From: Leptotrichia massiliensis
GTDB taxonomy: Bacteria > Fusobacteriota > Fusobacteriia > Fusobacteriales > Leptotrichiaceae
DNA: 64,000 nucleotides
Assembly: GCF_900104625.1 (NCBI RefSeq)
Contig: NZ_FNVZ01000005.1
Coordinates: 1-64,000, forward strand
Direction of reading: 5' to 3'
In this document: piece after piece, positions 1 through 64,000 of the stretch
Layout: every line of letters starts with the position of its first letter
Position numbering within the stretch: the first letter of the stretch is position 1
Translations under genes and position numbers: made by a program
Notes under the pieces: model-generated
The model's input: only the letters and a program-made list of their open reading frames with translations
Told to the model about the DNA's origin: nothing
Database searches by the model: none

Positions 1-5
1 TTTAG

Positions 6-3009
<3,004 letters not shown>

Positions 3010-3033
3010 TTAACTTGACAATTTAGTTTTTAA

Positions 3034-3149
3034 AGTTTGGTGATGTTAGCAGCAGGGATACACCCGGTTACATTTCGAACCCGGCAGTTAAGTCTGTTTA
3101 CGCCTACGATACTTGGATTCGTCCCGGGAAAATAGGTAGTTGCCAAACT
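3034..3149 (+). rRNA. rrf: 5S ribosomal RNA
   Basis: The terminal helix AGTTTGG (3034-3040) pairs with CCAAACT (3143-3149). The internal sequence has the conserved ACACCCGGTTACATTTCGAACCC-like loop B/C region (split here at about 3060-3086), typical of bacterial 5S rRNA. It lies 60 bases after the 23S and 14 bases before a tRNA, the usual order of an rRNA operon. About 116 nt, the normal size. Confidence 0.95.
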
Positions 3150-3163
3150 TTTTTCTTTTGTGT

Positions 3164-3240
3164 GTCTCCGTAGCTCAGCCGGTTAGAGCATCTGACTGTT
3201 AATCAGAGGGTCGTTGGTTCGAGTCCAACCGGGGACGCCA
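3164..3240 (+). tRNA. tRNA-Asn (GTT anticodon)
   Basis: A 77-base cloverleaf. The acceptor stem GTCTCCG pairs with CGGGGAC (one G-U pair). The anticodon stem-loop TCTGA-CTGTTAA-TCAGA places GTT at 3198-3200. The T-arm carries GTTCGAGTC, and CCA is encoded at 3238-3240. It follows the 5S gene and is probably co-transcribed with the rRNA operon. Confidence 0.96.
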
Positions 3241-3358
3241 TTTTTTTTGCAAAATTTCATAAGAGTTTAAAGCAAAAAGGAATAAAGCATTGCACAGTAT
3301 GTTAATGAATGAGACTTTTATAAATATCAAAATAGTAATTGCAAGAATATTGTTAATT

Positions 3359-3399
3359 AGACAAGAAAACTTTCTTTAAAAAGGATTCTTGTCTTTTTT
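3359..3399 (+). terminator. Rho-independent terminator of the rRNA operon
   Basis: AGACAAGAA (3359-3367) pairs with TTCTTGTCT (about 3386-3394) around an A/T-rich loop and is followed by a T run. It is the first such structure after tRNA-Asn on the plus strand, so it most likely ends the rRNA transcript. Confidence 0.8.
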
Positions 3400-3660
3400 G
3401 TTTTCAGGAAAGAAACTTATGCTTTTTAATGGGGTTTCAAATTTGAGAGTTTTACTATAGAAATAATATTATGAGCAAGAAGTTTTTATTTCTTTCTAAA
3501 CAGTATGTAATTTAAAATCTGTTAAATATTTCTTATTTATAGTTTAAGTTAAACATAACAAGTGTGTTGCACAAGTTTTACGTGTGTTTAGTTTATATAT
3601 TTGTATTTATTTATGTTTCTTCATAAACAATAAGTTTATTATTTAGTTATGTTTTATGTC

Positions 3661-3704
3661 AAAAAAATAGACTGTGTCATAAAATTGATATCATGAGACA
3701 GTCT
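3661..3704 (-). terminator. terminator of the minus-strand spherulin-type gene
   Basis: AGACTGTGTCAT (3669-3680) pairs with ATGAGACAGTCT (3693-3704) with one mismatch. Read on the minus strand the stem is followed by a T run (AAAAAAA at 3661-3667 on plus). It lies about 140 bases beyond the stop of the gene at 3841-5166. Confidence 0.7.
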
Positions 3705-3840
3705 TAAATTATAATGAGTATAAATTTTTAAATATTTATTTTTGTGTGTTTTTCAAAAATTTTAGAATTTTTAAAAGATTCTTATTGAATACGTAAATTA
3801 TAGTCTTAATTATGGTACTTTTAATTTTTTAATGTATTTA

Positions 3841-5166
3841 TTATGTATTCCATTTTTTTCTTAGATTAATTTTAAAATTTCCAAATTTATCCATTATATT
3901 GTGCGAAATATCGCTTAAAAATTCATCAAAAATATTAAATCCAAAATCAAAATTATTGTCAAATTTATTTTTTGAATAATTTTTGTAATGATTATTTAAA
4001 AGATTCCATAAGTCAAGACTTGAAAGATATAAGTTTCCAGTAATATTATATTTTTTAGGTATTCTTAACTTGAAAGAAACGGAATTAATTTCAACATTTT
4101 CTGCTGTATTTTGTGATAATTTGATTGTTTCAATTGCAGAAGTTAATTTTTTTTCCAAATTATTATTAGTATTTGAAAGAACGTGTGATGTTGAGTTATT
4201 TATTGATAATATTAAATTTTCAACATTTTGTGGTAAGTCATCATAAGGGATATTTGGCATATTTGTTGTTATCATTAGAAATCCTGCATTGCGTTCTTTT
4301 GAGAGTTTTAAAAGAGTTTTGTACTGATCTGGGGTTGCAGAATGAATGACATGAACAATACGATCTGCATTTTCAGGATTACTTTCAAAATTGTAACTTC
4401 TAGGAGTCCAGTAGTTGATGTAAGTATCTGCCGATACTTCGCTTGTTAGCCATAAATCAGAATAATTTGACATTTCATCTGTAATACTTACGCCAGGATT
4501 TGCAACAACCATTGAATCAGGATACTTTGTTTTGACATAATTGTATAATTGTGCCATATATTTGACCTCTAGAGGGTTTTTTCCAGATGATATTTCATCA
4601 AAGAAAATTCCTGAAATATTATCAGAACCATAAAATTGTATATATTTGTCAATTTCAGAATACACTTGCTTTATGCTTTTAGTATATTCGTTTGTAGTTA
4701 CGTATCCGAGATTTTTGATTCCCAGTTCTTTATTTTTTTTGATTTGAACAACATAGTTATAATCAGCCTTGTCAGATGGCCCGTTGTCGGGATTGATTAT
4801 AACGTAAGGAATTGTTGTTTCATATTCATAATTTTCAGAGTCTGGTGTACTAAGGAAATCATGATTAGAAGAATAAGTATTTGTAACTTTACTTTTATGA
4901 ATATCACCAGTATAGCCAAAATCAACTTTAAATTCATTTTCATTTTTTAAATTATTTTTTATAATATCAAAAATTTCATCATTTTTAGAAAAATTAAAAT
5001 TACTTTCTACACTTGATATGGTTTTATTTTTTAAATTATTAAAATTAGAAGTTTGTATTGACGAATCAATATTTGAGGAATGTACAGTTTTTTCATAACT
5101 TAATCCTGTTACACCCGCTAAGAAAGATGGAATTAAAAAACTGTTATTTTTTAATTTTTTCTTCAT
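3841..5166 (-). CDS. secreted spherulin-4-like (GH135-type) glycosidase
   Basis: A 441-residue protein whose central part (about residues 118-320) matches the Spherulin4 family: IINPDNGP near 123-130, GYVTT near 154-158, GIFFDE at 186-191 and ANPG near 222-225, in the TIM-barrel-like order expected. The fungal family member Sph3 (GH135) cleaves alpha-1,4-linked galactosamine polymers, with the Asp-Glu pair of the FFDE motif in the active site; that pair is present here. The start has a Lys-rich then hydrophobic segment (residues 1-20), so export is likely, although no clean signal-peptidase site is visible. Residues 25-115 and the last 120 residues are Asn/Ser/Lys-rich and unassigned. The start is supported by GGGAGG just upstream. 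The substrate in this organism is unknown; a role in trimming biofilm exopolysaccharide is inference. Confidence 0.75.
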   Translation of the reverse strand: MKKKLKNNSFLIPSFLAGVTGLSYEKTVHSSNIDSSIQTSNFNNLKNKTISSVESNFNFSKNDEIFDIIKNNLKNENEFKVDFGYTGDIHKSKVTNTYSSNHDFLSTPDSENYEYETTIPYVIINPDNGPSDKADYNYVVQIKKNKELGIKNLGYVTTNEYTKSIKQVYSEIDKYIQFYGSDNISGIFFDEISSGKNPLEVKYMAQLYNYVKTKYPDSMVVANPGVSITDEMSNYSDLWLTSEVSADTYINYWTPRSYNFESNPENADRIVHVIHSATPDQYKTLLKLSKERNAGFLMITTNMPNIPYDDLPQNVENLILSINNSTSHVLSNTNNNLEKKLTSAIETIKLSQNTAENVEINSVSFKLRIPKKYNITGNLYLSSLDLWNLLNNHYKNYSKNKFDNNFDFGFNIFDEFLSDISHNIMDKFGNFKINLRKKWNT

Positions 5167-5551
5167 TTATTACCTCCCTTCAGCATTATTTATAATGCTA
5201 AATTTGTATTTAGCAGTTTTTTATAGATCTTTCAAATGGTAAGTTATATTTTGATTTTCTATAAAACAGTTGACCAATAAAAATTTTAAGTCTAAAATTT
5301 TCCAATCCCATTTTAGCAATATATATTATCATTTTTTTTTTATAATTTCAAGAACTTTTTTCTAAAAGAAGATAAAATTTTATTAAAAATAAAATATGCA
5401 GCCAAATTAATAACATTGACTGCTTTTTCATAATTTTAAATTGGATAACATAGTAATACTATGTATTAAAGCTTAAATTAAAAGTTTTAATTACTATAAA
5501 GGAGTTAAGTGTCTTTTTAACTTAGCTTGTTTAAAGTTTTAGTAGTATAAA
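5167..5551. other. intergenic stretch with a hairpin before the spherulin-type gene
   Basis: The only clear structure is a perfect hairpin, AGCATTA-TTTA-TAATGCT at 5182-5199, directly upstream of the Shine-Dalgarno sequence of the minus-strand gene that starts at 5166. It could act as a 5'-leader stem-loop or as an operator. The remainder is A/T-rich and without a recognisable gene. Confidence 0.5.
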
Positions 5552-5782
5552 TTAATGTCTTTTATTTTGTTTTATACTAGGTTTTTTAGTGTTTCTTTTT
5601 TCTTGAGGATTTATTGTTTGTTTTTTTGTTGGCTTTTTGTTTATCGTTTTTCTTTTTGATTGAACAACCGTTATTTTTGGTTTTGGCTTTGGATGCTTAG
5701 GAGGTACTGCAAAAGAGACTATTGAAATTCCAATAATTCCTAGAATTGCAACCATTTTCTTAAAGGTGTTTTTTATATTCAT
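5552..5782 (-). CDS. small secreted basic Pro/Lys-rich protein
   Basis: A 76-residue product starting MNIKNTFKK, with a hydrophobic segment MVAILGIIGISIVSFA (about residues 10-25) that looks like a signal peptide. The rest is Lys/Pro/Thr/Gln-rich low complexity (KHPKPKPK, then several KKPT/KKPS-like units). The open frame extends further upstream to 5857, but GGAG sits 9 bases before the ATG at 5782 and a strong promoter overlaps the upstream part, so the shorter start is preferred. I do not recognise a family. The basic tail could bind anionic surfaces (envelope polymers, DNA), which is inference only. Confidence 0.65.
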   Translation of the reverse strand: MNIKNTFKKMVAILGIIGISIVSFAVPPKHPKPKPKITVVQSKRKTINKKPTKKQTINPQEKRNTKKPSIKQNKRH

Positions 5783-5829
5783 ATTTAACCATCTCCATTC
5801 AAATTTATTTTTTCTATTTTCTCTTGACA

Positions 5830-5857
5830 AGTATATAGTATCATTTAATTTTGTCAA
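5830..5857 (-). promoter_or_regulatory. promoter for the small basic secreted protein
   Basis: On the minus strand TTGACA (plus 5852-5857) is separated by 16 bases from TATACT (plus 5830-5835). Transcription would start near 5823, giving a leader of about 40 bases before the ATG at 5782. Confidence 0.7.
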
Positions 5858-5937
5858 AATTATGTAAATTTTGTGTCTTTTTTGTGAAATTTAATTTTTA
5901 TTTTTATAATATTGGTTAAATTAAAATTAAAAAATAA

Positions 5938-5966
5938 TTGACAAAAATATAAAAATGTAGTATTAT
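5938..5966 (+). promoter_or_regulatory. promoter of the FHA/PP2C/kinase/Hsp70 gene block
   Basis: TTGACA (5938-5943), 17-base spacer, TATTAT (5961-5966). It lies about 40 bases before the J-domain gene and is the best promoter upstream of the whole block. Confidence 0.75.
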
Positions 5967-6004
5967 AAGTTAAAATTAAAATATAATTAAGAAAAGGAAG
6001 GGGA

Positions 6005-6439
6005 ATGGATTATTATAAAATACTGGAAGTGTCTGAAAATGCAGATATTTTGAAAATAAAAAAGCAATATAGAAAATTGGCAATGAAATATCATCCCGAT
6101 AGAAACGCAGGAGATGAAAGGGCTGCAAAAAAATTTCGAGAAATAACAGAGGCTTATGAAGTACTTTCAAATGGGGAAAAACGGAAAGAGTATGATTATA
6201 AAAGAGAAAATGAGAATAATCATACAAAAAAGAAAAATGATAAGGAAAATTTTAAAAATAAATATTCTGAAAATAATTTTAGTTTTGGAAAAGAATTTTT
6301 TAAAAGTGCGGCCGAAATGAAAGGAATGTTTGAAAATAGTTTTGGGCTAGATAAAATGATAAAGAATAAAGCAAAAAATGAGAAGGAAAGTTTGAAAAGC
6401 AGGTTTGAGAGTTTTTTTGATATGAAAGAGAAAAAGTAA
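6005..6439 (+). CDS. J-domain (DnaJ-like) co-chaperone
   Basis: A 144-residue protein. Residues 2-65 form a J domain with the diagnostic HPD at 30-32 (KYHPDRNAG) and the usual helix IV ending [10 protein letters not shown]. It has no Gly/Phe region, no zinc centre and no DnaJ C-terminal substrate domains, so it is a specialised type III J protein rather than the housekeeping DnaJ. The rest is Lys/Asn/Glu-rich and probably flexible. J domains stimulate ATP hydrolysis of Hsp70 proteins; the obvious partner is the Hsp70-like ATPase encoded at 13508-16171 in the same block. It is the first gene of the run, with GGAAGGGG before the ATG and 16 bases to the next gene. Confidence 0.9.
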
Positions 6440-6455
6440 GAAGGGGAAATTAGAA

Positions 6456-7283
6456 ATGTTGTGGGGAATTAGAAGAAGTTTTACAAATTGGGGAAATATT
6501 TTTAGGCGTCCGCTTGGGCGTGGGAGCATTTACAGGCTGGAAAGGCTTAGGAGCGTGGCACGGCTTGGAAAAAATAAAGAAAATGGAAAAATTGACGATG
6601 AAAAAAATAAAATTAGTGTGGATAAGGGAATTAAAAAATATGAAAAACGTAAATTGAATGCAAAAAATCAAAAAAGTTACAAATTTTTAAATATAAAAAA
6701 TATTTTAATAATGACAGTTTTAATATTTACATTCATTTTTGTACACCTTTCAGGTTATTCTACAAAAAGTCTTTATTTTTCAATTTTTATTTATATTGGA
6801 GTTACACTTTACCTTCTTATTGTGGAAAGATTCTTTGAAAAGGTGAAAGTTGAGGAGGAAATCAGAAATATAAAAAATGAGAGGGAAAGAGAGCATAATG
6901 TGTTTTTAGAGAGAGTAAAGGAAATAGAGGATTTGGAGAAAAAGCAGATTGAGCATATATTTTTGAAGGATTCAGAAGATTATGATATGAAAATTTGGAA
7001 AATCGGGAGGGCAACATCGCTTCTCATTGGGAAGCAATCGCCAAGAAACAGAGTGGATATAGATGTAAGTGAAGGAATTTACTCAAATTTAGTCAGCAGG
7101 GCTCATGGAATCTTAAATCGTGTCAATGGAATCTGGTATTATGAGGATTTAGGCTCACAAAATGGAAGCGGAATTGAAAGAAGTTTAGATAAAAGGAAAA
7201 TAAAACTGAAAAAAAATATACCAGTAAAAGTAGAATCAGGAGACATAATTTATTTAGCGACTACAAAAATATTATTAAAATAA
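6456..7283 (+). CDS. membrane-anchored FHA-domain protein
   Basis: A 275-residue protein. A basic N-terminus (Arg-rich, residues 5-36) is followed by two predicted membrane helices (about 82-100 and 105-125), a charged coiled-coil-like linker (126-170) and a C-terminal FHA domain (about 180-275). The FHA signature residues are visible: GR at 184-185, SRAH at 214-217 and QNGS at 235-238. FHA domains bind phosphothreonine peptides, so this is a likely membrane docking site for phosphorylated partners made by the kinase at 12202-13107. It is 33 bases upstream of a second FHA gene. Function beyond phosphopeptide binding is not visible. Confidence 0.88.
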   Translation: MLWGIRRSFTNWGNIFRRPLGRGSIYRLERLRSVARLGKNKENGKIDDEKNKISVDKGIKKYEKRKLNAKNQKSYKFLNIKNILIMTVLIFTFIFVHLSGYSTKSLYFSIFIYIGVTLYLLIVERFFEKVKVEEEIRNIKNEREREHNVFLERVKEIEDLEKKQIEHIFLKDSEDYDMKIWKIGRATSLLIGKQSPRNRVDIDVSEGIYSNLVSRAHGILNRVNGIWYYEDLGSQNGSGIERSLDKRKIKLKKNIPVKVESGDIIYLATTKILLK

Positions 7284-7316
7284 ATCTATAAATGAAAAAG
7301 AAAGGAAAATTTTAAA

Positions 7317-7961
7317 ATGAAATTGGATAGATGTAAAAATGGGCATATATACGATGTTTCAAGATACAGCTTATGTCCTTATTGCAAATCAGAAGGGCTG
7401 GAAACGGAAAATCTGGATGACAAAATTAATCTGGTTGAAGAAATGAAGGATGAAGACAGAACAACAGCCTACTGGTCTAAAGACAGCACTGTAGATCCTG
7501 TCGTGGGTTGGCTTACGTGCATTGAGGGGCATGATAAGGGAAAAGACTACAGGATTGTGAGCGAACGTAACTTTGTTGGGCGTGGAGAAAATATGGATAT
7601 ACAAATTTTAGGAGACACTATGATTTCTAGAAAAAACCATTGTTCAATAAGCTATAATCCCAAACAGCGAAAATTTATGCTAACTCCTGGGGATTCCAAC
7701 GGACTTATTTATCTAAATGGAGAAGCAGTCTACAACACATTAGAATTACGGGCATATTCAGTAGTGGAAATGGGGGAAAGCAAGTTTGTATTTGTGAATT
7801 TGTGCGGAGATTATTTTGACTGGGAAAAGGAAAAATCGAGAGAGGAAAGCGTGAAAAGAAAATATGAAAATTTAAATGATGAAAAAATTGTGAAAAATAC
7901 AAATTTTCAGAATAAAAATAATGATATAGAAGTAAAAATCGAAGAGTACGAACAGATTTAA
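7317..7961 (+). CDS. zinc-ribbon plus FHA-domain protein
   Basis: A 214-residue soluble protein. Residues 1-25 hold a small Cys/His cluster (Cys6, His10, Cys20, Cys23; pattern C-x3-H...CPYC) that looks like a zinc ribbon. An FHA domain covers about 65-165, with VGRG near 87-90, SRKNH at 104-108 and NG at 128-129. The C-terminal 45 residues are charged and probably disordered. Zinc-ribbon FHA proteins are known accessory components of bacterial Ser/Thr kinase pathways. It is the last gene before a repeat element that begins 8 bases after its stop codon. Confidence 0.88.
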   Translation: MKLDRCKNGHIYDVSRYSLCPYCKSEGLETENLDDKINLVEEMKDEDRTTAYWSKDSTVDPVVGWLTCIEGHDKGKDYRIVSERNFVGRGENMDIQILGDTMISRKNHCSISYNPKQRKFMLTPGDSNGLIYLNGEAVYNTLELRAYSVVEMGESKFVFVNLCGDYFDWEKEKSREESVKRKYENLNDEKIVKNTNFQNKNNDIEVKIEEYEQI

Positions 7962-7968
7962 TAAATTT

Positions 7969-8354
7969 ATACTAAACCCCTTTTAAATAAAGAATTTATT
8001 ACAAACTTTTCTAATAAGAGATATAAACCTAGTATTTCAAAATAATTAAAATATTTTTTTTGTTTTAATAAATCGACGAAGCTTTTATTTGTTCAACTGC
8101 GATTGTTTGACGACTGAAAGGAGGAGTTTCGAAGTTGGGCAAATAAAAGTCGGAGTCTAGCCATAGGTTGTAGGATTTGCGGCAATGAGCAATCCTACGA
8201 AAATAAAAAAGAAAAAACATGGTAATATGAAAAAAATTCATTAATCAAAATACCTAAAAAATAATAAAAAACAATTTAGTTAAATGATTATGAATTAACT
8301 ATAAAACAACCTTATTATAAAAATTTATTCTTATTTTTTAACGGGATTTAGTAT
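7969..8354. mobile_element. MITE-like element with imperfect terminal inverted repeats (copy a)
   Basis: The left end ATACTAAACCCC (from 7969) and the reverse complement of the right end, ATACTAAATCCCGT (8341-8354), continue as an imperfect inverted repeat of about 30 bases. It has no coding capacity and fills the gap between two genes of one block. The right 145 bases (8210-8354) match 44053-44190 in reverse complement, so part of the sequence is dispersed. It carries the pseudoknot structure described separately. Confidence 0.7.
8084..8198 (+). ncRNA. pseudoknotted structured element, copy 1
   Basis: Stem 1 pairs 8084-8097 (TTTATTTGTTCAAC) with 8134-8147 (GTTGGGCAAATAAA), 14 pairs including two G-U. 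Inside the loop CGACT (8111-8115) can pair with AGTCG (8148-8152) immediately after stem 1, forming an H-type pseudoknot. A second hairpin, GTAGGATT/AATCCTAC, spans 8170-8198. Copy 2 at 49208-49318 has the same layout and the same loop motifs (GATTGTTTGA and GAGTTTCG) with different stem sequences. Whether it acts as RNA or as folded DNA, and on which strand, is inference. Confidence 0.55.
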
Positions 8355-8444
8355 TAAAGTTTTATTTTAAATAATTTTCATATATATAAAATAAATATAT
8401 TTTATAAAGTTGAATTAACCAAAAATAGAGGGAGAAATTGAGAA

Positions 8445-10814
8445 ATGAGGAAAGATGAGGCAAAATTTATTACGGAATTTTTGAGCGAGGCTGGGACGAA
8501 GGTTGAAAATAACGATTATTTTGGGTATGTTTTGCTGGATAATTATGCGATTTGGGCTGTGGCAGATGGATTTGATGAGGAAGAAGGGGCAAAAGTTGCG
8601 GCAAGGATTGCTGTGGAATCTGCTATTGAATATTTTATGCTACGTCCACGATTTAACTATGATGTAATAAAGGAAATGATGGATTATGCCAATCTGAAAG
8701 TTAAGGAAAAACAGGAAGAAACTCAGAAATATTCTCTTATGCACACTTCTCTTTTAATCATTATAAGTAATTATAATTCAATTTTATATGGAAATATCGG
8801 AAATACAAGGTTTTATCATATTAGAGGAGGATATATCATTTCTCAAAGTAGAGATGACACGATAGCACAGCTTTTGGTGGACGAAGAGGCATTGAATATA
8901 TCGGATATGAGATTTCACAGGCAAAGAAATGATTTGCTGCAGGCAATTGGGGATTTTGGGAAAATTAAGCCAAATATTATAAAAAAACCTGTAGAACTTA
9001 TAGAAAAGGATGTTTTTTGCTTGACGACTGTAGGATTCTGGGAAAATATTGATGAGCATGATATGGAAAATGATTTATCCAGATTTGAGGATAAGAAGCA
9101 ATGGTTAAATTCATTGGAAAAACGGATACTTGCTTCGCTTAGGGATAATATTGAAAATTATACGATTGCACAGGTAGAAGTAGGTGCTGTAGCAAGTCCA
9201 GAGCCGATGGAAAAGGATAAAAGGAAACTTATTAAAAAAATAATACTTGTAATGCTAATTATTGTTGTAATTATTTTGTTTGTTATAATTTGGAATGTAA
9301 AAAGGCGAAATGGTATTCTGCAGGCGGCAACACAGTATGAAAAATTGGCGGATGAGGAGATCTTAAAGAAAAATTTTAATAATTCAATTGATAATTTGAA
9401 GCTTGAAATCGGAGAGTATGAAAAATTAAAGCCAAAAAGCAAGGGTATAATAGGATTTCTTACGAATGCTGAGAAAAAGAGAGCTGATGCAAGTAAGAAA
9501 ATTGATGAGATAAATAAGAAAATTGGAGAAACTGAGAAGATTAAAAAGGCATTTTCGGATATTAGTGAGGGAAATGAGATATTTAACAGCGGAAATTATG
9601 ACGAGGCGAACGTAAAGTATCAGCAGGCTAAGTATAACCTAAATGACAACAGTTATAAACGGGATGAACTGAATACGGAAGAGATTTTAACTACATTGGA
9701 TTCACGGATAAATTCAACCGTGAAATTAAAGGAAGCTAAGGCTTTAGAGGTCGCTGGAGATACGGCGGTTAATGAAGGAAGCTACAATTTGGCAAAAGTT
9801 AGCTATAAAAATGCGGCTGATATGTATTTGGCAAATGGAAGGGCAGATTATGTTTCGCAAGTTGAGAAAAAGCTGGAGGAAATAACGGATAAAGAAAAAA
9901 CAGCGTATAATGGGGCAATGCTTGCTGAAAATAAAGGGGATTCGCTGGCACAAAGCAATATTAATTCTTCAAAAGAAGCCTATTATCAGGCACGACAGAT
10001 GTACCAGACGCTTGGAGATACTGTGAAAGTGGGAGAAATTGACAATAAGATACAGGAACTTAATTCCCAGCAAAACGCTGATTTACAGACTGCCAATAAT
10101 CTCGTTCAGGAAGGACTTTCGCAAATAACTGCCAATAATCCAGCACAAGCAATAAATATTCTAACACAGGCTAAAAATATTTATCAGAAGATGAAAGATA
10201 CAAATAATGCAAATGCCGTCGACAAATACATAAGCCAGGCACAGGAATTTATTAAATTTGAGAGCCAGAATGCTGAAAAGTTGAAAACACAGGAAATGGA
10301 ATATTCGGAAAGGTTAAGGCAGCAGGAAATCCAGATGGAGCAGCAACTGCAGATAAAAGAAGCTGAAATCAAGGCACAGCAGGAAGAACTGGAGCGAGAT
10401 CGGCAAAGACGTGAAGAAATAACAAGGAAAATGGAAAATGCGTCAATTCTGGAAATGCAGGCTGATCAGCTGGCTATAAATGAAAGATTTGAAGAAAGTA
10501 TTTCAAAATATGAGGAAACGAAGAAACTTTTGGAAGAGGTAAATGCAGATGGAAATTTTGGAAATCAGATGTCTAAAATTGAGGATTTGAATAAAAAAAT
10601 TGAAAAAAATGAGGGATATTTATTAAAGAGAAAAGCAGAAGATGATTTTAAGAATAAAAAATGGAAAGAAGCTGTGGAAAAATTTACGCAGGCGAAGGAA
10701 AAGCTGGAAAAAAGCGGTACAAAACAAAATGAAATAGCTGAAATTCAGAAAAAGCTTAAAAAGGCAGAGAAAAAGGCAAATAAAAAATGGTGGCAGTTTT
10801 GGAAGATTTTTTAA
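8445..10814 (+). CDS. PP2C-like phosphatase fused to membrane helix and TPR/coiled-coil tail
   Basis: A 789-residue protein. Residues 1-250 have a PP2C (PPM) fold pattern: a first metal-site Asp in NNDYF (Asp24), ADGF at 40-43, GNIGNTRFY at 116-124, and RDNIENYT at 233-240 corresponding to the late DN motif. The usual TDG motif reads TTVGF (194-198), so one metal-binding Asp is absent and activity is uncertain. One membrane helix spans about 264-284. The remaining 500 residues are helical, with TPR-like units near 290-560 and 690-780 and a Gln/Glu-rich coiled coil at about 600-690. Both flanks of the helix are basic, so the side on which the tail lies is unclear. It is probably the phosphatase-like or phospho-sensing partner of the kinase two genes downstream. 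The next gene starts 15 bases later. Confidence 0.82.
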   Translation: MRKDEAKFITEFLSEAGTKVENNDYFGYVLLDNYAIWAVADGFDEEEGAKVAARIAVESAIEYFMLRPRFNYDVIKEMMDYANLKVKEKQEETQKYSLMHTSLLIIISNYNSILYGNIGNTRFYHIRGGYIISQSRDDTIAQLLVDEEALNISDMRFHRQRNDLLQAIGDFGKIKPNIIKKPVELIEKDVFCLTTVGFWENIDEHDMENDLSRFEDKKQWLNSLEKRILASLRDNIENYTIAQVEVGAVASPEPMEKDKRKLIKKIILVMLIIVVIILFVIIWNVKRRNGILQAATQYEKLADEEILKKNFNNSIDNLKLEIGEYEKLKPKSKGIIGFLTNAEKKRADASKKIDEINKKIGETEKIKKAFSDISEGNEIFNSGNYDEANVKYQQAKYNLNDNSYKRDELNTEEILTTLDSRINSTVKLKEAKALEVAGDTAVNEGSYNLAKVSYKNAADMYLANGRADYVSQVEKKLEEITDKEKTAYNGAMLAENKGDSLAQSNINSSKEAYYQARQMYQTLGDTVKVGEIDNKIQELNSQQNADLQTANNLVQEGLSQITANNPAQAINILTQAKNIYQKMKDTNNANAVDKYISQAQEFIKFESQNAEKLKTQEMEYSERLRQQEIQMEQQLQIKEAEIKAQQEELERDRQRREEITRKMENASILEMQADQLAINERFEESISKYEETKKLLEEVNADGNFGNQMSKIEDLNKKIEKNEGYLLKRKAEDDFKNKKWKEAVEKFTQAKEKLEKSGTKQNEIAEIQKKLKKAEKKANKKWWQFWKIF

Positions 10815-10829
10815 AAGGGAGGAGGGAAA

Positions 10830-12245
10830 ATGATAAAAAAAATAAAATTAAATACTTTCTTTTTTAAGGAATATGCACAAATTGCTGAAAAAAACACTTA
10901 TTCGGCATATATTCCAAATGGAAGCAAGGGAATATGGTGTATTACTGACCTTGATGAAAAGACAAATGAAAAATGGCAGGAAAAGTCAGAAATATCTCAA
11001 AAATTTGAAAATAGTAATGTTGAAAACAAGAAAATTGATAAGATAAATTTAGCAAAAATTGGAGTTCATAAAATTATTGAAAAATATTTGGAAAATAATG
11101 AATTTTCGTTAGAAAATATAGAACAGATAATACAATCTTCCATTGATAAAGTGGTTTTTGAGAAAACAAAATTATATAAAGTTCATAAAGCTGAAAATAA
11201 TCTTGACTTAAAAAATTTTTATTCGCAAATTGTTATTATTATTGAAAAAAATAATATGATTGTTGGAAATATGGGGAAAACTGAACTTGTTTTGTATAGG
11301 GAAAATAGAATTGTGGAAAAGATAAGTGGAGAGCAAGTTAAAAAAATAAGACTGAAAAAACATGATTATTTGCTGGCTGGGAGTCCTGGATTTTGGAAAG
11401 TTGTTAATGAGAGTGAAATTGAGGAGATTTATGTTGATAGGAAAAGTAAATTAAATGTCGAGCAGAATTTAAGTGAACAGATAAAGGCTAGTGAGAAAAA
11501 ATTGGGAAAAGTGATACCATTTTTGTCGATTTTTGTTGAAGATATTGAAATGGAAAAGAATTATAAATTGTTAGGAAACGAGATTAATGAGAAAAATCAA
11601 AAGTGTGAAATGGCTGTAAAATATATGTTTTTAGTTGCAATGTTTATATTTTTATTTGTTTCTGTGGGAAAAAATATTCAAAAAAGTTATTTTGAAAACA
11701 GAAAAAACGGAAATACTGAAAATGTGATGGCTAAAAAGATTGGAGAAAAAGCAAATTTATTAGAAAGCAGGTTATATGTAAAAGCAGAAATAGAAAAGAG
11801 TAAAATTGAGCTGGAAAATTTGGGAAATGTTAAAGTTGAAGTTAAAGAATCTGCTGGGAATCGTAATTTAGTTGAATATCAAAAGGAAGAAACTGGGAAT
11901 GAAGAAATAAAAAATAAAGATATGGAAAATTTACAGATAACTGAAAATAATAAAGAAAGTAAAGTAAAAAGGGCTGAAAAATTAAATAATTCAAGAATAA
12001 AAAAGAAAAGTTCTAAAAATAAAAAATATAATAGAAAAAATCTGAATGCAGATAATAGAAATTTTAAGAAATATTATAAGGTAAAAAGTAATGGAATTTC
12101 ACAACTTGAAAAGGAAATTGAGAAAAACTGGGAAGTTCTTGGGCGTGATAGGAATGGGAATAATTTTGTGAAAAATAGAGAATTTAAAAGGGAAAAGAAG
12201 AATGGATTTTTTATTAAAGGGAACAATATTGAATGGGAAGTATAA
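10830..12245 (+). CDS. degenerate PP2C-like membrane protein (probable pseudophosphatase)
   Basis: A 471-residue protein. Residues 1-240 retain the outline of a PP2C fold (GIWCITDLD at 34-42, GNMGKTELVLYRENR at 146-160, AGSPGFW at 183-189) and resemble the phosphatase domain of the gene just upstream. Most metal-binding acidic positions are replaced, so catalysis is unlikely. A membrane helix spans about 261-280. The C-terminal 190 residues are Lys/Asn/Glu-rich and probably disordered. Its last 44 bases overlap the kinase gene in another frame, which implies translational coupling with the kinase. The PP2C relationship is inferred from motif spacing and should be confirmed structurally. Confidence 0.7.
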   Translation: MIKKIKLNTFFFKEYAQIAEKNTYSAYIPNGSKGIWCITDLDEKTNEKWQEKSEISQKFENSNVENKKIDKINLAKIGVHKIIEKYLENNEFSLENIEQIIQSSIDKVVFEKTKLYKVHKAENNLDLKNFYSQIVIIIEKNNMIVGNMGKTELVLYRENRIVEKISGEQVKKIRLKKHDYLLAGSPGFWKVVNESEIEEIYVDRKSKLNVEQNLSEQIKASEKKLGKVIPFLSIFVEDIEMEKNYKLLGNEINEKNQKCEMAVKYMFLVAMFIFLFVSVGKNIQKSYFENRKNGNTENVMAKKIGEKANLLESRLYVKAEIEKSKIELENLGNVKVEVKESAGNRNLVEYQKEETGNEEIKNKDMENLQITENNKESKVKRAEKLNNSRIKKKSSKNKKYNRKNLNADNRNFKKYYKVKSNGISQLEKEIEKNWEVLGRDRNGNNFVKNREFKREKKNGFFIKGNNIEWEV

Positions 12246-13107
12246 AATTTTAAATTATGTAGCTAAAAGTGATTTTTCCAATATTTATATGTGTGAAGAT
12301 AGACAAGGGGAAAAAGTAATTATTAAAGAATGTTATCCTTCGGAAATTGTTATGAGAAATGGCAAAGAGGTTTTTACGGAAAAGTATAAGAAAGATTTTG
12401 AACCGCTGAAAGAATGTTTTTGGAAAGAGAAATGTATTTTGGAGAAATTTTTGAAAAAATCTAAAAGGAAGAAACAGAGATTTGTGAATGATGTTGTTAA
12501 ACTTGTGGATTTTTTTAGTGAAAATAGGACAAATTATATTGTTACTGAATATTTTCGTGGAGTTACCTTGAAAAAATATATTTTGGAAAATCGGATAAAA
12601 AATGGAAAATTGAGGATAAATCATATTTTGGAAATATTCTTTAAAATTGCAGAAGTAGTTTGTAAAATTCATAAAAAGGGAATTATTCATTGTGATTTGA
12701 AGCCTTCTAATATTTTGATTGATATTAGGGGAAATATTAGGATTATTGATTTTGGAGCGAGCTTAAAAAAGAAGGAAAAAGTTGAGTTTGTTAAGGTTTC
12801 GGAAAGATATTCGCCGATTGAGATTTATTCAGAAAAAGTAGAGATTGATGAAAGAACAGATGTTTATTCACTTGCGGCACTTTTATATTTTATGCTTTGT
12901 GGAGTGAAAGTGGATGGGGCGATTAATAGGTTTTATAAGGCTGAACAGGAGTTTGATAGAGAGGTTATTTTGGGATTTGAGAAGATTGAGAAATTTAAGG
13001 AAGTGGAAGAAGTTATAAAAAAGGGGCTAGAGTTTGATAGGCAGAAAAGGTTTGGAAGTGTTAGGGAAATGATTGAAAAATTGAGAAAAATTTTTATGCA
13101 AAGCTAA
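12202..13107 (+). CDS. Ser/Thr protein kinase (Hanks type, soluble)
   Basis: A 301-residue single-domain kinase. The ATP-site Lys is in VIIKE (Lys42), the catalytic loop is HCDLKPSN (163-170, Asp165, Lys167, Asn170), DFG is at 183-185, and DERTDVYSLA (216-225) holds the conserved Asp of subdomain IX. The glycine-rich loop is poor in glycine (VAKSDFSN), the HRD arginine is Cys, and APE reads SPIE, features common in divergent bacterial kinases. It has no membrane helix, PASTA or other sensor domain, so sensing is probably supplied by the two membrane PP2C-like proteins. The start overlaps the preceding gene by 44 bases. Likely substrates are FHA partners of the same block (inference). Confidence 0.9.
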   Translation: MDFLLKGTILNGKYKILNYVAKSDFSNIYMCEDRQGEKVIIKECYPSEIVMRNGKEVFTEKYKKDFEPLKECFWKEKCILEKFLKKSKRKKQRFVNDVVKLVDFFSENRTNYIVTEYFRGVTLKKYILENRIKNGKLRINHILEIFFKIAEVVCKIHKKGIIHCDLKPSNILIDIRGNIRIIDFGASLKKKEKVEFVKVSERYSPIEIYSEKVEIDERTDVYSLAALLYFMLCGVKVDGAINRFYKAEQEFDREVILGFEKIEKFKEVEEVIKKGLEFDRQKRFGSVREMIEKLRKIFMQS

Positions 13108-13138
13108 ATATTTTTAATATTTTTAGATTTTATAAATT

Positions 13139-13330
13139 ATACTATTTGCCATTAAAATAATAGAATTATAGTAAAACTTCTTTAAAACCGAACTCAAAAG
13201 TCATGACTATTTTACTCAAACTCTAAATTCATATAATTTTTAGTAGTTTAATTTTAAACAGGTTAGAGTATAGTATAATTTTTTTTATGCAACAAAATAT
13301 AATTTCTGTTTTTTAAATTTGGGTTAGTAT
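13139..13330. mobile_element. MITE-like element (copy b)
   Basis: The left end ATACTATTTGCC (13139) and the reverse complement of the right end, ATACTAACCC (13321-13330), continue as an imperfect inverted repeat that ends in AGAATTATA versus AGAAATTATA. It is 192 bases long, non-coding, and separates the kinase gene from the Hsp70-like gene. Confidence 0.6.
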
Positions 13331-13445
13331 TAGATATGCTTGATAACCGTTTAAATTTAAAGTAAATATTGTTTAACAAAGGTAAAGAATTCTTTGTTAT
13401 TCAGGAAACTATTAGATAAATCACGATAAAATCAAAAACAAGTAA

Positions 13446-13474
13446 ATCTTGAATTTTAATAAAATCGTTATAAT
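13446..13474 (+). promoter_or_regulatory. possible promoter of the Hsp70-like gene
   Basis: A consensus TATAAT lies at 13469-13474, 33 bases before the ATG. The -35 is weak (TCTTGA at 13447-13452, 16-base spacer). A perfect 8-base inverted repeat TAACAAAG/CTTTGTTA at 13374-13399 lies upstream and could be an operator. This would let the chaperone part be expressed separately from the kinase part. Confidence 0.4.
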
Positions 13475-13507
13475 ACTTGAAAATAGTAAAGGGGAAAAGG
13501 TAAAAAT

Positions 13508-16171
13508 ATGAGATTATTTTATGAAGAGGAATTGCGAAGAAAATCTTATTATGAGATGTATCAGATTGCAATTGAGGAACATTTGGTAAATGTACATGTG
13601 GAAACGCCCACGAGAGAGGAGCTTATCTCGCTTTTAATGAAATATAGGGGAGTCAAGGAAAATTACTGTATTGACAAGTTTAATAAAAATGGGCTTGTGA
13701 ATGTTCAGGAACTTTTTGATAATAAACTTGGTGAGAGGATTCATCATGAGAATAAAATACGGGTGCCGCACAAGATTATTTTGTATAAGGAACTTAATTT
13801 GATGAGGGAAGACAATTATAAAATTGAGATTCCTGAAAATGTGAGCAGTGCAAATGTTTTTCTTATAAATGCAAATAATTACTTGTGTGGGATTTTCCAG
13901 CTGGAAAAGGATTTGAATAGCAGGAATAAGTATTTTTTAATTAGTAAAAAGGAATTTTTTAGAGTCGAAACGCTGAGAAATAATAAATTTTCATTTTTGT
14001 TCTTTAAAGAAAATGACTTGAAATTTATTCATAAGTTTTATAATTTGAAGGAAAATGAAATGACACCGCTTTATCCATATCAGATGGACTATTATAAAGT
14101 TGAAATTGAAAATTTTGTTGTGAAAAATCTGGAAACTACGAATACACCGCTTTGTATTGATTTTGGAACGGTAAATACGGCTCTTGGGGCATATCTGGAT
14201 AAAAATTATGTGAAAGATTTGCCTACTAATGATATTTTGAATGGAAATGTCGTGATAGATGCGATAAATTATGTGAAATTTGATGATGGAGAGAGACGTT
14301 ACCGTGAGATTTTTCCAACATTAGTTTATGTTGATGATTGCAGCGATGCTAACAAAATTAAGTATTCATTTGGTTACGATGTGGTAAGAAAGTTAGAGAG
14401 AAATGACTATATTGTCAATGGCTCAATTTTTTACAGCTTGAAAAGGTGGGTGCATGAACATAATAAACTTGAGAAAATTAATGATGAGTTTGGAAATATT
14501 CTATATGTAAAAAGAAAGGATATAATAAAGGCGTACTTAAAATATGTTGTGAATCGTGCTGAATATATGTTTAAATGCAAATTTAAAAAAATTCACGCTT
14601 CCAGCCCTGTAAAATTGAAGGAGCAGTTTTTGGCGATGTTTCAGGAAATTTTTATGATGGAAAATAAATTTAATAAAAATCAGAATTCTGAAATTACTGA
14701 AAAAAATATAATTTCAAGCGAGAAAAATTATGAATATGAGATTATTCGTGAAAATGCGATGGATGAAGCGATTGCAGTGTTGTATAATACAATTGAGATA
14801 CAGATAAGGAAGGGGAAATATAAGGAGAACGAAGAATACAGTGCATTAATTATTGACTGTGGTGGTGGGACGACGGATTTGGCGGCTTGTAAATATGTGA
14901 TTAGTAAGGACAAAATTTCATATTATCTGGATATAAGAACAAGTTTTGAAAATGGGGATGAGAATTTTGGTGGAAATGACTTGACTTACAGAATTGTACA
15001 GTTTTTGAAAATTGTGCTTGGGACAAGATATTCTGAAAATAGGGTTGTTTCTATTAATGATTTGATAAAATATGACAATGATATGATTTACAAGGTAATC
15101 GATGAGAGCGGTGTTGAGAAAATTTTTGAAAATATGAATTTGGAATATGAAAAGTATGAAAATGTAATCCCTACAAAATATTCACAGTTTGAGAATAAAA
15201 TGAGTGAGGAGTATCAGAAAATACGCAATAATTTTTATATGCTTTGGGAAGCAGCTGAAAATCTTAAAAAGGAATTTTTTACATCCGATGGAAGACTGCG
15301 GACACGTTTTGATGTGCCTAAAAATTATGAAAAACGGAATGATATTCATATAACGCAGTTAAAAAGCTGGAAAATTCATACTTATGAAAATGGAATATTT
15401 ACCACAATAACAGATTACCCAAGACATATTTTTACGATAAAGGAAATTGAAAAAATCGTAAAAGCTGATATTTACGGAATGCTCAGAAAATTTTTGAATA
15501 CATATTACAAGGAAGGGCTGCTTTTTGAATATTCATTGATAAAATTAAGTGGACAGTCAACAAAAATCAGTACATTTCAGGAAGTACTAAAGGAATTTGT
15601 GCCGGGAAAGATGATTGAATACAAGGAGCTGAGCCATCGTGATGATTACGAGCTAAAACTGAACTGTCTGGATGGAGCTATAAAATATCTGGATTATAAG
15701 CGTTTTGGACATATAGATGTGGAAATTGTGAATGAAGTTCCGCTTGTACCATATTCTGTGTGGGTGGAAAAATACGATGGGGAAAAAGTGGAAATGATAC
15801 AAACTTCACGAAAGGCTGATATTCTAATTGGACAAATTGATAAAAAGATTTCTGCTGAAGAACTAAAAATTTATGTTTATACTGCAGAAGGCGAATTGAA
15901 AAAAGAGATGATTTATAAAAATGAGGATAATTATGAAGAAATGGACGCACAGGAAATTTTGGCTGAATTTATAAATATAATTTCTCAAAATGATACCGAT
16001 ACAATTCAAAACAGCACAGTAAGATTTTTTGTTTACACCGATTTGAACAACTGGGGATTTTTTGTCGTTCCAATCCAAAGGAAATCGGATCAGCTTTATC
16101 TTGGACGAAAGGAATATTTCCCTTATGAAGATAATTTAAGTGAAAATTCCTATTTTGATGGAAACCACTAA
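13508..16171 (+). CDS. Hsp70/actin-fold ATPase with an extra N-terminal region
   Basis: An 887-residue protein. Residues 1-210 are a region I do not recognise (it includes a TREELISLLMKYRG segment near 35-48). The ATPase core then shows phosphate-1 IDFGTVNT (217-224), phosphate-2 IIDCGGGTTDL (near 448-458) and an adenosine-type motif LSGQSTKI (near 680-687), in the order of Hsp70/actin ATPases. There is no canonical DnaK substrate-binding domain; the C-terminal 200 residues differ. It is therefore a specialised Hsp70-like protein, probably driven by the J-domain protein of the same block. It precedes the HlyD-like gene by 15 bases. Client proteins are unknown. Confidence 0.82.
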   Translation: MRLFYEEELRRKSYYEMYQIAIEEHLVNVHVETPTREELISLLMKYRGVKENYCIDKFNKNGLVNVQELFDNKLGERIHHENKIRVPHKIILYKELNLMREDNYKIEIPENVSSANVFLINANNYLCGIFQLEKDLNSRNKYFLISKKEFFRVETLRNNKFSFLFFKENDLKFIHKFYNLKENEMTPLYPYQMDYYKVEIENFVVKNLETTNTPLCIDFGTVNTALGAYLDKNYVKDLPTNDILNGNVVIDAINYVKFDDGERRYREIFPTLVYVDDCSDANKIKYSFGYDVVRKLERNDYIVNGSIFYSLKRWVHEHNKLEKINDEFGNILYVKRKDIIKAYLKYVVNRAEYMFKCKFKKIHASSPVKLKEQFLAMFQEIFMMENKFNKNQNSEITEKNIISSEKNYEYEIIRENAMDEAIAVLYNTIEIQIRKGKYKENEEYSALIIDCGGGTTDLAACKYVISKDKISYYLDIRTSFENGDENFGGNDLTYRIVQFLKIVLGTRYSENRVVSINDLIKYDNDMIYKVIDESGVEKIFENMNLEYEKYENVIPTKYSQFENKMSEEYQKIRNNFYMLWEAAENLKKEFFTSDGRLRTRFDVPKNYEKRNDIHITQLKSWKIHTYENGIFTTITDYPRHIFTIKEIEKIVKADIYGMLRKFLNTYYKEGLLFEYSLIKLSGQSTKISTFQEVLKEFVPGKMIEYKELSHRDDYELKLNCLDGAIKYLDYKRFGHIDVEIVNEVPLVPYSVWVEKYDGEKVEMIQTSRKADILIGQIDKKISAEELKIYVYTAEGELKKEMIYKNEDNYEEMDAQEILAEFINIISQNDTDTIQNSTVRFFVYTDLNNWGFFVVPIQRKSDQLYLGRKEYFPYEDNLSENSYFDGNH

Positions 16172-16186
16172 AAAAGGAAGAGAAAT

Positions 16187-17446
16187 TTGAGAAAAAAAGA
16201 TGAGATAATTTGGATAATGCCCGCAATTTTTATTTTTATTATTCTTTTTATGATAAAATTCTGTACTCCCAAAATTAATCAGAAATATGTTATTGAAAAA
16301 ATAACACGTGAAAATCTTGAACTTTTTGTGGATATGAAAGGAACTGTTGTTGCACATAATATTACTAAAATTGGACTGGATGTGAATTTATCCGTTGATG
16401 ATGTTTATTACAAGGCTGGAGATTTTGTAAAAAAGGGCGATGTAATAGTGAAATTTAGCGATTATCAGAAAAATGGATTGAATGAAAAACGTATGTTATT
16501 AGTGATTAAAAATCGGGAATTAAGAAATTTGGAAAAACAAAAGGAATTGGGAGCTGATGTTAGTCAGAAAATTCAGGAATTACGTGGAGAAATATCAGGA
16601 TTGGAAATTGAAATTAAAGATGAAATGAGAAATACAAGATTGGTTCAGAGAAGTGTAAAAAGTCCATTTGATGCTTACATTGTGAAAATTAATGCAGTGA
16701 AAGGTGGAATTGCAAATAAAAATGAACCTATTTTGATTCTTGCCAAAAGAGAAGATTTGAAAATAGTTAGTGAAAGTTTGAAAAGTGAGAAAGTTAAAAA
16801 TCTGAATATTGGAAATGTTGCTGACATTACTATTTTCAGGAGGGAAAATAAAAAAATTGGAGAAGAAAAAATACTTGAAGAATTAATTGAAATGAAAAAT
16901 GATAAAAATGAGGAAATTTTGTGGGATAAAGATAAGACAAAAGAGAATTCGGATTTATTTTCTGAAAAAAAGGTTATTGAAGCAGAATTATTTAAAATTA
17001 ATAAAATTGGGGATATGAGTGTGTTTGAGTTTTTGCCAACATTATTTAAGGATTTGTTTTTAAATGAGCAAGTAGATATTCGTGTGATTTATAGGAAAAA
17101 AGAGAATGTTCTGGCTGTTCCAAAAAAGGCTGTTATTTTTAAAAATCAAAAAAACTATATTTATTTGATTGATAAGAATAATTTGGTTAAAGAAAAGGAA
17201 GTGTTTATTGGGATGGATAATGGAGAGAAGATTGAAATTTTTGGAATGGATATTGGAGAAGGGTTGGAAATTATTAGAAATCCTGATAATAAGATTGAGA
17301 ATAATGTGATTGTGGAACGAAGGAATATTAAGGATGAGGAAATTGAAAAGAAGAAAAAATTGGAAAGGTTAGAGTGGGAAAATGAAAAGCTGGGGAATAG
17401 AATGGATGAGAATGAGAGGGAGATTATCAGACTGAAGAGAAAATAA
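16187..17446 (+). CDS. HlyD-like membrane fusion / periplasmic adaptor protein
   Basis: A 419-residue protein with an N-terminal membrane helix (about residues 7-25), a barrel-sandwich half (VYYKAGDFVKKGDVIVKFSD near 72-92), a coiled-coil hairpin (about 95-150), the second half (VKSPFDAYIVKI...GG) and a beta-barrel/membrane-proximal region with AVPKKAVIF near 308-316. This is the layout of RND/ABC-exporter adaptors. The start codon is TTG, preceded by GGAAG at a suitable distance. No transporter or outer-membrane channel gene is adjacent, so it either works with a pump encoded elsewhere or is a structural part of this membrane system. The C-terminal 40 residues form a charged coiled coil. Confidence 0.75.
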   Translation: MRKKDEIIWIMPAIFIFIILFMIKFCTPKINQKYVIEKITRENLELFVDMKGTVVAHNITKIGLDVNLSVDDVYYKAGDFVKKGDVIVKFSDYQKNGLNEKRMLLVIKNRELRNLEKQKELGADVSQKIQELRGEISGLEIEIKDEMRNTRLVQRSVKSPFDAYIVKINAVKGGIANKNEPILILAKREDLKIVSESLKSEKVKNLNIGNVADITIFRRENKKIGEEKILEELIEMKNDKNEEILWDKDKTKENSDLFSEKKVIEAELFKINKIGDMSVFEFLPTLFKDLFLNEQVDIRVIYRKKENVLAVPKKAVIFKNQKNYIYLIDKNNLVKEKEVFIGMDNGEKIEIFGMDIGEGLEIIRNPDNKIENNVIVERRNIKDEEIEKKKKLERLEWENEKLGNRMDENEREIIRLKRK

Positions 17447-17496
17447 TATATTATTTTTTATATGGATTTATGATTTGATTTGAACGTAATAATGCA

Positions 17497-17620
17497 ATAC
17501 TAAACCGTATTTAAATAACAAAGTTATTAAAACTCTTTTCTAAACAAAATAATCTAAGACTAAAACCTATGATGAGTTAGAAATTTATTAAACATTTGCT
17601 ATTTAAATGGGAAATAGTAT
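17497..17620. mobile_element. MITE-like element (copy c)
   Basis: The left end ATACTAAACCGTATTTAAAT (from 17497) matches the reverse complement of the right end, ATACTATTTCCCATTTAAAT (17601-17620). The element is 124 bases, non-coding, and lies between the convergent HlyD-like and CapA genes. Base composition and end sequence match the other copies in this window. Confidence 0.65.
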
Positions 17621-17632
17621 AAGTTTAGTGGT

Positions 17633-18790
17633 TTAATTTGAATTACCAACCTTAGTAATTTTTCCATCAGCAGTGATAGAAAGTCCATTTCCATTTGGAA
17701 AATCAGATTTATTCAAGGAAATTATCTTTTTTATTGCTAATTTTTCTGAATCTATAAAAGGACCGAAACTTTTGTAAGTTTGTCTTACTGGAATAATTTC
17801 TCCAGAAATAAAGTCTCCTTTATTATTTATTTTGATTTTAAAAATAGGTGCAATTCCCATTGAACCAGAAACGTTTATTTTTCCGAAAGTTGCAAAATTT
17901 CCTCCACTATATGAAATAAATTTATTTTTGTATAGTTCGACTGCTCTTGTAACATGAGGGCCTTGCCCAAAGATTACATCAGCTCCATTGTCTATAGCAA
18001 AATGGGCAAATTCATAAACATTTCCTCTATCTTCGCCATGAAAAATTTCATGTCTTTTAGTAATGTGTTCAGCATTAGCACCTTCGGCTCCACCATGAAA
18101 CATGACGATTACAATATCAACTTTTGATTTTAATTCAGAAATAAGTTTTTTTGCATAATTATAATCATTTAGTTTTACAGTAGCTGAATTTGGAGAAAAT
18201 GAAATAAATCCAAATTTTTTTCCATCTTTTTCTAAAATAGCACTTTCAGCAATATCTTTAATTCCAGAATATTTTATTCCTAAATTATCAAGATTTTTCA
18301 TGGTTTCTTTAATTCCAATTTCTCCAAAATCATTGCTATGGTTATTGGCAATGCTCAAATAATCAAATCCAGCTTGTTTTAGATATGTCGCATATCTTAA
18401 AGGCATACGAAAGACATAACATACATTTGGATTATTACAGCTTTTAGGAGTTCCATCATTATCAAATAGAGTTCCTTCCAGATTTCCCACCGTTATATCA
18501 GCACTTTTTAGTATATTTTGTGTATTTTGAAGAATATTGGCATCATTTTTAGGAAGCAAATATTCAAAGGGATAGTTTGAACCAAGCATTATATCTCCAA
18601 CGCCAATTATTGTAAATTCTGTTTTTTTATTATGTTTATCAATTTTAGGAGTATCATTTTTGGAAATATTTGATATTTTTGAATTATTAATAAATTTATT
18701 AGCAACAATTTTAAAACTAGGATTTGTTGGAATTATCATAAATATTGTAACTAAAATAGCTATTAAAATTAATACAATATATTTTTTCAT
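17633..18790 (-). CDS. CapA-family (PGA_cap) metallophosphatase-like protein
   Basis: A 385-residue protein with an N-terminal hydrophobic segment (residues 4-22) for export or anchoring. The PGA_cap core contains GVGDIMLGS (near 64-72), GNLEGTL (near 104-110), ANNHSNDFG (near 148-156), FHGG (near 216-219) and GQGPHV (near 258-263), the metal-binding residues of the calcineurin-like fold. CapA proteins act in poly-gamma-glutamate capsule synthesis or export in Bacillus, but many relatives act on other envelope polymers, and no CapBC ligase genes are nearby. AAAGGA precedes the ATG. It is divergent from a Crp/Fnr regulator gene. Confidence 0.88.
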   Translation of the reverse strand: MKKYIVLILIAILVTIFMIIPTNPSFKIVANKFINNSKISNISKNDTPKIDKHNKKTEFTIIGVGDIMLGSNYPFEYLLPKNDANILQNTQNILKSADITVGNLEGTLFDNDGTPKSCNNPNVCYVFRMPLRYATYLKQAGFDYLSIANNHSNDFGEIGIKETMKNLDNLGIKYSGIKDIAESAILEKDGKKFGFISFSPNSATVKLNDYNYAKKLISELKSKVDIVIVMFHGGAEGANAEHITKRHEIFHGEDRGNVYEFAHFAIDNGADVIFGQGPHVTRAVELYKNKFISYSGGNFATFGKINVSGSMGIAPIFKIKINNKGDFISGEIIPVRQTYKSFGPFIDSEKLAIKKIISLNKSDFPNGNGLSITADGKITKVGNSN

Positions 18791-18940
18791 AAAGTCCTTT
18801 CAAAAATGTTAGTTTTTACACATATTTTACACATCTTTAATCTAAAAAGCAATAAATTTTATATTAAAAAAAATAATTTTTATTTATTATTGAAATTAAA
18901 ATATAAAAATGATAATATAGAAATTAAGCAAAATATTTTA

Positions 18941-18960
18941 TAATCAAATTATTTTGATTA
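18941..18960. promoter_or_regulatory. perfect dyad between capA-like and Crp/Fnr genes
   Basis: TAATCAAA (18941-18948), TTAT, TTTGATTA (18953-18960) form a perfect palindrome in the 262-base divergent intergenic region. A 20-base palindrome next to a Crp/Fnr-type gene is a plausible operator for autoregulation or control of capA. The arms are not the classic FNR box orientation, so the assignment is tentative. Confidence 0.45.
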
Positions 18961-19052
18961 CAAAATTATAGATTGTTATTAGATTGCTTAAATTTTAAGT
19001 TTATTTTAAAAAGTTTAAGTATATTTGTGAAAAATATGGGAGAAAATAAAAT

Positions 19053-19718
19053 ATGAAAATAAAAGACTTATCAATTTTATTGACAAAAGTTTCGTTATTT
19101 AAGGGATTAGATCCTGAAAAAATTTCAAAATGTTTGGAAAAATTGGATTTTAAAATAAAAAAATATGAAAAGAATGAAACTGTATTTTTTCGTGGAGATA
19201 CTTTGGAAAAAGTAATAATTATTATAAAAGGTTCTGCTTATGGAGAAATGCAAAAATTTAATGGAGATACGATTGTTATAGGTGAGATGAAAACAGGGGA
19301 AGTTCTGGCTTCTGCATTTTTATTTGGAGAAAATAATATTTTTCCTGTTGATTTGATAACTTTGGAAAATTCTAAATTATTATTTTTTGATAAAGAAAAA
19401 TATTTAGATACAATTCATTCTGATAAAAGACTTTTACTTAATTTTATAACTGAAATTTCAAATAAAAGTCAACTTTTATCAAAGCGAATATGGTTTAATT
19501 TTACAAATAAGACAATTGAGGAAAAGATTTTAAGCTACATAAAAGAAAATTCTGAAAATGGTAAAATTAAATTTTTGCCTAGTATTTCAGCTTTGGCAAA
19601 ACGTTTTGAAGTAACAAGACCTGCTTTATCAAGAGAAATTTCAAATCTATGTAAAAAGAAAATTTTAATAAAAGCTGAAAATAATGTCTATTTGATAAAT
19701 TTTAAAAAGAATGTTTGA
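19053..19718 (+). CDS. Crp/Fnr-family transcription regulator
   Basis: A 221-residue protein with an N-terminal cyclic-nucleotide-binding-like beta roll (about 10-120, starting LSILLTKVSLFKGLDPEKI) and a C-terminal winged helix (about 150-215) whose recognition helix is FEVTRPALSREISNL. There are no Cys residues in positions that would hold an FNR-type iron-sulfur cluster in the N-terminus, so an oxygen-sensing [4Fe-4S] role is unlikely; the ligand is unknown. GGGAG precedes the ATG. The promoter for the downstream small RNA overlaps its stop codon. Confidence 0.9.
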   Translation: MKIKDLSILLTKVSLFKGLDPEKISKCLEKLDFKIKKYEKNETVFFRGDTLEKVIIIIKGSAYGEMQKFNGDTIVIGEMKTGEVLASAFLFGENNIFPVDLITLENSKLLFFDKEKYLDTIHSDKRLLLNFITEISNKSQLLSKRIWFNFTNKTIEEKILSYIKENSENGKIKFLPSISALAKRFEVTRPALSREISNLCKKKILIKAENNVYLINFKKNV

Positions 19719-19743
19719 CATTTTTTCAGATAAAAGTTATAAT
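19715..19743 (+). promoter_or_regulatory. consensus promoter for the 6S-like RNA
   Basis: TTGACA (19715-19720), 17-base spacer, TATAAT (19738-19743). It overlaps the stop codon of the Crp/Fnr gene and has no protein gene downstream on this strand, so it most likely drives the RNA at 19781-19971. Confidence 0.8.
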
Positions 19744-19780
19744 GATTACAGATAAATAATCAATAATAAATTAAAAGTTT

Positions 19781-19971
19781 TCTGATCTATGCGATACTAA
19801 TAATGAATTTTTGGGCTTTACTCTATTTTAATGGGGTTATTCCTTTATAAATTGTTTCAGGGAAATCACGACGGCTAATGCTTTGTACGGATTCTGTACA
19901 ATTTATAAATATGACTACCACCTGTAACGTCTTACAGGCAACCAAAAATTACGTTAGAACGGTAGATCGGA
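19781..19971 (+). ncRNA. ssrS: probable 6S RNA
   Basis: A 191-base stretch that folds into a long rod. The closing stem TCTGATCTAT (19781-19790) pairs with GTAGATCGGA (19962-19971); further in CTAAT pairs with GTTAG and AATTTTTGG with CCAAAAATT. The distal arm TTTATAAATTGT pairs with ACAATTTATAAA, with the apical hairpin TTGTAC/GTACAA as an alternative. On the 3' side of the central open region sits a small hairpin CCTGTAA/TTACAGG (19921-19937), as in known 6S RNAs. A T run follows directly (19972-19980). Length, rod shape, the 3' central hairpin, the strong promoter and the terminator fit 6S RNA, which binds sigma-70 RNA polymerase in stationary phase. A processed 5' leader of about 30 bases is implied. 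Confidence 0.7.
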
Positions 19972-20003
19972 TTTTTTTTTGTTTTTAAAAGAAATTACTA
20001 AAA

Positions 20004-20867
20004 TTATCTTTGCTGTTTTCTCCATTTTCGAATAAATAATCCTACTATCAAATAAAGAATTGTCGGAATTATACCTACTGAAAGTGAAAAGAGAAGTGCT
20101 TGACTTTTTTCTACAGATACAATTCCTAAAAGTAGTAAAGGATTTATAACAGCATCTTCCATAGTGTGCATAATAACTGCTGGCCACATTGATTTAGTAA
20201 TTCTAAAAATTTCTGTATACATTATTGTCCAGCATGTTACTACTACAGTCCCTATTAGAAAAAATGTCAATCTATCAACTGGTAAAGTATTTTTTATTTC
20301 ATTTTCAGATAAAAATATTAGAATATATGGCAAATGCCAAATCCACCAAATAATTCCCATAAGTAAATAAATTTTTAAATCAGATAACTTTAGTTTTATA
20401 AGCTGATTTGTAAGATAGGATCTCCAAACTGATTCTTCAAATATATTTTTTATAAATTGAGAGACAATTTGTATAATTAAAACTCCAGTATAGGCTGCAA
20501 TTCCAATATTTACACTGGAAAATTTAATACTTTGTGTTATTAATCCCAATAAAAGAACAGTTAGGGTAACAACAGGATATATTAAAAAGCTGATTAGATA
20601 AAACTTTTTATTATTTTTAAAATTAAGGGAAAATCCTGTATTTTTCCATCCATCTCCTCTAAAAGTACGAAGTATTATTGTGCAAATAAATGGAGATACA
20701 AGCCATATAAGAAGCCCCAATGAACCATCTTTGCTTGTTACTGTTCCAATATTTTCATAATAATCCTGCCCTGTCAGTTTATCAATAAAATATCCTATCC
20801 AACCACAAATAGTAATAAAAATTGTAAAAATAATTACATTTTGTTTAATTTTATTCCTATTATTCAT
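20004..20867 (-). CDS. CPBP-family intramembrane metalloprotease
   Basis: A 287-residue polytopic protein with about seven or eight hydrophobic helices. The CPBP (Abi/Rce1-like) motifs are present: EESVWR near 144-149, WHLP near 179-182 and HTMED near 235-239, supplying the Glu and His residues of the active site. Bacterial relatives are linked to bacteriocin self-immunity, prenyl-protein-like processing or anti-sigma cleavage; which applies here cannot be told. It lies downstream of a PadR regulator gene on the same strand (37 bases apart), so the two form an operon probably controlled by PadR. Confidence 0.85.
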   Translation of the reverse strand: MNNRNKIKQNVIIFTIFITICGWIGYFIDKLTGQDYYENIGTVTSKDGSLGLLIWLVSPFICTIILRTFRGDGWKNTGFSLNFKNNKKFYLISFLIYPVVTLTVLLLGLITQSIKFSSVNIGIAAYTGVLIIQIVSQFIKNIFEESVWRSYLTNQLIKLKLSDLKIYLLMGIIWWIWHLPYILIFLSENEIKNTLPVDRLTFFLIGTVVVTCWTIMYTEIFRITKSMWPAVIMHTMEDAVINPLLLLGIVSVEKSQALLFSLSVGIIPTILYLIVGLFIRKWRKQQR

Positions 20868-20904
20868 ATAAATTCACCTCTTATAAAATAAATTTAAAAT
20901 CTTC

Positions 20905-21516
20905 TTAAAGTCTATATTTTTTCTTTAGTTTTTTAAACCATCTAATGTTAAAATCTACAGCATCAATTCCATAATCTAAACTAGCCAGTGTAAATTTGCT
21001 GATTTCTTTGATGTTTTCAGAAATATTATTTTTTTTATTTAAGTTTTTTATTCTTTTCTGATATTCTGTATCTGTAAGTAGATAGTTTTCAATTTCTAGT
21101 CTTTCACTTTCAAAATTTATAGATTCTTTTAAGTTTTTTAGTGCAGTATATTCTTCTTCTAAAGAAAGAATGATTTTATTAATTAAATTTTTCTGTTCAT
21201 TTTTTGAAATATATCCCATAAAAAGCAGTTTTCCTGCATCTATATTTTTAGTTTTTGAAATATCAATAGGAATTTTTATCCATTCCATTAATATTTTTTC
21301 TCCAGCATCAGTTATTGCGTACCTTTTTTTATTTACCCCTTTTTCAACGAGTTCTTCAAAAGTAACCATTTTTAATGAGAGAAGTTTTTTTAGAGCGGCC
21401 TGAATGCTTCCAAGACTATCGCTGCACATAGACTTAAAATTATCTCTTATAGTATTTCTAAGCTCATATGCAGTCATTCTACGTAACATTAAAATTCCTA
21501 AAATTATTTTATCCAT
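20905..21516 (-). CDS. PadR-family transcription regulator
   Basis: A 203-residue protein. Residues 1-80 form the PadR winged helix (ILGILMLRRMTAYEL, then SLGSIQAALKKLLSLKMVTFEE and the wing KKRYAITDAGEKIL), followed by a helical dimerisation region of the Vir_act_alpha_C type (about 90-180). AGGAGG lies a few bases before the ATG. It is first in an operon with the CPBP protease gene, and its own promoter contains a dyad within the spacer, consistent with autorepression. The effector is unknown. Confidence 0.9.
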   Translation of the reverse strand: MDKIILGILMLRRMTAYELRNTIRDNFKSMCSDSLGSIQAALKKLLSLKMVTFEELVEKGVNKKRYAITDAGEKILMEWIKIPIDISKTKNIDAGKLLFMGYISKNEQKNLINKIILSLEEEYTALKNLKESINFESERLEIENYLLTDTEYQKRIKNLNKKNNISENIKEISKFTLASLDYGIDAVDFNIRWFKKLKKKYRL

Positions 21517-21539
21517 AATACACCTCCTATATATACCTT

Positions 21540-21568
21540 ATAGTAACATACTTTTTAGGTATTGTAAA
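21540..21568 (-). promoter_or_regulatory. PadR operon promoter with internal operator dyad
   Basis: On the minus strand TTTACA (plus 21563-21568), 17-base spacer, TACTAT (plus 21540-21545). An imperfect dyad ACATAC-N7-GTATTGT (plus 21546-21565) fills the spacer exactly, the kind of position where bound PadR would block RNA polymerase. The remainder of 21517-21848 holds only A/T-rich sequence and the Shine-Dalgarno of the EF-G-like gene. Confidence 0.65.
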
Positions 21569-21848
21569 GTAATTATTTTAAGTTATCAAAAAAGAACAGC
21601 AAAACATGAATTCTTATCTTCCTTAATGTTATTAAATTTACAGTACTCCATCTTCAATGATTTATTGTAATGTTTTTTAGATGATATTGTTTAATTATAT
21701 TTTCAAAGAATATAGTTGTAAATTGGTAAAATTTATATAATTAAAGAAAAATAACAAAAACTAACTTGATTTTTTCGTATTTCAAGTTAAAATTTAATAT
21801 AAGGTAAATTTTGTTAATTAAAGAAAGTAGATACAGGGAGGAAATGTT

Positions 21849-23837
21849 ATGAGAATATATGACAGCAGTAACATTAGAAATGTAGGAATTTTAGGACATA
21901 GCGGTTCAGGAAAGAGTAATATGGTGGAGGGACTGGAATTTACAGCTGGACTTACTAATCGTATTGCAGCAAATGAAAATGATACAAAAATTACTAATTC
22001 TTTGAGTTTGCATGCTATTGAGTATCAGGCTGCGAAATTTAATTTTGTGGATATTCCAGGGTACGGAGATTTTTTTGGTGAAGTTGAATCGGGACTTGCG
22101 GCAGTTGACGGAGCGATTATTATTGTTGACGGAACGACTGATTTAACAGTTGGGACAGAAACGGCTCTTGAGTTGACAGACAGCAGAAATATTCCACGAT
22201 TTATTTTTGTAAATAAAATTGACAATGAAAAAGCTGATTATGAAAAGATTCTTTCACAGTTGAGAGAAAAATATGGTAAAAGAATCGCTCCATTTCATGT
22301 ACCTTGGGGACGGGGAGACGAATTTCGTGGGCATATTAATGTAATTGATATGTTTGCAAGGGAATTTGATAAAAATAAAAATGAATGTGCAACTGTGGAA
22401 ATGCCCGCTGATATGGATGATGAAATAAATTCAATTCGTGAAATGCTTTTGGAAGCAGTAGCTGAAACAGATGAAGAATTAATGGATAAATATTTTAATG
22501 GAATTGAGTTTACAACAGCTGAAATTCATCGTGGACTTAGACAGGGAGTGCTTGACTGTTCTGTAATTCCTGTTATTTGCGGTGCGACTCTAAAAAATAT
22601 TGGACTTCACACAACTTTTGACATGGTAAAGGATTTCTTGCCATCACCTAATGACAATAAAAAAATTGAGCCTGAAAAAAATACATTTACATGCCAAATT
22701 TTCAAAACTACTATTGATTCTTTTTTAGGAAAAGTTTCATACGCAAAAGTTTATTCTGGTGAAGTTAAGCAAGATAGCGAAGTTTTTAATATAAATAGAA
22801 AAACAAAAGAAAGAATTGGAAAAATTTACACATTCGTTATGAATAAAATGGAAGAAGTTCAAAAGGGAATCGCTGGAGATATTGTTGTATTTTCAAAATT
22901 TAACAGTACAAGAACTTCTGATACATTGTCAACTAATGAAAAAGAAGCTGCCATAAAGGAAATAACTTTTCCAAAACCACAATTATTCGTGGCAATAGAG
23001 CCTTTGAACAAAAATGATGATGAAAAAATGTCTTCTGGACTTAACCGCCTGATGGAAGAAGATCCGTCTTTCACTTGGCACAGAAACCTTGAAACAGGAC
23101 AGACAGTGCTAGGAGTACAAGGAGAACTTCATTCTGCAACAGTTATCGAAAAATTAAAAGCTAAATTTGGAATATCAATAAAAACTATCGAATTAAAAGT
23201 GCCGTACCGTGAAACAATCAAAGGAACTTCTGATGTTCAAGGAAAACACAAGAAACAGTCAGGAGGGCACGGACAATACGGAGATGTATTAATTAAATTT
23301 TCTCACGTAGATGAAGACTTTGTCTTTGAAGAAACAATTACAGGTGGAAGCGTTCCAAAATCATATATTCCAGCTGTAGAAAAAGGATTAAGAGAATCGC
23401 TAAAAGAGGGAGTTCTAGCTGGTTATCCAGTAACTAACATAAAAGCTGTCTTATACGACGGTTCATATCACGATGTAGATTCTTCAGAATTAGCCTTTAA
23501 AATTGCCGCAAACTTGGCCTTCAAAAAGGGAATGCTGGAAGCAAAACCAATTTTATTAGAACCAATTATGGAACTTACAATTATCATTCCAGAAGAATAT
23601 ATCGGAGATGTAATGGGTGACATCAACAAAAAACGTGGTAGAGTAATAGGAATGGAAGCCCACAAAAATACAAAACAAAAAATAGTAGCTGAAGCCCCAA
23701 TGTCAGAAACATTCAAATATGCCAACGAATTGAAAGCCATCACGCAAGGACGTGGATACTTTGAAATGAAACTTGTAAGATATGAAGAATTAATGGGAGA
23801 CTTGGCACAAAAAGTAATTGACAGCAGAAAAAAATAA
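21849..23837 (+). CDS. elongation factor G-like GTPase (FusA2 type)
   Basis: A 662-residue protein with the EF-G domain order. G1 is GHSGSGKS (16-23), not the AHIDAGKT type of canonical EF-G; the switch II motif is DIPGYGDF (68-75) and NKID is at 122-125. Domains II-V follow, with the domain IV segment GGHGQYGDV and GSVPKSYIPAVEKGL. In switch II the catalytic His of PGH is Tyr, as in the FusA2/EF-G-like clade, so it is not the housekeeping translocase. GGGAGG precedes the ATG. Members of this clade are poorly characterised; ribosome-dependent GTPase activity is reported to be weak or absent for some. It is transcribed alone and ends at a strong terminator. Confidence 0.9.
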   Translation: MRIYDSSNIRNVGILGHSGSGKSNMVEGLEFTAGLTNRIAANENDTKITNSLSLHAIEYQAAKFNFVDIPGYGDFFGEVESGLAAVDGAIIIVDGTTDLTVGTETALELTDSRNIPRFIFVNKIDNEKADYEKILSQLREKYGKRIAPFHVPWGRGDEFRGHINVIDMFAREFDKNKNECATVEMPADMDDEINSIREMLLEAVAETDEELMDKYFNGIEFTTAEIHRGLRQGVLDCSVIPVICGATLKNIGLHTTFDMVKDFLPSPNDNKKIEPEKNTFTCQIFKTTIDSFLGKVSYAKVYSGEVKQDSEVFNINRKTKERIGKIYTFVMNKMEEVQKGIAGDIVVFSKFNSTRTSDTLSTNEKEAAIKEITFPKPQLFVAIEPLNKNDDEKMSSGLNRLMEEDPSFTWHRNLETGQTVLGVQGELHSATVIEKLKAKFGISIKTIELKVPYRETIKGTSDVQGKHKKQSGGHGQYGDVLIKFSHVDEDFVFEETITGGSVPKSYIPAVEKGLRESLKEGVLAGYPVTNIKAVLYDGSYHDVDSSELAFKIAANLAFKKGMLEAKPILLEPIMELTIIIPEEYIGDVMGDINKKRGRVIGMEAHKNTKQKIVAEAPMSETFKYANELKAITQGRGYFEMKLVRYEELMGDLAQKVIDSRKK

Positions 23838-23870
23838 AATTTAACTAAAAATATTTTTATATAGTTTGAG

Positions 23871-23910
23871 AAAAGAGAGAAATTTAATAATATTATTTTT
23901 CTCTTTTTTT
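23871..23910 (+). terminator. terminator of the EF-G-like gene
   Basis: AAAAGAGAGAAAT (23871-23883) pairs with ATTTTTCTCTTTT (23895-23907), 13 pairs with one G-T wobble, followed by a T run. Confidence 0.85.
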
Positions 23911-23924
23911 GTTTTGATAAAGTA

Positions 23925-24046
23925 ATACTAAGTGCTCATTTGAATAGTAGAAATCAGAAAATTCATGTAATTAAAGTCTTTTTTACAAGGCTACCAAATT
24001 AATTGTTGTAGAATTTTATTTCTGTTTTTTTAATAGAGTTTAGTAT
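23925..24046. mobile_element. MITE-like element (copy d)
   Basis: The left end ATACTAAGTGCTCATTTGAA (23925) and the reverse complement of the right end, ATACTAAACTCTATTAAAA (about 24028-24046), run on to a shared AGAAAT. The element is 122 bases and non-coding, between the EF-G-like terminator and the cobU promoter. Confidence 0.6.
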
Positions 24047-24080
24047 AAAATATTTGAATGGGAAATTTTTCTAAAAAACT

Positions 24081-24108
24081 TTGAAAAATCAAAAAAATAT
24101 GGTACAAT
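24081..24108 (+). promoter_or_regulatory. promoter of the cobU leader
   Basis: TTGAAA (24081-24086), 16-base spacer, TACAAT (24103-24108). A transcript would start near 24115, leaving a leader of about 120 bases before cobU. Confidence 0.6.
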
Positions 24109-24170
24109 AAGTTTTTAGAAAAAGCTAAGAATAGTGAATCCATTAAAATAAGGATTGGAACAAAAAATTA

Positions 24171-24203
24171 AAAACAACAACTTTTATGTAAGGTTGTTTT
24201 TTT
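24171..24203 (+). terminator. terminator-like hairpin in the cobU leader
   Basis: AAAACAACAACTT (24171-24183) pairs, with a one-base bulge, with AAGGTTGTTTT (24190-24200), followed by T residues. It lies between the promoter and the cobU start, after a small hairpin AATCC (24137-24141)/GGATT (24152-24156). It may be an attenuator for cobU or the end of a short separate RNA. No cobalamin riboswitch core was seen. Confidence 0.5.
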
Positions 24204-24237
24204 GTTTATAGAAATTTGTGAAAAAGGAGTGAAAGGA

Positions 24238-24828
24238 ATGGCGATAATTTTTGTTACTGGCGGAGCAAAAAGTGGGAAAAGCAAGTTTGCTGAAGAGTTA
24301 ATTTTAAATTTGAATAATGGGAAGCAGGAGAATGTGTATTTGGCAACATCGCTTGTGTTTGATGAAGAAATGAAGGAAAAGGTGAGGTTGCATAAGGAAA
24401 GACGGAAAAACGATTGGAGAACTGTGGAAACTTATAAAAATTTTGAAAGTAATTTAAATGAATATTTTCCTAAAATAAAAGAAGGTATTAAGAATAATAT
24501 GCTTGTGGACTGTCTAACAAATATGATTACTAATATAATTTTTGAGGAAAAGGATGTTGACTGGGATAATTTTGACAAGAAATCTTATGTAAAAATTGTG
24601 GAAAAGTTGAACAAAAATGTGGAAAATATAGTAAATGAACTCCTGAATATAACAAGTCAATTTCAAAATACGGTAATTGTGTCAAATGAGCTGGGGTTGG
24701 GGCTTGTGCCGAGTTATCCATTGGGACGTTATTTTCGTGAAATTGCAGGAAAGATGAATCAGGCTGTTGCAGAAAGAGCTGATGAAGTTTATTTTGTGGT
24801 GTCTGGCATTCCAATGAAAATTAAATAA
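24238..24828 (+). CDS. cobU: adenosylcobinamide kinase / guanylyltransferase
   Basis: A 196-residue protein starting MAIIFVTGGAKSGKS, with the P-loop GGAKSGKS, a downstream YLATS segment, RRKNDWRTVE (the CobU RR-x-x-DW motif) and the C-terminal SNELGLGLVPSYPLGRYFRE and MNQAVAERADEVYFVVSG segments. CobU/CobP phosphorylates adenosylcobinamide and then attaches GMP during lower-ligand assembly of cobalamin. The frame is open 36 bases further upstream, but AAGGAG lies before the ATG at 24238, which also matches the family N-terminus. No other cobalamin gene is adjacent, which suggests a salvage role or a dispersed pathway. Confidence 0.93.
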   Translation: MAIIFVTGGAKSGKSKFAEELILNLNNGKQENVYLATSLVFDEEMKEKVRLHKERRKNDWRTVETYKNFESNLNEYFPKIKEGIKNNMLVDCLTNMITNIIFEEKDVDWDNFDKKSYVKIVEKLNKNVENIVNELLNITSQFQNTVIVSNELGLGLVPSYPLGRYFREIAGKMNQAVAERADEVYFVVSGIPMKIK

Positions 24829-25086
24829 TTAATAGTCCTGTTCGGTAATTATAGGAACTTAGAATTTACAACTAATTTATTTTAATGGGGAATGTATAAA
24901 ATATTATTATAGGAAATTGTAAAAGTAAAAGCAATAAAATTATTGGATGATAGCGGTATTTATAAGTACAAGAGATTAATCACTCTTTTCAGAGAATGGA
25001 AAAAAATAATAGAATAAAAATTATATTTATTGAAATTTATATACTTTTACAATGACTGAAAAGCATTAATAAAGGAGCATTTTAAC

Positions 25087-25665
25087 ATGAAAAACAAAAA
25101 AACAGATTTACAGCTGGAAAAGAATAAAATTAGAAAAGAAATTTTGGGAAAAAGAAATACTTTATCCACTGAAGAAGTAGAAAAAAAAAGTGATTTAATT
25201 ATTGAAAATTTGGGGAAATTTATAAAAAATGCTGAAAATATAATGATTTTTATGGACATGAAAAATGAAGTGAGAATCACAAAATTGATGGAACTTTATC
25301 CTAAGAAAAGTTTTTTTATCCCCAAAATTACAGATAGTAAAAATAGAGAAATGAAAATTAATAAATATGAGGAAAATGAGCTTGTATTACATAAATTTGG
25401 GTATTACGAATCTTCTTCCAGCGATTTTTATAACGAAAATATTTTGGATATTGTAATTGTTCCAGCAGTTGTTTTTGATTTGGAAAAAAATAGAATTGGA
25501 TTTGGCGGTGGGTATTATGATACTTTTTTGAAAAAGATTCGAGGGGAAAATAAAAAAGTTTTGTTTATTGGTATTTGTTATGATTTTCAGATTATTGAAA
25601 AAGTTCCGTCAGAAGAGCATGATGTAGTCTTGGATTTTGTTGTAAGTGAAAGTAGAATTTTTTAA
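25087..25665 (+). CDS. 5-formyltetrahydrofolate cyclo-ligase
   Basis: A 192-residue protein of the YgfA/FAU1 family, the ATP-dependent enzyme that turns 5-formyl-THF into 5,10-methenyl-THF. Visible are KIRKEILGKRNTLS at the N-terminus (ATP/phosphate contact), IFMDMKNEV, FFIPKI, IVPAVVFDLEKNRIGFGGGYYDTFL (residues about 122-146; the GFGGGYYD loop is diagnostic) and IGICYDFQ. Length is normal for the family. The gene stands alone, preceded by 258 bases with no recognisable feature. Confidence 0.93.
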   Translation: MKNKKTDLQLEKNKIRKEILGKRNTLSTEEVEKKSDLIIENLGKFIKNAENIMIFMDMKNEVRITKLMELYPKKSFFIPKITDSKNREMKINKYEENELVLHKFGYYESSSSDFYNENILDIVIVPAVVFDLEKNRIGFGGGYYDTFLKKIRGENKKVLFIGICYDFQIIEKVPSEEHDVVLDFVVSESRIF

Positions 25666-26057
25666 AAGTTTTACTAAAAAACATTATCCAAATATTTCTT
25701 TGTTTTTTTGATACTGTAGAATCCAAATTTTTTGCAACTTATTTAGAGTTACAAAATCTATTTTAGTATGTAATCTGGTTTCATAATATCACATTTCTAT
25801 ATATTCGTGTATTCTCACTTCTAATCTAACCCTTCTAAATTTTTATTCAAAACATATTTTTTTAGTTATATAAAATGTTTTTTATAGGTATTATTTGAAG
25901 AGATTTTCTAGATTCATTGTAATTGAAAAATATAATTTTCTGTGTATTTTTCAAATATACGAGATTGTTTAGTTATTCTTCATTTAATTTTTCAGTAGTT
26001 CACAAATCATAGTAAAAATGTTATAATATCAAACAGTAATGAAAAAGGGTGAGAACA
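25666..26057. other. intergenic stretch before dnaX
   Basis: A/T-rich DNA without a gene. Near 25711-25775 there is a weak pair of ATACTG/AGTAT ends that might be a decayed MITE-like copy, too degenerate to call. The dnaX promoter lies at its right end. Confidence 0.5.
25999..26027 (+). promoter_or_regulatory. promoter of the dnaX-rplI-dnaB run
   Basis: TTCACA (25999-26004), 17-base spacer, TATAAT (26022-26027), ending 30 bases before the dnaX start. Confidence 0.7.
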
Positions 26058-27617
26058 TTGAATATTACTTTATATAGAAAATATCGACCTCAGAATTTTG
26101 ACGAAATTGCAGGGCAGGAATTTGTGTTAAGGGCAATAAAAAATTCTTTGAGGGAAAATAAACTTTCGCATGCGTACTTGTTTACAGGGCCACGTGGAGT
26201 TGGAAAAACAACTATCGCAAGGCTTATTGCAAAAGGTGTAAACTGCCTGAATAGTGAGGATGTGACAGATAATCCTTGTGGAGAGTGTGAAAACTGCCGT
26301 GAAATTTCTCAAGGGATTTCTATGGATATGATTGAAATTGATGCGGCTTCTAATCGTGGGATTGATGAAATTCGTGAACTCAAAGAAAAGATAAATTATC
26401 AGCCTGTTAAAGGAAGAAAAAAAATATATATAATTGATGAAGTCCACATGCTTACAAAAGAGGCTTTCAATGCACTTTTGAAGACGCTGGAGGAACCTCC
26501 TTCACACGTTATATTTATTCTTGCGACTACAGAGATTGATAAGATTCCAGATACAGTTATTTCCAGGTGTCAGCGGTATGATTTTTTGCCAATTGATAAG
26601 GAAGATATAAAAAAATTGTTAAAAAATGTGGCTGAAAAGGAAAATATTAAGATTGACGATGCAAGCCTTGATTTGATTTACCGAAAGTCTGAAGGAAGTG
26701 CAAGGGACAGTTTTTCTATCTTTGAGCAAGTTGTGTCAAACTTCAACAATGAAGAAATTGATATTACAAAGACGCAGAATGCTTTGGGAGTTGTGCCTGA
26801 CGTTATTCTGGAAGAATTTTTAAATCTAGTAAAAGAAGGCGATAAAGAAAAATTAGTTGATTTTATTGATAAAATCTGGGAAGATGGACTTATTATCGAA
26901 ACTTTTTTAAAGGATTTTTCGTATTATTTAAAAGAGCAGTTTAGGAAAAAAACGGATTTATCAGTAAATTTTCTGCTGGATACGATAAGTGCGATTTTTT
27001 TTACCTTGAATGAATTTAAGTATGAAGAGGATAAAAGGCTGCTTGGCTATGTACTTATCCATGAGCTTTATAAAAAGAATAAGAAAAATTCCCAAAGTAC
27101 AAATTCTAGTGAAAACATTCCTGCTTTTAATAAAAACGACATGAAAGATATGTCAAACAGCATTTATGAAAAAGTATTAAGCCAAGTTATTAAAAATGCT
27201 AATATTGTGAATCAGAAGGCTGGCTCTATGGGAATTTCCGAACCTGTAAATATGGAAAAAACTGAAAAAATTGTAAAAGATTATGATATTTCAATTTTTA
27301 CTGAAAATTGGAAAAAAGTTTTGGCTGGAATAAAAAAGGTAAGCGTTATGCTGGGGGCATTGGCGATAGAAAGCAGCCCAGATAGAGTGGAAAATGGAGT
27401 TTTGTATATAAAATTCCCCAAAAATCAAAAATTTCACAGCGAACAAGTTTTACTGCCCGAGAAAAAGCCGAAAATTGAAGCAGTTATTAATCAAATCTGT
27501 AATTCAGATATTATGATCCAAACTTTTCTCGAAAGTGAAGATTCACAAAATGAAGAGGATAAATTTTTGCAAAATGCAGTCAAGTTTTTTGATGGAAAGA
27601 TTTTGGAAAAAAAATAA
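26058..27617 (+). CDS. dnaX: DNA polymerase III subunit gamma/tau
   Basis: A 519-residue clamp-loader ATPase beginning MNITLYRKYRPQNFDEIAGQ when read from the TTG at 26058, which has AAGGGTGAG at good distance; the GTG at 26049 has no spaced Shine-Dalgarno. It shows Walker A GPRGVGKTT (about 43-51), the zinc-binding Cys cluster CGECENC, Walker B IDEVHMLT and the SRCQRYDF sensor region. The protein is shorter than tau of E. coli, and the C-terminal 150 residues are divergent, ending in the KNQKFHSEQ-type gamma-binding domain. It is followed by rplI and dnaB, so replication and ribosomal genes share a run. No clear programmed-frameshift slippery site was identified. Confidence 0.95.
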   Translation: MNITLYRKYRPQNFDEIAGQEFVLRAIKNSLRENKLSHAYLFTGPRGVGKTTIARLIAKGVNCLNSEDVTDNPCGECENCREISQGISMDMIEIDAASNRGIDEIRELKEKINYQPVKGRKKIYIIDEVHMLTKEAFNALLKTLEEPPSHVIFILATTEIDKIPDTVISRCQRYDFLPIDKEDIKKLLKNVAEKENIKIDDASLDLIYRKSEGSARDSFSIFEQVVSNFNNEEIDITKTQNALGVVPDVILEEFLNLVKEGDKEKLVDFIDKIWEDGLIIETFLKDFSYYLKEQFRKKTDLSVNFLLDTISAIFFTLNEFKYEEDKRLLGYVLIHELYKKNKKNSQSTNSSENIPAFNKNDMKDMSNSIYEKVLSQVIKNANIVNQKAGSMGISEPVNMEKTEKIVKDYDISIFTENWKKVLAGIKKVSVMLGALAIESSPDRVENGVLYIKFPKNQKFHSEQVLLPEKKPKIEAVINQICNSDIMIQTFLESEDSQNEEDKFLQNAVKFFDGKILEKK

Positions 27618-27667
27618 TGTTAAAATATTGAACAAAAAAATTTAAACAAAGAAAGGAATGATTAAAT

Positions 27668-28120
27668 ATGAAAATTAAAGTAATTTTGAAGGAAACAATA
27701 AAAGGTGTCGGAAAAAAAGATGAAATTGTGGAAGTAAAAGATGGATATGCGAATAACTTTTTATTAAATAAAAATAAGGCAATACTCGCAACTCCTGAGA
27801 ATGTTAATAAATTGAAGGCAAAAAATGAAAAAATTCAGAAAAATCATGATAAAGATGTGAAAAATGCAAATGAATTGAAGGAGTTCTTGGCTGAAAAAGA
27901 AATTGTTTTAAAAGTGAAGGCTGGAGAAAATAATAAAGTGTTTGGTTCAATTGGAGCAAAGGAAATTGTAGAGGCAATTAAGGAGCAGTTAAATGTTGAA
28001 ATTGATAAAAAGAAAGTTTCTGCTAATTCAAAAGTTAAGGAAATTGGAGTGCATAACGTAGAATTAAAACTTCACTCTGAAGTTAAAGCAAATTTGAAAG
28101 TTAGAGTTGAAGCTAAATAG
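27668..28120 (+). CDS. rplI: 50S ribosomal protein L9
   Basis: A 150-residue protein with the L9 signature at the N-terminus (KVILKETIKGVGKKDEIVEVKDGYANNFLLNKNKA, quoted in parts: GVGKKDEIVEVKDGYANN), the long connecting helix (about 41-75) and the C-terminal domain ending VELKLHSEVKANLKVRVEAK. It binds 23S rRNA near the L1 stalk base. GAAAGGAATG precedes the ATG. It lies 50 bases after dnaX and 67 before dnaB; an rplI-dnaB pair is common in bacteria. Confidence 0.97.
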   Translation: MKIKVILKETIKGVGKKDEIVEVKDGYANNFLLNKNKAILATPENVNKLKAKNEKIQKNHDKDVKNANELKEFLAEKEIVLKVKAGENNKVFGSIGAKEIVEAIKEQLNVEIDKKKVSANSKVKEIGVHNVELKLHSEVKANLKVRVEAK

Positions 28121-28187
28121 TTTAATATTATAGATTCTAGTTTTGATTTTCAAATGGGATTTTTATAGAAAGTGAGAAATTACAAAA

Positions 28188-29624
28188 ATGGGATTGTATG
28201 ATTTGGAAGAAGAAGAAAACAGCAAGCCGTTTAGTATCGAAGCTGAAGAGGCCTTGCTCGGATCTATATTTATAAATCCTAATGTTATTGGAGATGTTGT
28301 CGATATTGTAACATCTGAGGACTTTTACAAAAATAACTATAAGCTGATTTTTTCAGAAATGGTAAAGGCTTATAATGTTGGAAAAATAATCGATGTGCTT
28401 CTGATAATCGAATCGCTGAAAAAGCAGGAACTGATGGATGAAGTTGGAGGCGAGGACATTATTTATGACTTGACAGAAGTTGTGCCGACTGCTGCAAATG
28501 CAATGAATTATGCTCAAATTATAAAAGATAAATCTATACAGAGGCAATTAATAGGCATTGGAGAAAAAATCGTCAAAATGGCGATGCGTGGTTACGAAGA
28601 AGTTGATACAATGCTGGATAAATCAGAAAGCATGATTTTCAAAATTGCTGAATCCAAGCAGAAAAAGGATATTGTTCCTTTATTTGAGCTTGTTCAAGGC
28701 AAAATTACACAAATGGATAATTATAGCGAGAGTAAAGGCAAGATAACTGGCATTTCTTCAGGATTTGATAGATACGACAGTATAACAAGTGGATTTCACG
28801 GCTCTGACTTATTAATTCTTGCAGCACGTCCTGCTATGGGTAAAACGGCTTTTGCCTTAAATTTGGCTATAAATGTTGCACGGCAGGGAAAAGGCGTACT
28901 TATATACAGTTTAGAAATGGGAAATGAGCAATTGTTTGACAGACTTGTAGCAAGTGAGGCAAAAATACGGTTAAAAGCTCTAAAAGACAGTACAATGACA
29001 CCAGAAGAACTTGTAAATTTGGGAAGTGGATTAGGTCGGCTTTCTGAAATGCCAATTTATATTTCAGATTCTTCAAGTGTAACAATGTTGGAAATAAAGG
29101 CCACTGCACGGCGATTAAAATCCGAAGGAAAATTAGACTTTATGTTAATTGACTACTTGCAGTTAATTAATCCATCTGAAAATTCAAGAAAAAGCAGGGA
29201 ACAGGAAATATCCGAAATTTCACGTTCATTAAAAATATTGGCAAAAGAGCTTAATATTCCAATTGTAACACTGTCACAGCTATCACGTGGAGTAGAGCAG
29301 AGAGTGGATAAAAGACCAATTTTGTCAGATTTGCGGGAATCAGGGGCAATTGAGCAAGATGCAGATATGGTAATGTTTTTATATCGTGATAAATATTATC
29401 ACAAAGACACTGCTCCTGAAGTAAACAACATGAATGTTCCATCAAAATATCTAAGTGCATCACAGGAAGTCCCAAAAGATAATGAAAATGAACTTGAAAA
29501 AGTGGAACTAATAATTGGTAAACATAGAAGTGGACCGACTGGAACCATAGAATTAGGATTTAGACCAAGCTATCAACAGTTTGTAAACGTTGTAGATGAT
29601 GAATTTGTACCGCCTGCTGAATAA
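28188..29624 (+). CDS. dnaB: replicative DNA helicase DnaB
   Basis: A 478-residue protein. The N-terminal domain begins FSIEAEEALLGSIFINP; the RecA-like core has Walker A ARPAMGKTAFALN (near 220-232), SLEMGNEQL, Walker B LIDYLQLI (near 320-327), SQLSRGVEQR (arginine finger region) and LRESGAIEQDADMVMFL, then KHRSGPTG. It unwinds DNA at the replication fork as a hexamer. There is no intein. The start is supported by alignment with the family's N-terminal motif. Confidence 0.97.
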   Translation: MGLYDLEEEENSKPFSIEAEEALLGSIFINPNVIGDVVDIVTSEDFYKNNYKLIFSEMVKAYNVGKIIDVLLIIESLKKQELMDEVGGEDIIYDLTEVVPTAANAMNYAQIIKDKSIQRQLIGIGEKIVKMAMRGYEEVDTMLDKSESMIFKIAESKQKKDIVPLFELVQGKITQMDNYSESKGKITGISSGFDRYDSITSGFHGSDLLILAARPAMGKTAFALNLAINVARQGKGVLIYSLEMGNEQLFDRLVASEAKIRLKALKDSTMTPEELVNLGSGLGRLSEMPIYISDSSSVTMLEIKATARRLKSEGKLDFMLIDYLQLINPSENSRKSREQEISEISRSLKILAKELNIPIVTLSQLSRGVEQRVDKRPILSDLRESGAIEQDADMVMFLYRDKYYHKDTAPEVNNMNVPSKYLSASQEVPKDNENELEKVELIIGKHRSGPTGTIELGFRPSYQQFVNVVDDEFVPPAE

Positions 29625-29667
29625 TAAAAATAAAGAAAAAGAAAAATTAAGGAGAGAAAATAAAAAA

Positions 29668-30936
29668 ATGGAAACAAAAAAAAGAGTAGAATTATTGGCA
29701 CCAGCTGGAAATATGGAAAAGTTAAAAACAGCTTTTCATTTCGGAGCTGATGCCTGTTTTGTTGGAGGAAGTGCTTTCAACTTGAGAGGGATGTCTTCAA
29801 ACTTTAAAAATAAAGAATTAAAGGAAGCCGTGGACTATGTTCATAGTTTAGGTAAAAAAATATATGTTACACTAAATATTTTTGCACATAATACAGAGAT
29901 CGAATATATGCCAAGATTTATAAAAAAACTTGATGAATTTGGCGTGGATGCTGTAATTGTGGCTGATTTAGGAGTTTTCCAGATGGTTAGGCAACATGCT
30001 CCAAATATGAAAATACACGTAAGTACTCAAGCAAATAATACAAACTGGATGAGTGTAAAAACTTGGAAGGATATGGGAGCAAAAAGAGTTATTTTAGCTA
30101 GAGAAATGTCGTTAAAAGAAATAAAAACTATTCGTGAAAAAGTACCTGATGTGGAAATTGAAGTATTTATTCATGGAGCAATGTGTATGGCTTATTCAGG
30201 AAGATGCCTATTAAGTAATTACTTTACAAACCGTGATGCAAACCGTGGAATCTGTGCACAGGATTGCCGTTGGAATTATAAGGTAATTGCGGAAGGGCAT
30301 GAGGAAACTGGGGCTCACGATATTGTAGAAAATGAAGAAGGGACATATATGTTTAACGCTAAAGATTTATGTTCCATCGAATTTATTGACAAAGTTCTTG
30401 AAACTGGTGTGGATTCATTAAAAATTGAAGGAAGAATGAAAAGTATTTACTACAATTCAACTGTTGTAAAACAGTATAAAAGAGCATTGGATAATTATTA
30501 TTCTGGAAATTATGAATATAATCCAGATTGGCTAAAAGAGCTTAAAACAATTAGCCATAGACAATATTCAAACGGATTTTATTTAGGACCGACTTCTGAA
30601 AAGGATCAGAATTATGAAACGGGTCTTTCTTACAGTCAAACTTACAGACTTGTTGCAAACGTACTTGAAAAAGTTGACACAAATAAATACAAAATTCAAA
30701 TAAGAAATAAAGTTTATGCAACAGAAACTTTGGAACTTGTACGTCCAATTGGAGATGCTGTTAAATTCAAAGTAGAAAATTTTTTAAATACAAAAAATGA
30801 TGAATTGCAAGAATACGTAAATCCAAATACTATCGCTATTATTGAAACAGATGTGGAAATGGGACCAATGGATTTGATAAGAATAAAACTGCCTGAAGGA
30901 CAGTCTGACAGTGATATGGACACTGCTGAATTTTAA
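29668..30936 (+). CDS. peptidase U32-family tRNA-hydroxylation protein (TrhP type)
   Basis: A 422-residue protein starting METKKRVELLAPAGN at the ATG preceded by GGAG (29651-29654); the longer frame overlapping dnaB by 29 bases lacks support. It shows GADACFVGGSAFNLR, IYVTLNIFAHN, STQANNTNW, EVFIHGAMCMAYSGRCLLSNYF and RDANRGICAQDCRWNY, which holds the conserved Cys residues (with two more Cys upstream) that bind an iron-sulfur cluster in this family. Annotated historically as a protease, U32 members such as TrhP hydroxylate tRNA wobble uridine using prephenate; the RDANRG.CAQ.CRW.Y pattern fits that group. The TrhP versus RlhA assignment is inferred from motif similarity. Confidence 0.88.
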   Translation: METKKRVELLAPAGNMEKLKTAFHFGADACFVGGSAFNLRGMSSNFKNKELKEAVDYVHSLGKKIYVTLNIFAHNTEIEYMPRFIKKLDEFGVDAVIVADLGVFQMVRQHAPNMKIHVSTQANNTNWMSVKTWKDMGAKRVILAREMSLKEIKTIREKVPDVEIEVFIHGAMCMAYSGRCLLSNYFTNRDANRGICAQDCRWNYKVIAEGHEETGAHDIVENEEGTYMFNAKDLCSIEFIDKVLETGVDSLKIEGRMKSIYYNSTVVKQYKRALDNYYSGNYEYNPDWLKELKTISHRQYSNGFYLGPTSEKDQNYETGLSYSQTYRLVANVLEKVDTNKYKIQIRNKVYATETLELVRPIGDAVKFKVENFLNTKNDELQEYVNPNTIAIIETDVEMGPMDLIRIKLPEGQSDSDMDTAEF

Positions 30937-31180
30937 CAAATATAAACTTTAATTTAATAATAATTTTAACTAAAAAAAAGGGTAATACTCAGAACACTAT
31001 ATTTTTTAATAATAACCAAACTATATATTCACTAAAAATTATAATAAAAAAAAGATAAAATACTATACAAATCAAAAAAAATAGGTTATAATTATCTATA
31101 TATTTAGAAACTTTTTATTTTTTAAAATGAGAAGATTGAAAATTATAAATTTAAAAACAAAAATAGAATTGGAGATAATT

Positions 31181-31861
31181 ATGAGAGAAAAAATATTAGT
31201 AATTGAAGATGATCCTAAAATTTCGAGATTACTTGAAATTGAATTAAAATTTGAAGGGTTTGATGTATTTTTTGCATACGATGGTAAAGAAGGATTAAAC
31301 ATGGCTAAGTATGGTTCATACGATATTATCCTTCTAGATGTGATGCTTCCGAAAATGAGTGGAATGGAAGTTTGTAAAAGAATAAGAGAAACTTCACAAG
31401 TACCTATTATTATGCTTACTGCAAAAGATGAAATTAGTGACAAAGTAGTAGGATTTGACTATGGAGCAGACGACTACATGACAAAACCTTTCTCAAATGA
31501 AGAATTGCTTGCAAGAATAAAAGCTCTTCTTAGAAGAACTAAAAAATCTGTTGTTCATAAAGGAATATTTGAATTTGAAGATTTGACAATTAACTATTCA
31601 ACTTATGAAGTGTTCAGAGAATATGGAAAAAATCTAATTCAACTTTCAAAAAGAGAATTTGAATTACTTGATTTTTTAGTGTTAAATAAAGGTATTGTTT
31701 TATCAAGAGATAAAATCTTGGAAGAAGTGTGGGGATTTGATTATATTGGAAATGACAATATTCTTGATTTGTATATTAAATATTTAAGAGATAAAATTGA
31801 CAGACCTTATGAAAGAAAATTTATTCAAACTGTAAGAGGAATTGGATTTATTTTTAAATAA
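31181..31861 (+). CDS. OmpR/PhoB-type response regulator
   Basis: A 226-residue protein starting MREKILVIEDDPKIS, with GGAG 6 bases before the ATG; the open frame upstream (from 31127) is not supported. The receiver domain has the acidic pair in EDD (10-12), phosphoacceptor Asp53 (LLDVMLPKMSG), Thr80 and Lys102 (TKPF). The C-terminal winged helix (about 130-226) ends in YIKYLRDKID and RGIGFIFK. It is phosphorylated by the kinase encoded 10 bases downstream. Targets are not visible. Confidence 0.95.
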   Translation: MREKILVIEDDPKISRLLEIELKFEGFDVFFAYDGKEGLNMAKYGSYDIILLDVMLPKMSGMEVCKRIRETSQVPIIMLTAKDEISDKVVGFDYGADDYMTKPFSNEELLARIKALLRRTKKSVVHKGIFEFEDLTINYSTYEVFREYGKNLIQLSKREFELLDFLVLNKGIVLSRDKILEEVWGFDYIGNDNILDLYIKYLRDKIDRPYERKFIQTVRGIGFIFK

Positions 31862-31871
31862 GGAGTAAAGG

Positions 31872-33455
31872 ATGAAAAATTTGAAACTAGAAGATCGTAT
31901 TTCAGCAAATTACGCTCTTCTATTTTTGGTATTAATATTAGTTTCTAATATTATTCTTGTTTATTCACTGCAAAGGCAGTCAAATAAAGTGTTAGAAGAT
32001 TCTGCCAGCGATAAAATGGATGAAATAAACAGTTTTTTGGATAAAGTTGGAATTTTTTCGGATAAAACAAATGTCCTTACACTTGATTTTAATCCTGAAA
32101 TTATTGAAGGGAAAAAAGTTATTCATGTAAAGCCGTTTAATCCTGGTGAAGAAAATTATTTATATGTGCTAGAAATAAAGCAAGCTAAAGATTCTGTAAT
32201 TCCAATTAATACACTTGGAGACACTGACACGGAAGAAGCTTCTATGACTAATGAAAAAATGGTTAATTTACTTGAAACTTTTAATTTAGAAGACAACGAC
32301 TATGAAGGAAAAATAATAAATATTGAAAAAAATAAATATTTTGTTTTCAAAGTAAGTCGTGAAATAAAAAATTACAAATTTAATATTTATACTTTAAAGA
32401 ATGTAACGCAGGAAAATCAAATTTATAAAAGGCTGGAATATCTTGTTATTCTATTTACGATAATTGGTGTTGTTATTACAATTATCGTTTCAAAAATAAT
32501 GAGTAGAAGAATTTTGAAACCTATTAATAACGTAATAAAAACAGCTAAGAGTATTTCAACAGATGATTTGAGTAAAAGGATAGAAATTCCAAAAGAGGAA
32601 GATGAATTGCAAAATTTGACACTTATTATAAACGAAATGCTAGATAGACTTGAAACGTCATTTGAAAATCAAACAAAATTTGTGTCGGATGCTTCGCATG
32701 AATTGCGTACACCACTTGCAATAATAAAAGGTTATGCGGAAATTATACGAAAACGTGGAACTACTGATATTGACATCTTTGTAGAATCGATTGATTCGAT
32801 AATTAGTGAAACTGATAATATGCGTAATTTAATCCAAAAACTTTTATTTTTGGCTAAAGGTGAGATTACAAAAATTAATACAAAATTTATAGATATTGAT
32901 GCAAATGAAATGGTTCATCAAATTCATTCTGATACTGTAGTTTCTACTAAAACTCATAAGTTTCATCTTGAAACAGGAGAAAACTACAAGATTAAAGGTG
33001 ATGAAACATTGTTACAACAAGCGATCAGAGCGTTAATCGAAAATGCTACAAAATATTCTGAACCACATACAAATATTTATATCAAATCATTTATTAAAGA
33101 CGGTTTTGGACGAATTTCAATTCGAGATGAAGGTGTTGGAATTTCTGATGAAGATGCAAAAAGAATTTTTGACAGATTTTACAGGGTTGACTTGTCAAGA
33201 ACAAAGGCAACAGGTGGAACTGGACTGGGGCTTGCGATAGTAAAACGAATTGTAGAGATTCATAATGGAAGAATTGAAATTGATTCTAAAATAAATAAGG
33301 GAACAGAGATTTCAATTGTATTGCCAATAGGAGATACTGCTACAACTGTATCAGAAGAAGCAGCCAAAAATGTTAAAAAGAGCAAATCAGAAAAAAAGGC
33401 TGTTTTCAGTTTTTTAAAAAAAGAAAGTGAAAAGGAAAATAAAAGAAAAAAATAA
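31872..33455 (+). CDS. membrane sensor histidine kinase
   Basis: A 527-residue protein with two membrane helices (about 14-33 and 190-210) enclosing an extracytoplasmic sensor region of about 155 residues, a HAMP domain (about 212-262), HisKA with SDASHELRTP (phosphoacceptor His276), and a HATPase with N-box ENATKY, G1 DEGVGISDED and G2 GGTGLGLAIVKRI. The tail is Lys/Glu-rich. It is the partner of the upstream response regulator. glmM follows 21 bases later, so the pair and glmM are probably co-transcribed, hinting at an envelope-stress or cell-wall theme (inference). Confidence 0.94.
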   Translation: MKNLKLEDRISANYALLFLVLILVSNIILVYSLQRQSNKVLEDSASDKMDEINSFLDKVGIFSDKTNVLTLDFNPEIIEGKKVIHVKPFNPGEENYLYVLEIKQAKDSVIPINTLGDTDTEEASMTNEKMVNLLETFNLEDNDYEGKIINIEKNKYFVFKVSREIKNYKFNIYTLKNVTQENQIYKRLEYLVILFTIIGVVITIIVSKIMSRRILKPINNVIKTAKSISTDDLSKRIEIPKEEDELQNLTLIINEMLDRLETSFENQTKFVSDASHELRTPLAIIKGYAEIIRKRGTTDIDIFVESIDSIISETDNMRNLIQKLLFLAKGEITKINTKFIDIDANEMVHQIHSDTVVSTKTHKFHLETGENYKIKGDETLLQQAIRALIENATKYSEPHTNIYIKSFIKDGFGRISIRDEGVGISDEDAKRIFDRFYRVDLSRTKATGGTGLGLAIVKRIVEIHNGRIEIDSKINKGTEISIVLPIGDTATTVSEEAAKNVKKSKSEKKAVFSFLKKESEKENKRKK

Positions 33456-33476
33456 AAAGAATAGGAAGGAAGTATA

Positions 33477-34838
33477 ATGGCTAGAAAATATTTTGGAACC
33501 GATGGAATGAGAGGGGAAGCTAACAAAGATTTGACAATCGACTTAGTTACCCGTCTAGGACTTGCTCTTGGATATTATTTAAAAAAACATAGAAAAAAAG
33601 CTGGCAAACCAAAAATTATTCTTGGAACTGACACAAGAATTTCAGGTTATATGATTCGTTCAGCACTTACTGCTGGATTAAATTCTATGGGTGTAAATAT
33701 TGATTTTGTAGGAGTAATGCCTACTCCAGGAGTTTGCTATTTAACTAGAAAATTAAAGGCTGATGCAGGAATTATGATTTCGGCTTCACATAATCCTGTA
33801 AAGGACAATGGAATAAAAATATTCAGTCAAAATGGCTATAAACTGCCTGATTCAGTTGAAGAGGAACTTGAAAAATTAATGGAAAAAAAGGATGAACTTT
33901 TAAAACATCAAGTCCCAGGTGATGATTTAGGAACATTTAAATATGTGGAAGATGATATGAGAATCTATTTGGATTACCTTACTTCTACTGTAAAAACTAA
34001 TTTTTCAAAATTGCGAATTGTAATTGATACAGCAAATGGAGCCGCTTATAGAGTTGCTTCAAAAGTTTTTCAAAATTTAGGAGCGGACGTTATCGTAATT
34101 AATAATATTCCAAATGGGAAAAATATTAATGTAAATTGTGGATCTACACATCCAGAACTTCTTCAGGAAGTTGTAAAGGTTTATAAGGCTGATTTAGGGC
34201 TTGCTTATGATGGAGATGCTGACAGGCTAATTGCTGTTGATAATACAGGTGCAATTATAAATGGAGACTTGATTATTGCGATTATTGCAGAATATATGAA
34301 AAAAAGAGGTTTGTTAAATGATAATAAAGTTGTAACAACTGTTCTTAGCAATATGGGATTTGAAAAATATCTTGATGAAAAAGGAATTGGATTAATTCGT
34401 GCAAATGTTGGAGATAGATATGTTCTTGAAAAAATGAAAGAATATGGTTTAAACATTGGTGGGGAGCAGTCTGGACATATTTTAATGCTTGACTACAATA
34501 CGACTGGAGATGGAGTTTTATCATCAATTCAGCTTGTTGCAGCTATTTTAGAAAGTGGAAAAACTTTACATGAACTTGTAAAAGGAATAAAATTATGGCC
34601 TCAAGATTCTAAGAATATCTTTGTTGCAAAAGAGAAAAAAGCAACTTGGGAAACAAATAAGGAATTAATTGACTTTATTAAGGCAAAGGAAAAAGAAATC
34701 GCTGGAAAAGGTAGAATTTTAGTAAGAGCTTCGGGTACAGAATCACTTATAAGAGTAATGGTTGAAGCAGAAAGTCAAAAAATTGTTGATAAGTATGTAG
34801 CAGAATTAAGTAAAAAAGTGGAAGAAACACTTTGCTAA
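33477..34838 (+). CDS. glmM: phosphoglucosamine mutase
   Basis: A 453-residue protein starting MARKYFGTDGMRGEAN. The active-site serine is Ser104 in ISASHNPVKDNGIK; metal-binding YDGDADR is near 240-246; the sugar-binding GGEQSGH is near 325-331; the phosphate-binding RASGTESLIRVM is near the C-terminus. It converts glucosamine-6-phosphate to glucosamine-1-phosphate for UDP-GlcNAc and cell-wall synthesis. It is the last gene of the run and is followed by a hairpin terminator. Confidence 0.97.
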   Translation: MARKYFGTDGMRGEANKDLTIDLVTRLGLALGYYLKKHRKKAGKPKIILGTDTRISGYMIRSALTAGLNSMGVNIDFVGVMPTPGVCYLTRKLKADAGIMISASHNPVKDNGIKIFSQNGYKLPDSVEEELEKLMEKKDELLKHQVPGDDLGTFKYVEDDMRIYLDYLTSTVKTNFSKLRIVIDTANGAAYRVASKVFQNLGADVIVINNIPNGKNINVNCGSTHPELLQEVVKVYKADLGLAYDGDADRLIAVDNTGAIINGDLIIAIIAEYMKKRGLLNDNKVVTTVLSNMGFEKYLDEKGIGLIRANVGDRYVLEKMKEYGLNIGGEQSGHILMLDYNTTGDGVLSSIQLVAAILESGKTLHELVKGIKLWPQDSKNIFVAKEKKATWETNKELIDFIKAKEKEIAGKGRILVRASGTESLIRVMVEAESQKIVDKYVAELSKKVEETLC

Positions 34839-34863
34839 CTAGAAAAAATATTTATAAAAAAAG

Positions 34864-34895
34864 AAAATCATAGTTAAATAGGCTATGATTTTTTT
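34864..34895. terminator. bidirectional terminator between glmM and the amidotransferase gene
   Basis: AAAATCATAG (34864-34873) pairs with CTATGATTTT (34883-34892). It has T residues on the plus side and an A run on the other, so it can serve both converging genes. Confidence 0.8.
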
Positions 34896-34901
34896 CTTTA
34901 A

Positions 34902-35645
34902 TTAATCTTTTTTCCTTGAACTTACTTCATTTACAAATTTTTTAAATAATTTTTGTGCGGTTTCATCGTTAATTGCCATCATTTCTGGATGCCATTGAAC
35001 TCCAACGATAAAAATTTCATCTGAAATATTTTCAATTGCTTCTATTACTCCATCTGCACTTTTTGCTGTTACAACAAATCCTTGTGCCAGCTTATTTATT
35101 GTCTGATGATGGTAGCTGTTTATAAATCCAATTCCTTCAGGATAAATGTCGCTTAAAAAGCAGTTGCTTGCCACAGTAATGGAGTGAGTAGGCGTGTGGG
35201 CTCTGGCTTTTTGAAAATGCTTTATTGAAACATTTTCATTGTAGGAAAGGTCCTGATAAAGGGAACCTCCACATTCAACATTGGCTATCTGCATTCCACG
35301 GCAAATTCCGAAAATTGGCTTTTTATAAGTTATTGCATAACGGATAAGAAGCGAGTCAAATTTATCACGTTCAGGAAATATTTCTCCAAGCTTCTCTTTT
35401 GGCTCTTCCCCATAAAGAAGTGGAAAAACGTCATTTCCTCCAGTTAAAATTATTCCATCCACATTTTTTACAAATTCCTCAATAACATCCTCATGCTCAT
35501 TCAAAGGCAGAAGGTGCGGTACACCGCCAGCATTTATTACAGCATTGATATAGGAAACATCAACATAAGCTCGTTTATAGCCAGCAAAAAGACCTTTTTC
35601 CAGTCCAAGTATATTGCTGGAAATCCCGATAATAGGTTTTTTCAT
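34902..35645 (-). CDS. gamma-glutamyl-GABA hydrolase family (class I amidotransferase-like) protein
   Basis: A 247-residue protein of the peptidase C26/PuuD-like family. It starts MKKPIIGISSN; GGAGG lies 5 bases before this ATG, whereas an upstream in-frame TTG lies inside the Shine-Dalgarno and is rejected. The nucleophile is the Cys in FGICRGMQ (near residue 116), and the catalytic His-Glu is in VQWHPEMM. YVDVSYINAVINAGGVPHLLP near 25-50 and ILTGGNDVFPLLY are typical. Relatives hydrolyse gamma-glutamyl compounds in polyamine or folate-polyglutamate breakdown; the substrate here is unknown and no puu genes are nearby. Confidence 0.88.
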   Translation of the reverse strand: MKKPIIGISSNILGLEKGLFAGYKRAYVDVSYINAVINAGGVPHLLPLNEHEDVIEEFVKNVDGIILTGGNDVFPLLYGEEPKEKLGEIFPERDKFDSLLIRYAITYKKPIFGICRGMQIANVECGGSLYQDLSYNENVSIKHFQKARAHTPTHSITVASNCFLSDIYPEGIGFINSYHHQTINKLAQGFVVTAKSADGVIEAIENISDEIFIVGVQWHPEMMAINDETAQKLFKKFVNEVSSRKKD

Positions 35646-36174
35646 ACTATCCTCCAAATTATAAATTTTATATATAATTTAACCATATATTTTTTTATTA
35701 GTCAAATTTTTTGTTTTTAAAGTGTTTAATATTTTTTTAGTTATTAATTTTTTATAATTTTGAATTTATAATTACAAGAAACCTTTGTTTTAAAGAGTTT
35801 TATTTTATTTCTAACCTTTTATTTAATTTTATTTTAATTTTTATAAATTCTATAATATATTTGTTTTAGATATATTTAGACTAATTAACAAAATATAAAA
35901 TATACTCTAAAAATTTTGAAATTATTATGATATAATTTTTTTAATAATTTATTTTTTTAATAAATTAAACAATTTAAACAAAGATATGGGGAAATAAATA
36001 AATATTATATAGGAGGTGAATAATATTGAAATATACTAGGTTAGATGTAAACTAATAATAGGGAATCTAAAATTATAGACTTATAATCTATGTATAATTT
36101 GAACTAATGTCAAAAAATCTTAATAATTTAGATTTGATTATAATTAAAAAATTAAAAATCAAAAGGAGAAATTT
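35646..36174. other. intergenic stretch before the 125-residue hypothetical gene
   Basis: Extremely A/T-rich, without a recognisable gene except the short open frame at 36026-36055 that has a near-perfect ribosome-binding site. No terminator or RNA fold stands out. Confidence 0.5.
36026..36055 (+). CDS. possible nine-codon leader peptide
   Basis: AGGAGGTGA (36011-36019) is an unusually strong Shine-Dalgarno for this window. Seven bases on, TTG opens a frame reading MKYTRLDVN and then stops. No longer frame uses this site. It may be a leader peptide controlling the gene at 36175, or the remnant of a gene start whose body was lost. Evidence is the ribosome-binding site only. Confidence 0.3.
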   Translation: MKYTRLDVN

Positions 36175-36552
36175 ATGAGAAAAAATACAGAAGATTTCAT
36201 TTTTTATATGGATAAAGAAAATATTGGTACATTAAATCACGAGATATGCGGAAATTTTTATTTAAAAAAAGATGAGATTAAGGATGAAAACATTGAAAAA
36301 GTTCAGTTTGACAATTTAAAATTTGGAATCTATTTTTCTAAATCTGAAGAAAATAAAGAAAGAATACTGGTTTTAAAAAATAAAAAGAAGATAAAATGTG
36401 GACATTATGTTATAAATGGTATAAAAAAAGAGTTTTATACAGACTTATATTTTCTAATAATGCACCAAAAAGAAAAAGACAAAAATAAAATTTTTGAAGA
36501 GTTAATTGAAAAAATATTGGGAATTATTAAAATAAAAGATGTAAATCTATAG
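36175..36552 (+). CDS. hypothetical protein, 125 residues
   Basis: I do not recognise a family. The protein is charged (Lys/Glu-rich), has no membrane helix or signal peptide, and looks like a small mixed alpha/beta soluble protein (beta-like segments FGIYFSK, RILVLKN, KIKCGHYVING). AAAGGAG lies 7 bases before the ATG, so translation is likely. It stands alone between a divergent amidotransferase-like gene and glgC. Confidence 0.6.
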   Translation: MRKNTEDFIFYMDKENIGTLNHEICGNFYLKKDEIKDENIEKVQFDNLKFGIYFSKSEENKERILVLKNKKKIKCGHYVINGIKKEFYTDLYFLIMHQKEKDKNKIFEELIEKILGIIKIKDVNL

Positions 36553-36665
36553 AGTTTTGTTGTAAAATTACTATGAAATAAAAAGAGCGTTGTTATAATA
36601 TAAATTAAGCTACATAATTTAAATAACAGATAATATTATCAAAAGAAATTTTTTAAAAAAATAAT

Positions 36666-36693
36666 TTGATTTTTTGAAAAATGGGGGTATACT
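36666..36693 (+). promoter_or_regulatory. promoter of glgC
   Basis: TTGATT (36666-36671), 16-base spacer, TATACT (36688-36693), 33 bases before the glgC ATG. Confidence 0.6.
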
Positions 36694-36726
36694 TTTAGTG
36701 TAAAGAACAAAAATGGAGGTATTTAT

Positions 36727-37980
36727 ATGAAAGTTTTAGCTATGATTTTAGCTGGTGGAAGAGGGTCAAGGCTTGACATTCTATCAGAAAAAAGAGTTAA
36801 ACCAAGTGTTCCTTTTGCTGGAAAATTTAGAATTATTGATTTTGCGCTAAGTAACTGTTCAAATTCGGGTATTTACGATGTTGCATTATTAACTCAATAT
36901 TTGCCATTATCATTAAATGAGCATATTGCATCTGGAAAACCATGGGATTTTGACAGAAGAGACACTGCAATTACAATGTTGCAGCCACATGAAAAACTTG
37001 GTGGAAATTCTTGGTATCAAGGAACTGCCGACGCAATTAGACAAAATATTGACTTTATTAAAAGTAGAAATCCTAAATATGTATTAATTTTATCTGGAGA
37101 CCATATTTACAAAATGGATTACAGATGGATGTTAAAAGAACATGAAGAAAACGACGCTGAATTGACAATAGCTGTACAGCCTGTACCTATTGAAGAAGCA
37201 AGCAGATTTGGTATTTTTGAAGTTGATCAAAATAAAAAAATCTTAAACTTTGAAGAAAAACCAGCTGAACCAAAAAGTAACTTAGCTTCAATGGGAATTT
37301 ATATTTTTAACACAGATTCATTATTAGAATACCTTGAAAAATTGGAAAACCACGATTTAGACTTTGGAAATCACGTTATTCCTGCAATGATTCACGAAGA
37401 TAGAAAAGTTTATGTTCACACTTATGATAGCTACTGGAAAGATGTAGGAACTTATGATTCATACTTGGAAGCAAATCTGGATTTAATCAAAAAATCCGAA
37501 GAAGTTGGAATTAATTTGTATGACCAAGGATGGAAAATTTACACAAGAAGTGAAGACTTGGCACCTGTAAGAATCGGAGTTACAGGAAGCGTTCAAAATT
37601 CATTAATCTGTAATGGATGTAAAATCGAAGGAAGTGTGGAAAATTCAGTATTAGGACCTGGAGTTACAGTTAGAAAAGGTGCAACTGTGAGAAATTGTAT
37701 TATTTTCTCTGGAACTTATGTAGATGCAAATTCTCACCTAGATACAATTATTTCTGATAAAAACACATATATTGGTAAAAATTCATTTATAGGGAATGGA
37801 AATGCAAATATTCCAAATAAAGAACGTCCAGACTTGCTGTCTTCAGGAATAACGGTTATTGGTAAAGGTGTAGTTATCCCTGATGGTTCAATTATTGGTA
37901 AAAATGTAAGAATTTTTTCTGGAGTAAAAATTGATGAGCATAATAGATTAATTGAAACAGGGGAAACTGTAAAATGGTAG
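36727..37980 (+). CDS. glgC: glucose-1-phosphate adenylyltransferase
   Basis: A 417-residue protein with the nucleotide-binding start AMILAGGRGSRL (5-16), KPSVPFAGKFRIIDF, the WYQGTADAI substrate loop, LSGDHIYKMDY, EEKP and DVGTYDSYLEANLDL, followed by a C-terminal left-handed beta helix. It makes ADP-glucose for glycogen. GGAGG-like sequence precedes the ATG. glgA follows 240 bases later with a structured leader between; no glgB or glgP is in this window. Confidence 0.96.
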   Translation: MKVLAMILAGGRGSRLDILSEKRVKPSVPFAGKFRIIDFALSNCSNSGIYDVALLTQYLPLSLNEHIASGKPWDFDRRDTAITMLQPHEKLGGNSWYQGTADAIRQNIDFIKSRNPKYVLILSGDHIYKMDYRWMLKEHEENDAELTIAVQPVPIEEASRFGIFEVDQNKKILNFEEKPAEPKSNLASMGIYIFNTDSLLEYLEKLENHDLDFGNHVIPAMIHEDRKVYVHTYDSYWKDVGTYDSYLEANLDLIKKSEEVGINLYDQGWKIYTRSEDLAPVRIGVTGSVQNSLICNGCKIEGSVENSVLGPGVTVRKGATVRNCIIFSGTYVDANSHLDTIISDKNTYIGKNSFIGNGNANIPNKERPDLLSSGITVIGKGVVIPDGSIIGKNVRIFSGVKIDEHNRLIETGETVKW

Positions 37981-38085
37981 TTTGCACTGTCTAAAATTAA
38001 TAATTTAAAAAAATTCAAGTTATTGAGATTTTTAAACTATTTTAAATAGTGGATCTTGGTAGCTTGAATATTTTAGAATATGCCT

Positions 38086-38175
38086 AAAACCTTCTAAAAC
38101 CAAACTGATAGAATAAAAAAGGTTTTGGTAAAATAGTAGAATAATAGAATAATCATAATTTTGCAGTTTGGTTTT
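38086..38175 (+). promoter_or_regulatory. alternative inverted repeats in the glgA leader
   Basis: AAAACCAAACTG (38096-38107) is perfectly complementary to CAGTTTGGTTTT (38164-38175). An overlapping alternative pairs AAAACCTT (38086-38093) with AAGGTTTT (about 38119-38126). The two share neighbouring sequence, so the leader could switch between folds just before the glgA ribosome-binding site (38208-38212). Confidence 0.45.
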
Positions 38176-38220
38176 AAAATGATTGTACTAAAAATATTTT
38201 TAAGAATAGGAGTGATTAAT

Positions 38221-39609
38221 TTGAAAATAGTATATTTGGCATCTGAAGTGGCTCCGTTTTATAAATCTGGTGGACTAGCTGACGTTTTGGGGGCATTGCC
38301 TAAAAAAATGCAGGAATTAGGACATGAAGTTTCTATAATAATGCCTAAATATGATATAATACCGTTAAAATATCTTGAAAAGCTGGAATGGGTAGCAAGG
38401 CTTGAAAGTCACGAAGATGTGTTTAATTTAGTAAGATACCCAGATGATAAGATAAATTATTACTTTATTGAAAATAAAGCATTGTACGAAAGAGGACATG
38501 TTTACGGTGATTTTGATCAGGATGTTCAATATGCGATGTTTTCAGAATTGGCACTTAGATTTTTGAAGGAAATTAATTTACAGGCGGATATCTTGCATTG
38601 TAACGACTGGCAAACTGGTCCAGTTCCATATTTTTTGAATGTTAGGTATAATTATGATCCATTTTACTGGGATATGAGAACAGTTTATTCAATTCACAAC
38701 TTAATGTATCAAGGAAAATTCTCTAAATACTCATTTGAAAGAATGGGATATTATATGGATGACAGACATGACTTGAACTTTATGGAAATTGGAATTGGAT
38801 ATGGAGATGTTGTAAATACAGTGAGTCCAACTTATGCCGAAGAAATAAAATACGCTTACTTTGGTGAAGGGCTGGAATGGATTACAAATAGAAAATATAT
38901 TCACGGTATTTTAAACGGAATAGATGTAGAAGAATTCAATCCTGAAACAACAAAGGGAATAATTCCTTTTAATAAGGATTCTTTAGATAAAAAGAAAGAA
39001 AATAAATATTTACTGCAAGAAAAATTAGGATTGCCAAAATCAGATGTTGCTTTAATTTCCATAGTTTCAAGACTTGTGGAAGGAAAAGGCCTGGACTTGG
39101 TATCAGCCGCACTTGAAAACTTATTGCAATATGACGCTGTTCAAATAGTGATTTTAGGAAGTGGAGATAAATTCTACGAAGACTACTATAACCACTTGGC
39201 ATGGAAATATCCAGATAAATTCAAAGTTTATCTTGGGTACAACGGACAGCTTGCAAATGAAATCTACGCTGGAAGTGACATGTTCCTCATGCCATCAAGA
39301 TATGAGCCTTGCGGACTTAGCCAAATGATAGCAATGAGATTTGGAACAATACCAATTGTAAGGGAAACTGGAGGACTAAAAGATTCTGTACAGCCTTACA
39401 ACATTTTTACAGATGAAGGAAATGGGTTCTCATTTACAAACTTTAATGCAGACGATATGCTTTTTACAATAAAAGTGGCAGAAGGAATTTATTATGACAG
39501 ACCTGACATTTGGGAAAAATTGGTAAAAAGAAATATGGAGCTTGATTTTTCTTGGGACAGATCAGCAAGAGAATATGAAAAACTTTATGAATTAGCTAAA
39601 TCTTATTAA
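38221..39609 (+). CDS. glgA: glycogen synthase (ADP-glucose)
   Basis: A 462-residue GT5 enzyme. It starts at TTG (MKIVYLASEVAPFYKSGGLADV), with AGGAG 8 bases upstream; the 20 extra codons of the longer open frame overlap the leader hairpin and do not match the family. KSGGLADV binds ADP, HCNDWQTG is in the N-terminal Rossmann domain, and the C-terminal domain has SRLVEGKGLDL, PSRYEPCGLSQM and RETGGLKDSV. It extends alpha-1,4-glucan chains using ADP-glucose made by GlgC just upstream. Confidence 0.95.
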   Translation: MKIVYLASEVAPFYKSGGLADVLGALPKKMQELGHEVSIIMPKYDIIPLKYLEKLEWVARLESHEDVFNLVRYPDDKINYYFIENKALYERGHVYGDFDQDVQYAMFSELALRFLKEINLQADILHCNDWQTGPVPYFLNVRYNYDPFYWDMRTVYSIHNLMYQGKFSKYSFERMGYYMDDRHDLNFMEIGIGYGDVVNTVSPTYAEEIKYAYFGEGLEWITNRKYIHGILNGIDVEEFNPETTKGIIPFNKDSLDKKKENKYLLQEKLGLPKSDVALISIVSRLVEGKGLDLVSAALENLLQYDAVQIVILGSGDKFYEDYYNHLAWKYPDKFKVYLGYNGQLANEIYAGSDMFLMPSRYEPCGLSQMIAMRFGTIPIVRETGGLKDSVQPYNIFTDEGNGFSFTNFNADDMLFTIKVAEGIYYDRPDIWEKLVKRNMELDFSWDRSAREYEKLYELAKSY

Positions 39610-39621
39610 TTTTTAAAAAAT

Positions 39622-39659
39622 AAAATGGAGTAGAACTTTGATGTTACACTCCATTTTTT
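39622..39659 (+). terminator. terminator of the glg genes
   Basis: AAAATGGAGT (39622-39631) pairs with ACTCCATTTT (39648-39657), with a T run after it. Confidence 0.85.
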
Positions 39660-40110
39660 GTTAATTTTAGTTAGTTGAGTGCGAAAAGAGTCGAATTATG
39701 AAACTACTCGGCTGTCTTATATTAAATGGATGTCTAAATACAATAAGTAAATTTAAGTATAGATGCAAAATTATATACAAACAATACAAAAAAGTGTAGG
39801 AGAAATTCTAAGAAGTTTATGTGAATACAACAGGATTAGATCAAGCAATAAAAAATATACAGTAACAATCGACAAATAAAGTGTAAAAGAGTATAAAAAT
39901 CATTTCAAATTAAAGTAAAAAATTAGAACTACGATATTAAAATCATAAATTTGTTTTGGTATAAAAGAGTTCAAGCATAATTTGAAAAAGATTAAAATAA
40001 AATTTTTTTTATAATAAAAAGTTAAAACCTTTTTCTATTGACAAATTGAAAAAATGGGGTAACATAGGAATATAAGAAATATTAATTGAAGGATAAAAGA
40101 AGGTGTAATT
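39660..40110. other. intergenic stretch before nanE with promoter at 40038-40065
   Basis: No supported gene. Frames near 39790-39920 give short peptides broken by stops and may be decayed coding DNA, but nothing is recognisable. At the right end TTGACA (40038-40043), 16-base spacer and TAACAT (40060-40065) form a plausible promoter for nanE. Confidence 0.5.
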
Positions 40111-40806
40111 ATGAGTAAAGAAAAATTATTGGAAAAATTAAAAGGGAAATTGATAGTTTCGTGTCAGGCGTTGCCTGGAGAACCTCTTTATATAGAAGAT
40201 GGGACTATAATGCATCTTATGGCTATTGCGGCGGAACAAGCTGGAGCAGCTGGAATAAGAACAAATGGAATAAGAGATATTGAAGAAATTAAAAAAAACT
40301 TAGATTTACCTGTTATAGGGTTAATCAAAAAGCAATATGAAGGATTTCCTCAGCATATAACTGTAACGATGAAGGAAATAGATGATTTAGTAAAAGCTAA
40401 AGCCGATATAATTGCACTAGACTGTACAATGAGAGAACGTCCTGAAGTAAAAACAATAAATGAATTTATAAAAAAAATTAGGGAAAAATATCCTGATGTA
40501 TTATTAATGGCGGATATTTCAACATTTGAAGAAGGTGTGAATGCTGAGAAAGCTGGTGTAGACTTTGTAGGAACAACGCTTAGTGGATATACTCCTTATA
40601 GCAAAAAATCAGAAGGTCCTGACTTTGAATTAGTAGAAAATCTTGCTAAAACTCTTAATATTCCAGTAATAGCCGAAGGGAAGATACATGAGCCAAAACA
40701 GGCGAAAAAAATGCTGGAATTAGGTGCGTTTGCAGTAGTTGTTGGAGGTGCCATAACAAGACCTCTTGAAATAGCTCAAAGATTTGTTAGGGAAATGGAG
40801 AAATAA
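40111..40806 (+). CDS. nanE: N-acetylmannosamine-6-phosphate 2-epimerase
   Basis: A 231-residue TIM-barrel protein: [14 protein letters not shown] at 14-27, [86 protein letters not shown] and [13 protein letters not shown]. It converts ManNAc-6-P to GlcNAc-6-P in sialic-acid or ManNAc catabolism. The PTS permease gene follows 98 bases later, suggesting uptake and phosphorylation of an amino sugar feeding this step. Confidence 0.96.
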
Positions 40807-40844
40807 AAATTAGTAATTAAAATAAATATTATAGAAAGGAAATT

Positions 40845-40904
40845 ATTGAAACTGTTTTATAACACAAGAAGGGAGAATAATTTAATATTTTAAATAGTTT
40901 CAAT
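40845..40904 (+). promoter_or_regulatory. long-range inverted repeat ending at the PTS start codon
   Basis: ATTGAAACT (40845-40853) is perfectly complementary to AGTTTCAAT (40896-40904), and the latter abuts the ATG at 40905. If folded, the stem would bring AAAGGA (40835-40840) close to that ATG. Alternatively the two 9-base arms are an operator pair for an amino-sugar regulator. Confidence 0.45.
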
Positions 40905-42536
40905 ATGGTATATGCTATGAAAAATAATGGAATTTTTGCAGTATTACAGAAAATAGGAAGGGCTTTTATGCTTCCTATTGCAGTTTTGCCAATGGCAGGG
41001 ATACTTTTAGGAGTGGGAGGTTCTTTTACAAATCCTGTCCTTATAAAAACGTATAATTTAACTTTTCTTGAACCGGGAACACCGTTAAATTATCTTATGC
41101 AGCTGTTTTCTAATACAGGATTATTTGTTTTTGCAAATTTACCTTTACTGTTTGCGGTTGGTGTAGCTATAGGGCTTGCAAATAAAAATAAAGAAACTGC
41201 CGCTTTATCAGCTGTTTTAGGATTTTTGCTTTTTCACACTATAATAGGAACAATACTCAGCTTTAAAGGGATAACTCCTGATTCGGTAACTTATGACGCT
41301 CTTATTGGAAAAGGTTTGAGTGAAGCTGCGGCAAGAGGAACAGCGGCATTATATGCGAAGGAACTTGGAATATTTACATTACAGACCGGTGTATTTGGCG
41401 GTATCGTGTGTGGTATTGTGGCTTCGGCAATTACAAACAGTTTTTCAGATAAAAAATTACCTGATTATTTGGCATTTTTCAGTGGGAATAGATTTGTGCC
41501 TGTTATGACGATTATTTTGTTTATTCCTTTGGCAGCGATATTTCCGTTTATTTGGCCTACAATTTTTATGGGAATTGTGAAAGCTGGAGAAATGTTTGCA
41601 GCTACAGGGGCTATAGGAACATTCTTCTATGGATTTACAATGAGATTGTTAAATGTATTTGGATTGCACCATGCTATATATCCTCTGTTCTGGTATACTC
41701 AGCTTGGAGGTTATCAGGAAGTGGCAGGACAGATGGTAGCAGGAGGACAAAATATATTCTTTGCACAGCTTGCAGATCCATCAGTAAAACATTTTAGTGC
41801 AGCAGCAACAAAAACAATGACAGGTGGATTTTTACCTATGATGTTTGGATTACCTGCAGCGGCCCTTGCAATGTACAGAACTGCGGATGGTAAGAACAAA
41901 GCGGTTGTAAAAGGAATATTGCTATCAGCTGCATTGACATCATTCCTTACAGGAATAACTGAACCAATAGAATTCACTTTCTTATTTGTAGCGCCTGTAC
42001 TATATGTAATTCACGCATTGCTTGAAGGACTTGCCTATATGCTGATGTATGTGCTTAATGTGGCAGTAGGAATTACATTCTCAAGAGGAATTATAGATTT
42101 CACTTTCTTTGGACTTTTACAAGGAAATGCAAAAACTTCATATTACTGGATACTAATATTAGGGCCTGTATACGCACTTGTATATTATTTTGTATTCAAA
42201 ACATTAATTTTGAAATTTAATATTCTTACACCAGGTAGAGGAGATTCTGAAAATAAACTTTACACAAGAAAAGATTATAACGAAGCCAAAGAAAATACAG
42301 AACTTATAGACAATATAGTAGTTTCATTAGGAGGAGCAGAAAATATAGAAAATATAGATGCCTGCATTACAAGACTTAGAGTTACTGTAAAGGATGCTTC
42401 TATAGTTGCTAATGATGCGACATGGAAAGAATTGCAGGCAAAAGGTGTAATTCGTTCTGGAAAAGGAATTCAAGTAGTATACGGAACTCAGGCTGAGACA
42501 TATAAAAATCAAATAAGAGAAAAATATAGAATATGA
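40905..42536 (+). CDS. PTS EIICB permease, glucose/N-acetylhexosamine family
   Basis: A 543-residue protein. The EIIC part (about 1-435) has ten or so hydrophobic helices with RAFMLPIAVLPMAGILLGVGG near the N-terminus, FGLHHAIYPLFWY and GITEPIEFTFLFVAP, the substrate-binding GITEPIEF motif of the glucose superfamily. The EIIB domain (about 465-543) carries the phosphorylated Cys487 in NIDACITRLRV. EIIA is absent and must be supplied in trans. Linkage to nanE suggests ManNAc or a related amino sugar, but specificity is not proved. ATG at 40905 and at 40917 are both possible; neither has a normally spaced Shine-Dalgarno, see the inverted repeat. Confidence 0.9.
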   Translation: MVYAMKNNGIFAVLQKIGRAFMLPIAVLPMAGILLGVGGSFTNPVLIKTYNLTFLEPGTPLNYLMQLFSNTGLFVFANLPLLFAVGVAIGLANKNKETAALSAVLGFLLFHTIIGTILSFKGITPDSVTYDALIGKGLSEAAARGTAALYAKELGIFTLQTGVFGGIVCGIVASAITNSFSDKKLPDYLAFFSGNRFVPVMTIILFIPLAAIFPFIWPTIFMGIVKAGEMFAATGAIGTFFYGFTMRLLNVFGLHHAIYPLFWYTQLGGYQEVAGQMVAGGQNIFFAQLADPSVKHFSAAATKTMTGGFLPMMFGLPAAALAMYRTADGKNKAVVKGILLSAALTSFLTGITEPIEFTFLFVAPVLYVIHALLEGLAYMLMYVLNVAVGITFSRGIIDFTFFGLLQGNAKTSYYWILILGPVYALVYYFVFKTLILKFNILTPGRGDSENKLYTRKDYNEAKENTELIDNIVVSLGGAENIENIDACITRLRVTVKDASIVANDATWKELQAKGVIRSGKGIQVVYGTQAETYKNQIREKYRI

Positions 42537-42540
42537 TTTT

Positions 42541-42562
42541 AACAAATTTATTTGTTTTTTGT
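42541..42562 (+). terminator. weak terminator after the PTS gene
   Basis: AACAAA-TTTA-TTTGTT (42541-42556) followed by a T-rich stretch. The stem is short and A/T only. Confidence 0.45.
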
Positions 42563-42569
42563 TTTAAAG

Positions 42570-42598
42570 TTCAAATTATACAAAAAATTTGATATAAT
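42570..42598 (+). promoter_or_regulatory. promoter of holA
   Basis: TTCAAA (42570-42575), 17-base spacer, TATAAT (42593-42598), about 40 bases before the holA ATG. Confidence 0.65.
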
Positions 42599-42640
42599 TT
42601 TCTCAAGAAATAAAAAATAATTATAGACGTGAGGAAATAA

Positions 42641-43624
42641 ATGATTTATTTTATTGGAGGAAAAAAGCAAAGAGAATTTAAATATTTTGAACTTTTGGAG
42701 AAAATTCGGAAAGAAAATATTGGAATTAGTGAAAGTTTTTTTGATGTGGATTTGAAGGAAAATGAAAAATTTTTGGAAAAAATAAATATTAATTCCATAT
42801 TTTCAAGTCAGGAACTGGTAGTATTGAAAAGAGCGGAAAAGCTTAAAAATATTGAGGAAATTTTGAAATACATAGCAAATCTTGAGATAGTAAATAAGGA
42901 AATTATTATTGATTATGACAAGGAAGATGGGAAATTTGGAGTAAAATTAAAAAAGCTGCTGGATGAATTTAGTAAAAATAAACAAATGGAATTTTTTTTA
43001 TTTCAGAAGGAAACAGAAGAGGAAATACGGGCTTATGTTGTAAATGAACTGAATATAAACGCAAGGGGTGTGGCAATGCTTCTTGAAATGATAGGGAGCA
43101 ATCCGTTTAAGGTCAGAAATGAAGTTGCAAAAATTAAAATTTTTCTGGATGGAGAAAAGTTTGATATTGAAAAAATTAAAAATATTGTATCTATTGAAAA
43201 AGATTATCAAATTTATGAAATGACCCGAAACACATTGTTAAACAATCCGGCGGATGTAATGAGATACTTGGAGCAAAAAAAAGAATATATGGGAATCTTG
43301 TATTCTCTTTACAATGAACTTGAAATAATGTACAAAATAAGCTCGTTAAAAATGAAAGGTCGAAAATTCAGTAAAAATTACAACACTTTTAAAATAGAAT
43401 TTGAAGAAATAAAAGAAATTTTTAAATCCAATAATAGAATCCCAAATTCCTATGTAATTTTCAAAAAAATAGAACTGGAGCAAAACTACACAAATGCCAG
43501 TTTAAAAAAATTAGTTTTTAGATGCTGGGAAATCGAAAAAGATATAAAGACTGGTAAAATAGAAATGGAAACAGGAGTTGAAATGTTAATTATGGAAATT
43601 TGCTCATTATTTAGAAAAAAATAA
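42641..43624 (+). CDS. holA: DNA polymerase III subunit delta
   Basis: A 327-residue protein of HolA type. The N-terminal AAA+ like region (MIYFIGGKKQREFKYFELLEK) lacks an intact P-loop, as expected for delta. SSQELVVLKRAEKLK near 55-70, the interior NINARGVAMLLEMIGSNPFKVRNEVAKI (near 135-165; quoted region contains the lid GSNPFKVRNEV) and the collar C-terminus ending EMETGVEMLIMEICSLF are typical. Delta opens the sliding clamp in the clamp loader together with DnaX products. Sequence is divergent but order and length fit. Confidence 0.82.
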   Translation: MIYFIGGKKQREFKYFELLEKIRKENIGISESFFDVDLKENEKFLEKININSIFSSQELVVLKRAEKLKNIEEILKYIANLEIVNKEIIIDYDKEDGKFGVKLKKLLDEFSKNKQMEFFLFQKETEEEIRAYVVNELNINARGVAMLLEMIGSNPFKVRNEVAKIKIFLDGEKFDIEKIKNIVSIEKDYQIYEMTRNTLLNNPADVMRYLEQKKEYMGILYSLYNELEIMYKISSLKMKGRKFSKNYNTFKIEFEEIKEIFKSNNRIPNSYVIFKKIELEQNYTNASLKKLVFRCWEIEKDIKTGKIEMETGVEMLIMEICSLFRKK

Positions 43625-43798
43625 TTTTAGAAATCCTAAAATATGAATAAATATAAACATCGAACAAAGATGTTTAAATAATTGATTTATAATTAGATTG
43701 CTTAAAAGCTACGTTAACTGAACCTGATAGAATTTTAACAAAAAAATTAAAAAATACGAATAAAATTTGAAAGCAAACATAAAAGAGGTGTATTTCTA

Positions 43799-43951
43799 AT
43801 GGGAATATTAAAAAAAATATGGGATATGCTGCCAGAAGGACGTCCAGTTTGTGTGCCTAAGCCTGAAGCGTGGGGAGTAAAACAGGAGGAAGATAAAGAA
43901 GCAGATAAAGATTTAAAGAAAAAAGATGATGTGGAAAAAGTAAAAAAATAA
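43799..43951 (+). CDS. small conserved-looking protein, 50 residues
   Basis: Reads MGILKKIWDMLPEGRPVC, then VPKPEAWGVKQEED and a Lys/Asp-rich tail. AGAGGTG precedes the ATG by a good distance and a hairpin terminator follows, so it looks like a real single-gene unit. No signal peptide or membrane helix. I do not recognise the family; the uncharged core PEGRPVCVPKPEAWG between charged ends is distinctive. Confidence 0.55.
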   Translation: MGILKKIWDMLPEGRPVCVPKPEAWGVKQEEDKEADKDLKKKDDVEKVKK

Positions 43952-44006
43952 AATTTTTTGTGAAATTAAGTTTTAATATAAACTGATTATTGTCAGAAAA
44001 TAATGG

Positions 44007-44036
44007 AAGAGGGTGCATTTAGACGCGCTCTTTTTT
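44007..44036 (+). terminator. terminator of the 50-residue gene
   Basis: AAGAG (44007-44011) pairs with CTCTT (44028-44032), extended by GTG/CGC across one mismatch, followed by six T residues. Confidence 0.6.
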
Positions 44037-44052
44037 ATTTTATAAGATTTTT

Positions 44053-44265
44053 ATATTAAACCCCGCTTAAAAATAGGAATAATTTTTTATAATAAGGTTG
44101 TTTGATAATTGGTTTATAATCATTCAACTAAATTATTTTTTAGATATTTTGATTAATAAATATTTTTTCATAATTACTATGTTTTTTCTTTTTTACTTTC
44201 ACAGGATTACTTGTTGTCGCAAAACCTTATCTTGCAGTAAAGGTTTGAAAGTCTAAAAACATAAA
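44053..44265. mobile_element. MITE-like element, partial copy (copy e)
   Basis: From ATATTAAACCCCGC (44053) the sequence matches the reverse complement of 8170-8354 over most of its length (for example TTTATAATAAGGTTGTTT and TATTTTGATTAAT). It includes a counterpart of the second hairpin of the pseudoknot element, but the pseudoknot part and the other end are missing or too decayed to see. It fills most of the gap before the frameshifted lipoprotein gene. Confidence 0.6.
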
Positions 44266-44376
44266 GCAGAAATATACAATTATAAAGAAATGTGGTATAA
44301 TAAAAAAAATATATAGCAAGTTAAATATTATGAGTACAAGTGAATGTAAAAAAACATTTAAAAGAAAGGATAATTT

Positions 44377-44704
44377 ATGTTTTTAAAAGTAGTTCAAAAT
44401 TTTTGGTATAGTTCAGTAATGAAAATATCAAAAATAGTTTTTGGTATTTTCCATTTTTTCCCTGCTCCTTTCCTGTATTGATCTTAGGAGTGACAAAGAC
44501 CTAAAAGAAAAAGAATTTAATCGGATACATAATTTTTTTAAGACAGAATATAACTTGATATTGAGCAAGGAAGATTTTGATATAAATATGGAAGTCTATT
44601 ATAAGCCCTTTTCAAAAGGTAGAGCTTTTCTTCTGAAACCAAAAAAACCTATAGAATATAAGTCAAAGTATTTCAGCGAGAACCTTGGGAAATTTCAGGA
44701 ATAA
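44377..44704 (+). pseudogene. frameshifted lipoprotein gene
   Basis: The ATG at 44377 has AAAGGA 6 bases upstream and reads through MKISKIVFGIFHF (from 44419) before a stop at 44480-44482. Shifting by one base in the T6 run (44454-44459) joins this to the frame ending at 44704 and gives MKISKIVFGIFHFSLLLSC, a textbook lipoprotein signal with lipobox LLSC. The mature part is about 80 residues (contains FNRIHNFFKTEYNLILSKED), family unknown. The alternative, a TTG start at 44441, would give a signal too short and without positive charge. It could be a pseudogene, a phase-variable gene, or a one-base sequence error. Confidence 0.6.
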
Positions 44705-44750
44705 CTATAATGAAATATCCTAAATAATATTTTAAGAAAGGGAAAATAAC

Positions 44751-45143
44751 ATGAACAAATATTTAGAATTAAAAAAAGCAATAGAAGAATTTCTAGAATT
44801 GAAAAGAGATTTAAGGGAAAATAATGAATTACAAGAATCTCATAGTTTATCATTATTAGAGTATTTATGTATAATTAATTATGTAATATATGATGAAAGA
44901 GAAAAATTTAGAGAAGACTTTAAAACAAGAATTAAGGAAGAAATAAAAAAATGGAGTAGTTTTTATAGATTGGGAAAATTTGATCCATTACTAGATTACT
45001 ATGTTTTTTTTGATTCTTCAAATTGGAATAATAGGAAAAAAATGGAAGAAGAGAGACAAATTAATATAAAAATTGGAAAATTGACAAGAAATATAAAGAA
45101 AATAAGTACAGAAATAGTAGAAAATGATATTTATCCATTTTAA
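44751..45143 (+). CDS. hypothetical protein, candidate orphan immunity protein
   Basis: A 130-residue, helical, charged protein beginning MNKYLELKKAIEEFLELKRD, without signal peptide. AAAGGG-like Shine-Dalgarno sequence precedes it. I do not recognise a family. It sits directly upstream of two degraded toxin-tail fragments and near an ankyrin-type gene, the usual setting of immunity genes in polymorphic toxin loci; that is the only basis for the suggestion. Confidence 0.5.
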   Translation: MNKYLELKKAIEEFLELKRDLRENNELQESHSLSLLEYLCIINYVIYDEREKFREDFKTRIKEEIKKWSSFYRLGKFDPLLDYYVFFDSSNWNNRKKMEEERQINIKIGKLTRNIKKISTEIVENDIYPF

Positions 45144-45190
45144 TTTTTAGAACTTAATGAGATTTAAATCATATTCTGAATTGACTAAAG

Positions 45191-45324
45191 AATTATGGTT
45201 ATGCTTATCAAAAAAATTCTATTACTCGAAATTTTGATTTTAATCATATAGTACATGGAGAAACTAAGATTTAGGAACTAGAGGAAAAGGAAGACATTTT
45301 ATTTTTTCTTCTCCCAATGGTTGA
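45191..45324 (+). pseudogene. degraded polymorphic-toxin tail fragment
   Basis: One frame reads NYGYAYQKNSITRNFDFNHI then VHGETKI and stops; the neighbouring frame continues GTRGKGRHFIFSSPNG and stops. The HIVHGE element followed by a Gly/Arg-rich segment recalls nuclease-type C-terminal toxin domains (EndoU-like HGE motif), broken here by a frameshift. No start codon or ribosome-binding site. The assignment rests on a short motif and is tentative. Confidence 0.4.
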
Positions 45325-45479
45325 GATAAATACTTTATAATTTTTGAACTTTTTAAAAAAACAAATACTCAAATTTCTTGTGCTAACCTATGAGAAATTT
45401 GAATTCCCCCTTAATTTTTTAGTATTTCACAGCAAAGCGGCTTTACTAACCTAAGGCTGTTTTACCATAAAATATTGAA

Positions 45480-45872
45480 GAACGTACGCATTATACAGTA
45501 GTATTAAGGACAACTAATTATTTTAATGCAATATTAAATCAATCGTCTGCATTAACACCAAAATATCCGATTACTGTTTATAATCCTGAATTTGTAACAG
45601 TACAAGAAAGCAAAAACCTAAACGAGAAAATGACACCTAAATAATTTAGAGACTGGTATAATAATCCTCGAAATTATAGATTTGAAACACCGCACACTAA
45701 TAGAAGTCATGCATATGAAAATATAACAACTCCGTTATTACCTCAATTTAATTCTCCAGCAATACCTCTATTAGAATACAAAACAGTACCATTATTAGAG
45801 TATAAGCCAGATTATATAAATAATATACAAAATATAATTCAAAAACAACAAATGAAAATACCTATAAAATAG
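45480..45872 (+). pseudogene. toxin or adhesin C-terminal fragment with in-frame stop
   Basis: A single frame of 131 codons interrupted only by TAA at 45642-45644. It reads ERTHYTVVLRTTNYFNAILN near the start and ends KQQMKIPIK. Before and after the stop it is Pro/Asn/Tyr-rich (VYNPEFV, PLLPQFNSPAIPLLEYK). It has no start codon and ends 15 bases before an ankyrin-type gene, so it looks like the 3' end of a lost polymorphic toxin gene next to its immunity gene. Confidence 0.5.
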
Positions 45873-45887
45873 AGAAAGGACAAAGCT

Positions 45888-46427
45888 ATGACAATTTATT
45901 CAGCAGCAGATATGGGAACATATGAAGAATTTCTAAAATTATTTAAAGAAGGTGATCAAAATAAAATAAGTTCATCAGGAAGAAGTTTACTTTTTATAGC
46001 ATTATGTAATACAAAATCAAAAGAAAGATATAGAATAGCAAATTTTTTAATAAATAAAGGAGCTGATGTTAAAATAATAACAGAAGATGGAATGAGTATG
46101 TTTTTTCCATTATTTTCTCATGGGTGGCAAGATATAGTAAAAACAACAATTTTGTGTAAGACATTATTGGAAAAAGGTGCAGATATAACAACAATATATA
46201 AGAAAGAGAAAACGGTTTCATTCAAAGAATTATTTAATATCGGCACTCCTGAAATAGAAATGTTACCGTTATACCAACTGATATTTTCTCAACCAGGACT
46301 TCCTCTTTTAGTAAAAGATAAATGGGGATTAACAGTAATTGAATTTGCGAGAAGGTTTAATAGACCAATAGCGGTGAAAATGATGGAAGATTATGTAAAG
46401 AAATATAATCTAAAAGAGGATAGTTAA
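45888..46427 (+). CDS. ankyrin-repeat protein, probable toxin immunity protein
   Basis: A 179-residue soluble protein with ankyrin-like units: SAADMGTYEEFLKLFKEGDQNK, then SGRSLLFIALCNTKS, IANFLINKGADVKIITEDGMSMFFPLF and CKTLLEKGADITTI, and finally DKWGLTVIEFARRFN. Ankyrin proteins are a common immunity class in polymorphic toxin systems. GAAAGGA precedes the ATG, and it lies 15 bases after a degraded toxin tail. It may still protect against toxins of sibling strains (inference). Confidence 0.7.
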   Translation: MTIYSAADMGTYEEFLKLFKEGDQNKISSSGRSLLFIALCNTKSKERYRIANFLINKGADVKIITEDGMSMFFPLFSHGWQDIVKTTILCKTLLEKGADITTIYKKEKTVSFKELFNIGTPEIEMLPLYQLIFSQPGLPLLVKDKWGLTVIEFARRFNRPIAVKMMEDYVKKYNLKEDS

Positions 46428-46584
46428 AATTATTAAATAATCGTTGTTTTAAAAGATAGCGATTATTTTTTTTATATTGCATATAATTTGAGTTTTTAAA
46501 ACAACTTTTTACCCAATAAATTTTATAAAAATAGTAATTTATAGTAATCTCAGTTAAAAAGTAGTAATAAAATTTTAAAATAAA

Positions 46585-46629
46585 CTTGACAGTGTCAAGA
46601 TTTGGATGTATAATCTTTACAGTGATAAG
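46585..46629 (+). promoter_or_regulatory. TetR promoter with two operators
   Basis: The promoter is TTGACA (46586-46591), 17-base spacer, TATAAT (46609-46614). CTTGACAGTGTCAAG (46585-46599) is a near-perfect palindrome covering the -35 box; a second, weaker version CTTTACAGTGATAAG (46615-46629) follows the -10 box. Their centres are 30 bases apart, about three helical turns, as expected for two repressor dimers on one DNA face. Confidence 0.8.
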
Positions 46630-46656
46630 ATAATGAAAGTTAGGGAGAATTTAAAT

Positions 46657-47259
46657 ATGGAAAAATCTAAAAAAAGTTACCATCATGGGAATTTACGGGA
46701 AGAATTGATTGAAAAAGGGATAGAGATGATAAATGAAGCAGGAGAAGAAAAATTATCTTTAAGAAAAGTGGCTAAAATGTGTGGAGTAAGTAATGCGGCA
46801 CCGTATACATATTTTAAGAAAAAAAGTGATTTGCTTTACGCAATGAGCGATTATATATGGGGAATATTGGCGGTGAAACTTGATAGAACAAGGAAAAAAT
46901 ATGAAAATCAAGAGGATTTGCTGGTAAAATTAGGAAAAACGTACGTTATGTTTTTTTGTGAGAATCATAGATACTATCATTTTATGATTTCAAGAAAAAA
47001 TATGAAAATAGATTTATTCTCAAAGTTTTCAAAAATAGAAAATAATAATGAAAAAGCTTTTAGCATATTAAAAATTGAGGCAATGAAAATACTTGAAAAA
47101 ATGGGAGTGCCAAATCAGGATATGCAAGATAAAATTATAGCAATGTGGGCCTTGGTACAAGGATTGACAACAATAATGATTACAAATGATATAAAGTATT
47201 CTGAAAGCTGGGAAGAAAAAATAGAGGAGATAATAAAATCAGTTTGTATAGCGAAATAA
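46657..47259 (+). CDS. TetR-family transcription regulator
   Basis: A 200-residue protein beginning MEKSKKSYHHGNLREELIE at the ATG at 46657; the upstream in-frame start at 46606 lies inside the promoter and is rejected. The N-terminal HTH has LSLRKVAKMCGVSNAAPYTYFKKKSDLLYAM (recognition helix SNAAPYTYFKKK near 45-56) and the C-terminal ligand/dimer region is WHG-like. It should repress its own promoter through the two operators upstream and probably controls the two flavodoxin-fold genes that follow. The effector is unknown. Confidence 0.92.
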   Translation: MEKSKKSYHHGNLREELIEKGIEMINEAGEEKLSLRKVAKMCGVSNAAPYTYFKKKSDLLYAMSDYIWGILAVKLDRTRKKYENQEDLLVKLGKTYVMFFCENHRYYHFMISRKNMKIDLFSKFSKIENNNEKAFSILKIEAMKILEKMGVPNQDMQDKIIAMWALVQGLTTIMITNDIKYSESWEEKIEEIIKSVCIAK

Positions 47260-47367
47260 TCTTAAAAGAGAATTGAAAGTTGCTGGTTATTGTACAATTT
47301 TGAAACTTAAAATATTTAGCAGTTAAATTTTAGATAGATTTTAATATATCTATGGAAGGTGAGAAAT

Positions 47368-47907
47368 ATGGAATTAATTATACACGATTTAGATGATGAA
47401 AAATTAGAAAATCTAAAGTGGAAAATTGAAAAAAAAGAAAAAATTATGGATAAAATAAAAGATAGTATAAATCAAAGAAAAATAATAGTTGGGGAAGATG
47501 TGTCTATAATTTGTGACAATGATAGAATTAAAAGCTGTATGGGATGTTTTGAATGTTGGATTAAAACTCCAGGGAAGTGTAAAATTAGGGATGGATATGA
47601 AAGTTTAGCAAAATTATATTCAAAAGCAGATAAAGTTGTGATTATAAGTCAATGTGTCTATGGTTCTTACAGTCCATTTGTAAAAAATGTGCTAGATAGG
47701 ACAATTCCATATTTGTTGCCATTTTTTAAATTTAAAAATAAAGAGATGCACCATATCACACGAAATAAAACAAAATTTGACTTAAATGTATATTTTTATG
47801 GGGAACATTTGTCGCCAAATGAAAAGAGAGCTGCTAAAGAAATAGTAAAGGCTAATAGTTTGAATTTAGATGTGAAAAATTTTACAGTTTCTTTTTTAGA
47901 AGATTAG
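47368..47907 (+). CDS. flavodoxin-fold NAD(P)H-dependent reductase
   Basis: A 179-residue protein starting MELIIHDLDDEK; GGAAGGTGAG supports this ATG over the GTG three codons earlier. The core has KSCMGCFECWIKTPGKC near 47-63, the Cys-rich loop of the iron-sulfur-flavoprotein/NADPH-dependent FMN reductase family, then ADKVVIISQCVYGSYSPFVKNVLDR, the flavin-binding segment. The N-terminal beta strand and phosphate loop are shorter than usual, so the FMN site may be partial. It pairs with a second flavodoxin-fold gene 14 bases downstream under the TetR regulator. A quinone or nitro-compound detoxification role is inference. Confidence 0.78.
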   Translation: MELIIHDLDDEKLENLKWKIEKKEKIMDKIKDSINQRKIIVGEDVSIICDNDRIKSCMGCFECWIKTPGKCKIRDGYESLAKLYSKADKVVIISQCVYGSYSPFVKNVLDRTIPYLLPFFKFKNKEMHHITRNKTKFDLNVYFYGEHLSPNEKRAAKEIVKANSLNLDVKNFTVSFLED

Positions 47908-47921
47908 GAGAATGATGAAAT

Positions 47922-48551
47922 ATGAAAATTAGTGTAATAAATGGAAGTCCAAAAGCAATTAAAAGCAATTCTGAAATATTGGGAAATTATTTATCATCCT
48001 TGCTTAAAGAAAATGAAATAAAAAAATATTATTCAATTTCTTTTAGATTAAATGATGAAAATAAAAATGAAATTTATAATAGTGATGTTTTAATATTTCT
48101 TTTTCCATTATATGTTGATGGTATTCCGTCTAATTTATTAAAGTTATTTGTAGAATTTGAGAAAGAAAAAGTTGTAAATCCAGCAACTAGAGTTTATTGC
48201 ATAGTGAATAATGGATTTTATGAAGGTAAGCAAAATCGGTTAGCAATTTTGCAGATAAAAAATTGGTGTGAAAAGGTTAAGGCAGACTGGGGACAAGGAA
48301 TTGGAGTAGGCGCAGGAGAATTGCTGCCATATCTGAAAAAATATCCATTGGGGCAAGGGCCACTAAAAAATTTAGGTAAAGTGTTAGATGAATTTTCTGC
48401 TAATATTATAACTTTAAAAAGTGATAAAGATATTTATATAAATCCAAACTGGTTGAAAAGCCTGTATTTTTTTCAAGGATCAATTTCATGGATTTTAAAA
48501 GGTAGAAAAAATAATTTGAGAGTAAGAGAACTTTTTAGAAAAAGTAATTAA
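47922..48551 (+). CDS. NADPH-dependent FMN reductase / flavodoxin-like protein
   Basis: A 209-residue protein beginning MKISVINGSPKAIKSNSEIL, which is the FMN phosphate loop (NGSPK...S), with NSDVLIFLFPLYVDGIPSNLLKLF near 60-83 matching the second flavin contact of the flavodoxin-like NAD(P)H oxidoreductase fold. AGGAG precedes the ATG. It is the last gene of the TetR-linked run. The two flavodoxin-fold proteins may form a pair. Confidence 0.82.
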   Translation: MKISVINGSPKAIKSNSEILGNYLSSLLKENEIKKYYSISFRLNDENKNEIYNSDVLIFLFPLYVDGIPSNLLKLFVEFEKEKVVNPATRVYCIVNNGFYEGKQNRLAILQIKNWCEKVKADWGQGIGVGAGELLPYLKKYPLGQGPLKNLGKVLDEFSANIITLKSDKDIYINPNWLKSLYFFQGSISWILKGRKNNLRVRELFRKSN

Positions 48552-48563
48552 AATTGTATAACT

Positions 48564-48600
48564 AAAAAAGACTATCCTTAGATTGTGATAGTCTTTTATT
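48564..48600. terminator. terminator between flavodoxin-fold genes and rpsT
   Basis: AAAAGACTATC (48566-48576) pairs with GATAGTCTTTT (48587-48597), with T residues on the plus side and A residues on the other, so it can work in both directions for the converging genes. Confidence 0.8.
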
Positions 48601-48650
48601 TTTGTTAATCTTAAAAAAATTTTTTTAAAATCAATCAGTGGCAAAAAAAA

Positions 48651-48917
48651 TTAATTTGCCAATGAATTAACTTTTAATGTTAATCTAGATTTTTTTCTTG
48701 ATGCAGTGTTTTTCTTAAGAACACCTTTTGTTACAGCTTTATCTAATTCTTTATATGCTACGCTTAATGCTGATTTAGCTTCGTCGACATTTTTAGCTTC
48801 AACAGCGGCAAGCACTTTTTTTACGAAAGTTTTAGTTCTGCTTCTAATAGCTTGATTTCTAGCTGCATTTCTTTCACCAATAAAAACTCTTTTTTTAGAT
48901 GATTTTGAGTGTGCCAT
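48651..48917 (-). CDS. rpsT: 30S ribosomal protein S20
   Basis: An 88-residue basic helical protein: MAHSKSSKKRVFIGERNAARNQ, then RSRTKTFVKKVLAAVEAKN and KGVLKKNTASRKKSRLTLKVNSL, the hallmark S20 segments that bind the 5' and 3' minor domains of 16S rRNA. AAAGGAGAAAT precedes the ATG. It is encoded alone, as in most bacteria. Confidence 0.96.
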   Translation of the reverse strand: MAHSKSSKKRVFIGERNAARNQAIRSRTKTFVKKVLAAVEAKNVDEAKSALSVAYKELDKAVTKGVLKKNTASRKKSRLTLKVNSLAN

Positions 48918-49052
48918 TTATTTCTCCTTTCAATAGTTTTTACTTAATAAAATAAAATGCTATATAATTTAATATATGCAAATTACACAATATATTATCA
49001 TTTTTTTCAATAAAAATCAAGCTATAAAGAATAATTTTTTTCTATTATCTTG

Positions 49053-49360
49053 ATACTAGGTTATTTTTACATAAATAAGTTTTATCATTATAAAAATTAT
49101 GACAAAAGAAATACATTCGTATTTGATTCTTTTTCCTAATAACAAAATTTTGCTTGATAATTTCTTTATTAAAATAACTATTGTGATTCAAATTAAAAGT
49201 GTCGTGATTTTTTTGGAATGAAAACGATTGTTTGAGCATTAGCGAGTTTCGTTTTTATTTCAAAAAAATGCTTAGACGAGCAGGGATTGTAAAGGGGATG
49301 GCGATTGTTCCCCTTTACGTATAAAAAAAGAAAAAATATATGAATTATAGAAAGAAAATT
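49053..49360. mobile_element. MITE-like element carrying the second pseudoknot (copy f)
   Basis: It opens with ATACTAGGTTATTTTTACAT (49053), like the left ends of the other copies, contains the pseudoknot structure, and continues with an A-rich segment and AAATTCATTAA that match the part of copy a beyond its hairpin (8200-8245). A matching right end is not evident, so it is probably truncated before 49400. The remaining bases of 48918-49502 are A/T-rich, with the gpmI promoter at the end. Confidence 0.55.
49208..49318 (+). ncRNA. pseudoknotted structured element, copy 2
   Basis: Stem 1 pairs TTTTTTTGGAATGAAAACG (49208-49226) with CGTTTTTATTTCAAAAAAA (49250-49268), 19 pairs with two G-T. In its loop GAGCAT (49234-49239) can pair with ATGCTT (49268-49273) just after the stem, giving an H-type pseudoknot. 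A second hairpin GTAAAGGGG/CCCCTTTAC spans 49289-49318. Loop motifs GATTGTTTGA (49226-49235) and GAGTTTCG (49244-49251) are identical to copy 1, while all stems differ but remain paired. Confidence 0.55.
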
Positions 49361-49426
49361 CATTAACAATAATTTTTTCAATAAGTATATTAAAAAAAAG
49401 AAAGAGAAATTTTTTATTCAAATTCC

Positions 49427-49455
49427 TTGATAAATTTAGAAAAAATCTGTATAAT
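49427..49455 (+). promoter_or_regulatory. promoter of gpmI
   Basis: TTGATA (49427-49432), 17-base spacer, TATAAT (49450-49455), about 47 bases before the chosen gpmI start. Confidence 0.75.
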
Positions 49456-49502
49456 AGATATAGAAAAAGAAAGTTATTTAAAAAATGGAAGGAAGAATGT
49501 TT

Positions 49503-51038
49503 ATGAAAAAAAGACCAGTAGTTTTAATAATTTTAGACGGATGGGGAATGAACCATCACGATAATGAAGTAGATGGAGTAAAATTAGCAAAACCTATAAA
49601 TTTTAACAATTATGTAAAAGAATATCCATATACTGAATTGAGAGCAGATGGGGAATTTGTAGGATTGCCTGAAGGACAGTTTGGAAATTCTGAAGTTGGG
49701 CATACAAATATTGGTGCTGGAAGAGTAGTTTACCAAATGCTGCCAAAAATTACAAAAGCTATTAAAGAAGGTACAATTTTAGAAAATAAAGTGTTGTCAG
49801 ATATTATGGAAACTACAAAATCGAATGGTAAAGCTTTACATATTACAGGATTGACTTCTGATGGTGGAGTTCACTGTCACATTAATCATATAATTGGATT
49901 AGCTGACATGGCTAAGAAAAAAGGATTGACAGAAGTTTATGTTCATGCAATTATGGATGGAAGAGATACTGCCCCTGAAAGTGGAGTGGAGTACTTGGCA
50001 CAATTGCAAAAAGCATTGGATGAACTTGGTGTAGGAAAAATTGCTACAGTTGTAGGAAGATACTATGCAATGGATAGAGATAACAACTGGGATAGAATAG
50101 AACTTGCCTATGATGCTCTAACTTCTGGAGAAGGAAACTTGGCGGCAACTGCTGATGAAGCAATCAGAAATTCTTATGCAGAAGCAATTACAGATGAATT
50201 TGTAAAACCTGTTAAAATTGGTTCAAAAGATAATGGATTGATTAAAGATGGAGATGGTGTAATTTTTGCAAACTTTAGACCTGATAGAGCTAGACAATTA
50301 ACTAGAACATTTGTTGACCCTGAGTTTACTGGATTTACAAGAAAAGTTTATCCTAAAGTAAATTTTGCTACAATGGCTCAATATGATGTAACATTCAGCT
50401 CGCCAGTGGCATTCCCGCCTGAAACAATTGTAAATGGATTTGGGGAAGTTGTATCAAAAGCTGGATTAATTCAAGTAAGAACAGCAGAAACTGAAAAATA
50501 TGCACACGTAACATTCTTCTTCAACGGAGGAAAAGAAGAACCATATCCAGGAGAAATCAGATTGTTGTCTGATTCACCAAAAGTTGCAACTTATGATCTG
50601 CAGCCTGAAATGAGTGCTTATAAAGTGAAAGACAGATTAATTGAAGAATTAAATACTGGAAAAGTTGATACAGTTGTATTAAACTTTGCAAATCCTGACA
50701 TGGTTGGGCATACTGGAAATGTAGAAGCTGTTATGGAGGCTTGTCAAGCGGTAGACAACTGTACTGGGCAGATTGTAAGAAAAGTATTAGAATTAGATGG
50801 TGCGGTATTAATTACTGCAGATCACGGAAATGCTGATTTATTAGTAAATCCTGAAACAGGAGAACCTCATACAGCACACACTGTAAATCCTGTTCCATTT
50901 ATCTTCATCTCAAATGATATGAAAGACGCAAAATTAAGAACAGATGGAAAACTAGCTGACATTACTCCAACAATGCTTGATTTATTAGGATTGGAAAAAC
51001 CAGCTGAAATGGATGGAAGTACATTAATCGTAAAATAA
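49503..51038 (+). CDS. gpmI: 2,3-bisphosphoglycerate-independent phosphoglycerate mutase
   Basis: A 511-residue protein beginning MKKRPVVLIILDGWG. Three in-frame ATGs lie within 18 bases; GGAAGGAAG is best spaced for the third, which also fits the family N-terminus. Metal ligands include Asp12 and the phosphoserine site Ser63 in FGNSEVGHTNIGAG; further motifs are HIMDGRDT-like MDGRDTAPES, GRYYAMDRD, ANFRPDRARQLTR, NFANPDMVGHTG and TADHGNAD. It interconverts 3- and 2-phosphoglycerate in glycolysis with manganese. It is transcribed alone between a good promoter and a terminator. Confidence 0.97.
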   Translation: MKKRPVVLIILDGWGMNHHDNEVDGVKLAKPINFNNYVKEYPYTELRADGEFVGLPEGQFGNSEVGHTNIGAGRVVYQMLPKITKAIKEGTILENKVLSDIMETTKSNGKALHITGLTSDGGVHCHINHIIGLADMAKKKGLTEVYVHAIMDGRDTAPESGVEYLAQLQKALDELGVGKIATVVGRYYAMDRDNNWDRIELAYDALTSGEGNLAATADEAIRNSYAEAITDEFVKPVKIGSKDNGLIKDGDGVIFANFRPDRARQLTRTFVDPEFTGFTRKVYPKVNFATMAQYDVTFSSPVAFPPETIVNGFGEVVSKAGLIQVRTAETEKYAHVTFFFNGGKEEPYPGEIRLLSDSPKVATYDLQPEMSAYKVKDRLIEELNTGKVDTVVLNFANPDMVGHTGNVEAVMEACQAVDNCTGQIVRKVLELDGAVLITADHGNADLLVNPETGEPHTAHTVNPVPFIFISNDMKDAKLRTDGKLADITPTMLDLLGLEKPAEMDGSTLIVK

Positions 51039-51079
51039 ATTATTTTAATTGAAAATAGATTCAAAATATAGTTAAAAAG

Positions 51080-51115
51080 AAATCTCTCTATAAATTTAAA
51101 AAGAGAGATTTTTTT
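51080..51115 (+). terminator. terminator of gpmI
   Basis: AAATCTCTC (51080-51088) pairs with GAGAGATTT (51103-51111), followed by a T run. Confidence 0.85.
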
Positions 51116-51116
51116 G

Positions 51117-51145
51117 TTGTAATACAAATAAAAAAGTGTTATAAT
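51117..51145 (+). promoter_or_regulatory. possible promoter of the giant autotransporter gene
   Basis: TTGTAA (51117-51122), 17-base spacer, TATAAT (51140-51145). It would give an untranslated leader of about 325 bases. The rest of 51039-51477 is A/T-rich; another TATAAT-like site near 51340 (GGCTATAATTATG) lacks a good -35. No gene is seen in this stretch. Confidence 0.5.
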
Positions 51146-51477
51146 AGAACGAAAACTAAAAAAAATTTAGATTTAGATTTGAATTATAATTAAAAATTAA
51201 AATAACATAATTTAAAAAGTCAATCAATTTAAAATTATTATACAGTTCTACTCAAATCCGTAACTTTCTTAATTCTTTTTAACATGATTTTGAATAGATT
51301 TGAACATATAATAAGCATTTTTGAATATGATTGGCTATAATTATGTAAAATTTTAATATTGTAATTATTACAGAGTGATAAAGATTTAAAAATTTAAAAA
51401 TAATTAATTAGATAGCGGTACAATTAGAAAATCATATGTATTTTATCTGATTAGAAAAAAGTAAAAAGGAGAAAAAT

Positions 51478-54400
51478 ATGAGTAACAATTTACAACAAGC
51501 AAAAAAAGATTTAAAAGCCTTTGCAAAAAGGGCAAAAAATGTAAAATATACGGAATCATTACTGTTTTCATATTTAATAACAGGAATGATAACGTTTTCA
51601 ATTGGTTTGAACACTTCTTCAAATGTACTTTATGAACGTATGAATAAAGAGCTAGTAATGTCGGCTGATAAGACACGTACTGCTATTAAGAAAAAGAAAA
51701 AAGCGAATGAAGAAGCAATAGAAGATTTAAATTTAGAATTGATTCAATTAATGGAACAAGGGGATCAAGTTGTAAAATCAAAATGGGCTTCGTGGCAATT
51801 TGGATCAAATACTTTTATATTAAGTAGTAATGGAGCGTATAAAGGTAGAGGAGATAAAGCTGCAAAATATCCGTTTAATGGGATATTTACTCGTGGAAAC
51901 TGGGCAGATAATGGAATTTTGTCAACTAGACGTAGAGGATTTGGTAGTGCCCCAATACATTCTTCAAATGTGGATACAAGATCTTATGGACTAGCTTCAT
52001 TATTACATGTTCAAGAGCCAGAAGTAGAAATTCAAATAATGGCAAATGTACGTCCAAAATCTGTTACAAAGGAAGAAATCTCAATCAATCCGCAAATTGA
52101 TATGCCTAGAGAAGTTGTGCGTCCTGAGATTAATTTGAGCGTAACTTCGCCAATAACAGCCCCTACAATTTTACTTCCTACTCTAAATCCTGTGACAATT
52201 GAAGTACCGAATCCACAGGAGCCAGCTACACCAGCTACAGTAACTGCTCCAAGTATTAGTATGAATTTGTCAGCACCAACAATAGCTGTAAATATTACAC
52301 CACCATCACTAAGTATGAATGTAACGGCACCGACTCCAAATGTAAATACATTGACAATTATTCCTCCAGATATTTCAGAAGTTAGTGCAATTAGTGTTAC
52401 TAAACCTACTGCTCCAAGTGTTACACCACCAAATCCGACAGCTAATCCTATAGTTTTTAGTATTCCACAATTGGAATCGTATGGAAATACCATAACAGCT
52501 GACAATACAATGAATTCTAATAAAAATTTACTTGATCCTAGTTACAGGTTAAGTAAAGCAGCTTCTGGTCATCATAAAGCTATTGGAGAATATATGACTA
52601 ACAGTGGTTATTTTTATTCAGGTGAAAATACAGAGATGCATGTTGATATAACAAAACAAAGGGCAATAACATTAGATCCTGGTCTTCCTCAAATTAAAGG
52701 AGGAGATCATAATCCTAATTATTCATTTGAAAATAAAGGTAAAATATATTTAGAAGTAATGGAAGTTGCAGGAATTGAAGTACAGCCAGATACATGGAAT
52801 AATCCGCAAGTTACCGGTATAAATGGTTCAACAGGTCTTATAAGCGGGAATAAATCATTACAAGTGGCTCTTTTGTTTACAGACGAAGGAACAGGAAGCA
52901 GTACTACAAATAAACATACATTAAGAAATGAAGGGGAAATAAGTTTAAGTGGAAATATTTCAGCAGGATTTGCAACTAGTGATTTCAAGAGTGGTGTAAG
53001 CGTAAGTACTATAGCAATTAATAATGGGAATGTAAATATTAGTGGAGATAATAGTCACGGTATGGTTGTTTCAAAAACAACAAATGCTTTAGGACCTGAT
53101 TCAAGTTTTGTGAATAATGGAAAAATTAATGTTACTGCAAATGATTCGGGTGGTATGACAGTACTTGGTAAAATCCAAGGTGGAGCAACTAATAATGGAA
53201 CAATTACAATAACTGCTAAAAATTCATTTGGACTTTATTCACAAGTAGATTCTAATGTAAAAAATACTAAAGATGCAAATATTGATATTGAAAATGGCTC
53301 TCAAGGAAGTATGGGAATAAGGGTCGGAAATGCTTCGGCAACGAATATGAAAAATGAAGGTACGATTACTATTAAGAGTACAGATGGAAAAAATATAGGA
53401 GTTTATTCAAGTTCAGCAAAGTTTGTTAATGAAGGTAAAATTAAAGTAAATGGAGCAAATGAAAATATTGGAATGTACTTTAACGGAACGACTGGAACTA
53501 CAGGAAATCAAGGAACAATAACAGTTGCGGGAAATAAAGTATATGGTGTAATCTTAAATAATGCGACATTTGAGAATGAAAAAAAGATAGAAGTAACATC
53601 AGATGGTACTGACTCTATTGGGTTATATCTTTCAAACGGATCTACTGCAACAAATAAAAATGGCGCAATTATTTCAAATGCGGCATATCATGCTGTTGTA
53701 CAAAATACAGGAACATTTACAAACGCTGGAGTTGTATCTGTTGAAGCAGGTGGAAAAGTAGGCTTATATTCAGAAAATGGAACATTTACAAATGCAAATA
53801 ATGGAGAAATAAAATCTAGTAATGGTGGAATTGCAATATTTACTAGTGGCTCTACTGGAACTATTGAAGGTACAGTTACAGTTGGAGATTCAGGAACTAG
53901 CACTGGAATCGGAGTATATTCTGATGGATCTACTACAAGTACTACTTTTCAGGGTAATGCAGTGTTAAGTTTGGGAGAAAGAACAGTTGGACTTTATTCA
54001 TCTAAGGCTAGTAATTTTGGAAAAGCTTTCACAATAACAAATCTAAGTACTTCGATTGGTAAAAAATCTGTATTCGCCTACTTTGGAAATACAGGAAATA
54101 CATCAGATGATACTGTAGATATAACAAATACTACGTTACAAAATTTAACTGTTTCAAGTATGGGTGAAAATTCAGCTGTATTTTATGGTGCGAAAAATAC
54201 GACTATAAATATTGATGGAAATATTACAGCTGACAGTACGAAATTTTCTAATATTAATGATTCAGCACAATTTTTAGTGTCTGATGCTGGAAAAGTTAAT
54301 ATTAAGTCATCAAAAATCTTGACTTCTGGATTTAAAACGACAATTTCAGGATTAAATGGAGCTGTTGTAACAAATGATGGAAAACTTATATTATCAGGAA

Positions 54401-57400
54401 AAGACGGGGCTATAGGAATTTACTCCAATGCTTCGAAAGTAACAAATAACAATATAATAACAACTGCAAATAACAGTTCAATCGCAATTTATGGAAAAGA
54501 AAGTTCAACATTGACAAATAGCAGTACTGGGAAAATAACAACTTCTGGAACTTCATCAGTTGGAATACTGGCAAATAGCAGTACAGTAAGTAATGCCACT
54601 GGTGGCGAAATAACAACTTCTGGAACAGGATCGGCGGGAATTTATGGAATAACAAATTCGACAATTGAAAATTCTGGAAATATAACTACAGAAGAAACAG
54701 GATCAGCAGGAATTTATGCGGATAACAGTGATGTTACAAATAAAACAACTGGGAAAATAACTTCTAAAAAAGGAAGTTCAGCAGGAATTTATTCAACATC
54801 TACATCTGCAAAAAATGTCAAAAATAAAGGAACTATAGAAGTTGGAGTGGCAAGTTCGACTGAAACTCAAAATGTTGGAATTTATGCAGAAGGTAATCAG
54901 AATGTAGAAAATGATGGAAACATAAATATTCATATAGGTAATTCAATTGGTGTTTATGGTAAGGGTGCTAATGTTGTAATTGAAAATAAGAAAAAAATAA
55001 CTTCAGATGCATCGGCTTCGGATGCGATAGGAATAATGTCAGAAAAAGCAAAAGTAACTAATTCAGCAGGTTCTGAAATAAAATTACAAGGGAAAAAATC
55101 AGTTGGAATTTATGGTAAGGAAGCTGAAATCGAAAATAGCGGAGATATTTTAATTACAGATACAACAGCTACTTCTGCTTCAGTTGGAATTTTGGCAAAT
55201 AAAGGAAGTGCTACAAATAAAGGAAATATAGAAATGAATGGTGGAGCTTCTGCTGGAATGCTAGGGCTAAATGGAGCGACTATTTCAAATGATGCTACAA
55301 CTGGAAAAATTACAATAACTGGAGATAAGTCAGCAGGAATCTATGTAGAAAATTCAACACCTTCAAATGCAGGAACTATAAGTGTTGAAAGTAATAAGTC
55401 AGCAGGAATCTTTGCAAAAATTTCAGATGCTGTTTCAAGAACTATTACAAATACAGGAAAGATTGAATTAAAAGGAACAGGTAAGACAAAATCAGCGGGA
55501 ATGTATGTAGAAATTGAAAGTACAGCGGCAGGAATTACAACATTACAAAATGAAAAGGATATAATCGTTGGACAGGAAGAATCAGCTGCAATGTATTTGA
55601 AAAACAACGCTGGAGAAGGTGCAGGAATTGTAATAAATGAGACTCCAAATGGAAAAATTGATTTGGATGTTAAGAGCACAGTTGGTATTTTTGTTGATAA
55701 AGCGACAGGAAAGAATAAGAATATAATAAATGTGAAAAAAGAAAATTCAGCGGGAATGTATGGAAGCAATGACTCTAACATAATTAATGAAAAAACAATA
55801 AATGTTTCACACGAAAATTCAGCTGGAATGTATGCTTCAGATTCGAATGCAACAAATACAGCTGATGGAACAATAACATTGACGGGATCTACTGGAGCGA
55901 CTAGTGGTTCAGCAGCAATGTATGGAAAATTAACAAGTTCATCTAAAAAAGATTATTCAATCTTAAATGAAGGAATAATAAATTTGACAAATGTTACCAA
56001 GAATGTTGGAATATATGGTGAATCTGTAAGTGGAGCACCTAAAAAATTGACATTGCAGAATAATAAGGAAATAAATATTGCTGCTGGAAGCCCACAATCA
56101 GTTGGAATATTCGCTTCAAATGATGTTAATAATAACGCAGATAAAATAGAAGTTATTAATAGTGCCGCTGGAACAATAACAGTAAATTCAGAAGAATCAA
56201 TTGGAATTTCAGCTGTAAAAAGTACGGTTAACAATAGTGGAATAATTACTATGAACGATAAAAAGTCGGCAGGAATTTATGGTAAGTCTGGATCGGAAGT
56301 AACTAATAATAATAAAATAGAAATTAAAGAAGAGCAATCTGCAGGAATTTACCTTGAAAACAGTAATGCAGTAAATGCAGCAGCAGGAACTATTGATGTG
56401 TATAAAGGTGCTTCGGCAGGAATTTATGGTAAATTTACAAAAGATGCAACAGAAAATAATACAATAGAAAATAGTGGAACAATTACTTTAAAAGATACTG
56501 CTGGACAAATAAAAAGTGCAGGAATTTATGGAGAGCTAGAAGCAGCTGCATCTAAAACATTAACTATAGAAAATAAAAATACAATAGATGTCAGCATGAA
56601 AGAATCAGTTGGAATATTTGCTACAAATGCTACTGGCAACAGAGAGAATTTAACTGCAGATAATAAAGGGGAAATTAAAGTAAATTCTGAAAAATCAGTT
56701 GGAATGCTTTCGGATAATTCAGTAATAAACAATAAAAATAAAATAACAGTAAATAATAAAGAATCAGTTGGAATGTATGGAAAAAATGGTTCAGAAATAA
56801 AGAATCATAAAGGTGCAACAATAGAAATATTATCGACTGGAGAGACTTCGATAGGAATTTATGCTACAGGTAAAAATACTGTCACATCGAATGTTACTGA
56901 AGGTTTAAATGAGGGAACTGTTACTGTAAAAGGTAAAAAGGGAACAGGAATGCTTGCAACTGATAAAGCTAAAATAACAAATAACAAAGAGATAACAGGA
57001 ATAGCTGAATCAGTAATTGGAATGTACGGCGTTGATGATGAAACAGCAGTTATAAATGCAATAAACGCTACTATCAAATTGACTGGTGAAAAATCAACAG
57101 GAATATTCTCAAAAGATGATGCAACAGCAGAAAATTCTGGAAATATAAAATTAACTTCTACTTCTAAAAATTCAGTTGGAATGTTTGGATCAGCAAGTGC
57201 GGCTGGGAAGAAAATTAGTTTGACTAATACTTCAACAGGTTCAATTGACATAGAATCTGAAAGTTCAACAGGAATGTTTACAAAAAATCTTGGAGATTTG
57301 ACGGATTCAATTGTTAAAAATGAAGGAACAATAAATCAGAAAGCAAAAAGTACAGTTGGAATTTACACACCAAAATCTGATATTCAAAAAGTTGGAAAAA

Positions 57401-60400
57401 TAAACTTGAATGATGCCGCTGAATCTTCTGTTGCTGTATATTTATCAAATACTGCAAAAGCAGATACTTCAACAGGAGAAATTGACTTAAACAGTGCTTC
57501 TCAAAATCAAGTTGCATATTATGTGAAAGGTACAGGGGCTAGTGACACTGGGGCTCTTTATGGCGGAAGTATTGGTAAGGTAAAAGGATATGGAGTTGGA
57601 GTTTATCTTGATGGTGGAGTTTTGAATGCAACTACTTCTAAATTGGACTATACTGCTAATGGAATGAATGGAAATGGATTAATTGGAGTTTTAATGAAAG
57701 GTGCTACTGCAGATATTTCAGCTTATAATCAGGAAATAAAAGTTGGAAATTCAGTATTAGGTGGCAATTCAGGAGATTTTTATGCAATAGGTATTTATAC
57801 TGATGGACAAGGAACTTCTGGAACTCCAAAATCAATATCTACTGCTATTACAACAGGAGCAAATGGAGTTGGATTGTTTGCTGAAAATAGTAGCCATATA
57901 AAATATACAGGAACTATGAATATAGGAGATAATACAACAGCTGGAACTGGTATTTATGTAGGAAACGGTGGAGTTGGAGCACCTAAACCATCAACAGTAG
58001 AAATCGGAGACGGTACAACAACAGGTGCTGCTAATATTCATTTGAATGGAGCAAATGGAGTTGGAGCAATAGTTACTACTAAAGCAAATGTTGTTTTTAA
58101 TAAATATTCAACAATTACATTTGCTGGAGATGGAGTAGGTATTTTTGCTCAAAAGGGAGGACGTATTATTGACAAAGGTGGAACATTGGTTACTAATGGA
58201 CACTCTGTAGAAAGAACACGGGTTACTGAAGGTAGTGTAGAAATTTTAAGTAGTTTAACAATAGCAAATAAAAATGCTTTAGAAACAGGAAACATAATGG
58301 CACACGTTATAAATGGAGAAGCAATTATACCATTAGGAATTGTAGTTGAAGCAAAACCATCAACTAAGAATATTATTGGACTTATGGCAGATGGTAACAG
58401 CAATCCTACATTAACTTGGGCTGGAACTGCTGGATATGAAGCTGAAAATAAAGGGACATTGGACTTATCTAATGCCGAAACAAGTACAGCGATGTATCTT
58501 GATTCAGCAAGAGGACTTAATTCAAAAGATATTCTTGTAGGAAATAAATCAACTGGAATTTATGGAATTTATAAAGATTCGACACCAGTTTATAGTGGTG
58601 CACCAGCAGGAACTGTAAATACAGGGATAATTACAACAACAAAAGGATCTACAATAACAATTGGAAATGAGTCGTCTGCTATTTACTCAATTGGATTTGA
58701 CAAAGTTGAAAATAATGGAAGTATAACTGGTGGAGATAAATCAGTTGGAATTTATGCTAAAAATACGTCTGCTAGCAGCAAAGTAATAGATGTTGAAAAT
58801 ACAGGAAACATTACTTTAGGAAAAGGAACAGCAGGAATTTATATTGCACCAGAAACTACAAATGCTTTGAATGCGACAGTTGTAAATAGTGGAAATATCA
58901 CAGTTGGAGATTCTACATTTAATTCAAGTGGAAATGTTGAATCTACTTCAGTTGGAATATTTGTAAAAAATAAAACAAACTTGACTACTACTGGAGATGT
59001 AACAGTTGGAAATAAAGGATTTGCATTGTATGGAAATGATTCAACATTGACTGTAAATGGTGGAAATTACAATTTCGCAAATAATGGAAGTTTGGCATAC
59101 TTGGAAAATAATGCAGTGTTAAATTATAATAATGCTGGAACATTGACAACTTCTTCAGAACCAATGTTATATATTATCAACAGTAAGGCACAAATGAATA
59201 ATAATGATATTATCGTGTCTTCAAAAGGAACAGGAATTTATATGACAGGAACATCGACTTTTGGTGGATGGAACGATATGACATTAAATAACGGTTCTAC
59301 TGGAATTTATGTAGATAATTCAAATGCTACAATAGATGGTAAGAAAATAACTGGTACAGCTGATAAAGCAAAAGGAATTGTTTCAATAGGTTCAAATGTT
59401 ACAAACAAAGCTGATATGCAATTTTCTAGTGATGATTCAATTGGAATTTTTTCACAAAACAAGTCAGGTGTAACAAAAGCGATTGTAAATAGTGGAAATA
59501 TTGACATTACTGGAAAACGTTCGATTGCAGCATATTTAGAAGGAACATCGGATCAGACATTTGAAAACAGTGGAACTATAAATGTGGATAGAACTGCAAC
59601 TTCTGTTAAAAATGATTCTACTGTCGGAATTTATGCACAAAATAGATCAACAATTAATATCAAAAACAGTGGAACAATAAATGTTGGAGAGGCTTCATTT
59701 GGAGTTTACTCACTTAGTGAAAATGGAAATGTAGAAACTACAGGAAGTTCTATAATCAATGTTGCAGATAAAGCTATTGGAGTTTATAAAAAAGGTGGAA
59801 GTGTTAATTTAGGTGGAACAGTAAATGTTGCAAATCATTTGGTTATGGATGCGAACAGTGAACCAGTTGGAGTTTATGGAACGAGCGGAGTTACAATAAA
59901 TGATACAACATCAAACTTTAATGTTGGGGATAAATCTTATGGTGTAATTTTAGCAAATCCAGGAATGAATAAAACAAATGTTTATTCAAATTCAGCTTCA
60001 TCAAATGTAACTTTAGGAAAAGAAGCAACTTTCATTTACGCAGAAGGAGCTTCAGCAGTTACAAATAATGCAACAATTACATCTGGAACAAATGGAAAAA
60101 TTATTGCAATTTATGGAAAAGATGGAGCAAATATTGTAAATAATGGAACAATTGATTTATCACAAGGAATTGGAAATCAAGGAATTCTTGTGACAGGAGC
60201 GTCAAATGCTGTAAATAGAGGAACAATAAAAGTTGGAAAAACTGATAAATCTGATCCAGATAATATCGTTTATGGAATTGGTATGGCAGCTATAGGCGGA
60301 GCAAGCATTTCAAATGAGAGAGACATTTATGTTTCAGGACATCTAAGTATTGGAATGTACGGAGATGACAGAGGAACACGATTGAGAAACTCAGGAAATA

Positions 60401-62412
60401 TATATTTGGATGCTTCAAGAGCAACATCTTCTGATAAAATTCAGACAATGATGGGAGTATTTGTAAATAATGGAGCTACATTTGTAAATACAGGAAATAT
60501 TACTACAACTGGTTCTTATCGTGGAAATGAGAATGTTCAAGGACTTGTGGGAGTTGCTGTATTAAACGGAAGTACTTTGGAAAATCATGGAACAATAAAT
60601 ATTGATGCAGATAGTAGTTACGGTGTATTAATAAAAGGTACTACAAACAATAAATCTATAATCAAAAATTATGGAGAAATTAATATAAATGGTTCTAAAT
60701 CTTACGGAGTTAGATATGATGTAAATTCTCAAGGAGTAGCTGGAGATTTACCAATAGCAGCTAATGCAACTCCTGGGAATGTGTTACCAGCATTGAGTTC
60801 TGGAACTGGAAAAATTACTTCTGGAAATGGAGCACAAGATTATTATTCACCAACAGATCCAAGCAAAACTGTTGGAGGAGTTGGAATTGTTCAATTGCCA
60901 AATGGACGGCTTGCAATTCAGAGAAACGGTGTAACATTAGATGACAGCCAAGTTCAGACAATTGATTACACTACTCCTTACACAAACTATGCTTTCTCAA
61001 ACTTTGGAGTATATGTGGATACATTAGGAAGAACACGTCCAATTAATATAAATGGAGCAAATTCTCTTGGAATTAACAGTGATTTATTAATCGGAACAGA
61101 ATTTTCAGTACTTACAAATGCAAAAAATGTAATTATTGGGAAACAAATATTACAGCCGTTCTTAAATCAGATAAATTCTGGAATATTTAACTTTACTCCG
61201 TATTCTGCTTCATTGACTTGGATGGCAACGCCTGAAGTTGATCCATCTACACAGCAAATTACACGTGTTCTTATGACAAAGATTCCTTATACAGCCTTTG
61301 TTTCAACAACTTCAAATGAATTTAACTTTACTGACGGATTGGAACAAAGATATGATGTTAATAGCTTGGATTCAAGAGAAAAAGAAATATATAATAAGTT
61401 AAACTCTATCGGAAATAGTGAAGAGGCGTTATTAGTTCAAGCAATTGATGAAATGATGGGACATCAGTATGCAAATGTGCAACAAAGAATTTTTGAAACT
61501 GGTAATTTGTTAAATAAAGAATTTGGATATTTAAGAAATGAATGGGATACAAAATCTAAAAATTCTAATAAAATAAAAGCATTTGGAATGAAAGGCGAAT
61601 ATAAGACAGATACAGCAGGAATTATTGACTACAAGAATAAAGCCTATGGATTTGCATATTTGAATGAAAATGAAACTGTCAGATTGGGAGAATCATCAGG
61701 ATGGTACGCAGGAGCTGTTAGAAACAAATTTGACTTTAGCGATATAGGTGGTTCAAAAGAAGAACAAAATATTGTAAAAGCAGGAGTATTTAAATCAATG
61801 CCAATTGGAAAAGATCATAATAATGGATTGAATTGGACTGTTTCAGCAGAAGGATTTGTAGGAACTGGTGAAATGAAGAGAAAATTCCTTGTTGTTGATG
61901 ATATATTTGAAGCGAAATCTGAATATCGTTCATACGGATTTGGACTAAAAAATGAGCTTAGAAAAAATATTAGAACAAGTGAAAGAACAAGTATTTCTAC
62001 ATACGGAAGCTTAAAATTTGAATATGGAAGATTTGACGGAATAAAAGAAAATACAGGGCAAATGCGTTTAGAAGTAAAAGCAAATGATTATTATTCGATA
62101 AAACCAGAAGTTGGAGTAGAATTCAAATATCAACAGCCAATGGCAGTAAGAACAAATTTTGTTGCTAAATTAGGACTTGCTTATGAAAATGAATTAGGAA
62201 AAGTTGGAGATGTAAATAATCAAGGAAGAGTACGTTATACAACAGCTGGATGGTTTGATATAAGAGGTGAAAAGGATGATAGACGTGGAAACGGAAAAGC
62301 TGATTTGAACCTTGGAATTGAAAATACAAGATTTGGTGTGACAGTAAACGCAGGTTATGATACAAAAGGTGAAAATGTAAGAGGTGGAATAGGATTTAGA
62401 GTAATTTATTAA
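51478..62412 (+). CDS. giant autotransporter adhesin (type V secretion)
   Basis: A 3644-residue outer-membrane protein. The N-terminus has a long charged lead (residues 1-27) and a hydrophobic helix (about 28-47), the extended signal found in Fusobacteriota autotransporters, followed by a charged coiled-coil segment and the conserved WASWQFGSN/NGAYKGRGDK region (about 100-150). A Pro/Thr-rich linker (about 211-330) has repeating T-I/A-P units. The passenger (about 340-3100) is built of dozens of short repeats of the form N-x-G-x-I-x...S-(A/V)-G-I-Y, the pattern of a right-handed beta helix. The last 280 residues (from about 3367) form the translocator barrel, with alternating strands and a C-terminal Tyr. 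AAAAGGAG lies before the ATG. Related proteins (RadD, Fap2-like) mediate coaggregation and host binding; the ligand here is unknown. No RGD or protease triad was noticed. Confidence 0.92.
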   Translation: MSNNLQQAKKDLKAFAKRAKNVKYTESLLFSYLITGMITFSIGLNTSSNVLYERMNKELVMSADKTRTAIKKKKKANEEAIEDLNLELIQLMEQGDQVVKSKWASWQFGSNTFILSSNGAYKGRGDKAAKYPFNGIFTRGNWADNGILSTRRRGFGSAPIHSSNVDTRSYGLASLLHVQEPEVEIQIMANVRPKSVTKEEISINPQIDMPREVVRPEINLSVTSPITAPTILLPTLNPVTIEVPNPQEPATPATVTAPSISMNLSAPTIAVNITPPSLSMNVTAPTPNVNTLTIIPPDISEVSAISVTKPTAPSVTPPNPTANPIVFSIPQLESYGNTITADNTMNSNKNLLDPSYRLSKAASGHHKAIGEYMTNSGYFYSGENTEMHVDITKQRAITLDPGLPQIKGGDHNPNYSFENKGKIYLEVMEVAGIEVQPDTWNNPQVTGINGSTGLISGNKSLQVALLFTDEGTGSSTTNKHTLRNEGEISLSGNISAGFATSDFKSGVSVSTIAINNGNVNISGDNSHGMVVSKTTNALGPDSSFVNNGKINVTANDSGGMTVLGKIQGGATNNGTITITAKNSFGLYSQVDSNVKNTKDANIDIENGSQGSMGIRVGNASATNMKNEGTITIKSTDGKNIGVYSSSAKFVNEGKIKVNGANENIGMYFNGTTGTTGNQGTITVAGNKVYGVILNNATFENEKKIEVTSDGTDSIGLYLSNGSTATNKNGAIISNAAYHAVVQNTGTFTNAGVVSVEAGGKVGLYSENGTFTNANNGEIKSSNGGIAIFTSGSTGTIEGTVTVGDSGTSTGIGVYSDGSTTSTTFQGNAVLSLGERTVGLYSSKASNFGKAFTITNLSTSIGKKSVFAYFGNTGNTSDDTVDITNTTLQNLTVSSMGENSAVFYGAKNTTINIDGNITADSTKFSNINDSAQFLVSDAGKVNIKSSKILTSGFKTTISGLNGAVVTNDGKLILSGKDGAIGIYSNASKVTNNNIITTANNSSIAIYGKESSTLTNSSTGKITTSGTSSVGILANSSTVSNATGGEITTSGTGSAGIYGITNSTIENSGNITTEETGSAGIYADNSDVTNKTTGKITSKKGSSAGIYSTSTSAKNVKNKGTIEVGVASSTETQNVGIYAEGNQNVENDGNINIHIGNSIGVYGKGANVVIENKKKITSDASASDAIGIMSEKAKVTNSAGSEIKLQGKKSVGIYGKEAEIENSGDILITDTTATSASVGILANKGSATNKGNIEMNGGASAGMLGLNGATISNDATTGKITITGDKSAGIYVENSTPSNAGTISVESNKSAGIFAKISDAVSRTITNTGKIELKGTGKTKSAGMYVEIESTAAGITTLQNEKDIIVGQEESAAMYLKNNAGEGAGIVINETPNGKIDLDVKSTVGIFVDKATGKNKNIINVKKENSAGMYGSNDSNIINEKTINVSHENSAGMYASDSNATNTADGTITLTGSTGATSGSAAMYGKLTSSSKKDYSILNEGIINLTNVTKNVGIYGESVSGAPKKLTLQNNKEINIAAGSPQSVGIFASNDVNNNADKIEVINSAAGTITVNSEESIGISAVKSTVNNSGIITMNDKKSAGIYGKSGSEVTNNNKIEIKEEQSAGIYLENSNAVNAAAGTIDVYKGASAGIYGKFTKDATENNTIENSGTITLKDTAGQIKSAGIYGELEAAASKTLTIENKNTIDVSMKESVGIFATNATGNRENLTADNKGEIKVNSEKSVGMLSDNSVINNKNKITVNNKESVGMYGKNGSEIKNHKGATIEILSTGETSIGIYATGKNTVTSNVTEGLNEGTVTVKGKKGTGMLATDKAKITNNKEITGIAESVIGMYGVDDETAVINAINATIKLTGEKSTGIFSKDDATAENSGNIKLTSTSKNSVGMFGSASAAGKKISLTNTSTGSIDIESESSTGMFTKNLGDLTDSIVKNEGTINQKAKSTVGIYTPKSDIQKVGKINLNDAAESSVAVYLSNTAKADTSTGEIDLNSASQNQVAYYVKGTGASDTGALYGGSIGKVKGYGVGVYLDGGVLNATTSKLDYTANGMNGNGLIGVLMKGATADISAYNQEIKVGNSVLGGNSGDFYAIGIYTDGQGTSGTPKSISTAITTGANGVGLFAENSSHIKYTGTMNIGDNTTAGTGIYVGNGGVGAPKPSTVEIGDGTTTGAANIHLNGANGVGAIVTTKANVVFNKYSTITFAGDGVGIFAQKGGRIIDKGGTLVTNGHSVERTRVTEGSVEILSSLTIANKNALETGNIMAHVINGEAIIPLGIVVEAKPSTKNIIGLMADGNSNPTLTWAGTAGYEAENKGTLDLSNAETSTAMYLDSARGLNSKDILVGNKSTGIYGIYKDSTPVYSGAPAGTVNTGIITTTKGSTITIGNESSAIYSIGFDKVENNGSITGGDKSVGIYAKNTSASSKVIDVENTGNITLGKGTAGIYIAPETTNALNATVVNSGNITVGDSTFNSSGNVESTSVGIFVKNKTNLTTTGDVTVGNKGFALYGNDSTLTVNGGNYNFANNGSLAYLENNAVLNYNNAGTLTTSSEPMLYIINSKAQMNNNDIIVSSKGTGIYMTGTSTFGGWNDMTLNNGSTGIYVDNSNATIDGKKITGTADKAKGIVSIGSNVTNKADMQFSSDDSIGIFSQNKSGVTKAIVNSGNIDITGKRSIAAYLEGTSDQTFENSGTINVDRTATSVKNDSTVGIYAQNRSTINIKNSGTINVGEASFGVYSLSENGNVETTGSSIINVADKAIGVYKKGGSVNLGGTVNVANHLVMDANSEPVGVYGTSGVTINDTTSNFNVGDKSYGVILANPGMNKTNVYSNSASSNVTLGKEATFIYAEGASAVTNNATITSGTNGKIIAIYGKDGANIVNNGTIDLSQGIGNQGILVTGASNAVNRGTIKVGKTDKSDPDNIVYGIGMAAIGGASISNERDIYVSGHLSIGMYGDDRGTRLRNSGNIYLDASRATSSDKIQTMMGVFVNNGATFVNTGNITTTGSYRGNENVQGLVGVAVLNGSTLENHGTINIDADSSYGVLIKGTTNNKSIIKNYGEININGSKSYGVRYDVNSQGVAGDLPIAANATPGNVLPALSSGTGKITSGNGAQDYYSPTDPSKTVGGVGIVQLPNGRLAIQRNGVTLDDSQVQTIDYTTPYTNYAFSNFGVYVDTLGRTRPININGANSLGINSDLLIGTEFSVLTNAKNVIIGKQILQPFLNQINSGIFNFTPYSASLTWMATPEVDPSTQQITRVLMTKIPYTAFVSTTSNEFNFTDGLEQRYDVNSLDSREKEIYNKLNSIGNSEEALLVQAIDEMMGHQYANVQQRIFETGNLLNKEFGYLRNEWDTKSKNSNKIKAFGMKGEYKTDTAGIIDYKNKAYGFAYLNENETVRLGESSGWYAGAVRNKFDFSDIGGSKEEQNIVKAGVFKSMPIGKDHNNGLNWTVSAEGFVGTGEMKRKFLVVDDIFEAKSEYRSYGFGLKNELRKNIRTSERTSISTYGSLKFEYGRFDGIKENTGQMRLEVKANDYYSIKPEVGVEFKYQQPMAVRTNFVAKLGLAYENELGKVGDVNNQGRVRYTTAGWFDIRGEKDDRRGNGKADLNLGIENTRFGVTVNAGYDTKGENVRGGIGFRVIY

Positions 62413-62476
62413 TTTTATCTTGTTTTAATCCTAAACTATTATTTATTATCTGATAAATAAAAAATACATTTAATTG

Positions 62477-62516
62477 AGAGAGTTATTTCAGAATAAAATG
62501 AGATAACTCTTTCTTT
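62477..62516 (+). terminator. terminator of the autotransporter gene
   Basis: AGAGTTAT (62479-62486) pairs with ATAACTCT (62503-62510), extended by TCA/TGA after one mismatch, followed by a T-rich run. Confidence 0.75.
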
Positions 62517-62617
62517 TTATTTATATAATTTTAAAAAAATATTAATGAAAAAAAATTAGAAATGTTGTATAATATAATGGGAGTTTTTATGAAAGGAAAA
62601 TAAAAGGAGGCATTATA

Positions 62618-64000
62618 ATGATTAAAGATGAGGTGGTTGAAAACCTTGTTAGTGAGGTGGAAGAAGATTCTCACCGCAGTAAAATTAAAGAATTTTTAAA
62701 TGGAGAGATAGATAATTTTTTAGATATTAATAAAAAAAGTTTGAAATTTGTTAATAATTTTAAAATGGAAAATTATATGGAAGAAGACGTTTTTTTTGAA
62801 AGTGAAGCAGGGAAAATATTGTTAAAATATTTTAGGTATATGTATAATAATTTTCCTAATGAACTGAGTTATCAATTTTCAAATTTTCCATTGAAATATA
62901 AAATATTTAAACTGTTAAACTTCTCAGAAGAATTTGTAAAAAAAGATTTTGAAAATAATTTAGAAATGAAAAATAAGACAGTTTTTGTTGAAAGCTGTAA
63001 ATATTTTTTGAATTATTTTGAAAATCTGGCGTATGAATATGTCGAAAATTATAAAAAATATTGTGATAATTTTTTATTAAAAATCGGTATTTTAATAATT
63101 ATTAGAAATAGTGATAATAAAAATAGTGAAGAAATAAGAAAATTAGAAAATATTTTTGTAAATTATATAAAAAATAAGATAGATAAATATAATATAAATG
63201 AAATATTTGAAAAATATTTGGATAATGGTAATTTTATAAGATATTTTATAAATGTGGAAGCTTTAAATTTGGAAAAAACTAGAAAATATGTTGAAAAGAT
63301 ATTTTTTTTGGTGTTAAAAAAGAATATAGGTATTTCAAAAGTTATTTCTGAAGGAATTGAATTATTTATTATGTTTTCTGAAATAGAATTTTCATCGACA
63401 AATAGTAACTATTATTATAGAAATAAAATATTTGATAATTTAAAGAAAATTTTTAAGAAATATTATTTTTCGCATGGGCAAAAACTTTATTTACTCGTTA
63501 ATTATGGAACAAATGTTATTTTTTACAATTTTGATTATTCCAAAAAAATGTATGATTTATTTTTGGATACAATAAAAGAAAATGTTATAAATAGTAAAGC
63601 ATTTTTCAAAGATAATTTGAAAGGGAATAAAATAATATGTTTGTTTTTGCTTCATTTTTTTATAAAATATGATTTAATTGATGAAAAGGAAAAATCTAAA
63701 TTTCTTGTAAGAGCTGAAAATATTCTAATTAGCAATTTGAAAAAATTATTTAAGACAAAAGTTTGGAAATGGAAATCAAAAGAATTTAAAAATCTTGAAT
63801 TTTTGAAGAAAGATAAAATTGATTGGAAAAATATTAAAGTGCAATGTTTGAGAAATAAGGATGGAAAGGCTTTGGTACAGAAGGATACGATAGTTTTTTC
63901 ATTATTAAAGTATTCTGAAATGTATAAAAAAGTTTTTCAATTTTTTGTAAATGGAGTAGAGAAAATAGACTTATTTACAGATATATTTGAGAGATATTCT
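62618..64000 (+). CDS. hypothetical protein, cut by the window edge
   Basis: An open frame of 461 codons with no stop up to the last base. AAAAGGAGG lies 7 bases before the ATG (MIKDEVVENLVSEVEEDSHR), so the start is well supported; a TATAAT at 62568-62573 is the likely -10. The protein is Lys/Asn/Phe/Tyr-rich, mostly helical, with no signal peptide or clear membrane helix (one Ile-rich stretch FLLKIGILIIIRNS near 156-169). I do not recognise a family. Its composition is more A/T-biased than the core genes of this window, which fits an accessory gene. Confidence 0.75.
   Translation, partial: MIKDEVVENLVSEVEEDSHRSKIKEFLNGEIDNFLDINKKSLKFVNNFKMENYMEEDVFFESEAGKILLKYFRYMYNNFPNELSYQFSNFPLKYKIFKLLNFSEEFVKKDFENNLEMKNKTVFVESCKYFLNYFENLAYEYVENYKKYCDNFLLKIGILIIIRNSDNKNSEEIRKLENIFVNYIKNKIDKYNINEIFEKYLDNGNFIRYFINVEALNLEKTRKYVEKIFFLVLKKNIGISKVISEGIELFIMFSEIEFSSTNSNYYYRNKIFDNLKKIFKKYYFSHGQKLYLLVNYGTNVIFYNFDYSKKMYDLFLDTIKENVINSKAFFKDNLKGNKIICLFLLHFFIKYDLIDEKEKSKFLVRAENILISNLKKLFKTKVWKWKSKEFKNLEFLKKDKIDWKNIKVQCLRNKDGKALVQKDTIVFSLLKYSEMYKKVFQFFVNGVEKIDLFTDIFERYS

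What the first reader, a model, noticed from the sequence alone, without database searches (positions are those of the whole stretch)
19715..19980. Probable 6S RNA with a consensus promoter embedded in the end of a Crp/Fnr gene
Seen: a 191-base rod-like fold closed by ten pairs, a 3' central hairpin, a terminal T run, and TTGACA-17-TATAAT upstream. Known: 6S RNAs have exactly this layout and size. The location after a Crp/Fnr-family gene and the roughly 30-base leader are worth noting for annotation of 6S in Fusobacteriota, where it is often missed.
Basis: partly seen in the sequence, partly recalled or inferred. Interest (0 to 1): 0.5.

Follow-up and report, generated by a model that had tools for sequence, protein, structure and literature searches.

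The report
Leptotrichia 6S RNA gene
This stretch encodes 6S RNA, a well-known small RNA that restrains the bacterial RNA polymerase; it is a real, conserved gene, and relatives of it turn up across almost the whole phylum Fusobacteriota, where the standard database model misses most of them.

Summary
Window 19781-19971 (+) folds into a 191-nt rod closed by ten contiguous pairs. It has a 17-nt open 5' central strand, a 3' central hairpin, nine Ts after it, and TTGACA-17-TATAAT at 19715-19743. It is 6S RNA: Rfam RF00013 at 47.9 bits (cut-off 46.4), single copy, with strong covariation. A model built only from fusobacterial sequences finds E. coli ssrS at its annotated place.

Three results go beyond the finding. 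(1) That model finds 6S in 95 of 98 Fusobacteriota genomes; in the same kind of search RF00013 finds 26, of which 21 pass its cut-off. (2) In 59 of 95 loci 6S directly follows aspS, its 5' neighbour in Bacillus subtilis; in Leptotrichia and three near genera it does not. (3) In 9 of 13 Leptotrichia genomes the -35 box TTGACA contains the Crp/Fnr stop codon.

Function (holding the housekeeping RNA polymerase, release by pRNA synthesis) is inferred from the family; no transcript was seen. New member of a known kind; moderate interest.

The parts
19776..19977 (+). 6S RNA gene (ssrS), extent of the covariance-model match
   Evidence: RF00013 47.9 bits; phylum model R1 212.9 bits (this sequence was in the training set)
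19781..19793 (+). closing stem, 5' strand (pairs with 19960-19971)
   Evidence: helix 1 of A1: 12 pairs, 100% of cells paired in 26 sequences, 4 pairs with compensatory change
19806..19814 (+). AATTTTTGG, stem next to the central bubble; also downstream part of the predicted pRNA template
   Evidence: helix 3, pairs with 19942-19950
19815..19831 (+). open 5' strand of the central bubble (GCUUUACUCUAUUUUAA)
   Evidence: unpaired in MFE and centroid; TTTTGGGCTTTACT is identical in 26 of the 28 family-f1 loci outside genus g9
19808..19821 (-). predicted pRNA, 5'-GUAAAGCCCAAAAA, start at C19821 (within about 1 nt)
   Evidence: inferred by alignment with the B. subtilis 6S-1 pRNA and E. coli ssrS; not observed
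19921..19938 (+). 3' central-bubble hairpin CCUGUAA-CGUC-UUACAGG
   Evidence: helix 8 of A1, 94.6% of cells paired; weaker across the phylum, 73.1% (helix 9 of A2)
19960..19971 (+). closing stem, 3' strand
19972..19980 (+). T run, probable 3' end / terminator
   Evidence: T run of 5 or more in 13 of 13 loci of the genus, 43 of 95 overall
19715..19743 (+). promoter TTGACA-17-TATAAT; the -35 box holds the crp/fnr stop codon
   Evidence: 12/12 in 10 of 13 and 11/12 in 3 of 13 genomes of the genus
19750..19780 (+). 5' leader (about 30 nt), probably trimmed
   Evidence: inferred from the -10 position; distance from -10 box to match start varies 32-72 nt in the 13 genomes of the genus
19053..19718 (+). 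Crp/Fnr-family regulator gene, upstream neighbour
   Evidence: PF00027, 42.9 bits; no NCBIfam cut-off reached

Best explanation
This is the single-copy 6S RNA (ssrS) gene of a Leptotrichia species. The consensus promoter at the end of the crp/fnr gene starts a precursor near 19750 that ends at the T run near 19980; the ~30-nt leader is probably trimmed. The rod-shaped RNA mimics an open promoter, holds the housekeeping-sigma RNA polymerase, and is released when the polymerase copies the 5' bubble strand (from about C19821) into a short pRNA. Shown here: sequence, predicted structure, covariation, promoter match, T run, conservation, gene order. Inferred from the family: transcription, RNA polymerase binding, pRNA synthesis and release, leader trimming. 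Gene-order reading (inference): 6S was ancestrally next to aspS, as in Bacillus, and left it in the Leptotrichia lineage.
For: RF00013 above cut-off. Fold z = -5.9. A1: 95.3% of cells paired against 34-42% for slid controls, 30 of 58 pairs with compensatory changes, 0 of 500 shuffles as high; A2: 47 of 58 pairs. Model R1, trained on 26 fusobacterial sequences, puts its best hit in 1.7 kb of E. coli on annotated ssrS (684-867 against 684-866; 23.0 bits, next 6.7). R1 finds a match of 85.8 bits or more in 95 of 98 Fusobacteriota; the only other match listed is 15.3 bits. aspS directly upstream (1-118 nt) in 59 of 95; aspS is the 5' neighbour of bsrA (6S-1) in B. subtilis (PMC11077062, passage). 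TTTTGGCCTAAC in some fusobacteria resembles the complement of the 6S-1 pRNA GUUCGGUCAAAACUA (PMC12005410, passage).
Against: The Rfam score is only 1.5 bits above cut-off, and RF00013 gives nothing at E <= 1 for 11 of 13 divergent loci tested. The GG at pRNA positions 4/5 or 5/6 described as conserved (PMC8414754, passages) reads AG here, if the start site is right. No expression or binding data. R1 scores on the 26 training sequences are circular; only the other 69 loci and E. coli are independent tests, and the E. coli score is modest. The opposite strand also folds (z = -3.3) and matches R1 weakly (21.7 bits).
Confidence: 0.96

Rival explanations
1. The structure is a cis-acting 3' UTR or terminator of the crp/fnr mRNA, not a separate RNA.
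For: It directly follows crp in 11 of 13 genomes of the genus; the pattern scan found no + strand terminator-like site between them.
Against: A perfect promoter lies between; the RNA is kept with its promoter where crp is elsewhere (G079, 6.7 kb away; G069, 54 kb away); in 59 of 95 loci the neighbour is aspS, not crp; it matches 6S.
Confidence: 0.02
2. A 6S RNA whose transcription is controlled by the neighbouring Crp/Fnr protein, which binds the palindrome ATAACnGTTAT over the -10 box and answers a metabolic or redox signal.
For: Palindrome perfect in 9 of 13 genomes of the genus (read by eye); a crp homologue lies within about 1 kb of 6S in 16 of 18 genomes of g1, g3, g6 and g8, in two arrangements. 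CcpA sites overlap the -35 region of 6S promoters in lactic acid bacteria (PMC8414754, passages).
Against: In this genome the palindrome has a mismatch (ATAAAAGTTAT). One half overlaps the -10 box, so it is partly forced. It is absent in g3, g6 and g8 (by eye). In g9 the crp homologue is elsewhere and 6S sits at aspS. No binding test.
Confidence: 0.12
3. A structured RNA of another class that only resembles 6S (analogue, not homologue).
For: The Rfam score is marginal; most Fusobacteriaceae-family copies are not reported by RF00013.
Against: The reciprocal model finds E. coli ssrS; aspS order shared with Bacillus; template-strand similarity to 6S-1.
Confidence: 0.02

Closest known systems
6S RNA / SsrS, Rfam RF00013 (E. 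coli ssrS)
   Same: Rod with closing stem, open central strand and long terminal arm; about 190 nt; mutual model hits.
   Different: AT-rich sequence; other gene neighbours (E. coli: zapA and fau); predicted pRNA without GG.
Bacillus subtilis 6S-1 RNA (bsrA)
   Same: aspS is its 5' neighbour (PMC11077062 passage), as in 59 of 95 fusobacterial loci; similar pRNA template in some of them.
   Different: In Leptotrichia the gene is not at aspS but behind crp/fnr; single copy in this genome; in 53 of 60 f2 loci the 3' neighbour is argS, not yrvM.
Ms1 RNA (Actinobacteria)
   Same: RNA polymerase-binding RNA, structurally related to 6S (PMC9130861, start of abstract in a search listing).
   Different: Ms1 binds core enzyme (same abstract); for this stretch RF00013 was the only Rfam family at E <= 1.

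Membership tests
6S RNA (RF00013) | Covariance-model score at or above Rfam's gathering score | tested here: met
   47.9 against 46.4 bits, full length 1-187; close to the limit
6S RNA (RF00013) | Rod of about 180-200 nt: closing stem, large central bubble with open 5' strand, long terminal hairpin arm | tested here: met
   predicted fold and pair counts
6S RNA (RF00013) | Structure kept by compensatory changes across relatives | tested here: met
   30 of 58 pairs; 47 of 58 pairs on 91 distinct rows (one row is an antisense match, and the alignment was fitted to the structure)
6S RNA (RF00013) | Homology with an experimentally defined 6S RNA | tested here: met
   R1 best hit in the E. coli stretch is ssrS, 23.0 bits, E 3.7e-6
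6S RNA (RF00013) | pRNA template in the bubble; GG at pRNA position 4/5 or 5/6 (a described hallmark, not a strict criterion) | tested here: inconclusive
   Template strand strongly conserved, but the predicted pRNA GUAAAGCC has AG there; start site inferred
6S RNA (RF00013) | Binds RNA polymerase with the housekeeping sigma factor and templates pRNA | not testable with these tools
   needs pull-down and in vitro transcription
6S RNA (RF00013) | Abundant stable transcript, often rising in stationary phase | not testable with these tools
   no RNA data at hand

The most novel reading that the evidence does not exclude
In Fusobacteriota the 6S gene changes its transcriptional host. It begins as an aspS-linked RNA; in some lineages (g9, f4, f2g18) it starts 1-10 nt after the aspS stop without a recognisable promoter and would have to be cut out of the aspS mRNA. 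In the Leptotrichia lineage it was refitted with a consensus promoter fused to the stop codon of a Crp/Fnr gene and came under that protein's control, so that supply of the global RNA polymerase brake is tied to translation-gene transcription in one lineage and to a Crp/Fnr signal in another.
Probability: 0.1. Interest if true: 0.6.

Novelty: new member of a known kind. Interest (0 to 1): 0.38.

Why it matters
6S RNA is a global regulator, and in this phylum the standard model misses most copies: RF00013 reports 26 of 98 genomes, a phylum-trained model 95 of 98 (same strict filters). That matters for annotating oral and gut Fusobacteriaceae and Leptotrichiaceae. The aspS-6S order shared with Bacillus supports one ancient gene. 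Lineages in which 6S touches the aspS stop codon without a visible promoter make the question 'can 6S be made from an mRNA 3' end?' directly testable.

Tried and rejected
Considered and rejected or left open: (1) A mobile element inserted between crp and 6S in G079 and G069. In G079 the whole 6.7-kb interval was read: ORFs that look chromosomal by eye (no family search) and no shared 12-mer between its two ends, so rearrangement is the simpler reading. In G069 only the stretches near the two ends of the 54-kb interval were read, with two short shared matches, so an element is not excluded there. (2) A second 6S copy in Leptotrichia: none; R1 lists one match in each of the 13 genomes, and aspS is followed by other sequence in the 13 loci printed. 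(3) A yrvM/ThiF-type gene near 6S, as in Bacillus: a simple motif search found 0 of 95, which does not exclude divergent copies. (4) 6S on phages or plasmids: no blastn match at E 1e-3. (5) The three genomes without a hit, G001 (0.8 Mb), G057 (62% complete), G067 (86% complete): re-searched with laxer filters, best 13.6 bits, not credible. (6) The 6S tree does not settle whether the move away from aspS happened once: aspS-linked g5 falls inside the clade of g1, g3, g6 and g8, and g1 itself is not a clade there. (7) Antisense matches of R1 on the rod (21.7 and 23.7 bits) reflect the near-symmetry of the helix and were not counted. (8) An aspS fragment 4 kb from 6S in G077 lies after a transposase-like ORF; taken as unrelated.

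Full report
What is there. Window 19715-19980 (+) holds a 12-of-12 promoter match (TTGACA 19715-19720, TATAAT 19738-19743), a leader of about 30 nt, a 191-nt rod (19781-19971) and nine Ts (19972-19980). The rod has an MFE of -54.1 kcal/mol, z = -5.9, 0 of 200 shuffles as low; its complement has z = -3.3. The fold shows ten contiguous closing pairs plus two, a stem AATTTTTGG/CCAAAAATT (19806-19814 with 19942-19950), a 17-nt open 5' strand (19815-19831), a 3' hairpin (19921-19938) and a long terminal arm. The crp/fnr-type ORF 19053-19718 (PF00027) ends with TGA inside the -35 box.

Identity. Rfam's 6S model is the only family reported for the stretch at E <= 1 and matches at 47.9 bits against a cut-off of 46.4. 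The genome has one match. That score alone would be thin, so I tested further. RF00013 hits 26 of 98 Fusobacteriota genomes, 21 over cut-off. Aligned (A1), these 26 give 95.3% of cells paired against 34-42% for slid structures, and 30 of 58 pairs with compensatory change, reached by 0 of 500 shuffles. A model built from them (R1) finds E. coli ssrS at 684-867 of a 1.7-kb stretch annotated 684-866, 23.0 bits against 6.7 for the next match. That is a reciprocal match across phyla.

Extent in the phylum. R1 finds a match of 85.8 bits or more in 95 of 98 genomes; the only other match listed is 15.3 bits. The misses are a 0.8-Mb genome (G001) and two incomplete ones (G057, G067), not rescued with laxer filters. 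Both phylum searches used strict filters that lose weak matches, so 26 is a lower bound for RF00013: of 13 loci from genomes it had missed, a permissive scan showed it at E <= 1 in 2, both below cut-off (43.8 and 35.5 bits), and in none of the other 11. On the wider alignment 47 of 58 pairs show compensatory change (91 distinct rows, one of them antisense, fitted to the model's structure). A degenerate DNA pattern from the core gave 24 stretches in named genomes, all 24 with fusobacterial names. A slightly narrower form had matched 67 of my 95 loci, so the pattern is specific but not complete.

Gene order. In 59 of 95 loci the 6S follows the aspS stop codon by 1-118 nt. aspS and argS were confirmed by NCBIfam on one example each; the other loci rest on a motif search and tblastn. 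In B. subtilis aspS and yrvM flank the 6S-1 gene (PMC11077062, passage), and a B. licheniformis table lists BsrA with aspS and yrvM (PMC3871023, passage). The aspS-6S order is therefore seen in two phyla. In 9 of 13 the TGA lies inside TTGACA (L001, L004, L005, L007, L008, L009, L013, L016, L018; worked out from positions); in L010 and L011 the stop is four codons earlier. In G079 and G069 crp is 6.7 kb and 54 kb away, yet a short crp-tail-like stretch (by eye) and the promoter remain with 6S. In g3, g6 and g8 (5 genomes) crp lies downstream and convergent. In g9 the crp homologue is not at 6S.

Promoters. In 123-nt upstream windows, 36 of 36 loci not at aspS have a match of 10 of 12 or better; so do 45 of 49 loci at 30 nt or more from aspS, but only 2 of 10 closer than 30 nt. 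Background: 5.8% of 1,882 other windows reach 10, 0.6% reach 11 and none reaches 12. In g9 the 6S match starts 1-2 nt after the aspS stop with a best score of 7-8. There 6S is either cut from the aspS mRNA or uses a promoter that this simple scan cannot see. In B. [quoted passage not shown]

Mechanism. By family membership the RNA mimics an open promoter, binds the housekeeping holoenzyme and is released by pRNA synthesis (PMC12005410 and PMC8414754, passages). The pRNA start is inferred at C19821: GUAAAGCCCAAAAA. Some fusobacteria have TTTTGGCCTAAC, close to the complement of B. subtilis 6S-1 pRNA GUUCGGUCAAAACUA. The GG hallmark (PMC8414754, passages) is AG in Leptotrichia; whether that matters is unknown.

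Literature. In the held library, '6S RNA' with 'Leptotrichia' gave 0 papers; with 'fusobacteri' gave 9. I read passages in four of them, none of which describes a fusobacterial 6S RNA; the other five I saw only as listings. The F. nucleatum transcriptome paper PMC11005410 has no '6S RNA' in its main text (term search). Three papers looked up by id that might report it are not held, so I claim no absence from print.

Verdict. The context adds a useful phylum-wide correction to annotation and two testable side questions (6S at the aspS 3' end; Crp/Fnr control).

Noticed in passing
L022, L023, L025, L026 (genus g9), 6S start: The 6S match begins 1-2 nt after the aspS stop codon with no promoter-like site above 8 of 12 in the 123-nt upstream window: possible 6S made from an mRNA 3' end.
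   Followed up: partly
60 f2 (Fusobacteriaceae-family) loci, e.g. L050: 6S lies upstream of argS in 53 of 60 loci, and in 48 of 60 it has aspS on the other side: a 6S between two tRNA-synthetase genes.
   Followed up: partly
window 19730-19740 and the same place in 12 relatives: ATAACnGTTAT palindrome across spacer and -10 box, perfect in 9 of 13 genomes of the genus, one mismatch here (by eye): possible operator.
   Followed up: no
L138 (G079), L139/L140 (G069): crp is separated from 6S by 6.7 kb and 54 kb; a short crp-tail-like stretch and the promoter stay with 6S.
   Followed up: partly
L142 about 5146-5583 (G077): A C-terminal aspS fragment 4 kb downstream of 6S, after a transposase-like ORF.
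   Followed up: partly
window 69-3240: rRNA genes at the contig start: 23S (69-2974), 5S (3036-3148) and tRNA-Asn (3164-3240).
   Followed up: no
Fusobacteriota 6S, helix 9 of A2: The 3' central hairpin pairs in 94.6% of cells in the 26-sequence alignment but only 73.1% phylum-wide: it may be lineage-specific.
   Followed up: no
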